DNA from: Collinsella provencensis
Lineage (GTDB): Bacteria; Actinomycetota; Coriobacteriia; Coriobacteriales; Coriobacteriaceae
Length of the DNA: 64,000 bases
Reading direction: 5' to 3'
Assembly (NCBI RefSeq): GCF_900199705.1
Contig: NZ_LT904908.1
Location: 922,530-986,529 of the forward strand
Of the stretch, positions 1 through 64,000 are shown in pieces. A program made the position numbers and the translations under genes. Numbering within the stretch: position 1 is the first letter of the stretch; the number at the start of each line of letters is the position of its first letter. Under the pieces are notes generated by a model that ran no database searches, had not been told where the DNA came from, and worked only from the letters and a program-made list of their open reading frames with translations.

Positions 1-454
1 CTTCGATATACGCCGAAGAGCCCTTGAAGAACACCTCATAGGTCCTACGGCATGCCTCGACCGTAATCTTGTCCCCGCTCTCCTCGATAACCTCGAGCTC
101 CTTGGTTGCGTTGGCCCTGTCTCTTGCTTCAGCGTACAAGTTGAACGCCCTGACGGCGAGCGCAAGACGCTGCTCCTTGTTCATCTTAAGGTCACGCATC
201 TCATCAATGATCTGCTTGGCCTGTTTGACATCACCCATGCCAAGCATCGCATTGAGGCGCATGAACAGCAGGTTGTAACGCGGATACAGCGTCTGCGTCG
301 ACCGTTTGTCCAGCAGGTCCAATACGTGCTCAAAGTCGCCCGCGCGCATATATTCTTCCAGTTTGGCAAACGTCTTGCGCTTGCTTATCTCGACATACGC
401 AGTAATGGCGAGCGTGATGACAATGATTGCAATTCCGATAACCTGCATAGACAT
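1..454 (-). CDS. Membrane-anchored TPR-like hypothetical protein (3' end outside window)
   Basis: The reading frame opens at an ATG at 454 and runs without a stop to the left edge, so only the first 151 residues are seen. Residues 4-20 form a hydrophobic segment (VIGIAIIVITLAITAYV), followed by a charged helical region with alternating Leu/Ala/Tyr spacing (for example GDFEHVLDLLDK and GDVKQAKQIIDEM), which resembles tetratricopeptide helices. I infer an N-terminally anchored protein with a cytoplasmic helical-repeat domain, but I do not recognise the family. It is on the same strand as nagA, 76 bases downstream of it, and could be the last gene of that transcript. Confidence 0.7.
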   Translation of the reverse strand, partial: MSMQVIGIAIIVITLAITAYVEISKRKTFAKLEEYMRAGDFEHVLDLLDKRSTQTLYPRYNLLFMRLNAMLGMGDVKQAKQIIDEMRDLKMNKEQRLALAVRAFNLYAEARDRANATKELEVIEESGDKITVEACRRTYEVFFKGSSAYIE

Positions 455-530
455 GCTTTGGCGCCCTTCTTCGCGTCCGAAGGCGCACCCCGCGGCAAAT
501 CAAATCGGCCGCAGGGCACGCACCCATGGT

Positions 531-1691
531 CTATGCAGTATAAACCTCCTCGCCGCCCAAATAGGTGGCCTTGAGGCTCAGGTCGGAATCGAGCACCACG
601 AAATCGGCATCGCGGCCGGGACGGATGGAACCGCAAACATCTGCGATGTCGTTGGCCTCTGCAGGCGCCTGAGTTGCCATGTAAATCGCCTCCTGCTTGG
701 TGGCGATGCCCCAAGCAAAGACGTTCTTCACGGCGTCGCACATGTTGAGGATGGAACCTGCGAGCGAGCCGCCGTCCTTGAGGCGGGCGGTACCCTCCGC
801 GACCACGACCGGAAGCTCTCCCAGGAAGTAATCACCGTCGGGCATTCCACCGGCGCACATGCAGTCAGTGATGAGCACGGTATACTCATGGCTCTTGGCG
901 TTCATCACGATACCTGCGGAAACCGGGTTCACATGATGGCCGTCGCAGATGAGCTCCGAATAGGATTTGTCGGCAGAGGAAAGCGCGGCGCCCACCATGC
1001 CGGGCTCGCGATGATGCAAACCGCTCATGCCGTTGTAGGTGTGAACGAACACCTGGGCACCGGCGTCCAGGCATGCGCGAGCCTGGTCGCACGTTGCCGC
1101 GGAGTGTCCAAGCGCCACCACAACGCCCGATGCCACTGCCTCGGCAGTGAACGCAGGCGCATCCTCATACTCAGGAGCAACGGCAATCTTCTTCACGAGG
1201 CCCTTAGCGGCCGCCTGCCAGCGATTGAGCTTTTCCATGGATGGGGCACTCAGATACGCAGGATTCTGCGCGCCCTTGTACTTCTCGGTGAAGAAGGGGC
1301 CCTCTAGGAAGATGCCCTGGATGCGAGCGTGCGGCACGTCGTCGCCCATCTCGACATACTCGGCAACACTGGCGCAAGCCTCTTCGAGCTGCTCAGTACT
1401 CGCCGTGAGCGTGGTGGGCAGATACGACGTCACGCCGTTGCGCAGGATACCGCGCGATACGGCAGCAACGCTCTCGACCTTGCGGTCCATGATGTCGCAG
1501 TTATCGAAACCGTGAATATGCGTATCCACGTAACCGGGTGCGATCTCGAAGCCGGTGTAATCGACGATGTCGCACGCAGGCTCACTCGTCAGATACGCGC
1601 CGAACACGCCGTCCTCAACCATGAGATAACCACCACGGGCAACACGCGTGGGGAAATAAAACGCATCGGCTTTAATGGCATAGGTGCTCAT
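531..1691 (-). CDS. nagA: N-acetylglucosamine-6-phosphate deacetylase
   Basis: This 386-residue amidohydrolase removes the acetyl group from N-acetylhexosamine 6-phosphate to give the amino-sugar phosphate and acetate. Metal and catalytic motifs are visible: the HxH pair in THIHG (His58, His60), Glu130 in FLEGPF, His196 in GHSAAT, His217 in VHTYNGM and Asp276 in ITDC. Length fits the family. The frame is open further upstream, but the ATG at 1691 has an AGGAG ribosome site about six bases before it and aligns with known N-termini. With the AgaS gene and the mannose-family PTS next door it probably acts on GalNAc- or GlcNAc-6-phosphate in the cytoplasm. A hairpin separates it from agaS, so it may have its own promoter. 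Confidence 0.93.
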   Translation of the reverse strand: MSTYAIKADAFYFPTRVARGGYLMVEDGVFGAYLTSEPACDIVDYTGFEIAPGYVDTHIHGFDNCDIMDRKVESVAAVSRGILRNGVTSYLPTTLTASTEQLEEACASVAEYVEMGDDVPHARIQGIFLEGPFFTEKYKGAQNPAYLSAPSMEKLNRWQAAAKGLVKKIAVAPEYEDAPAFTAEAVASGVVVALGHSAATCDQARACLDAGAQVFVHTYNGMSGLHHREPGMVGAALSSADKSYSELICDGHHVNPVSAGIVMNAKSHEYTVLITDCMCAGGMPDGDYFLGELPVVVAEGTARLKDGGSLAGSILNMCDAVKNVFAWGIATKQEAIYMATQAPAEANDIADVCGSIRPGRDADFVVLDSDLSLKATYLGGEEVYTA

Positions 1692-1897
1692 GTGTTCTCC
1701 TAACATGAACGGCCGAACCGCCGCAACGCGGCGCCGGCATCTGTGTGTTATCTCGCGTGTACCCAAAAACCGCATACGGCAATTGGCAAACGAGATATAC
1801 ATGGCCTCAATGTATGGAATCCCCCGAAAGGTCCGTCTGGTGTAAAACGCAACGTGCCCGGTCTTCTTCATCCCAAGAACGCGCGCAAGGCCATACA

Positions 1898-1937
1898 TGC
1901 AAAAGGGACGCGCACCGCCAGGCGGTACACGTCCCTA
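1898..1937 (-). terminator. Rho-independent terminator after agaS
   Basis: On the minus strand a GGGACG...CGTCCC stem with an inner ACCGCC/GGCGGT stem is followed by TTTT. It lies 14 bases beyond the agaS stop codon and before nagA. Confidence 0.75.
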
Positions 1938-1950
1938 CAGTAGAAAAGGC

Positions 1951-3117
1951 TTATGCCTCGAACGGATGAATGGTCACGCCCTTAACCACGCGGTTGACGG
2001 TGCCGGAGGGGCTCGGCGTGTCGGGCGTATTGCCCACGCGCACGGAATTGAGCAGCGAGATGGTCTGCGCCACCATCACGAACGGCAGCGCAAGATAAGC
2101 CTCGGGCAGCAGCTCAGAGCCCTCAAACGTAAACGCGGTACCGTCGAACTGGGTATCGCCCGCCTGCTGGACGGCAATCGTCTTCTGAGCGATTCCGTCA
2201 CCGTTGATCTCGTTCAGGATGTCGAGGTCGTACTGGCGCGTATAGGCGTCGTTGTTGGCAAAGACGAACACGAGCGTCTTGTCATCGACAAAGGACTTGG
2301 GCCCATGACGATAGCCCATGCAGCTGTCCCAAGAGGTAGCAACAAGACCGTGGGCAAGCTCGAGAATCTTAAGCTGGGCTTCCTGGGCAAGACCCACAAA
2401 GGAGCCGGAACCAAGGTAGGTCACGCGATTGTAGTCACCCGTCAGATATGCGGCGATCTCGTCCTCGCGGGCAACGACATCCTCGCCCATCTTGGCAATG
2501 GCTTCGACCCAGGCCGTTTTCTGCTCGAGCGAAGCGGCGTCGAAGATGAGGGTGGCAAGGAGCGTCATGCAGCTATAGGAGCCGGTCATGGCGAAGCCCT
2601 TGTCGTTGGCGCGCGGGATGAGGATCGTCAGCGCATCGGGGTCGTCTGCGGACTCGACGGCGAGCTTGCCCTCGGGGGCGCAGGTGATGTTGAGGAACTT
2701 GATGTTCTTCACATACTTCCTGGCCACGTCAACGGCGGCGAGAGACTCGGGGCTGTTACCGGAACGGGCGAAAGACACGAGCACCGTGGGCTCATTCGGG
2801 TTGATGAAGTCCCAAGGAGCGGACACAATGTCGGTGGTTGCGACCGGCCTGAAGTCATAGAGCGCCGTGTTGCCGCAACGACGCAGGTACGGAGCCGCGG
2901 TGTCGCTCACGTAATCGGAAGTGCCGGCGCCCGTGAACACCACAGACAGACGGCCCTCACCCATGGCGCGAGCGTCGGCGAGGAACTGCTCGACGGCGTC
3001 AAGGTTCTCCTTGTAGATGTTCAGCGTATCGAGCCAGAGCTCGGGCTGCTGCTTAATCTCGGTGGTGGTGTTGAGGGCCCCCATCTCATTAAGCTCTTCG
3101 ACGGTTTTCTCGAACAT
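1951..3117 (-). CDS. agaS: SIS-domain amino-sugar isomerase/deaminase, AgaS family
   Basis: The 388-residue protein has two SIS (sugar isomerase) domains. The first contains the phosphosugar-binding GAGTSDYV motif (63-70), then VATTDIVSAP and SFARSGNSPES, all typical of AgaS. AgaS proteins convert galactosamine-6-phosphate (or related amino-sugar phosphates) to the ketose phosphate with loss of ammonia. That is the step after NagA, encoded next door. The ATG at 3117 follows GAGAGG at a suitable distance. A promoter with a perfect TATAAT and an overlapping dyad lies immediately upstream, so the gene is probably controlled by the neighbouring GntR protein. The exact sugar cannot be decided from sequence. 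Confidence 0.9.
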   Translation of the reverse strand: MFEKTVEELNEMGALNTTTEIKQQPELWLDTLNIYKENLDAVEQFLADARAMGEGRLSVVFTGAGTSDYVSDTAAPYLRRCGNTALYDFRPVATTDIVSAPWDFINPNEPTVLVSFARSGNSPESLAAVDVARKYVKNIKFLNITCAPEGKLAVESADDPDALTILIPRANDKGFAMTGSYSCMTLLATLIFDAASLEQKTAWVEAIAKMGEDVVAREDEIAAYLTGDYNRVTYLGSGSFVGLAQEAQLKILELAHGLVATSWDSCMGYRHGPKSFVDDKTLVFVFANNDAYTRQYDLDILNEINGDGIAQKTIAVQQAGDTQFDGTAFTFEGSELLPEAYLALPFVMVAQTISLLNSVRVGNTPDTPSPSGTVNRVVKGVTIHPFEA

Positions 3118-3162
3118 GGATAATACCTCTCTTTCAGATTAAGGTATCTACTTGGTACTTCT

Positions 3163-3192
3163 ATTATACATTGGTTATCTGGTTGTAACCAC
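3163..3192 (-). promoter_or_regulatory. agaS promoter with overlapping operator
   Basis: Read on the minus strand, TATAAT (3168-3163) is a perfect -10 box. The -35 position about 17 bases upstream falls inside the dyad TGGTTNNAACCA (3180-3191), so a bound regulator would block RNA polymerase. The same 14-mer with one central change occurs at 7446-7459 in front of the PTS operon. Confidence 0.7.
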
Positions 3193-3251
3193 TTAAACCT
3201 TTCGTCGGCACTTTTCGTCCGCTCAAGGTTCCTTACGCCAAATCGAACAAG

Positions 3252-3983
3252 CTATGCGGGACGGTGATGCAAAACCTTGTATTTGAACTGGTCCGCACGC
3301 GCGACTGACAGGGTGTACTCCACAATCTCGTTATGCACGTTGTAGGTCGTGCGCATCAAATCGAGCACGGGCGACCCTTCCGAAATATCGAGCAAATGTG
3401 CGTCGGCAGAACGCGCGATGCTCGCGAAGAACTCTTCCTCTGCTACGCTGATGCGTTCACGAAAATCAATTTCAATGATGTCGTACAGCGGCTTTTTATC
3501 CAGCATCGAACGCTTGAGCGTTAGGAATTTGCGGGCGGGCAAATAGGTCGATTCCACCATCATCGGCATGCCATCTGCCGAACGAAGGCGCTTGAGCTTG
3601 TACAGGCGCTCCCCCAAATGCACGTTCATGTGCGCAGACAGGTTTTTGTCGGCGTCGAGCTCGGAAAACTCCAAAATCGTGGTTACCGGATCGCGGCCCA
3701 AGCTACGCATATGCTCGGTAAAGCTGTACGACTGCATAAGGTTGGTCGTCTTCGCCGAACGATCGGAAACGAACGTTCCGCGGCCGTGTTGACGCACCAC
3801 CATGCCAAGTCGCTCGAGCTCCTGCAGGGCAAGACGCACCGTTGTGCGCGAGAGGCCATAGCGTTCGGACAGTTCGCGCTCCGAGGGAAGCATGTCCCCC
3901 ACGGAATACTCGTTTTCGATCTTTTCGGAAAGAATATCCACGAGCTGATCGTACAACGGCTGCTTTGCCGAACGAACCGCCAT
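3252..3983 (-). CDS. GntR/HutC-family transcriptional regulator with UTRA domain
   Basis: The 243-residue protein has an N-terminal winged helix-turn-helix (about 8-75; PSERELSERYGLSRTTVRLALQELE is diagnostic in its parts). A UTRA ligand-binding domain follows (about 90-235, including MVESTYLPARKF and EEFFASIA). UTRA regulators of this class (NagR/YvoA, AgaR2-like) bind phosphorylated amino sugars and repress uptake and catabolic genes. Its position between agaS and the PTS operon, and the shared dyads in front of both, support that role. The ATG at 3983 has GGAGG about twelve bases upstream. A terminator separates it from the PTS operon, so it is probably expressed separately. Confidence 0.9.
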   Translation of the reverse strand: MAVRSAKQPLYDQLVDILSEKIENEYSVGDMLPSERELSERYGLSRTTVRLALQELERLGMVVRQHGRGTFVSDRSAKTTNLMQSYSFTEHMRSLGRDPVTTILEFSELDADKNLSAHMNVHLGERLYKLKRLRSADGMPMMVESTYLPARKFLTLKRSMLDKKPLYDIIEIDFRERISVAEEEFFASIARSADAHLLDISEGSPVLDLMRTTYNVHNEIVEYTLSVARADQFKYKVLHHRPA

Positions 3984-4044
3984 CTTACTTGCGCCTCCAC
4001 TTCATCGGTCACGAGTAAAACTACTGCCTAACGCAGCTACTTTA

Positions 4045-4095
4045 ATAAAAAGGCCGCGCCATCGCAAAATGCAATCAACGCGGCCTTCTTTTTTA
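4045..4095 (-). terminator. Terminator of the PTS operon
   Basis: A nine-base-pair stem, AAGGCCGCG (4050-4058) with CGCGGCCTT (4079-4087), has T-rich flanks on both strands. It follows the IID stop at 4140 and precedes the regulator gene. Confidence 0.85.
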
Positions 4096-4139
4096 CACAT
4101 CAGTGGGGGACTGTTGTGAACAACGCAGCAACCTGTCGG

Positions 4140-5219
4140 TTAGACGATGATGACGCCCGACCAGAGGCTCTGCCAAATGCCAAAGCCAGATCCAAGAATG
4201 CCGATGATGAGCAGAAGCACGATGCCCTTAACAGGAGTGAAGTTGGCCTTCGCGAACAGGAAGTACAGCATCAACACGAGCGCAAGGGGAACGAGCTTGG
4301 GCATAACGGTGTCGAGCGTGTCAGCCACGGAGAAGGAAACCGGGGTCTCGGTAACCGTCGCGTAGGAGACGGAGCTCATGCCGTTGCCAAGGTCAGTGAT
4401 ACCGGTCTCGGTGGCGCCGTCGGTCAGCGCGTTGCCGTCCATGTCGGTCATGCCCATGGTGCCAGCGTCAGCGGTCTTGGTGTCGATGGCCATATCGGCG
4501 AAGTTCTCGGCCTCCTCGTTGGAGACGACGATGGTCTGAACCTCGATGCCACGGGTGGTGCCGTTGGGGATGGTGGCGTTGATCTGGGTGCCACCCATGT
4601 TAACGACCAGGGAGCCAACGACGAAGCAGCCCATGATGGAAGCAGCGCGGGTGAACGCCTGCATGTTGGAGGTCAGGGCGTCGATAGCACTCGTACCGAC
4701 GTTGTACGCCCAACGCATGAGGCCAAAGCGGCACGCAGCCTGTGCGATGTTGAACACCAGCAGGAAGATGATAGGGGCCGCGATGTTGCCGTCAATTGCC
4801 ATGTTGGAGGTCAGACCAGCGGTGATAGGCACGAGGGTCAGCCAGAACAGGGCGTCACCGATGCCGCCCAGCGGGGAGGCAGCAGAAATGCGGACGGCGC
4901 GGATGGACTGGATATCGACCTTGTTCTGCTCGAGGGAGAGAACGATACCCATAACAAACGTCACCAGGAACGGATGCGTGTTGATGAAGTCCAAGTTGTG
5001 GTACATCGACGTGGCAAGGTCGTTCTTGTTGGTGTGGACCTTCTCGAGGCCCGGAATCATGGCGAACAGCCAGCCGCCGGACTGCATGGTCTCGTAGTTG
5101 AAGGAAGACTGCAGCCAGTAGGAGCGGAGAGCCATACGATCGAGGGTCTTGTTATCAACCTTCGGCGCAGGAGTCAGATCTTCGTAACGCTCCGGTACGA
5201 CAAACTCATTAGATGCCAT
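4140..5219 (-). CDS. PTS mannose/fructose/sorbose-family transporter subunit IID
   Basis: Membrane subunit IID forms the sugar channel together with IIC. The N-terminal part (FNYETMQSGGWLFAMIPGLEKV, then HPFLVTFVMGIVLSLEQ) and SPLGGIGDALFW are hallmarks of this family. At 359 residues it is clearly longer than the roughly 270-300 of typical members. The extra length sits between the conserved domain and the C-terminal membrane anchor (about 215-290), in a Thr/Asp/Gly-rich stretch expected to be extracytoplasmic. The start overlaps the IIC stop by eleven bases, indicating coupled translation. It is the last gene of the PTS operon. Confidence 0.92.
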   Translation of the reverse strand: MASNEFVVPERYEDLTPAPKVDNKTLDRMALRSYWLQSSFNYETMQSGGWLFAMIPGLEKVHTNKNDLATSMYHNLDFINTHPFLVTFVMGIVLSLEQNKVDIQSIRAVRISAASPLGGIGDALFWLTLVPITAGLTSNMAIDGNIAAPIIFLLVFNIAQAACRFGLMRWAYNVGTSAIDALTSNMQAFTRAASIMGCFVVGSLVVNMGGTQINATIPNGTTRGIEVQTIVVSNEEAENFADMAIDTKTADAGTMGMTDMDGNALTDGATETGITDLGNGMSSVSYATVTETPVSFSVADTLDTVMPKLVPLALVLMLYFLFAKANFTPVKGIVLLLIIGILGSGFGIWQSLWSGVIIV

Positions 5220-6006
5220 CGCTCATGTCACCTCCGTCAAAAGCAGCGCCCTTGAGCTCCGTCTGCTGCTGGAAGTCCCAGAAAGCGAGGGCAAAGCCGA
5301 TAACGGCCATGATCAGCAGCTCGGGCTTGGCGAGAGCGGGAATAGCATGGACAACGTTGGTGAGCGCGAAGCCCAGCAGGAAGAACGCCCACATGTCACG
5401 GTTCATCATGACCTTGAGCAGGATGGCGAAGCCGACGAAGCGCATCATGCCACCAGCGGCGGACAGACCGTCGTTGAGCCATGCGGGAATGGCGTTGACA
5501 AGATCCTGACCAACAGCGAGACCGGCAACGAAGAACAGGGTGACGATGACGGCGAAGATCAGGCCGAGGATGACCTCGGAGATAATCGTCAGACGCGTAA
5601 CACCCTTCGTATCAGCGTTGACAGCACAGTTGCGGAAGGACTCCATGATCGGGGCACGGACGGTGAAGAACAGGGTCACGCCGTACTGGCCGAGCAGCGC
5701 AAAGGGGATAGCGGTTGCGACGGCCACGTTCGGATCCATCTTCAGGGTGCAGGCGAACACAGCTGCCATGATGCCACCGATAACGGCGTTAGGCGGCTGA
5801 GCACCTCCGATTGGCATATTACCGATGGTCATCAGCTGGTAAGTACCGCCAACCACCAGGCCGGTGGTGACGTCGCCCAGAATGGCACCGACAACGGCGC
5901 CTGTGACGATCGGCTGATACAAGGACTCGAGGAAGTCGAACTGGTCGATTGCCGCGATAAACGTGACGATAAAGACAAGTGCGACCTGGACAAACGAGAC
6001 ATCCAT
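5209..6006 (-). CDS. PTS mannose/fructose/sorbose-family transporter subunit IIC
   Basis: The 265-residue, highly hydrophobic protein is the IIC channel subunit. It shows the family motif GTYQLMTIGNMPIGGAQPPNA (about 54-74) and some eight membrane segments. It shares the operon with IIB upstream (about 96 bases) and IID downstream (overlapping). With the amino-sugar catabolic genes beside it, the likely substrate is N-acetylgalactosamine, galactosamine or N-acetylglucosamine, inferred from context only. A ribosome site (AGGAGGAG) lies just before the ATG at 6006. Confidence 0.93.
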   Translation of the reverse strand: MDVSFVQVALVFIVTFIAAIDQFDFLESLYQPIVTGAVVGAILGDVTTGLVVGGTYQLMTIGNMPIGGAQPPNAVIGGIMAAVFACTLKMDPNVAVATAIPFALLGQYGVTLFFTVRAPIMESFRNCAVNADTKGVTRLTIISEVILGLIFAVIVTLFFVAGLAVGQDLVNAIPAWLNDGLSAAGGMMRFVGFAILLKVMMNRDMWAFFLLGFALTNVVHAIPALAKPELLIMAVIGFALAFWDFQQQTELKGAAFDGGDMSDGI

Positions 6007-6102
6007 CTGTTACTCCTCCTTTCAGATGTAGTTAGTAACAATGTCTTTTACACATACACACAAACAGAAACGCTGCCTGCATGCCTTGGGGAGCATCAAC
6101 CC

Positions 6103-6585
6103 TTACGAGAAGAGCTTGTTGACGTCCTCAACTGGCGTGCTGGGCACGCGGCGAATTTCAAGTTCCACCCCCAAATTTTGAAGCTCGCGGAAAGCAGCGA
6201 CGTCTGCGTCGTTGACGGCCACCGAGGTGGCAACCTGACGCTTTCCCTCCGCCATGTGCATATTGCCGATATTGACCTTCTTGATAGGCACCCCGCCCTT
6301 GACGAGCGCGAGCACGTCATGCGGGTTTTCGGCCACGATAAAGATCTTCTGCTTCGGAGAGGCCTTGTGAATGATCTCAATGGTCTTCTGAAGCGAGAAG
6401 AAACGGGTGGCAACGCCCGCGGGCGCAGCCATCTTCATGAGGTTCTGACGCATGGTATTGCTAGCGACATCGTCGTTGGCAACGAGAATGAGGTTGGATC
6501 CCAACGTGGAATTCCACTGGGTGGCAACCTGGCCATGAATCAGACGGTTGTCGATACGGGTGAGAAGAATGTTGGGTTCTGCCAT
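6103..6585 (-). CDS. PTS mannose/fructose/sorbose-family subunit IIB
   Basis: The 160-residue cytoplasmic phosphocarrier receives phosphate from IIA and passes it to the incoming sugar. The N-terminus carries the active-site motif DNRLIHGQ with His17 as the phosphorylated residue, and the length is normal for the family. Later conserved stretches include NDDVASN and VPIKKVNIGNMH. The ATG at 6585 follows a GGAAAGGA-type ribosome site. Confidence 0.94.
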   Translation of the reverse strand: MAEPNILLTRIDNRLIHGQVATQWNSTLGSNLILVANDDVASNTMRQNLMKMAAPAGVATRFFSLQKTIEIIHKASPKQKIFIVAENPHDVLALVKGGVPIKKVNIGNMHMAEGKRQVATSVAVNDADVAAFRELQNLGVELEIRRVPSTPVEDVNKLFS

Positions 6586-6660
6586 GTTACGTTCCTTTCC
6601 GGACGTGCCTTACAGCGTTACCTTTTTGGGAGAACACGCCAAAGCGCTCTCCCCTGTTAC

Positions 6661-6954
6661 CTATTTGGAGGAAACGATTTCCTGGATGGCGTAGCGCGAC
6701 ACATCGATTACGGCACCGGAGCGGACCTTGACCTCAACGCGATCTCCGTCGACGCTTTTCACGGTTCCAAAAATGCCGCCGCAAAACATGACCTCTTTAC
6801 CGGGCGCAAGTTCGGTGTGAAGCTCTTTGAAATACACGCGCTTCTTCTTGAGGTTATGCTGAGTCCAAATGGTGTACACCACGCCAAGGACGAGCATCAA
6901 AATGCCCAGCGCGATGCAGGTGTTAAGAAAAACCGTGCCAAATCCCTCGCCCAT
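6661..6954 (-). CDS. YajC-like protein encoded inside the PTS operon
   Basis: The 97-residue protein has one N-terminal membrane helix (about 6-28, FLNTCIALGILMLVLGVVYTI) and then a YajC-type beta domain. The domain contains ELAPGKEVMFCGGIFGTVKSV, closely matching the GxxVxTxGGxxGxV pattern of YajC. Housekeeping YajC associates with SecDF, but a YajC-like gene also occurs in mannose-family PTS operons of streptococci (the hyaluronan/chondroitin disaccharide locus). A role with this transporter is therefore more likely. Its ATG overlaps the IIA stop by one base (TAATG), so it is co-translated with IIA. Whether the genome has a second, Sec-linked yajC cannot be seen here. Confidence 0.8.
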   Translation of the reverse strand: MGEGFGTVFLNTCIALGILMLVLGVVYTIWTQHNLKKKRVYFKELHTELAPGKEVMFCGGIFGTVKSVDGDRVEVKVRSGAVIDVSRYAIQEIVSSK

Positions 6955-7406
6955 TAAATGCCGTCCTCATCACCGAAGTCATCAGCGTCATCGGCATCGC
7001 CCATGATAGCGGCGACGGACTGACGGGTAACAGCCTCGCGGCCAACGGACACGGCCTGCTCGGCAAGTGCGGTCACATCGGTGGCACCGTTGCGCGCGAA
7101 GAAGAGCTCGATGAGCATCGGAAGGTTGGTGCCCGTAACGATCTCGACCTTGTCCACGTCGCCGGAGATCATCATGGACTGGTTGAAAGGCGTGCCTCCG
7201 AGCAGGTCGACGAACACGATGACGCCCTCCTCGCACTCAGCGCGCATGGAGGTGATTGCGTCGCGCAGATCCTCCGCATAGGTAGCGGCAGCACTTCCCT
7301 CAAAGGGAACGATCTTAAAGGCGGGCTGATCGCCGGCCACCATATCCAACGCGCTCTTAATACCATTCGAGAATTGTCCGTGCCCCGTCAGAATGAAGCC
7401 AATCAT
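6954..7406 (-). CDS. PTS mannose/fructose-family subunit IIA
   Basis: The 150-residue IIA phosphocarrier begins MIGFILTGHGQF, with His9 as the expected phosphorylation site. It contains FVDLLGGTPFNQS, typical of EIIA-Man, and ends in an acidic Asp/Glu-rich tail. The frame is open upstream to 7466, but the ATG at 7406 is preceded by GGGGAAGAGG and matches the family N-terminus. It is the first gene of the operon IIA, YajC-like, IIB, IIC, IID. A probable operator lies 40 bases upstream. Confidence 0.93.
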   Translation of the reverse strand: MIGFILTGHGQFSNGIKSALDMVAGDQPAFKIVPFEGSAAATYAEDLRDAITSMRAECEEGVIVFVDLLGGTPFNQSMMISGDVDKVEIVTGTNLPMLIELFFARNGATDVTALAEQAVSVGREAVTRQSVAAIMGDADDADDFGDEDGI

Positions 7407-7445
7407 CAGTGCCTCTTCCCCTTCTGTGGTGTCTTTTGTTCCTAA

Positions 7446-7459
7446 CTGGTAGTAACCAC
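7446..7459 (-). promoter_or_regulatory. Probable GntR operator in front of the PTS operon
   Basis: CTGGTAGTAACCAC differs at a single central base from the site at 3179-3192 in front of agaS. The arms TGGT/ACCA form a dyad. On the minus strand it lies 40-53 bases before the IIA start codon, where a repressor would act. Confidence 0.65.
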
Positions 7460-7981
7460 ATAACAAGAGTAGCCCAATTGTGAGGAGATAGCTAGGAAAT
7501 ATCGATAAAAGGACTCAGATTCAAGGTTGGCTACCGTTTAACCCTATTTTCTTACCGTTCGCCAGAATACGCCTTTTACCTGTGATTTTGTTTTTAGCAT
7601 TGAACAGTCATGTATTTAATTTTACATTTTTTCGCGGGTACCACTCCATTTTTACTTATGTTCAAATTGATAAACCCGCAGCTTGTTTATGAAGAAATTC
7701 TTAATTGGTATCAACTGGTATTTAAAACTACGAACCACTTTTTATATTAATACCTATGCAAACCATAGGCTGGTTGAGCGTCTCACCACTTACTCGAAAA
7801 CCGCTATCATACAGGGGAACACAACGACGATCGGCATGGCACTTGGCACATGACCCGTTGACTTGCGTATGATTTACCGCCTCTGGCGCAAAATGGTCAG
7901 CAGCCGCAATCAAGCGGCCCGCAGCGCTTGGCACCCGTGGCACAACGGAACAGCAAGCCACCATGCCCGAAAGGTGTACTC
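7460..7981. other. Divergent intergenic region between PTS operon and flavodoxin gene
   Basis: About 520 AT-rich bases without a supportable gene. They should contain the promoters of both the PTS operon (minus) and the flavodoxin-like gene (plus). Extra half-sites resembling the GntR dyad occur at about 7705-7737 (TTGGTATCAACTGGTA and GAACCAC), so regulation may extend further than the proximal operator. Confidence 0.5.
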
Positions 7982-8605
7982 ATGGACGAAGTTACAAACG
8001 AGCTCAAAACCGTCATTCTGTATCGTTCGAAGCATCACGGCAACACAAAGAAGCTCGTCGACGCCGTGGCAGCTGCACATCCCGAAATTACCGTGATCGA
8101 CGTCGCCTCGCTGGGCAAGCGGGAATATCCCGACCTCTCCCCCTACCACATCATCGCGTTTGCATCGGGTATCTATTACGGCAAATTCGATGCGGACATC
8201 CGTCGCATTGCCGAGGAGTGCCTGCGTGACGGCGATAACGTAATCGGGTTCATTACCTATGGAGGCAACGATAAACACAACGGCAGGGAACTCAGCGGCA
8301 TCTGCCGTCTCAAATTCGCCAATCTGCTGAGCGTCTATGGATGCCCGGGGTTCGATACCTACGGACCGTTCAAGTTTGTGGGCGGCATGAACAAGGGCCG
8401 TCCCAACGAGGAAGATATCGCGGGCGCGGTTGAGTTCTACGACCGCATCGTAAAAGACTACGGACAGATTTTCCTAGACGAGCGAGCCAAGCGTGATAAG
8501 CGTGATGCCTATAACCGAGAGCATCCAACGGGCGGACTGATCGCTGGCATCAAGCGTTCGGCCAGGAAGCTTGCGGGAAAACGCAAAGATAGCGGCAAAG
8601 AATAA
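7982..8605 (+). CDS. Flavodoxin-domain protein
   Basis: The 207-residue protein begins with a short leader and then VILYRSKHHGNTKKLVDAVA. This matches the flavodoxin phosphate-binding loop (here SKHHGNTKK) that grips FMN. Later segments IIAFASGIYYGKFD and GFITYGGN fit the flavin-binding loops. The last 50 residues are strongly basic and not part of the fold. It is probably an FMN-dependent electron carrier or a flavodoxin-like oxidoreductase; the partner is unknown. The start at 7982 is chosen because AAGGTG lies upstream and the extra 18 upstream residues look non-coding. Confidence 0.85.
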   Translation: MDEVTNELKTVILYRSKHHGNTKKLVDAVAAAHPEITVIDVASLGKREYPDLSPYHIIAFASGIYYGKFDADIRRIAEECLRDGDNVIGFITYGGNDKHNGRELSGICRLKFANLLSVYGCPGFDTYGPFKFVGGMNKGRPNEEDIAGAVEFYDRIVKDYGQIFLDERAKRDKRDAYNREHPTGGLIAGIKRSARKLAGKRKDSGKE

Positions 8606-8633
8606 AGACGCGAGAAAAGCCAGCAAATGAAAA

Positions 8634-8670
8634 CAGGCCACCGGGATTTCCCGATGGCCTGCGATTTTTA
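8634..8670 (+). terminator. Bidirectional terminator between flavodoxin and tRNA-Thr
   Basis: CAGGCCA and CGGGA (8634-8646) pair with TCCCG and TGGCCTG (8649-8661), with one mismatch. TTTTT follows on the plus strand and TTTTC on the minus strand, so it can serve both the flavodoxin gene and the tRNA. Confidence 0.85.
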
Positions 8671-8671
8671 A

Positions 8672-8747
8672 TGGAGCCAGCGACCGGGCTCGAACCGGTG
8701 ACCCCCGCTTTACGAGAGCGGTGCTCTGCCAACTGAGCTACGCTGGC
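8672..8747 (-). tRNA. tRNA-Thr (anticodon CGT)
   Basis: Read on the minus strand, the 76-base gene folds into a complete cloverleaf. The seven-pair acceptor is GCCAGCG/CGCTGGC, the D arm GCTC/GAGC, and the anticodon stem CCGCT/AGCGG has loop CTCGTAA. The T arm is ACCGG-TTCGAGC-CCGGT, and CCA is encoded. The anticodon CGT reads ACG codons. Confidence 0.97.
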
Positions 8748-8901
8748 GACTCCATGGTGGCTACGAGCATGCCCGTGCCAACGAGTGACTATGGTACGTG
8801 GAAACGTCTCGTTGTGCAAGTATTAGCTGCGCAGTGACGAAAAAACCTCGTACCGAAGTGTTGAGGAGAAGCAACGAAATCGCGTCTGCCTCAACGTGCC
8901 C

Positions 8902-9708
8902 TTACTGAGCCATACGCTTCAAGACACCCAGCACGATTGCACGCATGGTCTCCGCCGCACGTTCGGCAACCTCAAGCACCATCTCATGGCTGTTGTCGGG
9001 ACGACCCGCCTGGTTGGTGACGAGCGTCACACCCAGGACCTCCATGCCCAGCGCGCGAGCCATAATCGTCTCGCACACCGTGGACATGCCCACGTAATCC
9101 ACGCCAAAACCTGCGAGCATGGCAATCTCCGCCTGCGTCTCATACGACGGGCCGAGCATACCCGCATACACACCCTCAGCCAGCTCAAAGCCGGCCTCGG
9201 AAGCAGTGTCTTTCGCCAGGTCGCGCAGATAGGCGGAGTAGGCACCCGCCATGGGGACAAACGGCTCGTCGAGCCCTGCCGCGGCAACACCCTCGGCGTT
9301 ATCCAGCGGGTTGTGCCCCGTCAGGTTGATTTGATCGGTGATGACACCCACCGTACCGGGTTTCACATCGCGCACGGCACCCGAAGCGCACCCCAGCATG
9401 ATGCTGCGGCATCCCAGCTTGTGCGCATGACGCACGAGCGAGGTCACCTGCAGGGCGTTATAACCCTGGTACAAATGCACACGGCCGGGATACACAACCA
9501 CGGGCACGCCATCGAGCGATCCCACAAGCACCTCATAGCGATGGCCCGCCACGGGAATCGCCTCGTCGGGGAAACCGTCGATGTCGGCATACGGAATACG
9601 GCGCACCACACGGACGCGGTCGGCCAAGGCACCAAGGCCGCTACCCAACACGATGGCAACGGGATGTTCCATACTGGGTTTGCAGAATTCAACGAGCTTT
9701 TCGTCCAT
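8902..9708 (-). CDS. Purine-nucleoside phosphorylase
   Basis: The 268-residue enzyme cleaves purine ribo- or deoxyribonucleosides with phosphate to give base and sugar 1-phosphate, in purine salvage. Characteristic pieces are LGSGLG (21-26, phosphate loop), GRVHLYQGY, GCASGAVRD, GPSYET, VGMSTVCETIMARALGM and VTNQAG. They place it in the trimeric PNP family (PunA/DeoD2 type). The ATG at 9708 has AGAAGG nine bases upstream; the longer upstream frame is not conserved-looking. It stands alone between the tRNA and a terminator. Confidence 0.92.
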   Translation of the reverse strand: MDEKLVEFCKPSMEHPVAIVLGSGLGALADRVRVVRRIPYADIDGFPDEAIPVAGHRYEVLVGSLDGVPVVVYPGRVHLYQGYNALQVTSLVRHAHKLGCRSIMLGCASGAVRDVKPGTVGVITDQINLTGHNPLDNAEGVAAAGLDEPFVPMAGAYSAYLRDLAKDTASEAGFELAEGVYAGMLGPSYETQAEIAMLAGFGVDYVGMSTVCETIMARALGMEVLGVTLVTNQAGRPDNSHEMVLEVAERAAETMRAIVLGVLKRMAQ

Positions 9709-9811
9709 GAGAATGCCCTTCTTCCCGTTCCCGTGCAGTTTGTCGAAACAAGCCCACCTGCCTAGCAGGCATACCTGCTCAAGTAGGCACTGCCACACGA
9801 GAACCGCTCAA

Positions 9812-9850
9812 ACAAAATGAGCGCGGAAGGATAGCCCTCCCGCGCCCTTC
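9812..9850 (-). terminator. Terminator after the SurA-like gene
   Basis: On the minus strand GCGCGGGAGGG and CCTTCCGCGC form a stem followed by a T-rich run (TCATTTTGTTT). It lies about 45 bases past the stop at 9892. Confidence 0.7.
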
Positions 9851-9891
9851 ATGAACATTCTAGCCGATGCGCTGCACGTGCTTGGCACCCA

Positions 9892-11079
9892 TTAGGCGAA
9901 CAGCCCGTACAAAGACAAGTTCGTCTTGGCAAACAAGCCATTGACGTATTCGGTCCAAGCCTCATTCGCCACGGAACTCTCCTCGGAATATGCCTGGTAG
10001 GCAATGTAGAAAGCGGTTTGGGCCTGTTCGTACGTCGCGGTTTCGCCCGTAAAGGCGTTGTCCGCGAAAACCTGGGCGTAGGAGCTGCCCTCATCCGCCC
10101 AAGTGCCGGCCTTGGCATCCCATGCATCGCCCGCAAGATCGATGATGTACTGAGCGTAAGCCTCCGTGGCTGCAGTCTCGTCTCCGTCCTCGGGCTCTGC
10201 TGGCGCAGTGGGAGGCACCGGGGAATCCGCAACAATGGAGTTGTAGAGCTTCTGAATGAGCACCTGCTCCCTGAGAACCACCTTCACCTGATCCTCGGTC
10301 ATGCCATACTGCTCGCCAATCGACGCAAAATCAGACATACCGAGCGTTTGCTCGGCAGCCGCCGCGAGCTCATCGTCGTCTGCCGTCATGCCCTTGGCCT
10401 CGGCATCGGCAACCAGAATCTGATTGCGCACATACGAGAGAATGACTTCTCCAGAAGGAGCCGAATACGTGCCATCCTCATGCTGCGCCGCTTCGATGCT
10501 GTACTGGCTCTCAATGGCCTCGCGCGCGGTGACCTTGTGCTCGGCACCGTTGTACGACCAAGTTGCCACGACGGCATCGAGCTGATCATCGGCGAACGTC
10601 GCGCTCGCGAGGCCCTTGGAACCAAAACCGCCCGATCCGATGAAGTAACCGATAACGGCGGCGATCACGACAGCAATCACACCACCGATCAACAGCATTT
10701 TCGAACGCTTTTCCGGAGCTGCATCGTCTTCGGCATCATCGTCGAGGTCGTCCTCGTCCTCGACGGCAGCGTCCTCAGCTGCGTCCTCGGCTGCGTCCGC
10801 ATCGTCCATGTCATCTTCAGCGTCGTCGTTCGCGTCGTCCTCGGCATCCTCGTCCTCGACAACGACCTCGTCGACCTCGCTCAAAAGCTCCGGGTCGGCC
10901 TCAGTCTCAATATCGCCCTCACGCGCGGCGGTCGTGCCCGAAATATCCTCAGCGGTGGCGCCCTCATGCAACTCGACGTCAAAAACCTCGGAATCGTCGT
11001 CGGGACCCTCCCCGCGACCGATTACCTCGATTCCATCGATATAATCCTTGTCTTCGTCTTTCTTTTGAATCAAGCCCAT
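9892..11079 (-). CDS. Acidic, membrane-anchored SurA-like protein
   Basis: The 395-residue protein has three parts. Residues 54-123 are an Asp/Glu/Ala-rich, extremely acidic and probably disordered region. Residues 128-147 are one membrane helix preceded by EKRSK, which predicts a cytoplasmic N-terminus. Residues 155-395 form an exported domain with helical segments (SYVRNQILVADAEAKGMTAD, YGMTEDQVKVVLREQ) like the N-terminal chaperone domain of SurA/PrsA-type foldases. I see no parvulin isomerase domain. A role in folding or retention of exported proteins is inferred. It stands alone, with a terminator after it. Confidence 0.75.
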   Translation of the reverse strand: MGLIQKKDEDKDYIDGIEVIGRGEGPDDDSEVFDVELHEGATAEDISGTTAAREGDIETEADPELLSEVDEVVVEDEDAEDDANDDAEDDMDDADAAEDAAEDAAVEDEDDLDDDAEDDAAPEKRSKMLLIGGVIAVVIAAVIGYFIGSGGFGSKGLASATFADDQLDAVVATWSYNGAEHKVTAREAIESQYSIEAAQHEDGTYSAPSGEVILSYVRNQILVADAEAKGMTADDDELAAAAEQTLGMSDFASIGEQYGMTEDQVKVVLREQVLIQKLYNSIVADSPVPPTAPAEPEDGDETAATEAYAQYIIDLAGDAWDAKAGTWADEGSSYAQVFADNAFTGETATYEQAQTAFYIAYQAYSEESSVANEAWTEYVNGLFAKTNLSLYGLFA

Positions 11080-11193
11080 ATCAGCTCTCCTTCAACGCGG
11101 TCAATCGCTCGTAAAAAGAATACGCCCCCAACGGGACGTATTCACTTATGACTCAGTTAACTTTTCCGCCAAACGCCCTAAAAACGACATCCC

Positions 11194-12279
11194 CTACGAA
11201 AGGTGTGCGATAACGGCGTCGGCAAACTCCTGCGTACCGACAGCACCCTCGGTAGAGCCCGTAAGCGCGCGCTTCACGTCGCCCGTCACCTGCGTGCCCT
11301 CCGCAAGCGTGGCGCGAACCGCCGCGCGAATGCGCTCCGCAGCATCGCCCTCGCCCAAATGGTCGAGCATCATGGCCGCGGATAGAATCTCCGCGGTGGG
11401 ATTGGCGATACCCTTGCCCGCAATGTCGGGCGCAGAGCCATGCGTCGCCTCGAAAATGGCCGCGTCAGCGCCGATATTCGCACCGGGTGCCATGCCAAGG
11501 CCGCCCACCAGACCGGCGCACAGGTCACTCACGATGTCGCCATACAGATTGAGGCATACGAGGACATCGAAGTCATCGGGGTTCTGCACCAAGCCCATGC
11601 ACGTGGCGTCAACGATCTTGTCGTTGAACTCGATGTCGGGATAGCGCTCGGCCACCTCGCGGGCAATGCGCAGGTACAGACCGTCAGTCGCCTTCATGAT
11701 GTTGGCCTTGTGCACCGCCGTGACCTTTTTGCGCCCGCAGCGACGTGCATACTCAAACGCGTACTCCACGATGCGGCGCGAGCGCGCAATGGAGATGGGC
11801 TTGATGGAAATGGCGGAATCCTCGGCAAACGGCTTTTGACCAGAACGCTTTACGAGCTCGTTGAGCTCCGCAACCTCTGCTGCGCCCTCGTCAAACTCGA
11901 TGCCCGCATACAGGTCCTCGGTGTTCTCGCGCACAATCACCAAGTCGACGTCACGATAGCGCGAACCGTCACCCGGTTGCGACAGACAGGGGCGCACGCA
12001 GGCATACAAATCGAATTCTTTGCGCAACGCAACATTCACGCTGCGAAAACCCGTTCCCACCGGCGTGGTGATGGGGCCCTTGATGGCAACCTTGGTCGTG
12101 CGCACGGCGTCGAGCACATGCTCGGGCAGCGGTGTGCCAAACTCATCCATCACACCAGCTCCGGCATTCTGAACGTTCCAGTTGATGGAAACGCCGGTGG
12201 CCTCGACCACGCGACGCATTGCCTCGGTAATCTCAGGGCCGATACCGTCACCGGGAATCAGTACAACGTCATGAGTCAT
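11194..12279 (-). CDS. NAD-dependent isocitrate dehydrogenase (isocitrate/isopropylmalate dehydrogenase family)
   Basis: The 361-residue enzyme starts [17 protein letters not shown] and contains [19 protein letters not shown], where a Ser and Asn in the substrate loop favour isocitrate over isopropylmalate. It also has [13 protein letters not shown], the catalytic Lys segment [35 protein letters not shown] and [17 protein letters not shown]. It should oxidise isocitrate to 2-oxoglutarate. The start codon lies two bases after the stop of the HEAT-like gene, with GAGGAG in front. It is thus the last gene of a tight four-gene operon led by the His-tailed dehydrogenase. Homoisocitrate or tartrate-type specificity cannot be excluded. 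Confidence 0.87.
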
Positions 12280-12281
12280 GG

Positions 12282-12977
12282 CTACTCCTCGTCCTCGTCG
12301 AGCTCGTCCTCTTTCTTCACGCGCATGCGCCTCTTCGGACTCTCGAGTTTGAAGCGCTTGACCAGCGCATCATAAATCTCGCGCGAGCGAACGCGCAGGT
12401 AGTTGCCCTTGCCGTTCTCGGCATCGAACTGCAGACGGCCTGCAAGCTCACCTGCGACCGTACCGGCAATCTGCCCGTGCGCAAACGTGTACAGAAAACC
12501 GAGCATGTCGCGATACTCAAGGTCACCATGGAAGCACTGAATCGCCTCGTCGAGAATCGGCCACACCTTCTCGGAACGGCGACGCTCGGTTGCACCCCAT
12601 ACCGCGAGGAAGTGGAACGCAGAAAGACGCAGCGGCGCAGACAGCTCGTCAAACAGGGCCGCCTCGGCACCCTCAAATGCCGCACCGCATGCCTTTGCCT
12701 GCTCAGGGGCGAGCAGCGATAGGGCGTCGAGAACCTCCCAACGGGTCTGCGCCTCGGGTCGATACAGCGCATCGATCAGCTGATCGATATGCGGAACAAG
12801 AAGCTCGGGCTCGCGCTGGGCAAGCAGACTGACCGTGCGTGCGGAAAGCTGACGCGTGCGACGACTGGAATGGGACAGATCGTCAATGAGGGCAGACAGA
12901 GCGTCGGCACTCTCGGTCACATGTTCCAAACGCTCGGCTTCTTCGGGGGCGAGGTTGTTCGTGATCTCGTCGGACAT
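12282..12977 (-). CDS. HEAT/ARM-repeat-like hypothetical protein
   Basis: The 231-residue protein is helical and lacks membrane segments. Repeating helix pairs ([69 protein letters not shown]) look like HEAT or Armadillo repeats, as in adaptor proteins. The C-terminus is basic, then acidic (ELDEDEE). It sits six bases after the membrane-protein gene and two before the isocitrate dehydrogenase, so it is co-expressed with them. Function is unknown. Confidence 0.75.
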
Positions 12978-12983
12978 AAGGTG

Positions 12984-13430
12984 TTACCTGTTACCTTTCT
13001 CGCTCGTACTCGCGGTATTCGTTGCAGAACCCTGTTCATCTACAGAAATAAGATCGGGTCCGGATTCACCCGTCTTGCGGCGACGACGTGCCGCCTCTCC
13101 CGAGCCCTTCTCGGCCGTCTGGCGATGGCGACGGTTGATGTTCATGAAGTTATCGACCCATTTCCAAGGGCCGCTCGACTCGCCAAACGTCATCTTGAGG
13201 CCCGTGATATAACCCGCGAGCAATCCAATCAGCGTGACCTGCACCATCAGCGCGGGAATGAGCGCCGTGGCAAGCACCACCATAACAATGCCGCCGATGT
13301 TGGCAGCCCAATAGGCCTTCGCGGTAATTGCCCAGCGCTTGCACAATTCCTGACCGATGAAAAAACCGATGTAGATGGCAAAGCAGAAAACCAGGGCATA
13401 CGTGATGATAAAAGCCCAGTTAGCCGGCAT
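12984..13430 (-). CDS. Small membrane protein with basic tail
   Basis: The 148-residue protein has two or three hydrophobic segments in its first 85 residues (WAFIITYALVFCFAIYIGFFIG; AANIGGIVMVVLATALIPALMV; VTLIGLLAGYITG). An Arg/Lys-rich, polar tail follows. The ATG at 13430 is preferred because GGGGAG lies upstream. It begins five bases after the stop of the His-tailed dehydrogenase, so it belongs to the same operon. I do not recognise the family. The Cys and Lys/Arg content does not suggest an enzyme. Confidence 0.7.
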   Translation of the reverse strand: MPANWAFIITYALVFCFAIYIGFFIGQELCKRWAITAKAYWAANIGGIVMVVLATALIPALMVQVTLIGLLAGYITGLKMTFGESSGPWKWVDNFMNINRRHRQTAEKGSGEAARRRRKTGESGPDLISVDEQGSATNTASTSEKGNR

Positions 13431-13435
13431 GCGAG

Positions 13436-14608
13436 CTACTCCCCGTGGTGGTGGCCGCAGCGGCACTCATGATCGCCGTCGTGATGACCATGGCCGTGAC
13501 CACCACAGCACTCATGGTCCTCACCATGGTCGTGACCGCACTGGCACTCATGGCCCTCGTCACCATGACCGTGGCCATGATCGCCGCAGCACTCGTGCTC
13601 GCCACCGTGATCGTGGTCGTGGCCACAGTGGCACTCGTGCTCTTCGCCATGGTCGTGGTCGCAATCGCACTCCTCGTCGTGCTCGTGGGCGGCGGTGTAC
13701 AGCGACCAATCCAGGCCGGCGGCAACCGCATCGGCCTCCTCCTGATAAAGCAGCGTGATGGCCTGCGTACCGAGCTTGCCGCCTCCGATTGCCTCGAGCA
13801 TGTCATACAGCGTAAAAGCGGTGTCTGCACCGGGAAGGGCGATCTCGCGCTCCTCGGCAACGGCAAGTGCAAGACCCAGGTCCTTGAGGAAGTGCTCAAC
13901 CAGGAAGCCGGGCTTGTAGTCGCCCTCGAGGCTCTTGGGGGCAAGCGTCTGCATGGCACCGGTGCTGCCCGTGCCGGAGCAGATCATCGAGCGCACCTGC
14001 TCAACATCCAGGCCGTTTTGCTGGGCAAATGAAAGCGCGTCCGCCATGCCCACCATGGAGCTCGCAAGCGCGACCTGGTTGGCGAGCTTTGCGGCCTGAC
14101 CCTTACCGGCGCCGCCGAAGCAGAAAATCTTCGAGGTGAAGGTCTCGATGACCTCGCGAACCGGCTCGAGGTCGCGCTCGGTAGCGCCCACGATGGCGGT
14201 CAGCGTGCCGGCGATGGCGCCGCCCTCGCCGCCCGTCACGGGACAGTCAAACGCATGCTTACCGCTTACCTCAGCAGCCTCGGAAATATCGCGTGCAAGC
14301 TCGGGAGCACTCGTCGTGAGGTCGATCAGGTACGCTCCATCCTTGACGGTCGCCAAAAGACCATTGCCCGCCAGATAGATTTCCTCAACATCCGTGGGGA
14401 AGCCGACCATGGTGAACACCACGTCGGCATCGGCGGCAGCTTCAGCGGGCGAATCGGCCCACGTGGCACCCTTGGCAAGCAGGCCCTCGGCCTTTGCCTT
14501 GGTGCGGTTGTAAACCGTCACCGGATATCCCGCGTCCAAAATGTGCCCCGCGATGGGAGCGCCCATGATCCCTGTTCCGATAAATGCGACGTTGAGTTTG
14601 TTAGACAT
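13436..14608 (-). CDS. 3-hydroxyisobutyrate dehydrogenase-family protein with His/Cys-rich C-terminal tail
   Basis: Residues 1-290 form a complete beta-hydroxyacid dehydrogenase: Rossmann motif GTGIMG (11-16), substrate loop DCPVTGGEGGA (121-131), and catalytic Lys174 in KLANQ. Such enzymes oxidise 3-hydroxyisobutyrate or reduce tartronate semialdehyde; which one cannot be told. Residues 308-390 are an unusual tail with 25 His and 12 Cys in 83 residues. It is built from about five imperfect units of 12-15 residues centred on HEC-x-CG or HECCG, separated by HDHG/HGHGH runs, and it looks like a strong metal binder. The ATG at 14608 follows AAGGGA. It leads a four-gene operon with the membrane, HEAT-like and isocitrate dehydrogenase genes. 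Confidence 0.9.
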   Translation of the reverse strand: MSNKLNVAFIGTGIMGAPIAGHILDAGYPVTVYNRTKAKAEGLLAKGATWADSPAEAAADADVVFTMVGFPTDVEEIYLAGNGLLATVKDGAYLIDLTTSAPELARDISEAAEVSGKHAFDCPVTGGEGGAIAGTLTAIVGATERDLEPVREVIETFTSKIFCFGGAGKGQAAKLANQVALASSMVGMADALSFAQQNGLDVEQVRSMICSGTGSTGAMQTLAPKSLEGDYKPGFLVEHFLKDLGLALAVAEEREIALPGADTAFTLYDMLEAIGGGKLGTQAITLLYQEEADAVAAGLDWSLYTAAHEHDEECDCDHDHGEEHECHCGHDHDHGGEHECCGDHGHGHGDEGHECQCGHDHGEDHECCGGHGHGHHDGDHECRCGHHHGE

Positions 14609-14674
14609 GTGTTCCCTTTCCACGGGACTTGTATGACAACGTATGGTTTGCGCCCTGCACTCGCGGCAAAACGG

Positions 14675-15601
14675 TTACTCGCCCCGCACACGGTTAGCGA
14701 TACGATCGGTCAGCGAAATCTTCTCGGCGCGGTTATTGCCCCAGAACGCAACCGCGACCATGCCGGGACCGACGTGCGATCCGATGGTCGGGCCAACCGA
14801 GCTGCGCAGAATGGTGACATTCTCATTTCCCAGCTCTTTGCGAATAGCACCTTCGAGCCAATCGCAATCCTTCTCGGCATCCGCCCCCATCACAAAAACG
14901 GGCAACGAAGCGTCGTGGGCATAGTTATCGGCAAAGAGTTTGACAAGTGCCTTAAGAGCCTTTTTACGCCCGCGATTCACACCGATCAGCGAAAGCGAGC
15001 CCGCAAGATCAAACGAGAGCACCGGCTTGATCTCGAGCTTGGACGATAGCGACGCCGCCGCAGGAGGAATGCGTCCGCCCGCAGCCAGCGCGTCCAAGTT
15101 ATCGAGTGAGAAGTAGCCGTGGATGTAGGTCTTTGCCTCATTGGCCCAGTCGGCGAGTTGCCTTGCGGAAAGACCTGCAGCGCGCTGACGAACGGCTTCC
15201 ATGGCAAGCATCGCTCCACACGTGCTCGGAAGTGCGTTATCAACCACATAGAGCTCGAAGTCGGGATGGTCGGCACGAACCTGATCGGCCGCCTGACAAG
15301 CGGAGTTGTAGCTCGAGGACAATGCGCTGGTAAAGCACAGGTACACCGTGGGCGTTCCCTCCACGGCGCACTTCTCAAAGAACTCCAGGTAGGTCCCCAG
15401 CGACACTGCGGACGTGGAAGCCTTGGCACCAGCGCGAAGTTTGTCGTAAAACTCCTTGGGCGTTATCGACGTCCAAATATCGTCGGTGAATTCCTCGCCA
15501 TCGAGAATGTAGGGGAACCCCAAAATATCAACATCGAGCGTTGCAGCAAGTTCAGGCGTAAGGTCGGCACAGGTGTCAATCACAATACGACAACCGCTCA
15601 T
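14675..15601 (-). CDS. DegV family fatty-acid-binding protein
   Basis: The 308-residue protein carries the DegV hallmarks: VIDTCADLTPE at the N-terminus, TSAVSLGTYLEFFE, SSYNSA, and the C-terminal GPTIGSHVGPGMVAVAF. DegV (FakB) proteins bind a fatty acid between two domains and present it to the FakA kinase for phosphorylation and phospholipid synthesis. The ATG at 15601 has GAGGAG in front. It is on the same strand as hpf but a hairpin separates them. No fakA gene is in the window. Confidence 0.92.
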   Translation of the reverse strand: MSGCRIVIDTCADLTPELAATLDVDILGFPYILDGEEFTDDIWTSITPKEFYDKLRAGAKASTSAVSLGTYLEFFEKCAVEGTPTVYLCFTSALSSSYNSACQAADQVRADHPDFELYVVDNALPSTCGAMLAMEAVRQRAAGLSARQLADWANEAKTYIHGYFSLDNLDALAAGGRIPPAAASLSSKLEIKPVLSFDLAGSLSLIGVNRGRKKALKALVKLFADNYAHDASLPVFVMGADAEKDCDWLEGAIRKELGNENVTILRSSVGPTIGSHVGPGMVAVAFWGNNRAEKISLTDRIANRVRGE

Positions 15602-15611
15602 TGCATCTCCT

Positions 15612-15647
15612 CAAGCAAAGCAACGGCCGCCCCGCACGGGACGGCCG
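15612..15647 (-). terminator. Terminator after hpf
   Basis: CGGCCG plus CCC arms (15624-15633) pair with GGG and CGGCCG (15638-15647), with one mismatch. On the minus strand the stem is followed by TTGCTTTGCTT, a moderate T-tract. Confidence 0.6.
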
Positions 15648-15675
15648 CCATCCAAATCATGCGTAACCGTTTATT

Positions 15676-16260
15676 TTACTCGCCTTCGGTCTCCAGTTTG
15701 GGCTTGATAATGCCATATCCACCATTCTTACGGTGATATACCACATTAATGAGACCCGTGGTGCTGCTTTCGAAGACGTAGAAGTCGTGACCGAGCAGGT
15801 CGGTTTGCACGAGCGCCTGTTCCTCGGTCATGGGGGTCAGCTCAATTTCCTTCACACGGACGAGCTGGTTGTCCTCTTCCTCGGGAATCAGCAGATCGGC
15901 AAGGTCCTCAACCGGCTTGAACGACACCATGTCGGAAGCGGAGGCACCCTGCTGGCGATTGTCAACGACCTTGGTCTTGAACTTGCGAAGTTGGCGGGTC
16001 ACCTTCTCGGCTGCCAGATCAATGGCGGCATACATGTCGGCACCGTGCTCAGCCACGCGAATCACAGATCCACGTGCGCGGACCGTGACTTCCACGATGG
16101 CGGGATTGGGGTTGGACGGATTTTTCTCATAACGCAACACGACGTCGGCAGTCATCGGCTCGATGTCGAACACCTTAAGGGCTCCACCGATTTTCTCGTC
16201 TACATGGGCGCGCAGTGCATCGGTAACGGTTGTCTTGCGACCAGAAACCTTGATATCCAT
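15676..16260 (-). CDS. hpf: Ribosome hibernation promoting factor, long form
   Basis: The 194-residue protein has the N-terminal S30AE/YfiA domain (MDIKVSGRKTTVTDALRAHVDEKI to about 100), which binds the 30S decoding centre. A linker and the C-terminal dimerisation domain follow (about 135-190, VRVKEIELTPMTEEQALVQTDLLGHDFYVFE). The long form dimerises ribosomes into inactive 100S particles in stationary phase. It stands alone, with a terminator after it. Confidence 0.95.
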   Translation of the reverse strand: MDIKVSGRKTTVTDALRAHVDEKIGGALKVFDIEPMTADVVLRYEKNPSNPNPAIVEVTVRARGSVIRVAEHGADMYAAIDLAAEKVTRQLRKFKTKVVDNRQQGASASDMVSFKPVEDLADLLIPEEEDNQLVRVKEIELTPMTEEQALVQTDLLGHDFYVFESSTTGLINVVYHRKNGGYGIIKPKLETEGE

Positions 16261-16564
16261 CGTGGTTCCAATCTATCCGGGGATAGGACTCTATTCATGT
16301 TGTACCCAAGATGCAGAAGCTCACGCATCACAATGGCGGGCATCCGTTAGGAGGGCATCATGTGCCAGTTGCGGAATTGTCGCTCAAACATGCGCTCCAT
16401 TGTAGTAAAGCGCTATTCATCCCCTCCCCTACCAGCGCCTTTGCAATTCAAAACAAAAGGGGTGACGCGCAGTTACGCACACCACCCCTTCAAGTTCGCC
16501 ACGAAACATCGACAATCGGACACACGAATCGCTGTTGCCGAGATGCGCCTCGCAACCTCAACTG

Positions 16565-17599
16565 CTAGTCGATGGAGTTTATGTCACCGCTTATGGTGTA
16601 ATCGTCCTCAGACGACCCGCCTTCAGTGCCGTTTTCGTCAGTTCCCTCGGTACTCTCGCCATCCGCACCCTCGTCCCCGGCAGGCTCCTCCGTTTCGGAA
16701 GTGAGCACGATGCCCGAAAGCAGTGAGTCGGCAAGGTTCAACGGCGTGACACCATACCAAAGCGCGTGAATGGCCTCGAGGATTCCGCCGTCGACCATAT
16801 CGCCGAGCGTTTCGTCCAAGGCGGCTGCCAAAACGGTATTCTCACTCGAAAGGGCAATTCCATACGAAGACACCGAGGAGATCGTCCCCACAAACACCAC
16901 GCCCGGATAAGCGCGCGCAAGGTACGAACCTGCTGTGGCATCGCAAGCAACGTACTTCGCCTCGCCGCTGTCGAGCGCCTCAAAGCACTTGTTCACGTTC
17001 TCGCAAATCTTGAAATCGGCATCGACGCCGGCGCGCAACAGCGCGTCCTGTGACGCGGAGGCGTCCTGCACGGCAATCGTAGCACCCGAAAGCCCTTGAA
17101 CGGTCAGCGTGGGCACCTCGTTAGAGCCATCAGCGGTCTTGGCAAAAATCGCCGAACCATTGTCGAGCAGCATTCCCGTAACGTCAATTCCATCTGTTGC
17201 ATCGGAGGCCTTGGCGCCAAAGAAGAGGTCCGCCTCACCCTTGCCTACAGACGATTCAGCGTTCGAAGCGGAAACAACCTTGAGGTTCAGGCCAAAGCGC
17301 TCAGCAAGGGCAAGGGCGACATCGGCATAGTAGCCGCTCGGTTTGCCGTCGGCATCGGTAAGCGCCTGCGGAGCATTGCTCGAGTCCATGGCAACGGTGA
17401 GGTAACCATCCTTTACCAGATCGGGAGACGAAAGCATCGGGTCGACGGGATCGGGCTTGACCTCCGCACGGCTCGGCGTGGTAAATGGCGTTGTAAAGGC
17501 GCAGCCGGAAAGCCCAACCACAAGCGCAAACGTGCAAATGCACGCCGCAATCTTCGAAATCGCCGTCCTCACGTCAACCTTCATGCCCGCGACCATTGT
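16565..17599 (-). CDS. Extracellular solute-binding lipoprotein (family 3-like)
   Basis: The 344-residue protein has a lipoprotein signal: basic start, hydrophobic stretch, then the lipobox VGLSGC, giving a lipid-anchored Cys. The mature part resembles amino-acid-type periplasmic binding proteins: DGYLTVAMDSSNAPQ, GYYADVALALAERFGL, GKGEADLFFGAK and a second-lobe segment. The C-terminus is an acidic, Gly/Ser/Glu-rich tail. No ABC permease or ATPase gene adjoins it, so it may be an orphan or work with a distant transporter. The ATG at 17599 has GAGGAG upstream; another ATG follows at 17587. Confidence 0.8.
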   Translation of the reverse strand, partial: TMVAGMKVDVRTAISKIAACICTFALVVGLSGCAFTTPFTTPSRAEVKPDPVDPMLSSPDLVKDGYLTVAMDSSNAPQALTDADGKPSGYYADVALALAERFGLNLKVVSASNAESSVGKGEADLFFGAKASDATDGIDVTGMLLDNGSAIFAKTADGSNEVPTLTVQGLSGATIAVQDASASQDALLRAGVDADFKICENVNKCFEALDSGEAKYVACDATAGSYLARAYPGVVFVGTISSVSSYGIALSSENTVLAAALDETLGDMVDGGILEAIHALWYGVTPLNLADSLLSGIVLTSETEEPAGDEGADGESTEGTDENGTEGGSSEDDYTISGDINSID

Positions 17600-18025
17600 T
17601 GCCGTACTCCTCATCTTCGTTGTGCCGCATCGACACAGTCTGGCATCACGATGCGCGCCCGCGCGAGAAAGCACGGACGTATGTATGTTCCCCCAGCTGA
17701 CCTGGTTTTTGACCCCACACTTGCGCACTGGGACGTTTGCTCCGCCACCGCGATGGCTTCACGACTAGCCCGCTCGCCCGCGAGGCGGTATTGCCTCAAA
17801 AAAATAAAACGAGCGGTGCGACTGACTTCTAGGACGCGCCATGATCGCCCTCGCGCGCACGCGAAGACTTACGTGGATCCCTTTGACCGCGTCTGTCTTG
17901 GACTAGGGAGAGCGCTCACAGCAAACGCCACGAAAAAGCTCGCCCGCAACCACAGCCTGGAAGGAACTAACGGAACAGTATACCGCAGCTCATAATGGGT
18001 TGTATTAGATTCGACCAATCGAAAA
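17600..18025. other. Intergenic region, no gene supported
   Basis: About 425 bases between the start of the binding-protein gene and the end of comF. It should hold the promoter of the lipoprotein gene. Frames across it show no conserved protein features, and I see no strong terminator or riboswitch. Confidence 0.4.
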
Positions 18026-18907
18026 CTATTCACCCCACACGCGGGCAAAAGCGAGGACGTCCACGTGAGTAGCTCCCGCAAGTTTGAGGACGCGTGCCGC
18101 TGCTGATACTGTTGCGCCCGTGGTAATCACATCATCGAGCAGCAGAAGGCGTTTGCCTCGCACCAAATCGGGCGCCACGACAACGTAAACACGTTGCGAC
18201 TGCTCCATGCGCTCTGCACGCGAAAGCTCGCGCTGATCCGCATGACCCCGCTTTGCGAGCACGTCGAGCAAGGGGATTCCCGACTTCCTTGCAAACGCGC
18301 GGGCCACAAGTTCCATATGGTCGAACCCGCGCCTCCGATATGCAGCGGCGGTAACGGGAACAAACGTCACGGCATCTAGCTGCGACAACAACCCGCCATA
18401 ACGTGCGGGGTCCTCATGCTCGGCTGCGCGGGCAGCGGTAAACATCGTGCTCGCGATCTCCTGTGCAAGCCGCTGCTCTCCCCCGTCCTTATACGCGCGC
18501 ACAATGCGTGAAGGCGGCCCCTCGAATACCGTGGCGGCCAAACAGCGATCGTGTGCCAGGTCAATTCCCTCGCACTCCGTGCAGAGCAGCGATCCAAATG
18601 GCGCGCCGCAGCGTACACACGCTTGCGTTGGATCAATTGTCACCATGGCATCGCGGCACTTCTCGCAAATCAACTCTCCTGGTCGCTCGCATGATGCGCA
18701 GCGTGTGGGCGAAAGCAATTCTGCCACCGCCGTGTAAAGACGATCCTTGAGCGCTCGATAACATGAGCTATTGCCAAGTGAACCCCGGTCTGGACATCCT
18801 CTTGCGTTGAGCTTAAACCGCCCAACTTCGGACGCAGCACCTTGCTCGACCTCAAATGTTGCTTCGGGCCGTCTTTCTCCCTTGCCCAACACAGCTCCCC
18901 CTCGCAC
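18026..18907 (-). CDS. ComF family phosphoribosyltransferase-like protein
   Basis: The protein has an N-terminal zinc finger region (CASCERPGELICEKC, then CVRCGAPFGSLLCTECEG) and a C-terminal phosphoribosyltransferase fold. The PRPP-binding motif is LLLLDDVITTGATVSAAARVL. This is the ComF/GntX architecture, needed for DNA uptake during transformation in several bacteria. The true start is unclear: the longest frame begins with GTG at 18907, and a TTG six codons later has GGGGGAG just upstream. The first 60 residues are poorly conserved-looking. A terminator separates it from ricT. Confidence 0.85.
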   Translation of the reverse strand: MRGGAVLGKGERRPEATFEVEQGAASEVGRFKLNARGCPDRGSLGNSSCYRALKDRLYTAVAELLSPTRCASCERPGELICEKCRDAMVTIDPTQACVRCGAPFGSLLCTECEGIDLAHDRCLAATVFEGPPSRIVRAYKDGGEQRLAQEIASTMFTAARAAEHEDPARYGGLLSQLDAVTFVPVTAAAYRRRGFDHMELVARAFARKSGIPLLDVLAKRGHADQRELSRAERMEQSQRVYVVVAPDLVRGKRLLLLDDVITTGATVSAAARVLKLAGATHVDVLAFARVWGE

Positions 18908-18928
18908 CTAATGCCAATCTCAAACAGT

Positions 18929-18968
18929 ATGAAAAAGCCCTCCCCCGCATCATGGCGAGGGAGGGCTG
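18929..18968 (-). terminator. Terminator after ricT
   Basis: On the minus strand AGCCCTCCC and GGGAGGGCT form a strong stem followed by TTTTT. It lies about 42 bases past the ricT stop. Confidence 0.85.
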
Positions 18969-19009
18969 CAGTCTCTGTTAACTGGCAAGCCTGTGGGCGG
19001 CGGCGTCAT

Positions 19010-20614
19010 CTACTCCGCCGAAGGGGCGGCGTCCGAGCCACCATCCTGCTTGGGCTTGCGGTTCCTGCGACGGCGGCGCTTCTTGGGCGCGGCGTCATCT
19101 GCAGCGGGCTTGGGTTCAGAGGCAACGTTCGCACGGGCGCCGCCACCGTCACCGGGGCGACGACGCGGTGCTCCCCCGCCATCGCCAGGACGACGGCGTT
19201 GCACTTGGACTTCGCCATCGGCCAGCTGCTCGGCAACGGAACGCGTGTCGGAGCGATGCGAGCGGGTGCGACGCGACAACTCGTTTGCCTCTTCGCTCTT
19301 GGACGCAGCATTCGCGGTGGTGTGACGGCGGCGACGACGCGTTCCCTGCTCAGAATCGACAGAACGGTCGACTGCAGTTGAAGTGGGACGAGCCTCCTCC
19401 TGCTCAGGCGCAGCCGCACGACGACGGCGACGGCGCGAAGAGGATGGAGCCTCGTCAGTATCGGCGGTGCGCTCATTGCGCTGCGTACGGGTATTGCTCT
19501 GCAAGCGGCTCTGCTTGCCCTGACCCTGATCCTTGCCGGAGCCCTTACGGCCGCGACGACTGCGACCGGAACCGGAAGCGGACACATCCTCATCGGACGT
19601 ACGCTCTTCGTCGTCCACACGACGACGCGGGGCAGACTCGCTCGGCATGATGCGATCGAAGGAGCTCAGGCCATCGCCCACGTCCACGCCGTTCTTACGA
19701 TCGAGCTCCATGAGCGCGAGCGCAAGCTCGGGAGACTCAAGGCTCTCAAGCACGTCACGCGTCACGCAGTCGGGGCGGCACGCACATTTCTGCTGTTCAC
19801 AGCGTTCTTTGTTCTCATCCGTGCAGGTCATGTCCGCCAGGCTCACGCGGAACACCTTACCGCTTTCCAAACGTAGGATAAGCTGCTCACGCGGAGTATC
19901 AAACTCCATGATGCGCGCCTTACCCAGCGGCGTATCGATGAGCGTCTTCTTTTTGGGCGCACGGCTCTTGAAGTCCTTGTACGCCTCGAACTCGTAACGC
20001 AGGCAGCACATCAAGCGCCCGCACACGCCCGAGATCTTGGCGGAATTGAGCGGAAGATCCTGCTCCTTGGCCATGCGGATGCTCACCGGCTCGAACTGGC
20101 CGCCAAAACGCGTGCAGCACAGCTCCTGACCGCAGGTGGCATAGCCTCCCTGCAGGCGCGTTTCGTCGCGCACGCCGATTTGACGCATGTCCACACGCAC
20201 GTGGAAGAACGCAGAAAGGTCCTTTACCAGCTGACGGAAGTCCACGCGATCTTCGGCGGCAAAGTAGAACACGGCTTTCTCGCCACCAAAGAGATACTCC
20301 ACGCCCACGGGCTTCATCTCGAGCCCGTTCTTCTCCACCAAACGGCGGAAGTCAAACATGGCGTCTTCGCCCGCATCGGCCAGGTCATCGGCGCGATCGA
20401 GATCGACTTCGGTGGCAATGCGGACAACGGGTTTGAGCGGAGCCGCGAGCTCCTCTTCCTCGACCTCAAACGGGTCGGCCGTCACCAAACCGATCTCGGT
20501 ACCGCGCTCGGTGGAGCAGATGGCGTAATCACCTTCCACGATGTCGAGATCGCGCGGGTCAAACCACAGCTCATGTGCGGCAAACGAAAATTTGACAGGT
20601 ACAACTACGGGCAT
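19010..20614 (-). CDS. ricT: PSP1-domain protein RicT/YaaT with long basic tail
   Basis: Residues 1-300 are a PSP1 domain: VVPVKFSFAAHELWFDP at the start, VRDETRLQGGYATCGQELCCTRF and GVCGRLMCCLRYE. These Cys clusters match the iron-sulfur ligands of Bacillus YaaT (RicT), part of the Y-complex that stimulates RNase Y processing. A further cluster, CEQQKCACRPDC, is also present. Residues about 327-534 are a disordered Arg/Ser/Ala-rich extension with RRRRRR runs and a tandem RRRPGDGGGA repeat, absent from Bacillus YaaT; RNA binding is plausible. The ATG overlaps the holB stop by one base (TAATG). Confidence 0.9.
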   Translation of the reverse strand: MPVVVPVKFSFAAHELWFDPRDLDIVEGDYAICSTERGTEIGLVTADPFEVEEEELAAPLKPVVRIATEVDLDRADDLADAGEDAMFDFRRLVEKNGLEMKPVGVEYLFGGEKAVFYFAAEDRVDFRQLVKDLSAFFHVRVDMRQIGVRDETRLQGGYATCGQELCCTRFGGQFEPVSIRMAKEQDLPLNSAKISGVCGRLMCCLRYEFEAYKDFKSRAPKKKTLIDTPLGKARIMEFDTPREQLILRLESGKVFRVSLADMTCTDENKERCEQQKCACRPDCVTRDVLESLESPELALALMELDRKNGVDVGDGLSSFDRIMPSESAPRRRVDDEERTSDEDVSASGSGRSRRGRKGSGKDQGQGKQSRLQSNTRTQRNERTADTDEAPSSSRRRRRRAAAPEQEEARPTSTAVDRSVDSEQGTRRRRRHTTANAASKSEEANELSRRTRSHRSDTRSVAEQLADGEVQVQRRRPGDGGGAPRRRPGDGGGARANVASEPKPAADDAAPKKRRRRRNRKPKQDGGSDAAPSAE

Positions 20615-21783
20615 TACAGCGCCTTCCTGATATCGAAGAGCATGACCTCGATGGCCAGCTGGGGGGTAACGTTTCGCGCGATGCGCCACTCGGCGGTTTT
20701 GACCGCGTCGAGTGCGTGAAGAACACCGGCGGTTGTGGTGCGCGCGCACATACGCTCGACCACGTCGGCCACATCCTCGTTCACAAGCTCGCTTTGCGCT
20801 CCCTCAAGCTGTACCAGCACGTCACGCAGCAGCGAACGAACACTCGCCAACGCTTCCATGATACCCGAACGCTCGCGCGCGGAAAGTTCGCGCTTGTTGC
20901 GATCTTCAAGTTGCTTGAGTGCTCCACGAGACAAATAGTCCTGGTTCTGCTCCAAAATGGCCTTTTGCGTGGATTCAACCTCGGCAAGCGGGGCGTGAAT
21001 TGTGAGCATGAGTTCTTTGGTCGTAGCCAAGATGTCCGCCTCGTCGGAATGCGCGAGCATATCCACCGCGCGGACAACGGAACGACGGGCCTCCTGTCTG
21101 TCGGCGCTCTTGAGAAACTCGATGGCGCGTGCGGAGCTGCCCGCTACGGAGAAGGCCATACGGCACCTTTGAGCAGGCAAACCTGTAGCGCGTTCCACCG
21201 CCTTGACCGCCTCATGCGTGGAAAGCGCGCGGAACGGCACGCATTGGCAACGCGAGACGATGGTGGGGAGCATGCTGTCGGCATTGGTACCCAACAGGAT
21301 GAACGTCACGGTCGCAGGGGGTTCCTCGAGCGTCTTGAGCAGGGCGTTTGCCGTGTTGGCACGCAGCTGCTCCGCACGGTCGATAATATAGACCTTGCGC
21401 TTGGCGCGAATCGGCGCAAGCGCAACGTCCTCAAGCAGCTCACGCGTCTGGGCGATGAGGTAACCCGTCGCAGACTCGGGCGCGAGATAATGTACATCCG
21501 GATGCGTATGGCGGGAAACACGCTGGCAGTGGTCGCAGGTGCCACAGGCGGGTGAGGGACTCGCGCCGGATTCGCCGCCGACGCCCGACGAAGCTCTGTT
21601 TTCACACAACAGAGCCTGGGCGAGTGCCCAAGCGGCGTCAAGCTTGCCTGATCCAGGTGCGCCGAGAAACAGATAGGCATGGCTCGTGCGCCCCTGTGCC
21701 ACCGCACGGGCAAGAAAGTCGCGTACGCGCGGCTGCGTGGAAAGCTGGCTCAGCAGACTCTTATCCAATCCGGCATTGTTCAC
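20614..21783 (-). CDS. holB: DNA polymerase III delta-prime subunit
   Basis: The 389-residue AAA+ clamp-loader subunit contains HAYLFLGAPGSGKLDAAWALAQ (Walker A region), a zinc module (CGTCDHCQRVSRHTHPDVH), YIIDRAEQLRANTANALLKTLEEPP (Walker B and following helix) and SRCQCVPFRAL. It helps load the beta sliding clamp on DNA. The start is GTG at 21783 with AGGAGGTG upstream. It lies between tmk and ricT; the order tmk, holB, yaaT matches that in Bacillus and other Gram-positives, which supports all three calls. Confidence 0.93.
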   Translation of the reverse strand: MNNAGLDKSLLSQLSTQPRVRDFLARAVAQGRTSHAYLFLGAPGSGKLDAAWALAQALLCENRASSGVGGESGASPSPACGTCDHCQRVSRHTHPDVHYLAPESATGYLIAQTRELLEDVALAPIRAKRKVYIIDRAEQLRANTANALLKTLEEPPATVTFILLGTNADSMLPTIVSRCQCVPFRALSTHEAVKAVERATGLPAQRCRMAFSVAGSSARAIEFLKSADRQEARRSVVRAVDMLAHSDEADILATTKELMLTIHAPLAEVESTQKAILEQNQDYLSRGALKQLEDRNKRELSARERSGIMEALASVRSLLRDVLVQLEGAQSELVNEDVADVVERMCARTTTAGVLHALDAVKTAEWRIARNVTPQLAIEVMLFDIRKAL

Positions 21784-21918
21784 GAACGCACCTCCTTTTG
21801 CATCTCAGAGCGCATCGATACATAGCGGCAACAGGGCTATCATACTCGCACAAAATGTTACGCTGGCAGGTACTCGAACGGGCTTAGGTCCGTTTACATC
21901 AACAGGGCATATTGGGCG

Positions 21919-22569
21919 CTAAATCTTGATACCCGCACCGCGCACAACCTTCACCGTTTGCTCGAACACCGCTTCGATATCCTGCGCAGCATCAATGAGC
22001 TTCACGCGCTGCGGCTCCTCTAAAGCAAGCGTGCGAAAGCCCTCGGCAACCTTGCGCTGAAACTCCAAGCCTTTGAGCTCCAAGCGATCTTCCGCCTCAC
22101 GTCCAGAGCGACGACGATACGCCTGCTCAACATCTAGGTCATACACCAGCGTGAGATCGGGATGGCATCCATCAACAGCGATGGCGTTGGCATGGGAAAC
22201 CATAGTGCGGTCGAGCCCGTCGGCAAACGACTGGTAGGCGGTGGTGGAGTCGTAAAAACGGTCGCATACCACCGTGCGTCCGGCGGCCCGCGCAGGGGCA
22301 ATGACCTCGTGCACGAGCTGGGCGCGAGCCGCCTCGTACAGCAGGAGCTCGCAAACGTCACCCATCTCTCCGTTTGACGGGTCGAGCAATACAGCGCGGA
22401 TCTGCTCGGAGATCTTCACGCCACCTGGCTCGCGCAGGCGCAGCACGTCGTGACCCGCATCCTCGAGAGCACGCACCAACAGCTCCGCTTGGGTGGATTT
22501 ACCGCAGCCATCGATCCCCTCAAGGGTGATAAACAAACCCTGATGCTCCTTTGACACGTATGAGTTCAC
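21919..22569 (-). CDS. tmk: Thymidylate kinase
   Basis: The enzyme phosphorylates dTMP to dTDP. It shows the P-loop FITLEGIDGCGKST, the DR(F/Y) segment CDRFYDSTTAYQ and the LID-type region RRRSGREAEDRLE. The longest frame starts with GTG at 22569 (216 residues), but a TTG at 22536 has AAAGGAG nine bases before it and would give the usual short N-terminus, so it may be the real start. It lies 42 bases after topA and 135 before holB, all on the minus strand. Confidence 0.93.
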   Translation of the reverse strand: MNSYVSKEHQGLFITLEGIDGCGKSTQAELLVRALEDAGHDVLRLREPGGVKISEQIRAVLLDPSNGEMGDVCELLLYEAARAQLVHEVIAPARAAGRTVVCDRFYDSTTAYQSFADGLDRTMVSHANAIAVDGCHPDLTLVYDLDVEQAYRRRSGREAEDRLELKGLEFQRKVAEGFRTLALEEPQRVKLIDAAQDIEAVFEQTVKVVRGAGIKI

Positions 22570-22611
22570 GTAAACCGTCCCAATCCGATTCTTATTCGAA
22601 AGTAATGCGCG

Positions 22612-25143
22612 TTATGCCTTCTTCTTTGCAGCGGATTTCTTCGCCGTTGCCTTCTTGGCACCCGGCTTCTTTGCAGCCGTAGCCTTACCACGTCCACGTG
22701 CCGGCTTTTTCTCCTTGCTCGGGCAATCCATGTTCACGCAAATGCGCCATGGACCACGAGCCGTCTCGACCACGACCACGGGTGCGCCGCAATGCTCGCA
22801 AACCTCGCCAGTTGCCGAAAGCTTGCCGCGTGCGGGCAGCGGATAGCTCACGCCGCACTCTTCGTAGTTGGTGCAACGAATAAAACGCTTGCCGCTGCGC
22901 TCGCTCTTGTGAGCGATCAGGTCTCCATGTCGGCCCGCCTCGGCGCACACCGCGCACTCGCCCACTTTGAGATCGGGCTCGAAGTTGGTGGGACACTGCG
23001 GGTTCACGCACTGCTCATACGCCTTGCTGCGGAACGGCTGGCACTTGATGCGCGGTGCGCCGCATTCGGGACACACGGCGGCCTCGCCCTCAAGTGGGCT
23101 CACCTTCACACCGCTCGGCACGGGATACGTAACGTCGCACTCGGGCCAACCCATACAACCGATAAAGCTGCCACGCGTCTTGGCGGAAGTCTTCATCACG
23201 AGGTCCTTGCCGCACTTGGGGCACGCGCCCACGCGGGCATCCGCTGTCACGGCGTCGCTAATCGCCTCACCCAGATCGTCCTTGTGGGCAATCAAATCGT
23301 CGAGCATGCCGGCGAGCAGCGCACGCGAGTGCTCAACAACGTGATCCTGCGTATCCTTGCCCTCGGCAACCTGCGTCATGTCGTTATCAAGCTCAGCGGT
23401 CATGTCGGGCGTGGTAATGCGCGGCGCAAATTCGGAAAGCGCATCGATGATCGCCATGCCGAGCTGACTCGGCTCGATGGGGTCGTTCTTGAGATACTTC
23501 ACCGCGTACAGGCGCTCGATGATGCTCGCACGCGTGGACTTGGTGCCCAGGCCACGCTTTTCCATCTCCTGCACGAGTTTGCCCTGACTGTAACGTGCGG
23601 GCGGCTCGGTCTGCTTGGCCTCGAGTTTGATGTCATGCACATCAACGACATCGCCCTCGGACAGCGCCGGCAGCTGCTCGTCACGCTTGAGACCATACGG
23701 ATACGCCTCACGGAAGCCAGCATCGACCAGCACGTCGCCACTCGCGGTAAACGGCTCGCCCGCCACGTCGATGGAAAGCTTGGTGTTCTCGATGGTCGCC
23801 GGACCCATAAGCGTGGCCAAAAAGCGGCGCGCGATGAGGTCATAAAGCTTGCGATCCGCACCGGAGAGCGTGGTGGGATCGCCCTGGCCTGTGGGATGGA
23901 TAGGCGGATGGTCGGTGGTCTCCACCTTGCCACGCGTGGGTGTGAGCGGACCGGCAAGCACCTTCTTGCACACGGGCGCCAACGCAGGCGATTCGGAAGC
24001 AAGGTCCTTCACGATGCCAGCAATGTCAAGACTCTTGGGATACACCGTGTTGTCGACACGCGGGTAGGAGATAAAGCCACTCATGTAGAGAGACTCGGCA
24101 ATGCGCATGGTGCGCGCAGGTGAAATACCCTCAGCCGCAGCTGCAGCCTGCAGGGATGTGGTGTTGAACGGCACGGGTGGCGCCTGCTTACGAGAGCGCT
24201 TTGTCACCGTGGTAACCGTGCCCGTTTTTGCACCATCTACGTGCTTAAACGCCAATTCCGCAGCAGCCTTGTCAGAGAAGCGCCCCGCCGCATGGGAAAT
24301 CTTGAACTCGTCATCGCCGTGAGCAGCCATGCCGCGAATGAGCCAGTAGTCCTCGGGGACAAACGCCAAACGCTCGCGCTCGCGCTCAACCACCAAAGCG
24401 AGCGTTGGCGTTTGCACGCGACCGGCAGAGCGGACGTTGCCAAAACCGCCAAACTTTGCAAGCGTGAGATAGCGCGTGAGAACTGCACCCCAAATGAGGT
24501 CGATATATTGGCGCGACTCTCCCGCATCGGCAAGGTTCTGGTCGAGCTCCACAAGGTTGGCAAAAGCCTCCGTTACTTCGCCTTTGATAAGCGCGGAATA
24601 ACGAGCGCGACTCGCGGGCAAATCGGGAGCAACCTCGCGCACCATGTTGAGCGCGTCGGCACCGATAAGCTCGCCCTCACGGTCGAAGTCCGTAGCGATA
24701 ACCACCGAGTCTGCCTTCTTGGCAAGGTTTTTGAGAACGCGAATAATCTCCTTCTCGGCGGGGAGCTTTACGATGGGGGCCCAGGTAAGATACGGCAGAC
24801 TCTCGACCTTCCAGCCCTTAATGGAGATGCCGTTTGCCAGATACGGCTTGCGCTTGGTGTCATACGGCGGACGGGCAAGGCCATCCGGCACGTCAGCAGC
24901 TAGGACCTCCCCTTCCTCCGTTACGCTGTACCAGCCGTTTTTCTTGTCAAACAGAATCTCATCGGGGAAGTCGGGGGCAAGGATGTGACCGGCAAGACCC
25001 ATCGAGACCCACTCCTCACCGTCAACGGTAAAGCGGTAGACCTGGGTGTTGTAAACCTTATCTGCCTTGGGTTTGCCGGTATCAGCCAAAAGCTGCGCGA
25101 TTTTTTGCGCGGCGATGTTTTTCTCTGCGACGACGAGCTTCAC
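22612..25143 (-). CDS. topA: DNA topoisomerase I (type IA)
   Basis: The 843-residue enzyme relaxes negative supercoils. A Toprim domain occupies residues 1-165 with TDFDREGE (151-158) holding the metal-binding acidic residues. The catalytic tyrosine is Tyr360 in FISYPRVDNT. Later come the GLGTKSTRASIIERL motif and four zinc-ribbon units (starting at CPKCGK, CPECGA, CAVC and CEHCGA). The last 30 residues are a Lys/Ala/Pro histone-H1-like tail, common in actinobacterial TopA. The N-terminal half has an archaeal-type look (SLPYLTWAPIVKLPAEKE). The start is GTG at 25143 behind AGAAGGAG. Confidence 0.93.
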   Translation of the reverse strand: MKLVVAEKNIAAQKIAQLLADTGKPKADKVYNTQVYRFTVDGEEWVSMGLAGHILAPDFPDEILFDKKNGWYSVTEEGEVLAADVPDGLARPPYDTKRKPYLANGISIKGWKVESLPYLTWAPIVKLPAEKEIIRVLKNLAKKADSVVIATDFDREGELIGADALNMVREVAPDLPASRARYSALIKGEVTEAFANLVELDQNLADAGESRQYIDLIWGAVLTRYLTLAKFGGFGNVRSAGRVQTPTLALVVERERERLAFVPEDYWLIRGMAAHGDDEFKISHAAGRFSDKAAAELAFKHVDGAKTGTVTTVTKRSRKQAPPVPFNTTSLQAAAAAEGISPARTMRIAESLYMSGFISYPRVDNTVYPKSLDIAGIVKDLASESPALAPVCKKVLAGPLTPTRGKVETTDHPPIHPTGQGDPTTLSGADRKLYDLIARRFLATLMGPATIENTKLSIDVAGEPFTASGDVLVDAGFREAYPYGLKRDEQLPALSEGDVVDVHDIKLEAKQTEPPARYSQGKLVQEMEKRGLGTKSTRASIIERLYAVKYLKNDPIEPSQLGMAIIDALSEFAPRITTPDMTAELDNDMTQVAEGKDTQDHVVEHSRALLAGMLDDLIAHKDDLGEAISDAVTADARVGACPKCGKDLVMKTSAKTRGSFIGCMGWPECDVTYPVPSGVKVSPLEGEAAVCPECGAPRIKCQPFRSKAYEQCVNPQCPTNFEPDLKVGECAVCAEAGRHGDLIAHKSERSGKRFIRCTNYEECGVSYPLPARGKLSATGEVCEHCGAPVVVVETARGPWRICVNMDCPSKEKKPARGRGKATAAKKPGAKKATAKKSAAKKKA

Positions 25144-25426
25144 GGATGCTCCTTCTAAGCCGGGAATCCGGCACTGTATATATAGTGTGCTGTCGGCTCA
25201 CTATACACGAGTTACCATCGCTGCGCGAAATGACCATCGAGCACGCCGGGCCGCCCAACACGAATCCGAGATAAATCCGACACACTGGAACGCGCTTGTT
25301 CGACGTGTCAAACGAAAAAATAAATCCCTGTTGCAGCGCGCATTTGAAACCGGCGATTGCCATGTGCCCAACATTGAAACCAGGCCATTCGCATCGCGCT
25401 ACGCGCCGCGGAGATACAGGTTCTTA

Positions 25427-25566
25427 AAAAATGACGGAAATGCATAATTCATCTTCGTATTCCCGAGTAGACGGCAATTTTGAACTGCAAAACCGCAGGT
25501 GAGAGGAGTATAGAATTCGCCTCTACTCGCTAGATCCGAAAAGATTTGCGCATTTCCGTCATTTTT
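25427..25566. repeat. Palindromic element bounded by 17-bp perfect inverted repeats
   Basis: AAAAATGACGGAAATGC (25427-25443) is repeated exactly in inverted orientation at 25550-25566. The 106 bases between them carry a second inverted pair, CGAGTAGA/TCTACTCG, so the whole unit could fold into one long hairpin. It has no coding potential. It may be a MITE-like or REP-like intergenic repeat, a structured RNA, or an invertible segment. Confidence 0.65.
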
Positions 25567-25568
25567 GA

Positions 25569-25610
25569 AATGAAAGGCCGCTTGCATTCAAATGCAAGCG
25601 GCCTTTCATT
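25569..25610 (-). terminator. Strong hairpin terminator after tatC
   Basis: A perfect 20-base-pair stem (25569-25588 with 25591-25610, core GGCCGCTTGC/GCAAGCGGCC) lies 36 bases past the tatC stop. The tails are T-rich (CCTTTCATT) rather than pure T runs, so it probably acts in both directions. Confidence 0.75.
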
Positions 25611-25645
25611 CAACTTTGCACTCAACGGTGGCTCAATAACGAGCG

Positions 25646-26440
25646 CTACTCCTCATCGTCCTCGTCATCGAAGAACAGGCCCAGGCGGGACGTGGTAAGA
25701 CCCTCTTTGCCGTCGCGCGCCAGCACCACAAAACGGGTGATGAACAGAGCGACTTCGTAGAGCGAGAGCATGACCGCATACATGAACATCAACGTGACCG
25801 GAGAGGCGTCGGGCGTGATGGACGCCGAGACCACGAGCATGATCACGTAAATGTAGCGCCAGGCAGCGCGGAACGAAGCATAGGGCACAATGTGGAATAC
25901 AGCCAGGTAGAACACGATAAGCGGCAACTCGAACGCCACGCCGAAACCAATCATGAGCAGCATCTCGATGTTGAGGTAGTTCTCAAGATCGGGAAGTGCG
26001 GCGGCAATGGTGCTCGTCTCGTTAATCATCCACTCAAACGCAGCAGGAACAATGAAGAAGTAGCAGAAAATCGCACCGGCAAAGAAGAGCGCCGTTGCGA
26101 TCAAAACCGTGGGCACCACCCATTTACGCTCGTTCGGCTTAAGCGCAGGAAGGAAGAACCCGAGAATCTGCCAGACGATCATGGGCGTGCACATGACAGC
26201 CGCGACCTTGACCGCCAAGCCAAACTTGATGGCAAAGCCGCCCAGCGACGACATGATGTACAAATCCGTGCCCTTGGGCAGGAACGGCATGATGGGGTCT
26301 TTGAGAATATCAACGAGCACCGGCGTAGCGAAATACATGAACACGGTGGCGATAATGATGGAGACGATCACGATGGTGAGGCGGCGGCGCAGCTCACCGA
26401 GGTGGTCCATAAGCGGCATTCGCGCAGGTCCGATGGGCAT
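25646..26440 (-). CDS. tatC: Sec-independent protein translocase TatC
   Basis: The 264-residue, six-helix membrane protein is the receptor for twin-arginine signal peptides. It begins with the conserved MPLMDHLGELRRRLTIVIVSI and includes the FFLPALKPNERKW loop, PAAFEWM and the ITPDASPVTLMFMY region with the typical Pro-Asp. The C-terminus is acidic. Its ATG overlaps the tatA stop by one base (TAATG), so the pair is translationally coupled. Confidence 0.96.
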   Translation of the reverse strand: MPIGPARMPLMDHLGELRRRLTIVIVSIIIATVFMYFATPVLVDILKDPIMPFLPKGTDLYIMSSLGGFAIKFGLAVKVAAVMCTPMIVWQILGFFLPALKPNERKWVVPTVLIATALFFAGAIFCYFFIVPAAFEWMINETSTIAAALPDLENYLNIEMLLMIGFGVAFELPLIVFYLAVFHIVPYASFRAAWRYIYVIMLVVSASITPDASPVTLMFMYAVMLSLYEVALFITRFVVLARDGKEGLTTSRLGLFFDDEDDEE

Positions 26441-27114
26441 TACTGCTCACCCCCCTCTGCGGCGGGGTCGGTGGAGGCATCTTCTGCCTTCACACTCATA
26501 TCTTCAGCAGTGGCGGTAGCAGAGGCGTCGTCCGCAACAGGGGCAGCCGTATCCTCAGCAACCTCTTCCGTCTTCGCCTTTGCCTGAGCAGCAGGATCGA
26601 CGGCCCTGCGGCGGCGTCCGCTCCGGGCGTACAGGTCTTCGGTGGTGCGAATCACGGGCTGTTCCGCAACAGCGGGTTCAGGGGCATCCTCAACCTCGGG
26701 AGCAGTAGTTTCGCCCTCGACAGCAACCTCTTCTGCAGGCCCACCGGCAGCATCCGTAACATCAGTCGTCTTGGCGGCCTCTGCCTCGGCTTTCTCAGCC
26801 GCCAAACGAGCACGACGCTCGGCAAACGTCTCTTTACGAGCCGGCTCAGTAGCCGTGCCCTCACCTGCAGGCACATCGGCATCGGAGTCGTCATCGACGG
26901 CAACGCCCGCCTTCTTGGCACCTGACTGCGCAGCCGCAGCCATGGGATCGACGACCTCGGTCTGCACGACAGCGGTCAGCTTTTCCTGCGTCTCGCGGAA
27001 CTGACGCAGCGCGCGACCGATGGTGCGCCCCATCTGGGGCAGCTTGTCGGGCCCAAACAGCAAAAAGCCGAAGACCAAAATGATGGCAAGCTCAGTTGAG
27101 CCAATTCCAAACAC
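26440..27114 (-). CDS. tatA: Twin-arginine translocase TatA/TatB-family subunit
   Basis: The protein starts VFGIGSTELAIILVFGFLLFGPDKLPQMGR, the single membrane helix plus amphipathic helix of TatA/B. A long Ala/Glu/Thr-rich acidic extension follows (about 160 residues), unlike classical TatA. The start is taken as GTG at 27114 because GGAGGAG lies five bases upstream; an upstream GTG at 27132 would place that ribosome site inside the gene. It forms the protein-conducting part of the Tat system with TatC. Confidence 0.9.
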   Translation of the reverse strand: MFGIGSTELAIILVFGFLLFGPDKLPQMGRTIGRALRQFRETQEKLTAVVQTEVVDPMAAAAQSGAKKAGVAVDDDSDADVPAGEGTATEPARKETFAERRARLAAEKAEAEAAKTTDVTDAAGGPAEEVAVEGETTAPEVEDAPEPAVAEQPVIRTTEDLYARSGRRRRAVDPAAQAKAKTEEVAEDTAAPVADDASATATAEDMSVKAEDASTDPAAEGGEQ

Positions 27115-27246
27115 GAAACTCCTCCAAGACACATCACACGGGATACTGCGCGCTATGCGAACAAGTCGTCCGCAAAAGACGGCAATTGTAGAAGTATACC
27201 GCGCCGTCGTGCTTTATCAAACAAAAGCGACGGACTTGCATCTAAT

Positions 27247-27561
27247 CTATGCTGCCGTGATATCGATGTCCTTATCGACACCGAGCAGTTGCGCCACGCG
27301 AACCACATTGGGCTGAGCGCCCGTGATGGCAAGACCCTTACCGTGCTCATCGGCGTGGTGTGCGGCACCGACCAATACGCCGATGCCCGTCGAGTCGATA
27401 TAGGCGACGTTCGCAAAATCGAGCTCAACGCGCTCGGTGGGCTGCTCAAGCGCCAGATCGATGGCATTGCGAAGCTTGTCGGCGTTCGAAATGTCAATCT
27501 CACCTGTCACGCTAATCACATAGCACTCGGGATTGGGGTTGGTGGTGATCGTCAATTCCAT
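27247..27561 (-). CDS. STAS-domain anti-sigma factor antagonist
   Basis: The 104-residue single-domain protein has the SpoIIAA/RsbV fold signature VISVTGEIDISNADKLRNAI and VAYIDSTGIGVLVGA, where Ser57 is the predicted phosphorylation site for a partner kinase/anti-sigma factor. Such proteins release an alternative sigma factor when unphosphorylated. No partner kinase or sigma factor gene adjoins it; the flanking genes are tatA and an aminotransferase. Confidence 0.9.
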   Translation of the reverse strand: MELTITTNPNPECYVISVTGEIDISNADKLRNAIDLALEQPTERVELDFANVAYIDSTGIGVLVGAAHHADEHGKGLAITGAQPNVVRVAQLLGVDKDIDITAA

Positions 27562-27607
27562 GCGACATCTTTCCTCTCACATGTCACGTATGTCGTGGCG
27601 CGTCGCG

Positions 27608-28891
27608 TTAAGCGCGCTCTTCCTGGGCGAGCTCGGCGCTTACGAGCTTTACGGCCAGAACGAGCACATCGAGCGCGGCGGCAAGATCCTCAACGCTGGG
27701 ATAGCTCGGGGCGATGCGAATGTTCGTATCCTGCGGATCATTCCCGCCCGGCCACGTTGCACCCGCGGGCGTAAGTACCACGCCGAGCTCCTTGCAAAGC
27801 GCTCCAACGCGCTTGGCAGAACCCGCCGGGCCATCGAAGCTCACGAAGTACCCGCCATGCGGATGCGTCCAAGTGGCGCAGCCCGTACCGGCAAGACCCT
27901 CGGTCAGCTTCTCCTCAACGCAGGCAAAACGCGGGCGCAGGAACTCCGCATGCTTTGCCATGTGCTCACGCACGGCGTCAAGCGTGGGCAAAAAGCGGGT
28001 GTGCATGAGCTGGTTGAGCTTGTTGGCCGAAATGAGACCGACCTTGAGAGTGTTAGCAACCTCGGCAACATTTGCGGGAGAAGAACCGAAGAACGCGATA
28101 CCCGCGCCCGGGAACGTGATCTTGGACGTGGATGCAACGGCGAGGATGCGGTCCTCGTTGCCCGCCTCGCGCGCGTAGTCGAAGATGTTCGCCAGCTTGT
28201 CGGGCTCATCGCCAAAATCGTGTACCGCATAGGCGTTGTCCCACACAATACGGAAGTCCGGAGCAGCTTCCATGGTGGCAAGACGACGCACCGTGTCATC
28301 GGAATACGTGCAACCGGTGGGGTTGGAATACTTGGGGACACAGAACATACCCTTGATGGAAGGATCAGCGGCCACGAGGCGCTCGACTTCATCCATGTCG
28401 GGGCCGGTCTCGGTCATGCACACGGGAATGTTCTCGATGCCCAGATCCTGGGTAAGGCCAAAATGGCGATCGTAACCGGGCGATGGACAGAGCCACTTGA
28501 CACTTTCGAGCTTGTGCCACGGCGTATTGCCAGGAACGCCCTTCTCCCAGTAGTGCACGATGACGTCCTGCATGATGTTCAGGCTCGAAGAGCCCAACAC
28601 GATGGTCTGCTCAGGCGGCACGCCCAAGAACTCGCCTGCAAGCTTGCGTGCGGAGGGGATGCCCTCGAAGCAACCGTAATTTGAGCAGTCGACGCCCCCA
28701 TCGGTAAGGTCGGAGTCGGAGGAGAGAAGATCGAGCATGGGGCGGGAGATGCCCACCTGCTCGGGAGACGGCTTGCCGCGGGCCATATCGAGCTTGAGAC
28801 CGCGCGCCTTGACCTCGGCAACCTGGTCTTTCAAATCGGCGAGCGCGTTGGCGAGCTCGGTGTCGCTCATCTGCTGATACATAGTCTGCAT
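27608..28891 (-). CDS. PLP-dependent aspartate aminotransferase (type Ic-like)
   Basis: The 427-residue fold-type I aminotransferase shows LDMARGKPSPEQ near the N-terminus, typical of the subgroup Ic aspartate aminotransferases. Other motifs are GSSSLNIMQD, CPSPGYDRHF, CVPKYSNPTGCTYSDD, IVWDNAYAVHDF, the PLP-Lys segment VASTSKITFPGAGIAFFG and NIRIAPSYPS. It should exchange an amino group between aspartate (or a similar amino acid) and 2-oxoglutarate. It ends 46 bases before the STAS gene and could be co-transcribed with it. Confidence 0.88.
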   Translation of the reverse strand: MQTMYQQMSDTELANALADLKDQVAEVKARGLKLDMARGKPSPEQVGISRPMLDLLSSDSDLTDGGVDCSNYGCFEGIPSARKLAGEFLGVPPEQTIVLGSSSLNIMQDVIVHYWEKGVPGNTPWHKLESVKWLCPSPGYDRHFGLTQDLGIENIPVCMTETGPDMDEVERLVAADPSIKGMFCVPKYSNPTGCTYSDDTVRRLATMEAAPDFRIVWDNAYAVHDFGDEPDKLANIFDYAREAGNEDRILAVASTSKITFPGAGIAFFGSSPANVAEVANTLKVGLISANKLNQLMHTRFLPTLDAVREHMAKHAEFLRPRFACVEEKLTEGLAGTGCATWTHPHGGYFVSFDGPAGSAKRVGALCKELGVVLTPAGATWPGGNDPQDTNIRIAPSYPSVEDLAAALDVLVLAVKLVSAELAQEERA

Positions 28892-29272
28892 GGCGGACCC
28901 TTTCGTACTGCGGGGAAGCGCGCCGCACGTTCATTCAAGTAGATGCGCGCGCATGTGCATGGAACAGTATATGCGGTTTTTATCCATTACGCAGGCAGAA
29001 GGGGTGCGCCGCAACCAGTCGAAAACCACATGACTTCCACCCTCCATAACTCCACGACAGACCCGCCACAGAAGCGCCATGGTAAACGGTCCGTTTCTTA
29101 AGGCATACGAAAAGTCGAGATCGGCGCTTACGGTTGAATTGGAACCATTTTTCCACCTCTACCTGCTCTTTCACGAAGAGGGCAAAGGCTCATAAGTCTT
29201 TCTTATGGGGTAATGAAGCGGTTTGCTGGCAATAATTGAATCAGCGCAACGGAGTACTTGCAGCGAACTTCA

Positions 29273-29458
29273 ATGCGCATTGTATCGGTGGATGACGAGG
29301 AGGCCGAGGATGCATCCCTTAAAAGGTGCCTCACGCAACGGAAATTCCCGTCCGTATGCGTCATGTACGAACTCTTTCTCCTTCCCCCCTACACAGAGAT
29401 TCGGTCTCCTCGATTCCACCACCGCCACCCGTTCAAGCGATCAGAAAACGAACCTTAA
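29273..29458 (+). pseudogene. Possible remnant of a response-regulator gene
   Basis: Translation from the ATG at 29273 gives MRIVSVDDEEAEDASLKRCL, very like the first strand and acidic pocket of a receiver domain (hydrophobic strand followed by DDEE). The similarity fades after about 20-25 residues and the frame ends at 29458, far short of a full receiver. A degenerate or truncated gene is more likely than a working protein; chance cannot be excluded. Confidence 0.3.
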
Positions 29459-29580
29459 GCGATCGTTTGGCAACCTGCTCAATGCACTCAACATGGCAAC
29501 ACCGCAGTAAACCGGAACGTAACCGCAGCAGTGACGAACCACGACGAGCGCAAATCAACGCCAAGCTTTGAGCGACTCGG

Positions 29581-29616
29581 CAAGAGGGCCCCAACAGGGG
29601 CCCTCTTGTTGTTTCA
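29581..29616 (+). terminator. Strong plus-strand terminator without an annotated gene
   Basis: A perfect 12-base-pair stem, CAAGAGGGCCCC (29581-29592) and GGGGCCCTCTTG (29597-29608), has the loop AACA. TTGTTT follows on the plus strand. The minus side lacks a T-tract, so it is better suited to a plus-strand transcript than to htpG. Confidence 0.7.
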
Positions 29617-29660
29617 GATTGCATTTAGATTCCAACGGCACTAAGGCAGCGTAAACCCAC

Positions 29661-31685
29661 CTACATCAGATCGCAGATCGCGCTGGCGAACGCCACGGGG
29701 TCATCGGGCAAAATGCCCTCGACCAGCAGCGCCTGATCGTAGAGCAAACCGGCATAACGCGCCAGCTTGTCGGTGTCGCCCGCCTCCTGAGCGGCAACGA
29801 GCTTGGCAAACACCGCGTGCTTTGCGTTAAGCTCGAGCACACGCTGGGACTTGGGCATATCGCCCATCTCAGCCTCGGGACCACGCGCAAGCACCTTCTC
29901 CATCTCAAGCGACAGCGGGCCTTCGGTTGTGATGCACGCCGGCGCATCGGTGAGGAGGGCGGAAACCGCGACCTTCTCCACCTTATCGCCCAGGGCCTCC
30001 TTCATGGCATCGAACAAGTCGCCATGCTCCTTAGTAGCCTCCTCGGCATCCTTCTTCTCATCTTCGGTGGCGAGGTCGAGGTCGCCGGTGGCCACGTTCT
30101 TGAGCTCCAAAGAACGATCTTCGACCTCGGGCTCGGCGCCGTCCTCCACGGCCTTGGCCGCGGCCTCGCGGGCGGCATCGTCCTCATAGATCTTGGGCAT
30201 GTTCTTGGCAGTGTAACCGCGCATGGCCTGGAAGGTGAACTCGTCCACGTCGGCCGTGAGCAGCAGCACGTCGTAGCCGCGGTCGAGCACGCCGCGCACC
30301 ACCGGCATCTTGGCAAGGCGGTCGCGGTCGTCGCCGGCAGCATAGTAGATCGTCTGCTGGCCATCCTTCATGGCCTTGGCGTACTCGGCGAGCGTGATCA
30401 TCTTGTTCTCACGGGCGCTCCAGAACAGCAGCAGGTCGGCGAGCTCGTCGGCCTTCATGCCGTAGCTCGAATAGATTCCGAACTTAAGACCGCGGCCGAA
30501 GTTCTCAAAGAACTTCTCGTATGCCTCGCGGTCGTTGTCGCGCATGTTCTCAAGCTCGCTTGTCACACGCTTTTCCACACGCTTGGCAATGGCCTTGAGC
30601 TGGCGATTGTGTTGCAACGTCTCGCGAGAGATGTTGAGCGACACGTCCTGGGAGTCGACCACGCCGCGCACGAAGTTGTAGTAATCGGGCAGCAAATCGG
30701 CACATTTTTCCATGATGAGCACGTTGGAACTGTACAGTGCGAGACCCTTTTCGTAGTCCTTGCTGTACAGGTCGAACGGAGCGCGTTGCGGGATGAACAG
30801 CAGCGCATCGTACTCGAGCGCGCCCTCGGCATGGAAGCTCACCGTGCGGGCAGGATCCTCAAAGTCGTGGAACGTGGACTTGTAGAACTCGGCATAGTCC
30901 TCATCCGACACATCGGAAGAACGCTTTTTCCAGATGGGCGTCATGGAGTTGATGGTTTCGAGCTCCTGATAGTCCTCGTATTCGGGCGTGTAGTCCTCCG
31001 GCGCGTCGGCAGGGCGCTCCTTCTCGCGGCTCTTGGTAACCATCATACGAACGGGATAGCGCACGTAGTTGCTATAGCGACGAATCAGGTTCTTGAGGCC
31101 CCACTCGGAAAGATAGGTGTCGTAGTTTTCACCCGGCTCACCGTTCTCGCCCGGCTCGTTCTCACGGATGGTCAAGATCACATCGGTACCGTGCTCCGAG
31201 CGCTCGCCGTCCTCGATGGTGTAGCCCTCAAGGCCGTCGGACTCCCACACATGTGCGACATCCTCGCCGAATGCACGGCTGACCACGCGCACCTTGGACG
31301 CAACCATGAACGCCGAGTAAAAGCCCACGCCAAACTGGCCGATGATGTCCACATCGCCGCCCTGGCTCTCGGCGTTTTCCTGCTTGAACTCCTGGCTGCC
31401 CGAGTGGGCGATGGTGCCTAGGTTCTTCTCAAGCTCATCGGCGGTCATACCGATGCCGTTATCGGAAACCGTGAGCGTGCGGGTGTCCTTATCAAAGCTC
31501 ACATGAATTGCCAAGTCATCCTGATTGAGTTGAATGCTGGTATCGGACAGGCTCTTGAAGTTGAGCTTGTCCACCGCATCGGATGCGTTGGAGATCAGCT
31601 CACGCAGGAAGATCTCCTTGTTGGTGTAAATCGAGTTGATCATGAGATCGAGCAGCTTTTTGCTCTCTGTCTTGAACTTGCGCAT
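29661..31685 (-). CDS. htpG: Hsp90-family chaperone HtpG
   Basis: The 674-residue protein begins RKFKTESKKLLDLMINSIYTNKEIFLRELISNASDA with the catalytic Glu of the GHKL ATPase. It continues with VSDNGIGMTADEL, GQFGVGFYSAFMVA, the middle-domain LYSSNVLIMEKCADLLPDYYNFVRGVVDSQDVSLNISRE and a C-terminal dimerisation region ending RVLELNAKHAVF. An acidic insert of about 40 residues (EDDAAREAAAKAVEDGAEPEVED and following) lies before the last domain. The ATG at 31685 is chosen because AAGGAAG lies upstream and it matches the family start. Confidence 0.95.
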   Translation of the reverse strand: MRKFKTESKKLLDLMINSIYTNKEIFLRELISNASDAVDKLNFKSLSDTSIQLNQDDLAIHVSFDKDTRTLTVSDNGIGMTADELEKNLGTIAHSGSQEFKQENAESQGGDVDIIGQFGVGFYSAFMVASKVRVVSRAFGEDVAHVWESDGLEGYTIEDGERSEHGTDVILTIRENEPGENGEPGENYDTYLSEWGLKNLIRRYSNYVRYPVRMMVTKSREKERPADAPEDYTPEYEDYQELETINSMTPIWKKRSSDVSDEDYAEFYKSTFHDFEDPARTVSFHAEGALEYDALLFIPQRAPFDLYSKDYEKGLALYSSNVLIMEKCADLLPDYYNFVRGVVDSQDVSLNISRETLQHNRQLKAIAKRVEKRVTSELENMRDNDREAYEKFFENFGRGLKFGIYSSYGMKADELADLLLFWSARENKMITLAEYAKAMKDGQQTIYYAAGDDRDRLAKMPVVRGVLDRGYDVLLLTADVDEFTFQAMRGYTAKNMPKIYEDDAAREAAAKAVEDGAEPEVEDRSLELKNVATGDLDLATEDEKKDAEEATKEHGDLFDAMKEALGDKVEKVAVSALLTDAPACITTEGPLSLEMEKVLARGPEAEMGDMPKSQRVLELNAKHAVFAKLVAAQEAGDTDKLARYAGLLYDQALLVEGILPDDPVAFASAICDLM

Positions 31686-32391
31686 GCGTCGCTTCTTCCT
31701 TTCCATTGCTCAAACTGAGCGCCTACGGGCTGTGGCGATGTCGCCACGTGCCATACGGCGCGCATCAGGTAACGAGAGCTATAGTACCCACATTTGCGCT
31801 CATAAAACCTAAGCGCCTAAGACTTAGATTTTTTTGACATTGCTCATATGCGAAGGAGCTCTTTGCGCACATGACGACTTGAGCACGAGGGGGCAGCACC
31901 CAAAACGCCCGATCGACACTACGCCACGACAACTTTTTTCTGAAATCACGCCAATTGTGGCAATTTTTGCCATATTTGCGTGCCGCACAGCGAGGCAACG
32001 ATGGGAGTGATGGTGCAACCAAAGCATCGCTTACATCGTACAATTCCCGTTATCTGCGGTTTTATTAATCGGACATTGTTGTTATCAACAAAAGAGAGCA
32101 TGCGAGCCAATATGAACGGGCCCTCAGGCATGCAAATCTGGCAAAAACTGCCAGATAACAACAGAATCGAGAAAAAACGGCGAATCCGCCGCGAAGGCCG
32201 CCGTGTTTCACGGGCGCACATCTAACAGGGTGCGTTCACCCAAAACATTGTCCTGATATCGGAAAGTGCGCTCCCCTACGATGTGGTGCTCCACATCAAA
32301 CGCAAAAGCCCGGCTGCACAGAGCAACCGGACTTTTACCAATCGAAAGATAGGAGCTGCGCAAAGCGGAGGGAGCGACTTTCTACATCACC
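31686..32391. other. Intergenic region between htpG and putrescine carbamoyltransferase
   Basis: About 700 bases without a gene. They hold two identical-format dyads TGGCA-N5-TGCCA (31958-31972 and 32139-32153), an inverted decamer TGTTGTTATC/GATAACAACA (32077-32086 and 32154-32163) and a T7 run at about 31830. The left part should carry the htpG promoter. The dyads may be operators, but for which gene is unclear. Confidence 0.45.
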
Positions 32392-33447
32392 CTACTTGAG
32401 GGTCGTGTCCAGGAAGCTGCGGAGCTTGCCCTCGTTGTAGGCGATGAGCGTCTCGTCGGCCTCGCGCAGACGCGGATACAGGAACCAAGCGAGCAGACCG
32501 CGCTGGGTGTGCAAGCGGTTCTCGGCCTCCTGGAACACCAGGGAGCGCGTCGGGTGATCGAGGACCTCGCTCGTGATCTCGACCTCACGGTTGGCGGGCA
32601 GGCAGTGCAGGGCCTTGCAGTGGGCCGGAGCCTTCTCGAGCATCTCCATGTTGAGCTGGTACTTGGGCATGAAGGAGGCCATGCGGTCCTCTTCCTCGTC
32701 CTCGTAACCGTAGTAAGTCCAAACATCGGGCACGATGAAGTCGGCATCCTTGACAGCTGCATCGACGTCGTCGGTCACCACGAGGGTGCCGCCGGTCTCG
32801 GCCATCTTGGCACGGATCTTGGCCTGCTCCTGCTCGGACATGGAGTACTTCTTGGGGGAGCACACGGTGTAATGCAGGCCGAGGGTGGCGCACATGTGGC
32901 CGGTCTCCTTGCTCATGATGCCCGTGTCCTCGCGGGAGTCGCCCACGAACACAACGTTGATGTCCTCGAGCTTCTTGCCCTCGGGCAGATGCTCGCTCAT
33001 GGTGAAGAAGTCGCAAACGCCCTGGGTGGGGTGGTTGTAGTAGGTCATGGCGTTGAACACCGGCACGGTGGCGTACTCGGCGAGGGCGAGCAGCTCCTCG
33101 TGCTCCTTGGCGCGCAGCATAATGCCGTGGGTCATGCTGGAGATAACGCGGGCGGTGTCGCGGATGGCCTCGTGGGAACCGAAGTGAATCTCGCCGGGCT
33201 TGAGGTACAGCGCGTGACCACCGAGGTCGGTCATAGCGGTCTCGAAGGAAACACGGGTGCGGGTGGAGGGCTCCTCGAAGATCATGGCAAGGGAAGCGCC
33301 CTTGAGGATCTTGGGAACAGCACCCTGCATGTCCATTTCCTTGAGCATGCGGATGGTCTCAAACAGGTCAAGCATCTCCTGCTTGGAGAGGTCGATGGTG
33401 TCGAGGAAGTGCTTAACCTCACCGTGGGTGCGCGTCATTGCAGTCAT
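32392..33447 (-). CDS. Putrescine carbamoyltransferase (ornithine carbamoyltransferase family)
   Basis: The 351-residue enzyme has the carbamoyl-phosphate motif STRTR and the HCLPA segment of transcarbamylases. In place of the ornithine-binding SMG loop it has PDVWTYYGYEDEEEDRM, close to the loop of enterococcal putrescine carbamoyltransferase, followed by the equivalent MPKYQLNMEML. A C-terminal helical extension after GLLAWFL also fits that enzyme, which uses it for trimer contacts. It should convert N-carbamoylputrescine and phosphate to putrescine and carbamoyl phosphate. The ATG at 33447 has GAAAGGA upstream. It is divergent from the RpiR regulator and the agmatine genes. Confidence 0.85.
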   Translation of the reverse strand: MTAMTRTHGEVKHFLDTIDLSKQEMLDLFETIRMLKEMDMQGAVPKILKGASLAMIFEEPSTRTRVSFETAMTDLGGHALYLKPGEIHFGSHEAIRDTARVISSMTHGIMLRAKEHEELLALAEYATVPVFNAMTYYNHPTQGVCDFFTMSEHLPEGKKLEDINVVFVGDSREDTGIMSKETGHMCATLGLHYTVCSPKKYSMSEQEQAKIRAKMAETGGTLVVTDDVDAAVKDADFIVPDVWTYYGYEDEEEDRMASFMPKYQLNMEMLEKAPAHCKALHCLPANREVEITSEVLDHPTRSLVFQEAENRLHTQRGLLAWFLYPRLREADETLIAYNEGKLRSFLDTTLK

Positions 33448-33696
33448 GGTCAAATCCTTTCTTGTTGACTGAGCGTCATCTTGACGGGGCGCTCCCCGGG
33501 CCCGGTTGCGCGACCACTCGCACGAACGTTGGGCCCGGACGCCAGGGTTTCGCTGCCCGTCCATTACGCTACGCATCCCCGCATCGCTTTTCTGCTGGAA
33601 GTGACAAGCTGTAAAACGCTGAAACAAAATTGGAGCGTGTTATACTTTTGTGAACGTTGTTACATCAACGAGCTGCGTCGTCGCAATGGAGCGGTT
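33448..33696. promoter_or_regulatory. Divergent promoter region for carbamoyltransferase and RpiR regulator
   Basis: The region between the two start codons contains a plus-strand -10-like TATACT (about 33640) and, just downstream, the dyad CGTTG-N6-CAACG (33655-33670), a candidate operator for the adjacent regulator. Confidence 0.45.
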
Positions 33697-34479
33697 ATGG
33701 GCTTTTTTGACCAAATCAACGAGCATGTACGCGATCTCAACACCAATGAACGCAAGGTGTTTGAATACGTGATCCACCATGCCAACCAAGTCCAAGATAT
33801 GAGCATCCGCGAACTTGCCGCAAGTTGTTTTGTGTCCTCCACCACTATCCTGCGCTTTACCCGAAAGCTGGGGTTTAGCGGTTATCGCGAGTTTTCCGAC
33901 TCCCTCAAGCTCGCCCAGCACACGGCGGCGCAAAGTAGCATCCCCTCGGTGCTGTACCAAAAAACGTTTTCAGAGGAATATCTCAAGGACATCATCGAAA
34001 GCGTGCGCGTGATTTCCAGCTCTTCCATTGAAAAGCTATGCGCGCGCATCGAGCAGGCTCACCGCGTGTACTGTTACGGCCTCAATCTCGACCATGAGAT
34101 CGCGCGTTACATGTATCAGGTGTTGCTGCGTCTAGGGATTCCCGCCATGTTGCCGATGGAACGCCTGGAAAAGCGGCAAGCCATCGAGCGTATGCAAGAC
34201 GACGACGTGCTCCTCGTGTTTTCGCTTTCGGGTGAGAACACCGAGGTCATCGAGTTCGTCGAGCGCGTCTTGTCCCTACACAGCCCCTGCGTCGCCACCA
34301 TCACGCAATCGGGCAAGAACACGCTGATGGGCATGAGCGACTTCGACTTCTACGTCTTTTACAACCGCATCTCAATCGACGGCGAAGACCTGTCCTCGCG
34401 CGCACCGATGCTTTCGCTCGTCGATTACATCTCATATGGCCTGATAAAACGCCGGCAGAAAAGGGAACAGCAGGAGTAG
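33697..34479 (+). CDS. RpiR/MurR-family transcriptional regulator with SIS domain
   Basis: The 260-residue protein has an N-terminal helix-turn-helix (IRELAASCFVSSTTILRFTRKLGFSGYREF, about 35-65) and a C-terminal SIS domain (about 105-245, with VYCYGLNLDHE and LLVFSLSGENTEV). RpiR proteins usually sense phosphosugars, but members are also found beside amino-acid and polyamine genes. Its position suggests control of the agmatine genes and the divergent carbamoyltransferase. The ATG at 33697 has GGAG seven bases upstream; the open frame before it covers the promoter. Confidence 0.88.
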   Translation: MGFFDQINEHVRDLNTNERKVFEYVIHHANQVQDMSIRELAASCFVSSTTILRFTRKLGFSGYREFSDSLKLAQHTAAQSSIPSVLYQKTFSEEYLKDIIESVRVISSSSIEKLCARIEQAHRVYCYGLNLDHEIARYMYQVLLRLGIPAMLPMERLEKRQAIERMQDDDVLLVFSLSGENTEVIEFVERVLSLHSPCVATITQSGKNTLMGMSDFDFYVFYNRISIDGEDLSSRAPMLSLVDYISYGLIKRRQKREQQE

Positions 34480-34485
34480 TTGGTC

Positions 34486-34582
34486 TGACATATGTCGTCG
34501 CCCGCTCGGACAGTCCTGCTCGCACGAAGAGCCCACTGGGCTCTTCGGCTCGTGCGGAACTCGCATTCGACGATATATGTCA
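34486..34582. repeat. Nested long palindrome after the RpiR gene
   Basis: TGACATATGTCGTCG (34486-34500) pairs with CGACGATATATGTCA (34568-34582) at 14 of 15 positions. Inside, GCACGAAGAGCCC (34522-34534) pairs with GGGCTCTTCG and CGTGC (34538-34555). There is no T-tract. It resembles a REP-type intergenic repeat and could also stop transcription from the regulator gene. Confidence 0.6.
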
Positions 34583-34650
34583 AGCCACAGCATCGCGCCA
34601 ACTGACGTACCCGTGCATGTAACGATGTTCTACAAAATGTAACAGATTTC

Positions 34651-34677
34651 CAACTCGTTCCAGGGCGTAACGAGTTG
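34651..34677. promoter_or_regulatory. Nine-base inverted repeat upstream of antiporter gene
   Basis: CAACTCGTT (34651-34659) and AACGAGTTG (34669-34677) form a perfect dyad with a nine-base spacer, 127 bases before the antiporter start. This is a format suited to a dimeric regulator such as the neighbouring RpiR or LuxR protein. Confidence 0.5.
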
Positions 34678-34727
34678 TTACAGCCGCCGATTATCCATAC
34701 ACCTCCCTTTCATAATCAGGGGCGTCA

Positions 34728-34771
34728 CATGGAAGGGGTGCAAGCCGCCCTCACGGGTAGTCCCTTCCATG
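34728..34771 (+). promoter_or_regulatory. Leader hairpin of the agmatine antiporter transcript
   Basis: CATGGAAGGG (34728-34737) pairs perfectly with CCCTTCCATG (34762-34771), enclosing a 24-base loop that contains a smaller CCC/GGG pair. It ends 32 bases before the start codon, so it may control translation or attenuation. It matches no riboswitch that I recognise. Confidence 0.5.
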
Positions 34772-34803
34772 AGGTAGGTCCATATAGGAAAGGGAAACAG
34801 AAT

Positions 34804-36168
34804 ATGGAAACAAAAAAGCTACGGCTCTTTGATGTGATTTGCCTGGCATTCGCATCGTTCTTCTCAATTGAGCTCGTCTCCTCCCAGGCATCGCTCGGCC
34901 CGTCGATGGTGTTCTGCATCATCGTCTTCGGCGGAATCTATCTGCTCCTGCACGGACTCATCTGCGCGGAGCTCGGCTCCACCTATCCCGACCAGGGCGG
35001 TTTGTATGTATGGACCGACAAGGCGTTCGGACCCAAGTGGGCTGCACGCAGCACGTGGTGGTATTGGGCAAACGTCATCTCGTTCGTCCCCTGCACGCTC
35101 GTGACCCTCATCATCGTGTTCCAGCAGGTGCTCGGCATCGAACTCTCCACCCTGACCGTAACGGTCCTGGCCATCATCGGCACCTGGCTCTCCGTTGGCC
35201 TGTGCTGCATGTCCCTGCAGGAGAGCAAGATCATCTCCAACCTCGGCTCCATCATGAAGCTCGTCGCCTGCCTCGCGCTCATCGGCGGCGGCATCTGGTG
35301 GCTCACCACCAACGGTAGTGCCAATGAGTTCACCGCCGAGACCATGATCCCCACCTTTGACCTGAACCTGCTCATGCTCGTTCCCGTGTACATCTACGGC
35401 CTCACCGGCATGGACCTCATTTCCTGCAACGCCGGTGAGATGGAGAACCCACGCCGCGACGTTCCGCGCGCCATGGCAGTCTCCGGCTTCGTATCCATCC
35501 TCGTGTACCTGCTCTCCGCCGTCGCCGTGCTGTTCGTTCTTCCCCAGGGTGGCATCGACGAGGCCTCGGGCATGATCGACGCCCTGCTGGTCATCTACGG
35601 CGGCAGCAAGATTGCCGTGGGCCTCATCACCATCGCGCTGCTGATGGTCTACATCAGCTACATCTTCTCCTGGGCCATCGGCGGCAACTCCGTGGCGCTC
35701 GAAGCCGGCGAGGCGGGCGAGTTCCCCAAGATCTTCGCCAAGACCAACAAGGCTCACGCCCCGGTTGGCCCCGCAGTCCTCATGGGCATCGCCTCCACCG
35801 TGCTCATGCTCGTGTACGGCTTTACCGCCGGCTCCGGCAGCGACCTGTTCTGGACCCTGCTCGCTTTCACGTCCATCATCTTCTTCTTCCCCTACATCGT
35901 CCTGTCCTTCGTCCTCATCAAGCTGCGCAAAGACGATCCCGAGGTCGAGCGTCCGTTCGCCATCCCCGGCAAGGTCCTGCCGACCGTGGTCGCCGTGATT
36001 CACGCCGTGCTGCTTACGTTCGCCGTCATCGGCTTCACCATCCCACCTGAGGGCGAGGATCCCATGACGTACCTCATCGTTGTGGTGGGCGGCGTCATCA
36101 TTACCCAGATCATCGGTGAACTTGTCATTAACCACGCAGCAAAAACCGCTGCTGAGGAAGAGGAGTAA
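34804..36168 (+). CDS. aguD: APC-family amino acid permease, probable agmatine/putrescine antiporter
   Basis: The 454-residue protein has about twelve hydrophobic segments and the APC N-terminal motif (LRLFDVICLAFASFFSIELVSSQASLGPS), plus GLYVWTDKAFGP, YIYGLTGMDLISCNAGEMENPRRDVPRAM and RPFAIPGK. It is followed three bases later by agmatine deiminase, so it most likely imports agmatine in exchange for putrescine, as AguD does in enterococci and streptococci. Substrate is inferred from context. The start is the ATG at 34804 behind AGGAAAGGGA; the in-frame upstream ATG lies inside the leader hairpin. Confidence 0.85.
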   Translation: METKKLRLFDVICLAFASFFSIELVSSQASLGPSMVFCIIVFGGIYLLLHGLICAELGSTYPDQGGLYVWTDKAFGPKWAARSTWWYWANVISFVPCTLVTLIIVFQQVLGIELSTLTVTVLAIIGTWLSVGLCCMSLQESKIISNLGSIMKLVACLALIGGGIWWLTTNGSANEFTAETMIPTFDLNLLMLVPVYIYGLTGMDLISCNAGEMENPRRDVPRAMAVSGFVSILVYLLSAVAVLFVLPQGGIDEASGMIDALLVIYGGSKIAVGLITIALLMVYISYIFSWAIGGNSVALEAGEAGEFPKIFAKTNKAHAPVGPAVLMGIASTVLMLVYGFTAGSGSDLFWTLLAFTSIIFFFPYIVLSFVLIKLRKDDPEVERPFAIPGKVLPTVVAVIHAVLLTFAVIGFTIPPEGEDPMTYLIVVVGGVIITQIIGELVINHAAKTAAEEEE

Positions 36169-36171
36169 TCC

Positions 36172-37293
36172 ATGAAATCCCTGACCACCACCCCCAAGGC
36201 TGACGGCTTCCGTATGCCGGCCGAGTTTGAGCCGCATGAGCGCACGTGGATGATCTGGCCCCAGCGCCGCGACACGTTCCGCTATGGCGCCAAGCTCGCA
36301 CAGAAGCAGTTCCTGCAGTTTGCCCGCGCCATCTCCGAGTTCGAACCCGTCACCATCGGCGTTTCTGACGAGCAGTACGAGGTTGCCTACCGCGCAGCCG
36401 GCGACTTCGCCCAGATCGTCGAGCTCTCCAACGACGACTTCTGGATTCGCGACACCGGTGCCACCTTCGTGACCAACGGCAAAGAGCTCCGCGGCGTGGA
36501 CTGGTCCTTCAACGCCTGGGGCGGCCTGGTGGACGGCCTGTACTTCCCGTGGGACAAGGACGACCGTGTTGCCTCCAAGATGTGCAATATGGTTGGCTGC
36601 GACCGCTATCGTCTGGACGACTTCATCCTCGAGGGCGGCTCCATCCACGTCGACGGCGAGGGCACCCTTGTGGTGACCGAGTGCTGTCTACTCTCCGAGG
36701 GACGCAACGCCTCCTTTGGCGAATATGAGGCCTTCTCCGATGAGCTCAAGCAGCACATCGAGAACACGCTCAAGGAGTATCTGAACGTCGAAAAGGTCAT
36801 TTGGATGAAGGAAGGCATCTACGAGGACGAGACCAACGGCCACGTGGATAACATCTTCAACTTCACCGCTCCCGGCGAGTGCGTCCTGGCTTGGACCGAC
36901 GACCCCGAGGATCCCCAGTATGCGATCAGCCACGATTGCTACGAGACCCTCTCGAACGCCACCGACGCCAAGGGCCGCAAGCTCAAGATCCGCAAGCTGC
37001 ACATCCCCGATCCCATCCTGCTCACGCAGGAGGAGCACGACGGCATGGATGACGTGTGCGAGTTCTGGCCTCCCGCGGTTGGTTCGCGCCTCCCTGCCTC
37101 CTATGTGAACTTCTACACCTGCAACGGCGGCGTGGTCTTCCCGCTGTTCGACGACGAGAAGTACGACGCCGAGGCCGAGGCGGTCCTCAAGGAGGCCTTC
37201 CCCGATCGCAAGGTCGTCGGCGTGCCCTGCCATGAGATGTTCCTCGGCGGCGGCAACATCCACTGCGCCACCCAGCAGCAGCCCGCGGTGTAA
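36172..37293 (+). CDS. aguA: Agmatine deiminase (copy 1)
   Basis: The 373-residue guanidino-modifying enzyme hydrolyses agmatine to N-carbamoylputrescine and ammonia. Visible features are STPKADGF-like start (TTPKADGFRMPAEFEPHERTWMIWP), the substrate loop NDDFWIRDTGATF, LEGGSIHVDGEG, TNGHVDN with the catalytic His, and the nucleophile Cys in GGGNIHCATQQ near the C-terminus. The substrate loop differs from the usual NDxWxRDxGP by one inserted residue and Ala for Pro. It is co-transcribed with the antiporter. A paralogue lies 1.2 kb downstream. Confidence 0.94.
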   Translation: MKSLTTTPKADGFRMPAEFEPHERTWMIWPQRRDTFRYGAKLAQKQFLQFARAISEFEPVTIGVSDEQYEVAYRAAGDFAQIVELSNDDFWIRDTGATFVTNGKELRGVDWSFNAWGGLVDGLYFPWDKDDRVASKMCNMVGCDRYRLDDFILEGGSIHVDGEGTLVVTECCLLSEGRNASFGEYEAFSDELKQHIENTLKEYLNVEKVIWMKEGIYEDETNGHVDNIFNFTAPGECVLAWTDDPEDPQYAISHDCYETLSNATDAKGRKLKIRKLHIPDPILLTQEEHDGMDDVCEFWPPAVGSRLPASYVNFYTCNGGVVFPLFDDEKYDAEAEAVLKEAFPDRKVVGVPCHEMFLGGGNIHCATQQQPAV

Positions 37294-37313
37294 CCCCACA
37301 CGCCACCAACCGC

Positions 37314-37350
37314 AAAAGGCGTGTTCCGATCGGTGCGCGCCTTTTGTTTT
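37314..37350 (+). terminator. Terminator after aguA copy 1
   Basis: AAAAGGCG (37314-37321) pairs with CGCCTTTT (37338-37345), with an inner CCGATCGG palindrome. TGTTTTGG follows. Confidence 0.75.
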
Positions 37351-37418
37351 GGCGAAACTTTTCTTTTGGAGAAACGGCAGCTTAAACGGACTGGACGACC
37401 GCCGCGCGGACCTTCCCG

Positions 37419-38219
37419 TCAATCCTCGGGCGCGTACACTACCTGCGCAAATTGGACACGATTTTGCACGCTGAGCTTGCGATAGAGCGCGTTGATGTGC
37501 TTCTTGACCGTCGACTCTGAAATGAACAGCGTCCGCGCGATGTCCTGGTTAGTTGCGCCGCCTGCCATGAGGTTCAAAACCTCCTGCTCGCGCCCCGTAA
37601 TGCCGTGCTCGCGTGCGAGCTGCTCCAGTGCATTCGCCTCGCCAGCTGTAGTAAACCCATGCGGCCACAGCAACGCAAAGTGAACACCCAAGTGCTTGCC
37701 AACCTGCGCCAATATCGCCACGTCTTCCTCGGAAAAATCGCCGTCCTCACGCGACCTGAACAGCGTGACCGTGCCGTAAATCACACCATTTTGGACGATG
37801 GTGCATCCCATGCCGTAGTACAGGCCCAAGGGCTCCATCCACTCACGGTAGATCGACGTGGTGTCCCGCAAGGTTGGTGCAATGACATCAAGGTCGCGAT
37901 AGACGATCGCATGATCGGGCGTAAATCCCCACGCCGTGTAATCCTGCGCCGCATAAGTGCGGTAGTACTCTTCAAGCGCGGAATCGGAGATGCCCAGCGC
38001 TTCGGGGCTGAAGCACTCCACACGCCCTTCGCGCTCGCGGCACAGGTCAAACATCGACGTCTGATGCGGAATGATCGCCTTGAGCCGCTCAAGTATCCCC
38101 TTTTGCAAGCTCGAACACACGCGCTCGCCGTGCAGCCAAAGCGCCATCTCGTTGACGAGCTCCCACTGCTCGGCACGCAAGACGGACTGGGCCGCGTCAA
38201 TGTTTTCCGTTGGCTCCAT
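37419..38219 (-). CDS. LuxR-family transcriptional regulator with GAF-like sensor domain
   Basis: The 266-residue protein has an N-terminal region (about 20-180) like a GAF/PAS-type sensor: YYGMGCTIVQNGVIYGTVTLFRS, then FSEEDVAILAQVGKHLGVHFA. The C-terminal LuxR/GerE helix-turn-helix is GITGREQEVLNLMAGGATNQDIARTLFISESTVKKHINALYRKL. It lies between the two agmatine deiminase genes on the opposite strand and diverges from copy 2, so it probably controls that gene and senses a related signal. The ATG at 38219 is favoured; a TTG at 38267 would add 16 residues. Confidence 0.87.
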   Translation of the reverse strand: MEPTENIDAAQSVLRAEQWELVNEMALWLHGERVCSSLQKGILERLKAIIPHQTSMFDLCREREGRVECFSPEALGISDSALEEYYRTYAAQDYTAWGFTPDHAIVYRDLDVIAPTLRDTTSIYREWMEPLGLYYGMGCTIVQNGVIYGTVTLFRSREDGDFSEEDVAILAQVGKHLGVHFALLWPHGFTTAGEANALEQLAREHGITGREQEVLNLMAGGATNQDIARTLFISESTVKKHINALYRKLSVQNRVQFAQVVYAPED

Positions 38220-38434
38220 GTGTTCGCCCCACCTCAACAGCTCCGCCTGCTTTGGACAGCAGTTCAACCCCGCTTAATCGCGGCTTTCTTTGAGTATAGC
38301 CCCACGCGTAAAATTCAATCATTCATCTAGAACTTTTGGTCAAAACTGCGGAACAAACGGGTGCGGAAAGACCATCTCGTTCAATTGCCGCGACCGTTGG
38401 GATGGCGGATTATGGACACTGTAGGGAAGGCTTA

Positions 38435-38453
38435 CGTTCGCTCAAAACGAACG
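38435..38453. promoter_or_regulatory. Dyad upstream of agmatine deiminase copy 2
   Basis: CGTTCG-N7-CGAACG forms a perfect inverted repeat 45 bases before the start codon, in the divergent region between the LuxR gene and aguA copy 2. It is a candidate binding site for the LuxR protein. Confidence 0.45.
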
Positions 38454-38497
38454 CCACGGTCTTCCGGGAACTCAAGACCTCGTGAAAAGGAGCGAGC

Positions 38498-39619
38498 ATG
38501 AGCACTGTCTACCAATCCCAATCCACGCCCAAGGCCGACGGCTTCTACATGCCAGGCGAATACGAGGAGCAGGAGCGCACCTGGATTCTGTGGCCGCACC
38601 GCTCCGATGTGTGGCGCGGTGGCGCCAAGCCGGCGCAGAAGGTCTTTGCCGAGATCATCCGCACCGTTGCTCGCTTCCAGCCCATCACCGTCGGCGTGAA
38701 CTCCGAGGACTATCCGGCCGTGTGTGAGATGTTCGACTCCGAGGAAAACGTCCGCGTGCTGCTCATGGAGTACAACGACTCCTGGATCCGCGACCCGGGT
38801 CCCGCGTTCCTCGTCAATGACAACGGCGAAGTCGCCCTGTCGCACTTCCACTTCAACGCATATGGCGGCTTCATCGACGGCCTGTATTTCCCGTGGGATA
38901 AGGACGCTTCACTCGGCATGCAGATCAGCCAGATCGAAGGCGTGCGCCGCTATCGTCCCGAGGACTACATCCTCGAGGGCGGATCGTTCAACTGCGACGG
39001 CCAGGGAACCGTGGTGACCACCGAAATGTGCCTCCTCAACGAGGACCGCAACCCGCAGTACACCAAGGAGCAGATTGAAGAGCTCCTGGGCGAGTACCTG
39101 GGCATTGAGAAGGTCATTTGGATCAAGGACGGCATCGATCCGTACGAGACCAACGGCCACGTGGACGACGTTGCGTGCTTCAGCGCCCCCGGCGAGGTGT
39201 GCTGCATGTGGACCGACGACCCCAACCACAAGTTCTATAGGGAGTGCCAGGACGCATACAAGACGCTGTCCGAGGCAACGGACGCACGCGGTCGCAAGCT
39301 CAAGATTCACAAGGTGATTATGCCGAGCGAGTCGGTGTACATGACCGAGGAAGAGGCTTCGACCATCGCCCTCGTTGAGGGAAGCCTGCCCCGCACGCCC
39401 GAGGATGCCTTCGAGCCGAGCTACCTGAACTTCCTGCCTATCAACGGCGCCGTACTCGTTCCCCAGTTCGGCGATGTCAACGACGCCCAGGCCCTCGAGG
39501 ACATCAAGGCTGCTTACCCCGACCGTGAGGTCATCGGCATCATGACGCGCGAAATCATCTACGGCGGCGGCAACATCCACTGCATCACCCAGCAGCAGCC
39601 CAAGGCACGCGTTAAGTAA
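38498..39619 (+). CDS. aguA: Agmatine deiminase (copy 2)
   Basis: This 373-residue paralogue has all catalytic features: PKADGFYMPGEYEEQERTWILWP, the standard substrate loop NDSWIRDPGPAFL, LEGGSFNCDGQG, DPYETNGHVDDVACF and the nucleophile Cys in YGGGNIHCITQQQP. It is closer to the enterococcal enzyme in several motifs than copy 1, so the two are old paralogues rather than a recent duplication. Specialisation for other guanidino substrates is possible for either. The ATG at 38498 follows AAAAGGAG. It forms a single-gene unit with its own terminator. Confidence 0.94.
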   Translation: MSTVYQSQSTPKADGFYMPGEYEEQERTWILWPHRSDVWRGGAKPAQKVFAEIIRTVARFQPITVGVNSEDYPAVCEMFDSEENVRVLLMEYNDSWIRDPGPAFLVNDNGEVALSHFHFNAYGGFIDGLYFPWDKDASLGMQISQIEGVRRYRPEDYILEGGSFNCDGQGTVVTTEMCLLNEDRNPQYTKEQIEELLGEYLGIEKVIWIKDGIDPYETNGHVDDVACFSAPGEVCCMWTDDPNHKFYRECQDAYKTLSEATDARGRKLKIHKVIMPSESVYMTEEEASTIALVEGSLPRTPEDAFEPSYLNFLPINGAVLVPQFGDVNDAQALEDIKAAYPDREVIGIMTREIIYGGGNIHCITQQQPKARVK

Positions 39620-39660
39620 CGTAGTGCGGAGCTAACGCACAGACGCTTCGGAAGCGAATA

Positions 39661-39696
39661 GTCCCCCGGTTGAATGCTCAGCCGGGGGATTTTTTA
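39661..39696 (+). terminator. Terminator after aguA copy 2
   Basis: TCCCCCGG and CCGGGGGA arms form a GC-rich stem followed by TTTTTT, about 40 bases past the stop. Confidence 0.92.
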
Positions 39697-39784
39697 CTGG
39701 CCTAATTTAGCGGGCAGCTCGCTGGACGACTCGCAACGCGACGATAGGAGCAGCGAAGCCTTCTACCGGCTCCTACACCGATCC

Positions 39785-41971
39785 TTACGCCGCATGTCGC
39801 AAACTGATGGCGTCGCGCACGATGCCCTTGCTCATAGCGTAGGCAACCAAAAAGTACCCGCCATAGGAAAGCAGGAAGATCGCACAGGTCATACCCACCG
39901 TTCCGCCAATAGACAGACCGCCGAACAGCTCCACAATCTCAATGACCACCCGAAGCGCCACAAGAGAATGGGCGATGCCGACCACCAGCGGAGCGCAGAA
40001 GAAGATGGCCTGCTGCACCAACACGGAATGCATGATTTCTCGACGCGCAGTACCCAACTCGGACAAAATACGACAGTTCTTCCCAGAGTCCGCAACGCCC
40101 GAGAGCTGCTGAATGGACAGAATAGCTGCGCAGGCAACGACCAACACGAATCCGATGTAGATTGCAAGATAGCTGACAAGGCCATTCATGTTATTGGCAC
40201 CCTCATACGCTTCGAGACGCGTATTTTCGACGCCCCATAGACCATACACCTTGCCCTCGGAAGTGCTCGGATCGTTATATTCGCGCTTTTCCTGCACATA
40301 CTGCTCTGCCTCCCCATAAGGCAGGCCCTTCTTATAGTCGACAAGCAGGTCGCTCACGTACAGCGGCAGATTGCATGCATCGACGACCTCATCGGGAACC
40401 ACGATGGTGCCGGAGTTACCTCCCATGCCGGAAATCATAAACGCGCTTGCCTCTATATCAACCTGGTCCGCCTTGGGATGCAGTTGGAAGGTGCCCATTT
40501 CGAGCAAGGTGCCTTTATGCATGACTTGATCGTATATCCCAGTGATAGTAGAGCCCATATCACATGTGAGCAGGTAACCATCCGAACCCAAATCAACCGT
40601 ATCCATGCCGCGAAATTTCAGGTACTCGTTGTAATTGCTCTCTTTGATAACCATCAAACCCATCGTGTTTGAATCGGCGTTTTCCATACCGACGGGCAGC
40701 GGCAAATCCGCAGCCAGGCATAAGTCGTTCAGTGAGATGAGCGGTTCGGAAGAATCGTCGGGAGTCGAATCGTAGAAGTTGGTCTGAACGTGCTTGCTCG
40801 CAATACGCGACAGGTCAAACGGTTCCCCTGTCGATACGATTGTATTATTCGCACTCTCCTTAAATAGGTCGACCGGCTCGCTCACCGTGGTCTCCCCCTC
40901 GTCAGCCGCGATTCTTCCTATGGAGTCCTCGCCGCTTGAAGGCGCGCGATAGTAGATGAGCGTGCAACAATAATCCGCCGGGGTCCAGCGCTCCAGGTTC
41001 GAATTCATCGCACTGGCGATTGACATGCCGCCCGTCACGCTCGTGATGGCGAGGAACAAAATCATGGCGATAACGGCCATCGAGAAGCTCACCGTGTTGA
41101 CCTTGGCAGAAAGCTGTCGCATCGTCACCATATTCAATCCGCGCCAATACAACGCGCGCACGCTCTGAAGAACCTTAAGTAAGAAGCCCGAAAGGCCAAA
41201 GAAGAACAAGATCGTGCCGATCGTCACCATAAGCGTGGTGATCCAAAAGTCCAACATTTTGGTATCGAGTTCTTCAGGCACGGCATCAACAGGTAAGCCG
41301 TCGCGCAGCAGGCGATAATACGCCACGCCGATGAGCACGACCCCCGCCATAAAAAGAAGGGCCGAAATCCACGGATTGCGAACCTTGATGAGCTCGTTTT
41401 GGCGCTCGGCATGCATAAGGTCGATGATCTTGGCGCGACGCACCACACGCAGGTTAAACAGAAGCGTGACCAGGAAAATCGTTACCAGACAGCCCGCCGT
41501 CCACAAAAACGCATCCACGGAAAAGAAGAAATGGAAGCCCGAGATTTGCGCCTTGAACAGCGATGCCGTAAAGAACGTCATAAGCCAGGAAAGCGCGACG
41601 CCAAACGCGATGCCAAGCACGAGCGCGCAGCCCGACACGATGGCGGTTTCGAGCGCCATGATACGCGAAACTTGTCCACGGCTCATGCCAAGCACCTGGT
41701 ACAAGCCGAATTCCTTTTTGCGGCGCTTCATGATGAAGTTATTTGCGTACACCATCAAGAAGCCCATCACTAGCGCCAGGAACACCGTAAGGCCGCGGAT
41801 GATGCCCCCGAGAAGTTCGGAGAGCCCTTGCTCCATCGTCGCAAAATCAATTTGGATCGAAACCGTGTTAAAGGCGTAGAACACGATGACGGCGAGAGTG
41901 AGCGTAAGCAGGTAAACCAGGTAATCGTGGCCTGCGCGGCGCACGTTGCCCCATGCGAGTTTACAAAGCAT
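39785..41971 (-). CDS. ABC transporter permease, FtsX-like (BceB type)
   Basis: The 728-residue permease has the FtsX-type layout: four N-terminal helices (LCKLAWGNVRRAGHDYLVYLLTLTLAVIVFYAFN; then VMGFLMVYANNFIMKRRKKEFGLYQVLGMSRGQ), further helices, a large extracytoplasmic domain (about 325-600) and C-terminal helices with GKNCRILSELGTARREI. This matches the BceB/YtrF group, which sense or remove peptide antibiotics. Its start overlaps the ATPase stop by eleven bases. No BceRS-type sensor kinase is next to it. Confidence 0.88.
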   Translation of the reverse strand: MLCKLAWGNVRRAGHDYLVYLLTLTLAVIVFYAFNTVSIQIDFATMEQGLSELLGGIIRGLTVFLALVMGFLMVYANNFIMKRRKKEFGLYQVLGMSRGQVSRIMALETAIVSGCALVLGIAFGVALSWLMTFFTASLFKAQISGFHFFFSVDAFLWTAGCLVTIFLVTLLFNLRVVRRAKIIDLMHAERQNELIKVRNPWISALLFMAGVVLIGVAYYRLLRDGLPVDAVPEELDTKMLDFWITTLMVTIGTILFFFGLSGFLLKVLQSVRALYWRGLNMVTMRQLSAKVNTVSFSMAVIAMILFLAITSVTGGMSIASAMNSNLERWTPADYCCTLIYYRAPSSGEDSIGRIAADEGETTVSEPVDLFKESANNTIVSTGEPFDLSRIASKHVQTNFYDSTPDDSSEPLISLNDLCLAADLPLPVGMENADSNTMGLMVIKESNYNEYLKFRGMDTVDLGSDGYLLTCDMGSTITGIYDQVMHKGTLLEMGTFQLHPKADQVDIEASAFMISGMGGNSGTIVVPDEVVDACNLPLYVSDLLVDYKKGLPYGEAEQYVQEKREYNDPSTSEGKVYGLWGVENTRLEAYEGANNMNGLVSYLAIYIGFVLVVACAAILSIQQLSGVADSGKNCRILSELGTARREIMHSVLVQQAIFFCAPLVVGIAHSLVALRVVIEIVELFGGLSIGGTVGMTCAIFLLSYGGYFLVAYAMSKGIVRDAISLRHAA

Positions 41972-42758
41972 CGGAACCCTCACCGCCCATCATCGCAACA
42001 ACTTCCATAATGCGGTCAAAGAACTCGCGGCGCGAGGTCGACCCGCGCCTGAGCTCGGTGAACAGGCGCCCGTCGCGGATGAACAACACGCGGTTGGAAT
42101 AACTCGCCGCAAAGCTGTCGTGAGTGACCATGAGGACCGTAGCCTGGTAGCGCTGGTTCATGGTCTCAAAGCTCTCAAGAAGGAGTCGCGCGTTCTTGGA
42201 GTCGAGTGCGCCCGTGGGCTCATCGGCCATGATGATTGCAGGGTCGGTAACGAGGGCTCGCGCCGCCGCAACGCGCTGCTGCTGACCACCGGAAAGCTGA
42301 TAGGGATATTTGCCCAGCACTCCCGTGATGTTGAGGCGCTGCGCCACCTGCTCCACGCGGTCGAGCGTTTGCGCCGCAGGAACGCGAGCAATGGTGAGCG
42401 GCAGCGCGATGTTCTCACGAGCGGTGAGCGTGTCGAGCAGGTTGGAGTCCTGGAAGATAAAGCCGAGCTGTTCGCGGCGGAATCGGGTGAGCCTGTCGGA
42501 CTTCATGCGCGTGACATCCGCCCCGTTGATGAGCACGCTGCCACTCGTAACCGAGTCGATGGTGCTCACGCAGTTGAGCAGCGTGGACTTGCCGGAGCCT
42601 GATGCGCCCATGATGCCCACAAACTCGCCCTTTTCCACCGTGAACGACACGTCGGTGAGTGCGCGGGTCACATTGCTGCGCCCGCCGTACACCTTCTCGA
42701 CATGCTGTGCGGCAAGCACCGGCGCGGTGCTGCCCAAACCCGAAATACCCTGCGTCAT
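41961..42758 (-). CDS. ABC transporter ATP-binding protein (BceA/MacB type)
   Basis: The 265-residue ATPase has Walker A GASGSGKST, Q-loop FIFQDSNLLDTLTARENIALPL, signature LSGGQQQRVAAARAL, Walker B IIMADEPTGALD and the switch His in VTHD. The C-terminal DGRLFTELRRGSTSRREFFDRIMEV is typical of ATPases that pair with BceB-like permeases. The start ATG at 42758 has GAGGG six bases upstream; the upstream open frame is not used. It drives the neighbouring permease. Confidence 0.92.
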   Translation of the reverse strand: MTQGISGLGSTAPVLAAQHVEKVYGGRSNVTRALTDVSFTVEKGEFVGIMGASGSGKSTLLNCVSTIDSVTSGSVLINGADVTRMKSDRLTRFRREQLGFIFQDSNLLDTLTARENIALPLTIARVPAAQTLDRVEQVAQRLNITGVLGKYPYQLSGGQQQRVAAARALVTDPAIIMADEPTGALDSKNARLLLESFETMNQRYQATVLMVTHDSFAASYSNRVLFIRDGRLFTELRRGSTSRREFFDRIMEVVAMMGGEGSDAL

Positions 42759-42935
42759 GTTTTCCCTCATTTCACGTTGTTGATAGCAAGATACCCTGCT
42801 TCGACCTGCTTTGTTCGTTCGTCTTCGCCCGTTGTTGCTCGGCATCGTTCGTATTGCGCATTGCTCGCAATTCGACGAGCGGTTCGCACTCGCCAAGTTC
42901 AGCGCATGCGCCTCCATGCGATAGAGACTGGGTCG

Positions 42936-43064
42936 TCAATTGGAGAAAATCGCCAGCAGAGCAATCATTCCCGAGCCCATAAGGGCCATGATTCCCAACC
43001 AAACAGTCATCTCAACCTGGCCCATGTTCGCCTGCACGATGTTTTGATCCATGATGTCCTTCAT
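42936..43064 (-). CDS. 42-residue single-helix membrane peptide
   Basis: The small gene has an excellent AAAGGAG ribosome site before the ATG at 43064. It encodes a polar N-terminus (MKDIMDQNIVQANMGQ) followed by one membrane helix (VWLGIMALMGSGMIALLAIF). It is 177 bases upstream of the ABC ATPase on the same strand and may be co-expressed. It has no Cys cluster or leader-peptide motif. Function is unknown; a small accessory subunit or regulator of the transporter is possible. Confidence 0.6.
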   Translation of the reverse strand: MKDIMDQNIVQANMGQVEMTVWLGIMALMGSGMIALLAIFSN

Positions 43065-43287
43065 GATGTGCTCCTTTCGCCTACTCCACCGTTGAGCGGA
43101 GTTTGAATTCCTCGACTCGTATACTCGCAGGAACACATCGGGACAACCATCGATTTGGCTTACGCTACTATTTCATTCTCGTAAGATTGCTAAAGAAGCG
43201 CTGAAGAGCGCCGTGTAACAGCTCACAATATGCAGTGCCGAAGCGAATGGATTTAAGCCCACATCTTGGAAGGAGACCGTATCGCCC

Positions 43288-44109
43288 ATGGTCAGCATCG
43301 TTTTTTCCGATATGGATGGCACCTTTCTCACCCCTGAGAAGACCATCACTGCCGACAATCTCGCCATACTCGATGAACTGTACCGTCGTGGTATAGAGTT
43401 CGTGCCCTGCACGGGACGAAACGAAGACGCCCTTCCCCCGGAGCTTGTAGCCCATCCCGCCGTCAAGCATGCAATTTGCTGCAACGGCGCACTCATCGTC
43501 GATGTCAAAACTCACGCCGTGCTTCATGTCTTGGAAATCGACAAACAGCTCGTGCTCGACATTTTTCATCAGATTTGCGACATGCCCGTCGTCTTTGACA
43601 TCTTCGCCGACGGACACGTCTATATCGAACGGAGCCGCTTCCGCCGCATCGACGAAGTCAACCTCAGCGCTCCCACACGGGATTTCATCAAGTCAAGCAG
43701 AATCCCTCATGACCTTTCCGCCGAAGAGTTGCTCGACCAAGTGCACAGCATCACACGCCTTAACTTCTTTTATCATGACGCGCAGGAAGCCGAGGCGGTT
43801 TGGTCGATCATCGACGCTGTGCCCAGCCTGAGAAGGACGACCTCGCTTCCCTGCAACGTCGAGGTGACGGACGTGGGCGCTCACAAGGGCTCGGCTGTCA
43901 AGTGGCTTTGCAACGAGCTGGGCATCCCACTTTGCAACGCTGTCGCATTTGGGGACAACGACAACGACATCACTATGCTTTCGACCGCAGGAGATGGCGT
44001 GGCAATGGAAAACGCCCTACCCTCGTGCAAGGCGGCCGCCGACCATGTGACAACAAGCTGCTCCGAGTCTGGTGTCGCAAGCTACCTCACATCGCTTCTC
44101 GCTGGCTAA
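43288..44109 (+). CDS. HAD-superfamily hydrolase, Cof-type
   Basis: The 273-residue phosphatase has motif I FSDMDGTFL with the nucleophilic Asp, motif II CTGRN, the cap domain in the middle, the conserved Lys in AHKGSAVKWL and motif IV GDNDNDITML. Cof-type enzymes dephosphorylate sugar phosphates, FMN or pyridoxal phosphate; the substrate here cannot be told. The ATG at 43288 follows AAGGAGA at a longish spacing. It ends 16 bases before the NUDIX-Vsr gene on the same strand. Confidence 0.92.
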   Translation: MVSIVFSDMDGTFLTPEKTITADNLAILDELYRRGIEFVPCTGRNEDALPPELVAHPAVKHAICCNGALIVDVKTHAVLHVLEIDKQLVLDIFHQICDMPVVFDIFADGHVYIERSRFRRIDEVNLSAPTRDFIKSSRIPHDLSAEELLDQVHSITRLNFFYHDAQEAEAVWSIIDAVPSLRRTTSLPCNVEVTDVGAHKGSAVKWLCNELGIPLCNAVAFGDNDNDITMLSTAGDGVAMENALPSCKAAADHVTTSCSESGVASYLTSLLAG

Positions 44110-44125
44110 AGAGGTGTGACCAGTT

Positions 44126-45001
44126 TTGAAGACAGTGCGTGTAGCTGCGGGAATTATCCAACGTGACGGAAGCGACGGGCAGGAAGAACTGCTCGCCGCG
44201 CAACGCGGCTATGGAGACATGGACGGCATGTGGGAATTCCCCGGTGGGAAAATCGAATCGGGCGAGACTGCAGCCGAGGCATGTGCGCGTGAACTGCGCG
44301 AAGAGCTCCAAGTGAGCATCACCAACCTGCAGGATTTTTACACGCTGGAATACGACTACCCCGAGTTTCATCTCTCCATGAACTGCTTCTTTTGCAACCT
44401 TGACGAGAACTCGGACGAACCTCAGCGCAACGACAAGCAACGTGAACTGCGTTGGGTCCATCGCTCCTCTCTCGCCACGCTCGAATGGATGCCCGCTGAT
44501 GTCGAGCTCGTCAACGTACTTGAGGGACTCGATGAAACCGAGGGTGAAGATGCCCCGAGCATTGATGAGGCAAAGACGAAACTGGTGCGGCGACGCGCGG
44601 CAGTACGCAAATCCATGCAGGGAAACAAACGCAAGAACACCAAGCCCGAGTTGCTCGTACGCAAACGCCTGCGCGAGGCGGGGTATACGGGGTATCGCCT
44701 TGACTGGGCAAAGGCGCCGGGTCGTCCGGATATCGCCTTCCCCGGACGCAAGATCGCCATTTTCGTCAACGGCTGCTACTGGCATCGATGCCCCCATTGC
44801 AATCCCAGCATGCCCAAGAAAAACGTATCGTTTTGGGAAGCTAAATTTAGGCGCAACGTGGAACGCGATAAGCGTGCGCTCGGGGAACTCGAGCAGCTCG
44901 GCTGGACTGCGATTACCATTTGGGAATGCGAACTCAAACGCGACAACATCGACGCCACCATGGATGCCGTCATCGACCGCATTCGCTCGGCGTGGGACTA
45001 G
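44126..45001 (+). CDS. NUDIX hydrolase fused to a Vsr-type mismatch endonuclease
   Basis: A single 291-residue frame joins two repair-type enzymes. Residues 1-130 are a MutT-like NUDIX domain with a nearly complete box: G41, E47, R55-E56, E59-E60 within GGKIESGETAAEACARELRE. Such domains hydrolyse oxidised nucleotides like 8-oxo-dGTP. Residues about 155-291 are a very-short-patch repair endonuclease: NTKPELLVRKRL, GRPDIAF with the catalytic Asp202, NGCYWHRCPHC with His220 and zinc ligands, FRRNVERDKR and IWECEL. Vsr nicks at T:G mismatches left by 5-methylcytosine deamination. No methylase gene is nearby. The start is probably TTG at 44126 behind GAGGTG. Confidence 0.92.
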   Translation: MKTVRVAAGIIQRDGSDGQEELLAAQRGYGDMDGMWEFPGGKIESGETAAEACARELREELQVSITNLQDFYTLEYDYPEFHLSMNCFFCNLDENSDEPQRNDKQRELRWVHRSSLATLEWMPADVELVNVLEGLDETEGEDAPSIDEAKTKLVRRRAAVRKSMQGNKRKNTKPELLVRKRLREAGYTGYRLDWAKAPGRPDIAFPGRKIAIFVNGCYWHRCPHCNPSMPKKNVSFWEAKFRRNVERDKRALGELEQLGWTAITIWECELKRDNIDATMDAVIDRIRSAWD

Positions 45002-45010
45002 GAGGTCATC

Positions 45011-45265
45011 ATGCAACCTAACCATGCATTTTCCGAAGAGTTCAACGACCTGCAGCGCCTGATCGATGGACTATTTGCAGACCGTAAAATCGTCGATCGC
45101 CTCGATTTGATTGTCCAGGCAGAAGTGCTCGACCTCTCGCCCGATATGATTGAAATCGTAAATCTTGTGCCTTCGGGGGAATATGACCGCGTGCGCTTAT
45201 GCGATCAAATCAACTCCGCGCTTGCGGCGCACGGGTGGGGGGCCACGTACGGCATCGTGGAATAG
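45011..45265 (+). CDS. Small conserved-looking hypothetical protein
   Basis: The 84-residue protein starts nine bases after the NUDIX-Vsr stop with a perfect GGAGGT ribosome site. It is acidic, has no membrane segment or signal peptide, and shows two helical stretches and a mixed C-terminus (EYDRVRLCDQINSALAAHGWGATYG). Its tight coupling suggests a partner of the NUDIX-Vsr protein. I do not recognise the family. Confidence 0.7.
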   Translation: MQPNHAFSEEFNDLQRLIDGLFADRKIVDRLDLIVQAEVLDLSPDMIEIVNLVPSGEYDRVRLCDQINSALAAHGWGATYGIVE

Positions 45266-45270
45266 CCGGC

Positions 45271-45394
45271 CCGTCCCTTTGGGTTCTCGAGCTTTGGACC
45301 GGACGCGCCCCTTTGGACTAAGTAGCCCACACCCGCTTTGGATCGGGCAACACACCGCACCCTCGGGCCGTGCAGTCTGCCGTCCCTTTGGGTG
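45271..45394. repeat. Cluster of CTTTGG repeats
   Basis: Between 45271 and 45394 the motif CTTTGG occurs five times. CCGTCCCTTTGGGT appears twice exactly (45271-45284 and 45381-45394). The region is non-coding and follows the 84-residue gene; it may be a small repeat array or a binding platform. Confidence 0.5.
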
Positions 45395-45494
45395 CAGGCA
45401 ATTGTGCATTCGGTCTGTAGCCGCACCCGCGCTCGTTATCGGGAAATATTCCCTGCGGGTACTATAAATCGAGCACTTGTTTTATCTGATACTG

Positions 45495-45536
45495 AAGCGG
45501 TTCGCATCACGTTCGTGACCCGAACCGCTTTCTTCA
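45495..45536 (+). terminator. Hairpin in the leader of nhaA
   Basis: AAGCGGTTCG (45495-45504) pairs with CGAACCGCTT (45521-45530), with an inner TCACG/CGTGA stem. TCTTC follows. It lies 18 bases before the nhaA start, so it either ends an upstream transcript or acts as an attenuator. Confidence 0.6.
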
Positions 45537-45553
45537 CGCATGTTGGAGGTTGC

Positions 45554-46930
45554 ATGGACGCACGTAATCAAATTTTCCCCGAAGCCCAGCGCAAGCAGCT
45601 CGAACGGCGCGACATTAGAGAAAGCATCACCGAAAACGGCATCATTTCCGCCGCCGTCATGGTAATCGCCGCTGTCGCCGCGGTAATCTGCGCAAATACC
45701 GATGCCTATGAGGCCATCCATCATTTCCTGATGAGCCCTGTCTCAATCGGATTTGGCGATTTCGTGGCATCCATGAGCTTCGAAGCGTTCGTCAACGACT
45801 TCCTCATGGCGATTTTCTTCCTGCTGGTGGGCATCGAGCTCAAATACGAGATGACCGTGGGAGAGCTGAGGCGCCCACGCCAGGCGCTTTTGCCCATGCT
45901 CGCCGCTGTCGGTGGCGTGGTGGCTCCCGCCTGCATCTACGCATTCCTCAACAAGGGCGGCGCGATTAACGGCTGGGCCATCCCCATGGCAACCGACATC
46001 GCCTTTGCCCTCGGCGTTTTGGCGCTGCTGGGAAACCGCGTTCCTTCGGGCGTTCGCGTCTTCTTCTCCACACTCGCCATCGCCGACGACCTGGTATCCA
46101 TTGCCGCCATCGCCATTTTCTATGGTCAGAGCCCCAAAATCGAGTGGCTCATCGCGGCGGGCGTGGTCGTTCTCCTGCTCGTGGGCCTCAATCTCTCGCA
46201 GCGCTATCGCCTTGCACCCTACATGGTCCAGGGCCTGATCCTGTGGTTCTGCCTGTACCAAAGCGGCGTGCACGCCACGCTCGCGGGTGTGATTTTGGCA
46301 TTCTGCATTCCGTCAAAAAGCGGCATGCGCTTGAGCAATCTAACCGACTGGCTCAACGACCGCGAAACCGAACTTGCCGATACCTACGACGAGGACGTTC
46401 ACGTTCTGGGCCAGCACGATTTCACGCATGCCGCCGTGGAAGTTGAGCGCGTCATGCATCGCGTCTCTCCCCCAATCACTCGTTTGGAGCGCATGATTTC
46501 CACGCTTGTAAACTTCTTCATTCTGCCGCTGTTCGCATTTGTGAACGCACAGGTTCGCTTGGTTGATATCGACCTCATGCAGCTCTTGCTCGACCCTGTG
46601 GCACTCGGCACGTACTTTGGCATGGTGCTCGGCAAGCCCATTGGCATCGTGGGAATAACCTTTATCTTGGTCAAGACGAAAGTCTGTAAGCTGCCGCGCA
46701 ACGTGACGATGGCCCACATCGTCGGCGTCGGTCTGCTTGGCGGCATCGGCTTTACCATGTCCATCCTGATTTCGGGCCTGGCATTCCCCGCCGCGCCGTT
46801 CGAAGTGCTCGCCGCCAAGGCAGCCATCCTGGCGGCATCCGTTACCGCTGCAATCCTGGGCATGGTTCACATGTCAATCGTATGCAAGAAGAAGCCTGGA
46901 AAGAAGGCCGCCGGCAAGGCGTCGAATTAG
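45554..46930 (+). CDS. nhaA: Na+/H+ antiporter NhaA
   Basis: The 458-residue membrane protein exchanges sodium for protons. It has the diagnostic IFFLLVGIELKYEMTVGELRRPRQALLPMLAAVGGVVAPA, the ion-binding ATDIAFALGVLALLG and LAIADDLVSI with two adjacent Asp, plus LGKPIGIV and LLGGIGFTMSI. The basic C-terminus is KKKPGKKAAGKA. The ATG at 45554 follows TGGAGGT. It has a leader hairpin upstream and a bidirectional terminator after it. Confidence 0.95.
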   Translation: MDARNQIFPEAQRKQLERRDIRESITENGIISAAVMVIAAVAAVICANTDAYEAIHHFLMSPVSIGFGDFVASMSFEAFVNDFLMAIFFLLVGIELKYEMTVGELRRPRQALLPMLAAVGGVVAPACIYAFLNKGGAINGWAIPMATDIAFALGVLALLGNRVPSGVRVFFSTLAIADDLVSIAAIAIFYGQSPKIEWLIAAGVVVLLLVGLNLSQRYRLAPYMVQGLILWFCLYQSGVHATLAGVILAFCIPSKSGMRLSNLTDWLNDRETELADTYDEDVHVLGQHDFTHAAVEVERVMHRVSPPITRLERMISTLVNFFILPLFAFVNAQVRLVDIDLMQLLLDPVALGTYFGMVLGKPIGIVGITFILVKTKVCKLPRNVTMAHIVGVGLLGGIGFTMSILISGLAFPAAPFEVLAAKAAILAASVTAAILGMVHMSIVCKKKPGKKAAGKASN

Positions 46931-46978
46931 AGAACGCTTGCCCCACGCCTCGCACTGCCCCGTAAGTTGCCTTACAAA

Positions 46979-47020
46979 AACGGCTCGCACCATGTACGTG
47001 ATGCGAGCCGTTGGCTTTTG
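46979..47020 (+). terminator. Bidirectional terminator between nhaA and the pyrophosphatase gene
   Basis: AACGGCTCGCA (46979-46989) pairs with TGCGAGCCGTT (47002-47012). The plus side continues GGCTTTTG and the minus side TTTTTG, serving both convergent genes. Confidence 0.88.
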
Positions 47021-47070
47021 CAAAGCGAATGCAAGACATGGCAAGACAACAGCGCCTTGCGACCATGTGT

Positions 47071-48012
47071 TTAGTTGGCAGCAAGAATCGGAGCGGCAAC
47101 CTGCTTCTTACGGGAAAGGACACCGGGCATCCACACGCCGTCAGCCTCGTCGGCGATGTTGAGGCCCTTCTGCGCGGAAGCGGTATCGCCCTCGAGCAGG
47201 ACCTGGGAGCCCTCCTCCATGATGTCGGTCAGGCACAGAACGATGCCGTCGGCCTTCTTCTCGGCCTGGTAAGCGCGCATGGCCTCGCGGATCTCGGGGA
47301 TCATGCCGAGAGCACGGCTCTTGTCCACCGTCTCATACTGGCCAATAAGGAGTTTCTTGCCCGCAACGTCAAACATCTTGATGTCGTTGCCCACCATCTG
47401 CTCGGCAGTGAACGAGCCGGACGGACGGGTAAGGAAGACCTCCATGCCGAACCTGACCGGATCGACACCGATCTGATCGCCGAGCTTCTTGGCGATCACG
47501 GCGTCAACAGCGGTGGTGGTGGGGCTCTTGAGCATGAGGGTATCGGTCATCATGGCAGAGAGCAGCAGCTTGGCCTGGGTGTCGGTAGGCTCCACGCCCA
47601 TGATGTCGAAAAGCTTGGCAACAATGGAGCACGAAGAGCCCCAAGGCAGTGCAACGATGTGAAGCGGGGCGGCAGTGGTGAAGTTGCCAAAACGGTGATG
47701 GTCGACAACGCCTGCAATCACGGCATTCTCAAGACCGGCAACGGACTGGCCGGGCTCGTTGTGGTCGGTCAGCACGACCTTCTGGGCCTCCTCGCCTTCG
47801 GCCGCAGGCTCAATCGCCTCGATGAGCTGAGGGGCGGCAACGCCGTTGTCCTCAAGAAGCTTGGCAGACTCTGCGGGCAGCGGGCCAAGGCAGCAAGCGG
47901 TATAGGTGTTGCCAGCGTACTCGAGCTGATTAAGCAGCTGAGACAGCACAACGGCAGACATGATTGCGTCGTTATCGGGGTTTTGATGGCCAAAGACCAA
48001 CACGTTGCTCAT
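47071..48012 (-). CDS. ppaC: Manganese-dependent inorganic pyrophosphatase (family II)
   Basis: The 313-residue enzyme hydrolyses pyrophosphate to phosphate. The DHH-type N-terminal domain shows VFGHQNPDNDAIMSAVV with metal-binding His and Asp, TDHNE, and VVDHHRFGNF with the DHH triad. The C-terminal DHHA2 domain includes FLTRPSGSFTAEQMVGNDIKMFDV and the SRKKQ segment that binds substrate. The ATG at 48012 follows GGGAGG. The upstream open frame is not part of the protein. Confidence 0.94.
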   Translation of the reverse strand: MSNVLVFGHQNPDNDAIMSAVVLSQLLNQLEYAGNTYTACCLGPLPAESAKLLEDNGVAAPQLIEAIEPAAEGEEAQKVVLTDHNEPGQSVAGLENAVIAGVVDHHRFGNFTTAAPLHIVALPWGSSCSIVAKLFDIMGVEPTDTQAKLLLSAMMTDTLMLKSPTTTAVDAVIAKKLGDQIGVDPVRFGMEVFLTRPSGSFTAEQMVGNDIKMFDVAGKKLLIGQYETVDKSRALGMIPEIREAMRAYQAEKKADGIVLCLTDIMEEGSQVLLEGDTASAQKGLNIADEADGVWMPGVLSRKKQVAAPILAAN

Positions 48013-48190
48013 GGGGTTCCTCCCTTTTGAAGGTATTATCGTGCGAACCATCGTAGCACGAACCAAACCGTTGGCGGCATACGGGCGCGTTATCATGATT
48101 GCCGTCAACATTTCGACCAGAACCCGTTACCGCAACGCATCGCCCATTGACACTTTACAGGCGCGGAGCTTTATACGTTAGGAGCGGTCC

Positions 48191-49039
48191 ATGCTTGCTG
48201 ATTACCACGTTCACAGCGAGTTTTCCGATGACTCAAGCTATCCCATGGATGAAGTTTGCGCACACGCATGTGAACTGGGAATCACCGAGCTTTGCTTCAC
48301 CGATCATGTGGATTACGGTGTAAAACCCGATTTCGATAACATCCCGAGCGACATGAAGGGCGTGCGCATCGAGAACGGCATCCCCGTTACAAACGTGGAT
48401 TATAAGCACTACTTCCCCCGCATCGAGCAAATGCGTGAGCAGTTTGCACCCAATCTCGTTGTACGTACGGGCATGGAATTTGGAGCACAGTCCCATACCC
48501 TCGAACAGTTCAACGCGCTGTTCGAGCGCTATGCCAGCGTGTGGGATTTCATCATCCTATCCATCCATCAAGTGGACGACCAGGAGTTTTGGTCCGGAGA
48601 CTTCCAAAAGGGGCGCACGCAAGCCGAATACAACATGGCATACTACGAAGAGATGCTCTATGTGGCGGAGCACTTTGACAATTGGTCGGTGCTTGGCCAT
48701 CTCGACCTCATTAAGCGCTACGATCCCGCAGGTATTTGGCCCGACAGCAACACGCGCGACATCGTCGCAGAAATCCTCAAGTGCGTCATTCGCAAGGGAA
48801 AGGGCATCGAAGTCAACACGTCGTCGTTCCGCTACGGTCTGCCCGACCTGCAGCCGAGTACGGAAATCCTGCGCCTCTACCGTGACTTGGGCGGGCGCAT
48901 CCTCACCTTTGGCAGCGATTCGCACAAACCCAAGCATTTGGGCGCCCACATCCCCGAAGTCCACGACCGTGTACGCGCGCTGGGCTATTCCCAGTTCTGC
49001 ACGTTCAATCACATGGAGCCCATGTTCTGCGAGCTATAA
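48191..49039 (+). CDS. PHP-domain histidinol-phosphatase family protein
   Basis: The 282-residue metal-dependent phosphoesterase starts MLADYHVHSEFSDDSSYPMDEVC with the first metal-binding motif HxH. It has TDHVDYG, GMEFGAQ, a central His segment SIHQVDDQEF, LGHLDLIKRY and GSDSHKP near the end. This is the HisK-type (monofunctional) histidinol-phosphate phosphatase, the penultimate step of histidine synthesis, but PHP proteins of this type can act on other substrates. No other his genes are in the window. AGGAG precedes the ATG. Confidence 0.87.
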   Translation: MLADYHVHSEFSDDSSYPMDEVCAHACELGITELCFTDHVDYGVKPDFDNIPSDMKGVRIENGIPVTNVDYKHYFPRIEQMREQFAPNLVVRTGMEFGAQSHTLEQFNALFERYASVWDFIILSIHQVDDQEFWSGDFQKGRTQAEYNMAYYEEMLYVAEHFDNWSVLGHLDLIKRYDPAGIWPDSNTRDIVAEILKCVIRKGKGIEVNTSSFRYGLPDLQPSTEILRLYRDLGGRILTFGSDSHKPKHLGAHIPEVHDRVRALGYSQFCTFNHMEPMFCEL

Positions 49040-49085
49040 ACCCTTTTAGCTACTGGCCCTCTTGCGCATACGCGCTTGAGAGCTT

Positions 49086-50048
49086 TTACGCCTCGCGCAC
49101 AACAGAGCGGAGCGCCACATACGCAGCGCCGAAGATGCCCGCATCGTTGCCGAGCTTTGCAACCTCAATGGGCGTGTTGGCACTCGCAGGGAAGGCGCGC
49201 GCGGCGTAGCGATCGCAAAGTTGCTCGAGGAACAGGTCGGCGGAGGCCGAGGTACCACCGCCAAGCACATAGACCTCGGGGTCGACAACGGCGGAAACGA
49301 TCTGCAGGCCGCGCGACAGATACTCAACCATGGTATCGATGGCCGCACGTGCCACCTCATCACCTGCGCGGCAGGCATTGAAGACCGTGAGCGAATCGCT
49401 CGGACCCGTCAATTCGAGCGGCTCAACACCGCGTGCCTCGCATTCGAGCAGGTAATTGTTCACCACACCCGTAGCAGATGCGTACTGCTCCAAGCAGCCA
49501 CGCAGCCCGCAGCCACAGATACGCGTCTCGTCGGGATTGACGCGGATGTGACCGATTTCTCCACCGGCGCCAAACGCACCGTCAACCACATCGCCATTCA
49601 AAACCACGCCGCCGCCAAGGCCCGTTCCGATGGTCACCATCACCATGCTTCGATGTCCCTCGGCAGAACCGCGCCAAAGCTCGCCCATGGCGGCAGCATT
49701 CGCATCGTTGACATATCGAACCGTTGCATGAGGGCAACGCTCCTCGATGGCTTCTTTGAGCCCCGTTGGATCAATGGTGATGTTGGCTGCCATGGTAATG
49801 AGGCCGCTTGCCGGAACGGGGCACGGAACCGCCAAACCAATGCCGCGAACAAAGAGCATGGACTGCTGAGCGGCCGCCATGAGCTGCTCAATTCCGTTGG
49901 TCACCGCGGCAAAACCCGCCTCGTCGGTAAGCGGTGGCGTGGGAACGCTTACCTTGCCCAGCAAGTTCCCCTCTTCGTCGAACAAGCCTTCCTTGACGGA
50001 CGTACCGCCCACATCGATACCGATGTAGTAAAGACTGTTCTCAGCCAT
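49086..50048 (-). CDS. glcK: ROK-family glucokinase
   Basis: The 320-residue sugar kinase has the ATP-binding IGIDVGGTSVKEGLFD, VNDANAAAMGELWRG with the catalytic Asp, IGTGLGGGVVLNG, the ROK zinc motif CGCGLRGCLEQY, and VLGGGTSASADLF. It should phosphorylate glucose to glucose-6-phosphate, although N-acetyl-sugar kinase activity is possible for ROK proteins. There is no DNA-binding domain, so it is not a repressor. It begins nine bases after the BrnQ-type gene and the two may be co-transcribed. Confidence 0.92.
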   Translation of the reverse strand: MAENSLYYIGIDVGGTSVKEGLFDEEGNLLGKVSVPTPPLTDEAGFAAVTNGIEQLMAAAQQSMLFVRGIGLAVPCPVPASGLITMAANITIDPTGLKEAIEERCPHATVRYVNDANAAAMGELWRGSAEGHRSMVMVTIGTGLGGGVVLNGDVVDGAFGAGGEIGHIRVNPDETRICGCGLRGCLEQYASATGVVNNYLLECEARGVEPLELTGPSDSLTVFNACRAGDEVARAAIDTMVEYLSRGLQIVSAVVDPEVYVLGGGTSASADLFLEQLCDRYAARAFPASANTPIEVAKLGNDAGIFGAAYVALRSVVREA

Positions 50049-50057
50049 GTGCCCTCC

Positions 50058-51365
50058 TTAGGAACGATCTTTCTTTGCAAGCGACAAACAGAAACCGACC
50101 AGCAAGCCGAAAAGGGCGGGCAACACCCAGCCCATACCGATCTCTGCCAGCGGAATGATGTCGAACACCAGATTCACATGCGGGAAAAACGCGTCGCGAA
50201 CGGCGGTAACCACGCTCACCGCGCCCGTAATGCCCACGGTCAAGGGCCATACAAGAAGGAAACGATCGCAGAGCTTGTGCAGAGCACCCATAATGACCAG
50301 CACGATCGCCATGGGATACAACGCATTGAGTAGCGGCACCGAGAAGGTAAGGATAGCGTCAAGGCCGAAGTTGGATACCACGCAGGAAAACGCGGCAAAT
50401 ACCAGGGCCCAAGCGCGATACGGCATGAACTTGAACTCGTCGGCAAAGTACGTGCCGCAGCAGCTGATAAGACCGATACACACGTTCAGGCACGCAAGCA
50501 AGAAAATGACGGCAACTGCCACGGTGCCAATCAAACCGTAATGCGCAGTGGCGGCAGCAGTCAAAATAGCAGCACCATTCGTTGCCTCAGGCATGCTCTC
50601 CGCCATCGTGACGCCCACGTACGCCAATCCGCAATAAATCACGCCCATGAGCACGCCGGCAAAAACACCCGCACGCGAAACCTCGCGCGTAAGACCCGAC
50701 TCACCAGTTACACCGAGTTCGCGAATGTTTGCGGCAATCACAATGCCAAATGTCAGCGAGGCAAGCAAGTCCATGGTCTGATAGCCGACGAGGAAGCCCT
50801 GGATTACAGGCATATTGTTGTACGGCGCCTGTACAGGTGTGGGAGAACCACCTGGGTTAACGAGCGAGCCCGCAACCACAAACACGATTAACGCAATAAG
50901 AGCGGGACCAGTAATACGTCCAAGCAGCTTGGTCAGCGCGTTGGGATGCAACGCAAGCAGGTACGCAGCCACAAAGAAAATCACCGAAAATGCCAAGCGA
51001 GCCGTCTCGAGCGATATGCCTGCAGGAAGCAGGGGCTGCAGCATTTCAAACGAGGTCGAGGACGTACGCGGGATAGCAAGGCATGGGCCAATCGCCAGAT
51101 ACACCGCCGCAACGAACACGTGGGCGAACAGGGGGTGAACACGTCCGGCAAGATTGCGCGCCGTTCCCGCCAAGCCCACCGCAATGATGCCCAGCATGGG
51201 CAGACCGATGCCCGTAATGAGAAAGCCCGCCATAGCCGGTACGGTGTCAACGCCAGCCTTCAAACCAAGCAACGGGGGCAAGATAAGGTTTCCCGCGCCG
51301 AAGAACATGGAGAACAGGGTCACACCCACGAATAGGGATTGTTGGGATGTCAGCTTATTTTGCAC
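50058..51365 (-). CDS. brnQ: Branched-chain amino acid transporter (BrnQ/LIVCS family)
   Basis: The 435-residue protein has about twelve membrane helices and the family N-terminus LFVGVTLFSMFFGAGNLILPPLLGLKAG, plus AIPRTSSTSFEM and GFLVGYQTMDLLASL. It imports leucine, isoleucine and valine with sodium. The start is taken as GTG at 51365 because GGAGAA lies five bases before it; the longer upstream frame would place that site inside the gene. Confidence 0.93.
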   Translation of the reverse strand: MQNKLTSQQSLFVGVTLFSMFFGAGNLILPPLLGLKAGVDTVPAMAGFLITGIGLPMLGIIAVGLAGTARNLAGRVHPLFAHVFVAAVYLAIGPCLAIPRTSSTSFEMLQPLLPAGISLETARLAFSVIFFVAAYLLALHPNALTKLLGRITGPALIALIVFVVAGSLVNPGGSPTPVQAPYNNMPVIQGFLVGYQTMDLLASLTFGIVIAANIRELGVTGESGLTREVSRAGVFAGVLMGVIYCGLAYVGVTMAESMPEATNGAAILTAAATAHYGLIGTVAVAVIFLLACLNVCIGLISCCGTYFADEFKFMPYRAWALVFAAFSCVVSNFGLDAILTFSVPLLNALYPMAIVLVIMGALHKLCDRFLLVWPLTVGITGAVSVVTAVRDAFFPHVNLVFDIIPLAEIGMGWVLPALFGLLVGFCLSLAKKDRS

Positions 51366-51642
51366 GATTTTTCTCCGCTCAGCGTTTTTAGTAATGTTTA
51401 ACTCTAGCAGAAAGGGATGTGCGATATGGCTACCTATCGCACATTTCAATGGTCGCTTTCAAATGGATGCCGCGCTCGCTCTTTGAAGCGAGGGCGTATC
51501 GCGCTCTGCCCCGCTTGCCTTCCTTGTTCGAAAGATGTCAGACGACGCGTGGGGACGGCGCGTCGATTGCCGGTATGAGTGCGCCGCTTTGTTCGAAAGA
51601 CACCAGATGGCACACGTCGAACAAAACGCAGGCCCTGCGCTG

Positions 51643-54309
51643 TTACGCCAATTTCACGATGGGCGCAAAGCCCTTCATGAGTTTTTTGGTTTGACCGCTG
51701 CGCTCGAACTGGACCTCGATCATGTCGCCCGAAGCAGAGACGACCGTACCTGCGCCAAATGTCTTGTGGCTCACGCGATCTCCCGCCACGAACTCCGTCG
51801 AAGCTGCAGCGACGTCACGCGTACGCTCGACCGTAGCCGATGCGCTTGTTTTTTTGGGTCGCGAGGACATCGATTCATTCGCTGCGGGCTGGCGCCCCGC
51901 GTTGGGGCTAATCGACGTACGACGCTGGGTGCCGGGGGTCGAGCGCGTATACGAACCGAATACGCGACCTCCATACATATCAGAACCCTGGCCCGAACCA
52001 AAGGTACCGCGGCGATCGCCGCGCTTTTCCCAACCAGTGCCGGAGAATCCCGAAGAACCGATTCCGGAAAACTCGATGTCAGCATCGGGGATTTCGTTTA
52101 CAAAGCGAGAGCGAGGGTTCGCCTGGGTGGAACCAAAGGTTCGGCGCGTTGCCGCATAAGTGAGGAACAACCGCTTGCGGGCACGTGTGATCGCAACGTA
52201 CGCCAAACGACGTTCTTCTTCGATTTTCGCCGGATCGTCGGACCAATTTGCGCCGTGTGGGAAAATGCTCTCTTCCATGCCAGCCACAAAGACCGCTGGA
52301 AACTCCAGGCCCTTGGCAGAGTGAACGGTCATCATCGTGATGGCGTGCGACTCACCTGCAAGTGCGTCAAGATCGGAGCGCAGGGCAAGCCATTCGAGCA
52401 GGGCGGGAAGCGCCTTACAGGCAAGCGGTCCATACGTGCGCTCAATTTCTGCAGCCATAATCGCCGCAGCAGAAGATGGTAGGGCGGCGCCTTCAGTCAT
52501 GAGGTTAGCTGAAGCAGACTCCCCAGATTGCGGCAAAGAGGGTTCCTCGGATGCACGAACAACACCGGCTTCACGCAATTCAGCCAGGCTTTCAAGCGTT
52601 CCCTCGATATCCTCGTGCGTCTCCTCAAATTCAGCGGCGACACCCAGGAATTCCTGGACGTTCTCCGCACGGCTTTCCGCCTCCATCGTTGCCTCGGAGC
52701 GGAACGTCTGGACCAATCCCGTCTTATCGACAATCGTCTCAACGACGTCTTTGAGCTCACCGTCCATACGACGACCCTCGCGAACAATGTTCACAAAATC
52801 AGCCAGGGCGTTGCGAACCTTCGCGGTAAACATGCCCGTCTCTGCCGTCGCGATTTCACATGCCTGGAAAAACGAGCAGCGATTCATAAGGGCAAGTTGA
52901 TCGATTTTTGTAATCGAGGTCGAACCGATGCCGCGACGAGGCGTGTTGATAACGCGCTTGACGCTCATTTCGTCGGCAGGATTTACGATCATCTTGAGAT
53001 ATGCCATCACATCGCGAATCTCCGCACGATCGAAGAATCGTGTGCCGCCCACGATCTTGTAGGGAACGCCCGCGCGCAAGAACATATCTTCGAGAATACG
53101 CGACTGTGCATTGGTGCGATAGAACACCGCCATGTCGTCATAACTCATGCCGCCCAGGTGAAGCTTCTCAATCTCGGAGGCAATCCACCTGCCCTCATCG
53201 CGTTCATCGCTCGCCTGATATGCCTGAATCTTCTCGCCGTCGCCCGAGCTCGTGTACAGCTTCTTGTCCTTACGCTGCGAGTTATGGCGCACGACCGCAT
53301 TTGCCGCAGCCAAAATGTGCCCGGTGGAACGATAGTTCTCCTCGAGCTTGACCACCTTTGCCTTGGGAAAATCCTCCTCAAAGTCGAGGATATTGGAGAT
53401 GTCAGCACCGCGCCACGAATAGATGGATTGATCGTCGTCGCCCACCACCATGAGATTCTGGTATTTCGCCGCAAGCAAATTAGCAATCTCGTATTGAACG
53501 TGGTTCGTGTCCTGATATTCGTCCACCGAAATATAACGGAAGCGCTCCTGATATTTTTCGAGCACTTCTGGACGCTTGCGCAAGAGCTCAAGGGCACGCA
53601 CAAGCAGGTCATCGAAGTCCATGGCATTGGCAGCTCGCAAACGACGCTCGAGTTCCAGATACACCTGTCCCGCCTTACGTGCCTGGTCGGTGTTCGCCTG
53701 TTCGATAAACTCCTCGGGCCCGATCATCGCGTTTTTCGCCGCCGAAATCTTCGAGCGAATCATGTTGATGGGGAATTGCTTTTGCTCAATGCCGAGCGAG
53801 GACATGATGTCGCGAACCATACGGCGCGAATCATCATCGTCATAGATGCTGAACTGGCTGGTGTATCCCAACAAATCTGCATCTTCGCGCAGCATGCGCA
53901 CGCACATGGCGTGGAATGTACAAACCCACATGCCGCGCGTGCCCCCGTTGGGCAGTAAAGCGCCCAAACGCTCACGCATCTCTGCCGCTGCCTTATTGGT
54001 AAAAGTAATGGCAAGCACCTGCCACGGGCGAACGCCCAGGTCGGCGATCATATGCGCAATGCGATACGTCAAAACGCGCGTCTTGCCCGAACCCGCGCCG
54101 GCGAGTACCAGCAAAGGCCCTTCCGTTGTGAGCACCGCCTCGCGTTGGGCGGGATTGAGAGAATCGATATCAATCGAAGAGGTCTTAACCTGATCTACAG
54201 GCAGCGACGGAGCGTCGTACACATCGAGCGGCACGAGATCCGGCTCTGGAACGGGCTGAGGCGCCATCGGCTCGGCATTTTCCCCAAAAAGGTCCAAGGT
54301 GTCTTGCAT
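51643..54309 (-). CDS. pcrA: UvrD/PcrA-type ATP-dependent DNA helicase
   Basis: The 888-residue superfamily 1 helicase has a 50-residue N-terminal extension. The helicase motifs follow: LNPAQREAVLTTEGPLLVLAGAGSGKTRVL (Walker A at 71-77), TFTNKAAAEMRERL, DEYQDTN, GDDDQSIYSWRGAD, LEENYRSTGHIL, TVHSAKGLEFPAVFV and AITRARKRLFLTYA. After a disordered Ser/Arg-rich linker, the last 45 residues (DRVSHKTFGAGTVVSASGDMIEVQF) are the Tudor-like tail of PcrA that contacts RNA polymerase. It works in excision repair and plasmid replication. The ATG at 54309 follows AGGAG. Confidence 0.95.
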   Translation of the reverse strand: MQDTLDLFGENAEPMAPQPVPEPDLVPLDVYDAPSLPVDQVKTSSIDIDSLNPAQREAVLTTEGPLLVLAGAGSGKTRVLTYRIAHMIADLGVRPWQVLAITFTNKAAAEMRERLGALLPNGGTRGMWVCTFHAMCVRMLREDADLLGYTSQFSIYDDDDSRRMVRDIMSSLGIEQKQFPINMIRSKISAAKNAMIGPEEFIEQANTDQARKAGQVYLELERRLRAANAMDFDDLLVRALELLRKRPEVLEKYQERFRYISVDEYQDTNHVQYEIANLLAAKYQNLMVVGDDDQSIYSWRGADISNILDFEEDFPKAKVVKLEENYRSTGHILAAANAVVRHNSQRKDKKLYTSSGDGEKIQAYQASDERDEGRWIASEIEKLHLGGMSYDDMAVFYRTNAQSRILEDMFLRAGVPYKIVGGTRFFDRAEIRDVMAYLKMIVNPADEMSVKRVINTPRRGIGSTSITKIDQLALMNRCSFFQACEIATAETGMFTAKVRNALADFVNIVREGRRMDGELKDVVETIVDKTGLVQTFRSEATMEAESRAENVQEFLGVAAEFEETHEDIEGTLESLAELREAGVVRASEEPSLPQSGESASANLMTEGAALPSSAAAIMAAEIERTYGPLACKALPALLEWLALRSDLDALAGESHAITMMTVHSAKGLEFPAVFVAGMEESIFPHGANWSDDPAKIEEERRLAYVAITRARKRLFLTYAATRRTFGSTQANPRSRFVNEIPDADIEFSGIGSSGFSGTGWEKRGDRRGTFGSGQGSDMYGGRVFGSYTRSTPGTQRRTSISPNAGRQPAANESMSSRPKKTSASATVERTRDVAAASTEFVAGDRVSHKTFGAGTVVSASGDMIEVQFERSGQTKKLMKGFAPIVKLA

Positions 54310-54439
54310 AGGTCAATCTCCTGGTGCGTGCGCAACACCGCACGGTGCAACGTAATTCTTAGCCGCATTAGTATACCGACCCATCGAGACAAAACTGCAA
54401 AACACACTACGGGCACACCCCCTTGAACAAAACAACGAC

Positions 54440-54865
54440 TTACTTGCATCCGCACGTCGAGGCGCGCTCAATTACAAAGCTCGCATGAGGATTAAACAAA
54501 ACTCTCCACGGTTTTACCTCTTCATACGTAGAGAGAACCGCACCATCTCGATCGACAAACGCTATGTCTAAGGAATACCGCATTCCGCAGGTATGAACTG
54601 ACTTGCACCTTGGCAAAACCATTACGGGCGGAATCCCCGTTTCATTGCATGGTGGCTCAATCATCATGCCAAGTAAACGACTCCAAAACCCATCCGCCCA
54701 CAGCAACCTTCCGCTCCAGCCAAGACTCGATAATGCGCTCCTTACCGTTGAGCCCTTAACTCCCAACTTCCTTCCCATCCTTTTGCCACCCCATCTCTTT
54801 ACCGCGCCATCGGACGCAGCCCCGCCATCGAACATGGGTCCCGAACTTCCCGTCTTTTGGCCCAA
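54440..54865 (-). CDS. DUF192-family protein at the end of the Tad operon
   Basis: The C-terminal 100 residues match the DUF192 fold: WADGFWSRLLGMMIEPP, then SVHTCGMRYSLDIAFVDRDGAVLSTYEEVKPWRV with its conserved Gly-Met-Arg, and an ending with several Cys. Function of DUF192 proteins is unknown. The frame is open to a TTG at 54865, but ATG codons at 54835 and 54778 are also possible. It begins about 18 bases after the second TadE gene and so probably belongs to the Tad operon. Confidence 0.75.
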   Translation of the reverse strand: MGQKTGSSGPMFDGGAASDGAVKRWGGKRMGRKLGVKGSTVRSALSSLGWSGRLLWADGFWSRLLGMMIEPPCNETGIPPVMVLPRCKSVHTCGMRYSLDIAFVDRDGAVLSTYEEVKPWRVLFNPHASFVIERASTCGCK

Positions 54866-54883
54866 AACGCCCGAACAACCAGC

Positions 54884-55375
54884 CTAGACAACTACCCCCG
54901 ATCGCCACGGGTCAACAACAACGTCTCGCACATGCGCCAACTCCAACGGCGCGCCCAAAGAAACGCCCGCAATCGACCAGTTGCTCGGCCAGGGCCGGTA
55001 CCTCATCTCGCAACGATACGAACGCATCGCCCCCACCAATGACAAAAGGCCTTCCGTCTGTTCGCTTCCTTGTTCCACCGAAACCTCGACCTCCACGTCG
55101 TAATCTCCCATCGCTTCAGCAATCTCCCCCTGAATCGAGGCGGCGGTCACCCCCGTCCCTTCATCACCATCTCCTGACGGCGCGACACCATGCGCCAAAA
55201 CGATATCTGGGGCAATTCGATCAAAGCGCGCAGTCGCGGAAGCAAAGACCATCAAGTTGTAAACGATGAGCGCCATCACGAGCAGAACCGGAGTCACAAC
55301 AGCCATCTCAACCGTTGCCTGTGCACGCTCCTCGGCAATGACTCCACACGTGCGCGCACCGCTTCCCACGGCCAT
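54884..55375 (-). CDS. TadE-like pseudopilin (second copy)
   Basis: The 163-residue protein has a cytoplasmic leader, the processing motif AQATVEM (18-24) and a membrane helix (AVVTPVLLVMALIVYNLMVF). A secreted domain with two Cys follows. TadE-family pseudopilins assist Flp pilus assembly. Its ATG overlaps the stop of the TadG-like gene by one base (TAATG), and GGGGGAAGGGG precedes it. It matches the actinobacterial order flp, tadE, tadE/G. Confidence 0.85.
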   Translation of the reverse strand: MAVGSGARTCGVIAEERAQATVEMAVVTPVLLVMALIVYNLMVFASATARFDRIAPDIVLAHGVAPSGDGDEGTGVTAASIQGEIAEAMGDYDVEVEVSVEQGSEQTEGLLSLVGAMRSYRCEMRYRPWPSNWSIAGVSLGAPLELAHVRDVVVDPWRSGVVV

Positions 55376-57519
55376 TACCCCTTCCCCCATGCACCCGTCA
55401 CATCACGCAGCCGAACCGTGAGCGGAATTGAACCGCCTCCGGGCAAAGGAATCTCGACGAGCGTTATTTCAAGTGATTGGACATAGGAATCCACTCCATA
55501 ACCAACTGCCTCAAGCAAAGCGGCAGGGTCGGATAAGCCTGTCGGTATCTTTCTCAACAGCTTCTGTGCATCGGCAAATCCGGCCATATCCGAATGCTCG
55601 AACACATTCGAGCTGTCCGTTAAAACTGGCTTCCGCAGTCTCAGGTCAACCTGCTCAAACCCAAGCCCGCGTACGACGCCCTGTAATCGACCCCTCATCC
55701 ACTCGGCCAAAGGCCCCATCCCAAATGACTCAAGGCCCCCTGTCAGCTCATCAAAAATCTCGCTCAAACCATCGGCCATGTCCCCGTACGCAACTAGAAG
55801 CTTTCCCCATAGATCCATAACGCCGTCAATGAGCCCCGCCGCGCCGCCGCTTCCCACGCGCTCTTCCAAACCACTACAAAAACGTGAAAGCACATTGTTT
55901 TCTTCCGACGCCTGCTCAGGAGCGAGAACCGCTGCGGAAATAGCTCCACGACGCGGAACGTCCTTTCCCGCCGAGAACGCCGTTTTCAAACTCTCCGGGG
56001 GCTCAAGCTCATCTGCCGCGACAAGCGCGATGCATCCGTTTCTTCCCGGAGGAGCGATACGGGGGCGCTTGCCCGACAAGGCTTGAATCGCGTCTTCAAA
56101 CACGTCGCCCGCCTGCTCGGCCTCTTCTTTTGCCTGCCGTTCAAGTTCGAGCTCGTAATTCCGCGCAGCCACATACTCATCAAGTGCCTGCGTAAACTCG
56201 CGCAAGTGATACTCAAACCCATTATCGATCGATGTCGAGGCGGCTGGGACCTTCCCCACATCGCCCACGCTAAAGTGGCACACTGGACACTCGCGCGCCA
56301 TGCCCGCATCAATCGAAGACAGCGCCAACTTTGCCCCCGCGGAACCGCGAACTCCTGGACAACTCGAATCAAAATGAAGCGTAAGTCCTTCGGGTTCAAA
56401 GGTCGATGGCCATACAGTATCGGTGTAAAGCCGCGTCCCGCGTACCTCAGCGGTGTTTTTGGGAAGCAGCTCTACATTCGACACGACGATTCCATCACGC
56501 TCCGCAACATGGGCATTTTCGAACTGGTCAACCGCATATCCGTAAAATGCATGACGAGCAGCCGCGTCAGCACGAGCTTCAACACCCGACCCCTGAGAAG
56601 TATCGTGTTCTAAACGCCAACGGTAATAGGCGCGCGTCCGATCAAGAGCGACATTTGGATCCCATGTCAAGCTCGACGCGAAAACAGGATTGTCTTCCGC
56701 CGAAATACCCGAAAGCTTTCCCGCGCGTTCTTGCATGTCCATTCCCTTGCGGCCACAATCGGCAAGCCAAGCTGCTTCCTTTGCCCGAGCCGTTTCTTTG
56801 GATGCTTCGGCAAGGTCTTCCGCCGCAGCCTCAAGCTCGTCGCTTGCACCCTCCAGTTCGGAAACGTCAATCTGGTCCTCTTCAATTGCCGGGAACTCAG
56901 ACGCAGAGGTTCGGGGCAGCGCGATCGCTGTGCCGCTATAGTCAATCCGCCCGGCATCCTGTGCATCACAGGCACGCGTCCCCTGAGCGGCAACTAAAAA
57001 AGGAATCGCCTGCTCGAGTTTTTGCAGCCCTTCTGAAGCGGAAGATACAAATTGGTTGCGCAGGCGTAGCATGCGAATGCCGGCATCCAAAGTTTTTCCG
57101 GCAAGGTCCTGTGCCCCGGGCACCAAAGTCCCCACAAGACCGACACCTGCCATGGCAAACCCCGCCAACCCCATACTCAGCGAACACGCATCCACCACTG
57201 TTGCCGCCGTATGGTACGAAGAAACAACATTTGCGCCCGCCAGCGCGGTTGCATCGGCGCTCACCTGAACATCAGCGGAACGACCCGCACTCCAAATCGC
57301 CAACGAAGCAGAAAAAACCAGTGTAAGGGCCATTAACATAGTGACGGCGGAAGCAATTGTCGTATACGCTCCATCCTCGATAAATAGACCGACGCCCCAC
57401 TGCTCGCGGCCCTTCTCGCGGCACCCCTTCACGTGTCGCCCTTTTCCCTCTTTCGCCATGCAAGCCTCACACACCATGCGCCCTTGCCAACTAGCCCCAT
57501 TGCGCAATCCACGACTCAT
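55375..57519 (-). CDS. Large TadG-like secreted/anchored protein
   Basis: The 714-residue protein has one N-terminal membrane helix (EDGAYTTIASAVTMLMALTLVFSASLAIWSAGRSADVQVSADATALAGANVVSSY), the pattern seen in TadG-like proteins of Tad loci (ASA-DA-ALAGA). A long extracytoplasmic region with coiled-coil stretches follows (AAAEDLAEASKETARAKEAAWL) and scattered Cys pairs. The start is the ATG at 57519, which has GGAGGAAGG in front and overlaps the end of the upstream TadE gene by 29 bases. It is far longer than usual TadG-like proteins. A role in pilus anchoring is inferred. Confidence 0.8.
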   Translation of the reverse strand: MSRGLRNGASWQGRMVCEACMAKEGKGRHVKGCREKGREQWGVGLFIEDGAYTTIASAVTMLMALTLVFSASLAIWSAGRSADVQVSADATALAGANVVSSYHTAATVVDACSLSMGLAGFAMAGVGLVGTLVPGAQDLAGKTLDAGIRMLRLRNQFVSSASEGLQKLEQAIPFLVAAQGTRACDAQDAGRIDYSGTAIALPRTSASEFPAIEEDQIDVSELEGASDELEAAAEDLAEASKETARAKEAAWLADCGRKGMDMQERAGKLSGISAEDNPVFASSLTWDPNVALDRTRAYYRWRLEHDTSQGSGVEARADAAARHAFYGYAVDQFENAHVAERDGIVVSNVELLPKNTAEVRGTRLYTDTVWPSTFEPEGLTLHFDSSCPGVRGSAGAKLALSSIDAGMARECPVCHFSVGDVGKVPAASTSIDNGFEYHLREFTQALDEYVAARNYELELERQAKEEAEQAGDVFEDAIQALSGKRPRIAPPGRNGCIALVAADELEPPESLKTAFSAGKDVPRRGAISAAVLAPEQASEENNVLSRFCSGLEERVGSGGAAGLIDGVMDLWGKLLVAYGDMADGLSEIFDELTGGLESFGMGPLAEWMRGRLQGVVRGLGFEQVDLRLRKPVLTDSSNVFEHSDMAGFADAQKLLRKIPTGLSDPAALLEAVGYGVDSYVQSLEITLVEIPLPGGGSIPLTVRLRDVTGAWGKG

Positions 57520-57988
57520 AGCCTTCCTCCAGCCATGCGGGTCTCCCCTCATATGCAACTTCAGCTCGCATGCGAACATCGCCCTGGCCATTCGTCTCAC
57601 CAAAAGCCCCCGCAAATGCACCCAATACAGGAAGTGGACGCACGAACCCCTCAATCGAAACGCTCACGGCGCCTCCCGTATCACTTGAACGCACCAACTC
57701 GATGTCCCAACTACGCCAACCTCCCGCATGGAAAATCGAGACATTCGGTATGGCAGTTAAACGTCGCAATGCAAAATCGCGATACGGCTCATCTTCATCG
57801 CCTTCCGCCGTCACCATCAATCGTGCGGTCTCGGCTGCGGTAGATTCCATTACCGCGCGCGTATACAACATGCATACCGGCTGTAACGCAAGCAGCATCA
57901 ACAGCAAAAACGTCGGAAGCAAAAACGCTGCCTCTATAGTTGCCTGGGCATCGTTCTCGGTGAGGGCGTCAATACAGTGAGATGTCAA
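57491..57988 (-). CDS. TadE-like pseudopilin (first copy)
   Basis: A start at TTG (57988), which has GGGAG just upstream and overlaps the previous gene by 20 bases, gives 165 residues. The motif AQATIEA (14-20) precedes a membrane helix (AFLLPTFLLLMLLALQPVCMLY), and a secreted domain with the TadE-like AETARLM segment follows. The frame is open 65 codons further, but that part overlaps the neighbouring genes and is not TadE-like. It is co-translated with the pilin-like and TadG-like genes. Confidence 0.8.
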   Translation of the reverse strand: MTSHCIDALTENDAQATIEAAFLLPTFLLLMLLALQPVCMLYTRAVMESTAAETARLMVTAEGDEDEPYRDFALRRLTAIPNVSIFHAGGWRSWDIELVRSSDTGGAVSVSIEGFVRPLPVLGAFAGAFGETNGQGDVRMRAEVAYEGRPAWLEEGYESWIAQWG

Positions 57989-58190
57989 TCGCTCCCGCCG
58001 CACCAAGTGCGTGCGATGCCGCCTCTTGTGCAATCTCGGCAAAAATACCCGACGTACCCGCTCGCCACACTGCCGCACAGCCCACAACAATCGAGAGCAT
58101 CGCAATGACAACCACGGCGTATTCAACTGTTGCCTGTGCGCATTCCTCGCTTTGACCCACATGGCACGCCGCTCGCAACTCACGCAGCAT
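57969..58190 (-). CDS. Pilin-like small membrane protein
   Basis: The 73-residue protein has a short leader, the motif AQATVEY (18-24) and a helix (AVVVIAMLSIVVGCAAVW), with a short tail after it. It resembles the Flp pilin encoded 560 bases upstream in size and layout. It may be a minor pilin or pseudopilin. Its ATG overlaps the stop of the preceding gene by one base (TGATG); a GTG three bases earlier is an alternative. Confidence 0.8.
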   Translation of the reverse strand: MLRELRAACHVGQSEECAQATVEYAVVVIAMLSIVVGCAAVWRAGTSGIFAEIAQEAASHALGAAGAIDISLY

Positions 58191-58750
58191 CACCCCATAT
58201 CCCCCTCGCCAATCAATCGTGCTATACGCACCTCACTTACCGCATCGTCGTCCGTAGATACCGCCACTACGTCAACCCATGCGCCCTCGCCCTGTAAAAG
58301 CGCCGCCCATACCCTCCCCTTCATGTCAACGTATCCCGCTGAAACCAGCTTCACGCCCCCCGCATCCCGATACGAATCAAGCACACGCTCGGCAGCAACA
58401 GGCAACGCATCGCGTTCAGTCCAAACAACCGCAACAACACCTTCCGCGCCGTCTTCAGAACGCGACAGCCGAGCCAAATCGTCCAAAAACGTGTCGAGAG
58501 AACTCTGCTCAACCTCTCCGCTCTCTGCTCCGGCAATGCTGTTCACGACATGTTGCATCCGTTCATTCGACTCATTCGATTCGCCGTGCAACGAGCTCTC
58601 AACGCGATCTTCTGCAGCGCCTTCCCCTCTCTCGCGCGAGGCGGGATCTCCTTCTCCATACATCGCAAACAGCAAAACTAGAACTACCGCAAAGCAAAGA
58701 AATGGGGCGATGCGCGTTTTCCAGCGCTGCCAAACACCCGCGCTCCTCAT
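58190..58750 (-). CDS. Membrane-anchored protein of unknown function in the Tad operon
   Basis: The 186-residue protein has a basic N-terminus, one membrane helix (APFLCFAVVLVLLFAMYG, about 16-33) and an extracytoplasmic domain with an acidic Ser/Glu stretch. A folded C-terminal part follows (VVAVVWTERDALPVAAERVLDSYRDAGGVKLVSAGYVDMKGRVW). The pilin motif is absent. The position between flp and the pilin-like gene suggests an accessory assembly factor, but I recognise no family. The ribosome site is weak, so it may rely on coupling to flp. Confidence 0.75.
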   Translation of the reverse strand: MRSAGVWQRWKTRIAPFLCFAVVLVLLFAMYGEGDPASRERGEGAAEDRVESSLHGESNESNERMQHVVNSIAGAESGEVEQSSLDTFLDDLARLSRSEDGAEGVVAVVWTERDALPVAAERVLDSYRDAGGVKLVSAGYVDMKGRVWAALLQGEGAWVDVVAVSTDDDAVSEVRIARLIGEGDMG

Positions 58751-58752
58751 AC

Positions 58753-58986
58753 TCACAGGCTGTTGATTCCCGAGGAAATCGCATCCCACAGCTCACTCAC
58801 ACGATCGCGAAACGCCACGATTGCCACAATTGCGATTACAACCAACACGCCGACGAGAATTGCGTACTCGGTCGTTCCCTGAGCCGACTCCTCACACCCA
58901 ACGCTTAAAGCTGAACAAAAAACACCGGCACAGCGCCCTCGAATCTCTTCCATCACTTCATTCACGTAAACCATCAAATCTTGCAT
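58753..58986 (-). CDS. flp: Flp-type pilin
   Basis: The 77-residue prepilin has the Flp processing motif AQGTTEY (35-41) directly before the helix AILVGVLVVIAIVAIVAF. Cleavage by a prepilin peptidase would place Glu at position +5 and Tyr at +6 of the mature pilin, as in type IVb Flp pilins. A short tail (RDRVSELWDAISSGINSL) follows. It would be the main subunit of the Tad pilus. A very good AGGAGGAAAC ribosome site precedes the ATG, consistent with high output. No prepilin peptidase gene is in the window. Confidence 0.9.
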   Translation of the reverse strand: MQDLMVYVNEVMEEIRGRCAGVFCSALSVGCEESAQGTTEYAILVGVLVVIAIVAIVAFRDRVSELWDAISSGINSL

Positions 58987-58995
58987 GTTTCCTCC

Positions 58996-59703
58996 TTACA
59001 TCATGCCGCCGGCAGCAACCAGCGGCCCAACAATAGAAAGCAGCAGCGCGGGCAAAATCAACGTGCCCGTGGGAATCAGCAACTTGACGGGTGCCCGCTC
59101 AATCTGCCGCTCCACTTCCGCTCGATGTGCCGCCCTAATCTCTTTGCCCTGTGCTTCGAGCGTGTCGGCGAGTGGAGCTCCCAGCTCCAACGATTGGGAC
59201 ACCGCAACCGCAAATGGCTCAAGCGGCTTTACCCCCAGCTCCTGCGCCACATTGAGCAAGCTGCGCTCACGTGGCATCAAACCCGTCTGCCAAGACAAGC
59301 GTGCTTCTGCCATCGCCTCGGATAATCGGCATAGGCGTCCCTCGCAATACAGGCCCAAAGCCGCATCAAACGAAAGACCCGCTTTCAAACCCAATCGCAC
59401 AATATCAATCATCTCCGACACATCTCCCAGTCTCACGCGCGAATCGTCGGCACGAAACAACCCCAAAGATTTCGTAGCTTTTTCAACAAGTTGGGACAGT
59501 GCTCGAACCAAAAGCTCCGCTTCTTGCCTGATCAACCGCGCCACTGAGCGCATGGACTTCAGCGCGTCCTCGCGATCCCATCCCAAGAGCAGCCAAATGC
59601 ATCCAGCAGTCAAAACGCCCATCAACGCCAACTGAGACGCAAGCGCGACGGACACCTTTCGCACTTCCATAACATCAAAGAGGCCCTCAAGCACAGCGTC
59701 CAT
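58996..59703 (-). CDS. tadC: Tad secretion inner-membrane protein TadC
   Basis: The 235-residue protein has a type II secretion F domain: RLGDVSEMIDIVRLGLKAGLSFDAALGLY followed by RLSEAMAEARLSWQTGLMPRERSLLNVAQELG, then two C-terminal helices (KLLIPTGTLILPALLLSIVGPLVA). Together with TadB it forms the platform that carries pilin to the TadA motor. The ATG overlaps the tadB stop by one base (TAATG). Confidence 0.88.
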   Translation of the reverse strand: MDAVLEGLFDVMEVRKVSVALASQLALMGVLTAGCIWLLLGWDREDALKSMRSVARLIRQEAELLVRALSQLVEKATKSLGLFRADDSRVRLGDVSEMIDIVRLGLKAGLSFDAALGLYCEGRLCRLSEAMAEARLSWQTGLMPRERSLLNVAQELGVKPLEPFAVAVSQSLELGAPLADTLEAQGKEIRAAHRAEVERQIERAPVKLLIPTGTLILPALLLSIVGPLVAAGGMM

Positions 59704-60452
59704 TAGAGCCTCACCTGCATAATGCGATGGATAATCACTCCCGCAACCACATTGAACGCGAGGGCGACGACGATTGAGGTCATGCCCGCAACCGTGGCAA
59801 CACCTGCCCTAAAATCACCTGATAAGAGCGAGAGGAACGTAATCATCCCCACCGGCATACACGAAACAAGCCGTGCCGACATGCGAGCTTGCGAAGTTTT
59901 GACATCCAACTTACGAGACAATTCGACACGGTCACTTGCAAGTTGCGCCGCCTCGGCTAACAAGCCAGCCAATGGCGCACCCGTACGACGAGACACATTG
60001 AGCGCCAGCACCACGAGCTCCAGACCCGGAGCCTGCATGCGCTCAACCAATCCATTCAATGCCCCTGTCGCCGAAACCCCGCAGTCCATCTCCGAAGCCG
60101 CATGCAAAAACTCCGACCGAATCGGCTCTTCCGCGTGAACTCCCGCATACCGAATCGCCTGCGTCAGCGAGAGTCCCGAACCCAAAGAAATCGCCAACGT
60201 CCCAAACGCCTCGGGCAAAAGTCTCTCAATCCGATTTCGACGAGCACGCAGTCGTGGTGAAACGATCCCATGCTCTGAGGCGATCTTCTCTAGACGCAAA
60301 AACTCATTGAGTACCGCATCGCGTGCATGCACATACCTCTCTTGCAACGCACTTTTCCAGGTAGCGATTTCGCCCTCGGCAATCGCGACAAGTAGCAAAT
60401 TCGCGCTCATCGCGCAAAGCGTCCCTACGCATCCGGACACGAGCGCCTCCAT
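59703..60452 (-). CDS. tadB: Tad secretion inner-membrane protein TadB
   Basis: The 249-residue protein begins with a hydrophobic segment and holds a type II secretion F domain (LPEAFGTLAISLGSGLSLTQAIRYAG ... LVVLALNVSRRTGAPLAGLLAEAAQLASDRVELSRKLDVKTSQARMSARLV). Two C-terminal helices follow. It pairs with TadC as the pilus base platform. Its start overlaps the end of tadA by 28 bases, indicating coupled translation. Confidence 0.88.
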   Translation of the reverse strand: MEALVSGCVGTLCAMSANLLLVAIAEGEIATWKSALQERYVHARDAVLNEFLRLEKIASEHGIVSPRLRARRNRIERLLPEAFGTLAISLGSGLSLTQAIRYAGVHAEEPIRSEFLHAASEMDCGVSATGALNGLVERMQAPGLELVVLALNVSRRTGAPLAGLLAEAAQLASDRVELSRKLDVKTSQARMSARLVSCMPVGMITFLSLLSGDFRAGVATVAGMTSIVVALAFNVVAGVIIHRIMQVRL

Positions 60453-61777
60453 TGTTCAACCTCCTCCTCCCCAAGTGCACCAAGCCGTAGGGCCTCACTG
60501 ATAAACGGCGGTTCCCGAACGAGCGACCACGTGGCGCTCGCCGCATCGAATGAAACGTATTCCTCCAAGTCAACACCGCCTCCAGCGCGTCGAGTAACCC
60601 CCGTATAAGAAGACACATATCGCGCACCGCCTGGCATGCGTACGGACATCACGATTCCGTCGAGAGCCATGGCAATCTGGTCCTCAATCAAATCGCTCGA
60701 AAGGTCAACGCCGTACCGAGCAAGAAGCGTCAGACGAACAATCGTCTCTTCGGCACTTCCTGCATGGAGCGTTGTGAGCGACCCGTCGTGTCCCGTGTTC
60801 ATGGCGTCTATCATGTCAATCGCCTCGCGATTGCGAACCTCGCCCACCACGATGCGATCGGGGCGCATTCGCAGCGCGTTAACCACCAAATCGTGGATGC
60901 TCACCGCCCCTTCGCCCTCAATCGAAGCTTCTCGTGCCTCAAGACGAACCACATGTGGATGCTGCGTAAACTTGAGTTCGGCCGAATCCTCGATGGTCAC
61001 GATGCGCTCACCAACAGGTATTTCGCATGAGAGCGCGTTCAGCAGCGTGGTCTTGCCCGAGCCAGTACCTCCCGCAACTGCCAAATCTTGTCTGAGCCGA
61101 ACCGCAAACGAGAGCAATGTCGCATACCACGGTGGCAATGACCCCAAGCGGACCAAATGGTCCAACGAGCTGATGCGATCGGAAAACTTGCGAATAGTCA
61201 GCGTCGGGCCATCGAGGGCAATGGGAGGAATCACCGCATTGACGCGATATCCGCTTGGTAAACGGGCGTTGACCATAGGGCTGCGCTCGTCCACACGTCT
61301 TCCCAAGGGGGAAATGATTCGATCAATCGCAATGCGTATCTGCTCATCGGTATCGAACAAACTCCCGAGTCCTTCGAGCACACCCTCTCGTTCCACAAAC
61401 GTCGAATCTTTGCCGTTAACCATGATTTCCGTCACGCTGTCATCTTCCAAAAGAGGTTGCAGCGGTCCCAGCCCTGCAATGTCGTTCAACACCACCTCAA
61501 AAACACGCCGTCGCTCCTCCGCCGAAAGATGCGCCTGCACATCGGTGTTCAGAGCCGCTTCTAATGCGGGGAGCAATTCCTCTCGAGCGTGTGGAGCGTC
61601 ATATGCCGAGGTAATGCGCGCAATTTCTGCAAATCCCACTCGCTCGAAAAGCGAATGCTTGGCTTGATCACATACCTGGGCAATCCTCCGTTCGTTGACA
61701 GGCCCACCGAAATCTGAAAACCCTTCCGTCTCCCTCTGTTCAACCTGAGCCTCCGCAATGCGATCATGCAAGCTCAT
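60425..61777 (-). CDS. tadA: Tad secretion ATPase TadA (CpaF family)
   Basis: The 450-residue type II/IV secretion ATPase has an N-terminal domain (EEVLNDIAGLGPLQPLLEDDSVTEIMVNG is the family signature in part), Walker A GGTGSGKT (236-243), the Asp box region IVTIEDSAELKF, LRMRPDRIVVGEVRNREAIDMIDAMNTGHDGSLTTLHAGS and a C-terminal sensor. It powers pilus extension and perhaps retraction. Its ATG overlaps the CpaE gene by four bases (ATGA). Confidence 0.95.
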   Translation of the reverse strand: MSLHDRIAEAQVEQRETEGFSDFGGPVNERRIAQVCDQAKHSLFERVGFAEIARITSAYDAPHAREELLPALEAALNTDVQAHLSAEERRRVFEVVLNDIAGLGPLQPLLEDDSVTEIMVNGKDSTFVEREGVLEGLGSLFDTDEQIRIAIDRIISPLGRRVDERSPMVNARLPSGYRVNAVIPPIALDGPTLTIRKFSDRISSLDHLVRLGSLPPWYATLLSFAVRLRQDLAVAGGTGSGKTTLLNALSCEIPVGERIVTIEDSAELKFTQHPHVVRLEAREASIEGEGAVSIHDLVVNALRMRPDRIVVGEVRNREAIDMIDAMNTGHDGSLTTLHAGSAEETIVRLTLLARYGVDLSSDLIEDQIAMALDGIVMSVRMPGGARYVSSYTGVTRRAGGGVDLEEYVSFDAASATWSLVREPPFISEALRLGALGEEEVEQWRRSCPDA

Positions 61778-63276
61778 AGGGCATCACTCGCCCTGCGTTT
61801 CCACGGCAAGCGCAACCGCAAACGATTATCTCCACCAGCGCGCTTATGCTCTTCCTCAAGAAGCCATTGTGCGTTGGGGCAACCCAACTCCTGCAGCAGC
61901 GAAGCGGTGAGGAGACGGACGTCTTTTGCAAACGCGCTCGGGCCCTCCATCAAACTGTTCACCTTGCCAAATGCGAGCATGTTTTGCACTTCATCCCCAC
62001 CGTCTGCAATGCGAACACGCGAGTGCAATGCCGTCGCCATTTCAAACGAAAGCGCGCGCTCCTCATTGCAATCATGTGCTCCAAAACGATTGACCACACA
62101 CGTCATGCGCGTATGCGAAACCCCCAATCGAGTCGCCAAAGAAACCGCGCGTTTGCCAGAAGATGCCAAAGAGGTCCCTGGCCCACCCAAAACCAAGCAT
62201 CGATCGCACTTTGCAACTGCCATCGCAACCGCATCACCCCACTGTCCCGAAGTGTCGACGAAGATCACGTCGGCAACCTCCCGCAATACGTCGACCAGCC
62301 GTTCAATTGAATCCGCACAACACTCCGCCTGTTCAGGGCGCTCGCATGGTCCCCACAACGTCAATCCAGGCCCGATGCGCATGGCAGCATCCTCAATGTC
62401 GCGCTCTGCCAAGCCCCGTTCGTCGGCATGTAGGCCCACGCCCTCAATACCGCGAAATCCCGCTGCTCCCATCAGCTCCCAGGCATTACCGAACATCAAA
62501 TCAAGGTCGAGAACCGCGGCACGAAGTCCGGCATGGGCCGCATACGCCGCCATGGCAGTCACCAACGTCGTTTTGCCCACTCCTCCCCTGCCCGAAATGA
62601 CCGTAATCATCGGCGCGCCTGAATGCTCTCCAGGTGCTTCTTGGGCCAGACTCCCCGTTTGATCGGCAGCCCTCTCAGAGTCGAGCCAACGTTGCCATCC
62701 TTCCGAACAAGCGCCCCCATCCTCGTTCACATCAGTTGTTTTCTCATGCATCCGCGGGCATGACTCCCGCTCTTCGCCCATACACTCATCCCAAGGTGGC
62801 ACTTCCTCCCAAGGAATATCTGCTTCCTCCCAAAAGTCCTCGCAGGTGGAAGGGCTGTAATGCGTTCCTTCGCTTTGAACGCCTAAAACGCATTCCTCTT
62901 CGACTATGCTTGCCCCCGCACGTTTATCTCCTGAGGTATCAGCCTCTCCCACCGCTATGACTTCTGTTGCTCCCGCGTCAAAACAACGTGCCACAACGCC
63001 CGCATCGAGCTTGGACACGCATGCCAGTAGTTCCACAACGCCATCCAAACTCGAAAGCGCCCTCAACATACGGTCCGTGCGCAAAGAGTCATCCACTCCT
63101 GCATGTACGCCCACTGCCGCAAACAAACGTTCATCCGAAAAGCCAGCAAGCAGAGCTGCGACACGATCTTCGTCGTGCAGTCGAATAATGCGTTGCGCAC
63201 CATATCGCTCCCTGACCTCCTGGCGTATCCGACGGTACGCCGCATCCTCACACCAAATCAGCCAAATATCGCCCAT
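61774..63276 (-). CDS. CpaE/TadZ-like pilus localisation ATPase
   Basis: The 500-residue protein has an N-terminal receiver-like domain (1-115) without an obvious phospho-acceptor Asp context. An acidic, Trp-containing linker follows (about 115-220), then a MinD/ParA ATPase domain with the deviant P-loop GRGGVGKTT (229-237), LDLDLMFGNAWELMG and IFVDTSGQWGD. CpaE/TadZ proteins position the Tad machine in the cell. In Mycobacterium a related gene (ssd) sits at the same place of the locus. It is followed immediately by tadA. Confidence 0.85.
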   Translation of the reverse strand: MGDIWLIWCEDAAYRRIRQEVRERYGAQRIIRLHDEDRVAALLAGFSDERLFAAVGVHAGVDDSLRTDRMLRALSSLDGVVELLACVSKLDAGVVARCFDAGATEVIAVGEADTSGDKRAGASIVEEECVLGVQSEGTHYSPSTCEDFWEEADIPWEEVPPWDECMGEERESCPRMHEKTTDVNEDGGACSEGWQRWLDSERAADQTGSLAQEAPGEHSGAPMITVISGRGGVGKTTLVTAMAAYAAHAGLRAAVLDLDLMFGNAWELMGAAGFRGIEGVGLHADERGLAERDIEDAAMRIGPGLTLWGPCERPEQAECCADSIERLVDVLREVADVIFVDTSGQWGDAVAMAVAKCDRCLVLGGPGTSLASSGKRAVSLATRLGVSHTRMTCVVNRFGAHDCNEERALSFEMATALHSRVRIADGGDEVQNMLAFGKVNSLMEGPSAFAKDVRLLTASLLQELGCPNAQWLLEEEHKRAGGDNRLRLRLPWKRRASDAL

Positions 63277-63326
63277 CGTCTATGCCCCTCGTCCCTCATC
63301 ACTCGTCACATGTGCAGAACAATCCT

Positions 63327-64000
63327 TCACGACACGTCCGACTCGCTCTCGTCAGGCGACGCACCCAAATCGGCATCGCTAGCTCCCGGGAAACTCGAAC
63401 CCACCTGCCCATCCTCAGATTCATTGGCATCTTGACCGACGACATCCCCCTCGACACCCTCCTCGGTGTCCCCTTCATCTCTCGTTTCGCTTTCAACATT
63501 TGGGATAACGAGCCACACCATTCCCTGAGACGCCGCGGTAAGGAGCTCCTTTACCGCCCCTTGATCGACCGCAAGTACTACCCAACTCACGTCGCCTCCT
63601 CCGGTTGCCAATGCGCTCGTATTGAGAACCTCGGCCTGGGTCAACCTGTCGGCAAGCGCGTCACGCGAGAGGTAAATATCCACGATCTCCCCGCGCTCGA
63701 GCACACCGCCAACCGCATGCTCGGCATCGCTCGCAACGCTCACCGCCACCTTTCCGTGCGGTATTTCCAAAGCGCTTTCGCGCCGTTCAAAATAAACCGA
63801 GCTGAGAGGCGCTCCCGCTGGTATTCGCGAGGTCGAGATCTTTCCAACGGCATCTTTGAGCGACGTCACCGCGTCAACCGGCAGCATGCTCGACACCCAC
63901 TCCACTACCTCTACGTTTCCCTCGTCGATCTTCTCTCCCGGATCGATGTCGCGCGTCGCAACGCATACCGACGTCAAGTCTCCCCCGTAGCGCGCGAGCA
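63327..64000 (-). CDS. CpaB/RcpC-type pilus assembly protein (5' end outside window)
   Basis: The frame runs open to the right edge (codons LARYGGDL precede the first internal start), so the N-terminus is missing. The visible part has a SAF domain, SVCVATRDIDPGEKIDEGNVEVVEWV ... SRIPAGAPLSSVYF, and a second domain (KVAVSVASDAEHAVGGVLERGEIVDIYLS). An acidic disordered tail follows (EGDTEEGVEGDVVG and on). CpaB/RcpC proteins shape the secretion channel of Tad systems. In a monoderm such as this the role must differ from the outer-membrane one and is unclear. Confidence 0.85.
   Translation of the reverse strand, partial: LARYGGDLTSVCVATRDIDPGEKIDEGNVEVVEWVSSMLPVDAVTSLKDAVGKISTSRIPAGAPLSSVYFERRESALEIPHGKVAVSVASDAEHAVGGVLERGEIVDIYLSRDALADRLTQAEVLNTSALATGGGDVSWVVLAVDQGAVKELLTAASQGMVWLVIPNVESETRDEGDTEEGVEGDVVGQDANESEDGQVGSSFPGASDADLGASPDESESDVS

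Follow-up and report, generated by a model that had tools for sequence, protein, structure and literature searches.

The fusion gene at 44126..45001 (+) of the window—the whole 64,000-nucleotide stretch of the Collinsella provencensis genome analyzed here—raises the question of why a MutT-like NUDIX domain and a Vsr endonuclease should be joined and kept in the Coriobacteriaceae, a family of the Coriobacteriia, common gut bacteria without a recognized mismatch-repair system (PMC5290159). The reading that we favor, at a probability of roughly 50%, is a vertically inherited two-domain antimutator with a Vsr half that would act independently of methylation. DNA protection is a plausible joint role for the two domains.

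The gene encodes a predicted protein of 291 amino acids. Its TTG start codon lies 17 nt 3' of the stop codon of the upstream HAD-hydrolase gene and is preceded by a ribosome-binding-like AGAGGTG. Residues 1-134 (44126..44527, +) make up the MutT-like NUDIX domain and residues 158-286 (44597..44983, +) the Vsr domain, with Pfam matches to residues 5-124 (3.1e-18) and 161-221 (1.4e-17), respectively; a linker of about residues 135-157 (44528..44596, +) separates them. In an AlphaFold2 model (35 sequences; mean pLDDT 85.7), the two domains were mostly predicted with confidence, the linker was poorly defined with low pLDDT, and packing between the domains was not confident (pTM 0.57). Across 54 fusions, linker length varied from 8 to 116 residues, and mean pairwise identity was 43% in the linker, 73% in the NUDIX domain, and 83% in the Vsr domain. 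As modeled, the linker fits a flexible tether. Where the linker is long, as in L021 and other fusions of the C. aerofaciens type, it contains a basic patch and then, immediately before the Vsr domain, a GLLDGIDTS-like motif, a possible binding element.

The preliminary description had read both domains in one frame, and this held up: the same single-frame fusion recurred in 54 genomes, several of them on few or single contigs, and an independently annotated public C. aerofaciens record has a single 990-nt CDS spanning both domains (WP_320677908.1), annotated only as "DNA mismatch endonuclease Vsr." The same description proposed a survey of relatives; among 37 Collinsella-type genomes, 36 encoded the two domains in a single open frame. 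The description had also considered that close relatives might carry two separate genes and that the fusion might be an artifact; unfused Vsr occurred in one other genus of Coriobacteriaceae and in other families. A missed stop or assembly error as the origin of the frame was excluded by the 54 genomes and the C. aerofaciens CDS, and we regard it as exceedingly improbable. Literature searches returned no description of a NUDIX-Vsr fusion, and we class it as a new pairing of domains from two known families.

Directly upstream of the fusion is a Cof-type HAD hydrolase gene (43288..44109, +), with which it is perhaps cotranscribed; the fetched loci of relatives had no HAD match beside the fusion, and the arrangement was found in this genome only. 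Directly 3' of the fusion, an 84-amino-acid open reading frame (ORF; 45011..45265, +) had no family match and adjoins the fusion in the closest relatives as well, with 72 to 79% identity. Farther upstream, an ABC transporter ATPase (41961..42917, −) and its permease (39785-41983) mark the family-wide neighborhood, the pair being common to 16 of 17 family loci. The stand-alone Vsr locus of family f5 was likewise syntenic, in 9 of 9 genomes.

Fusions were recovered from five Coriobacteriaceae genera, four of which were added by the class-wide sample; the closest named relatives of this genome are C. intestinalis DSM 13280 and C. stercoris. Phylogenetic analysis placed the fused Vsr domains in a single clade (support 100/99) and the fused NUDIX domains in one group with weak support (26/83), while the unfused Vsr of genus g24, in the same family, grouped elsewhere. 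Since the fusion forms one clade and occupies one conserved locus, it most simply arose once in Coriobacteriaceae and was inherited vertically. Only one same-genus genome (G027) had no Vsr, and its MutT-like domain, on a long branch, clustered with those of the fusions. This domain lies in a 595-residue frame (L109 5818-7602, −) together with an upstream sequence that resembles a Gfo/Idh-like oxidoreductase by eye, possibly another MutT fusion. A candidate decayed fusion in G117 (a 2-188 match with a stop) proved to be a NUDIX gene standing alone, with no remnant of Vsr, and was dropped. Outside Coriobacteriaceae, we found no fusion among 396 genomes sampled from the phylum, nor among 80 named loci obtained by scanning about 85,000 species genomes with peptide patterns, a method that distant fusions could escape. 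None was found in phages, and the only plasmid record with a fusion was a 0.9-Mb C. aerofaciens replicon, so that a phage- or plasmid-borne fusion was dropped from consideration. In the genomes sampled, the fusion is specific to this one family.

Both halves retain the residues expected of active enzymes. The NUDIX box (GX5EX7REUXEEXGU, PF00293) extends from G41 to E60, and its catalytic glutamates E56, E59, and E60 were invariant in the 54 fusions. A PDB search with the N-terminal half returned MutT-type proteins at about 1e-14, and Foldseek, whose top list for the fusion model covers the NUDIX half only, placed it beside MutT-type enzymes and M. smegmatis MutT2, with the 5mdCTP complex of the latter among the best matches. 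Scores fell below the cutoffs of both the NCBIfam MutT equivalog TIGR00586 (85 bits; cutoff, 97.9) and the NudG model PRK10546 (62.5 bits; cutoff, 156). In addition, D125 of the fusion aligns with Asn119 of E. coli MutT, which we take to be the base-recognition residue; Asp also occupies this position in NudG/Orf135, in a putative CTP pyrophosphohydrolase of B. fragilis, and in one enzyme annotated MutT. Because the MutT cutoff is missed and Asp stands at the Asn119 position, the substrate may not be 8-oxo-dGTP; 8-oxo-dGTP, 5-methyl-dCTP, or another damaged deoxynucleoside triphosphate (dNTP) may be hydrolyzed. The proposal in the preliminary description that one protein could cover both oxidized and deaminated lesions is a possible one. 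Only two NUDIX proteins were found in this genome, and the other is NudF-like as read from its sequence, which leaves the fusion as the sole MutT-like protein of the genome.

The Vsr half exceeded the cutoff of NCBIfam TIGR00632 (110.1 versus 97.85 bits), and its match in the PDB search was E. coli Vsr (1cw0, 9.5e-20). In alignment to that enzyme, D202, H220, and D248 correspond to D51, H69, and D97; these three, along with E175 and Cys217/222/225/268, were invariant in the fused set. Their roles (catalytic Asp, critical His, and zinc-binding Cys217/225/268) are presumably those seen in the E. coli structure. The intact active sites reported earlier for both domains, with E59-E60, D202, and H220 named, were thus correctly identified. 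His64 of E. coli Vsr is replaced by Asn (N215) in all 57 fused rows. We dropped this replacement as a mark of altered function because Asn is also present in 31 of 43 stand-alone Vsr proteins of the class, methylase-linked ones included; it probably does not signify lost function, and His64 is not taken as a defining feature of the Vsr family. The Vsr half is classed as a PD-(D/E)XK endonuclease. It belongs to a Vsr lineage of the Coriobacteriia that, outside the order Coriobacteriales, lies mostly in Sau3AI-like restriction-modification cassettes. T:G-specific nicking is what we infer for it. Among tetranucleotides, CTAG was less frequent and CCAG more frequent in genomes with Vsr, a shift whose direction matches that known from E. 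coli; however, larger differences were seen for many unrelated words, and base composition also differed.

Vsr normally accompanies a cytosine methylase, and the preliminary description had noted the absence of such a gene. This was correct for the window; the genome-wide search that it proposed located one C5-methylase elsewhere in the genome (C3:768719-769972), about 153-154 kb upstream of the window. The gene directly before it encodes a 487-amino-acid Sau3AI-like nuclease (Pfam MutH family; NCBIfam Sau3AI, 2.2e-51, under the cutoff; PDB Sau3AI 4pxg, 3.7e-9). Given this adjacency, the two very likely constitute a restriction-modification pair. Methylases of the same family (48 to 62% identity) adjoin stand-alone Vsr genes in other Coriobacteriia, where Sau3AI-like nucleases also adjoin in most cases. 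In several relatives (at L053 1998-4709, and also in L051, L054, and L111), the Sau3AI-like nuclease and C5-methylase form one ORF of about 900 residues, and near the Sau3AI-like pair of L031 an ORF (5008-6105, −) combines GIY-YIG nuclease and DNA-alkylation-repair domains.

We compared the distributions of methylases and Vsr across 298 genomes sampled from the class. Outside the order Coriobacteriales, all 25 Vsr-bearing genomes had a C5-methylase, versus 114 of 176 inside the order (62 of 176 without one; Fisher P = 9e-5, with genomes counted as if unrelated). Within Coriobacteriaceae, Vsr was present in 53 of 54 genomes and a C5-methylase, of several types, in 35 of 54; 19 of the 53 Vsr-bearing genomes had no C5-methylase, including one assembled as a single contig (G185). 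Sixteen of these 19 carry the fusion and three are unfused g24 genomes, and a further genome (G014) besides the 16 of the class sample also keeps the fusion with no detectable C5-methylase. As the fusion is kept in such genomes, it is unlikely to exist solely on account of deaminated 5-methylcytosine. The Coriobacteriales Vsr looks like a stand-alone chromosomal gene freed from its cassette and often kept without a C5-methylase. Methylase turnover appears to be quick among close Collinsella relatives, and methylase-free genomes may be recent.

Rates of substitution bear on this point. The median dN/dS of the Vsr domain was 0.144 when both genomes of a pair were methylase-free and 0.146 when neither was on the methylase-free list; these pairs are not independent, and many are near saturation at silent sites. 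Two methylase-free sister pairs gave dN/dS values near 0.04-0.05: G005/G015 (dN 0.017, dS 0.423) and G115/G301 (dN 0.024, dS 0.443). Vsr is under strong purifying selection in methylase-free genomes. The simplest inference from these pairs is a Vsr function independent of a resident methylase; the main alternative reading is that the methylases may have been lost recently.

No MutS was found in 108 class genomes and no MutL in 60, with positive controls detected in both searches. NucS gave only short partial matches in the 108 genomes, and the fusion itself had no NucS_C match; a weak NucS-like match in this genome was dropped as a UPF0102 protein. Vsr restores C whichever strand is new, and a strand-blind T:G nickase would fix some replication errors wrongly. 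Two observations weigh against a mismatch-repair reading. Families outside the order are also without MutS and NucS, yet keep Vsr with methylases, so that loss of mismatch repair alone does not explain the uncoupling. Several lineages of the order have neither Vsr nor known mismatch repair, which makes the function dispensable. In the stretches read, Vsr-less genomes of the order (L221-L239), of several genera, had a median G+C of 0.505 versus 0.621 for L035-L107, values uncorrected for kinship or genome reduction. Our results are consistent with the statement of Castaneda-Garcia et al. that all analyzed Coriobacteriia were without NucS and MutSL (PMC5290159).

The antimutator reading would operate as follows. 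The NUDIX half would hydrolyze a mutagenic (d)NTP, which may be 8-oxo-dGTP or else a modified dCTP. The Vsr half would nick T:G mismatches on the 5' side of the T, across a wide range of sequence contexts. Such mismatches would come from deamination of 5-methylcytosine where a methylase is resident and otherwise from replication errors, in host cells predicted to have neither MutSL nor NucS. Host polymerase and ligase would then carry out short-patch synthesis after the nick. Covalent linkage would mainly set stoichiometry and coexpression, and no fixed interface between the domains is predicted. The strongest form, which is contained in the antimutator reading and which we consider improbable, would make the Coriobacteriales Vsr lineage the mismatch-correction nuclease of the group, methylase independent, acting on T:G (possibly wider) in broad contexts, and in Coriobacteriaceae joined to dNTP sanitation within a single polypeptide.

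Other readings have to be weighed against the antimutator. It is possible, if doubtful, that the Vsr half serves only very-short-patch repair of deaminated 5-methylcytosine, with a loose specificity, and is kept as insurance against frequent gain and loss of C5-methylase restriction-modification systems. The presence of C5-methylases, of several types, in 35 of the 54 family genomes would agree with this, as would the Sau3AI-like pair of this genome, whose methylase belongs to the family found beside Vsr in outgroups. Caulobacter offers a precedent in VsrA, which works with an unlinked solitary methylase (PMC12907096). However, an unpaired Vsr-like protein lowers Caulobacter fitness when the methylase is removed, which would favor loss and makes methylase-free retention here more notable (PMC12907096), and the strong purifying selection on Vsr persists in methylase-free sister genomes. 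We are similarly hesitant about the absence of any coupling, in which two housekeeping genes merged by chance and the halves work separately in a harmless fusion, a reading compatible with the others. The variable, low-complexity linker of 8 to 116 residues and the lack of confident interdomain packing (pTM 0.57) would suit it, but five genera retain the fusion, the few exceptions being G027, which has no Vsr, and g24, whose Vsr is unfused and groups elsewhere.

The residue at the Asn119 position bears on a further reading, also compatible with the others and concerned with 5-methylcytosine. Here the NUDIX half would destroy 5-methyl-dCTP (or dCTP or 5-hydroxy-dCTP) in the manner of NudG or MutT2, barring random insertion of methyl-C, while the Vsr half would repair the product of its deamination; we judge this combined role unlikely. 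Asp at this position is shared with NudG and the B. fragilis protein, the MutT2-5mdCTP complex is among the best Foldseek matches, and NudG/Orf135 acts on 5-methyl-dCTP (PMC10742078). Yet the same Asp occurs in the enzyme annotated MutT, the NudG model scores lower than the MutT model (62.5 versus 85 bits, both under their cutoffs), and genomes with no C5-methylase at all retain the fusion.

In a class without any known mismatch-repair system, the fusion is a concrete candidate for a missing fidelity function. A conserved protein predicted to combine pool cleaning with T:G nicking, and kept without cytosine methylation, gives this open repair question a named gene, and it points to a Vsr that became a core gene after leaving restriction-modification behind. 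The NUDIX half is hidden when automatic annotation names the protein only "Vsr." If true, the strongest form of the antimutator reading would represent a further independent solution to mismatch repair.

In comparison with E. coli Vsr (V.EcoKDcm; 1cw0, 1vsr, and 1odg), the Vsr half shares the PD motif, the equivalents of D51, H69, and D97, the Cys ligands of the zinc site, and the aromatic positions Trp68/Trp86 and Phe67/Tyr; for these aromatic and Cys positions too, we assume the roles given by the E. coli structure. It differs in having Asn for His64, a NUDIX partner domain, no adjacent dcm, and a genome without the partners MutS and MutL. The NUDIX half resembles E. coli MutT, NudG/Orf135, and M. 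smegmatis MutT2 in its NUDIX box and fold (28 to 34% identity; Foldseek) but differs from E. coli MutT in having Asp for Asn119, and from both MutT and NudG in falling below the equivalog cutoffs and in carrying a C-terminal Vsr domain. The Sau3AI-like restriction-modification cassettes of other Coriobacteriia contain the same Vsr lineage, and their methylase family persists in this genome, whereas in those cassettes Vsr is a separate gene beside the methylase and nuclease. V.NgoAXIII of Neisseria gonorrhoeae, which cuts T:G in all nucleotide contexts (PMC6116569), is a precedent for context-free action, a likeness drawn from its described activity; unlike the fusion, it has a linked methylase gene (PMC12907096). 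A further parallel is Caulobacter VsrA/ScmA, in that a Vsr-like gene is unlinked from its methylase, as here, but that protein is of the DUF559 type with no NUDIX domain reported, and its host has MutS and MutL (PMC12907096).
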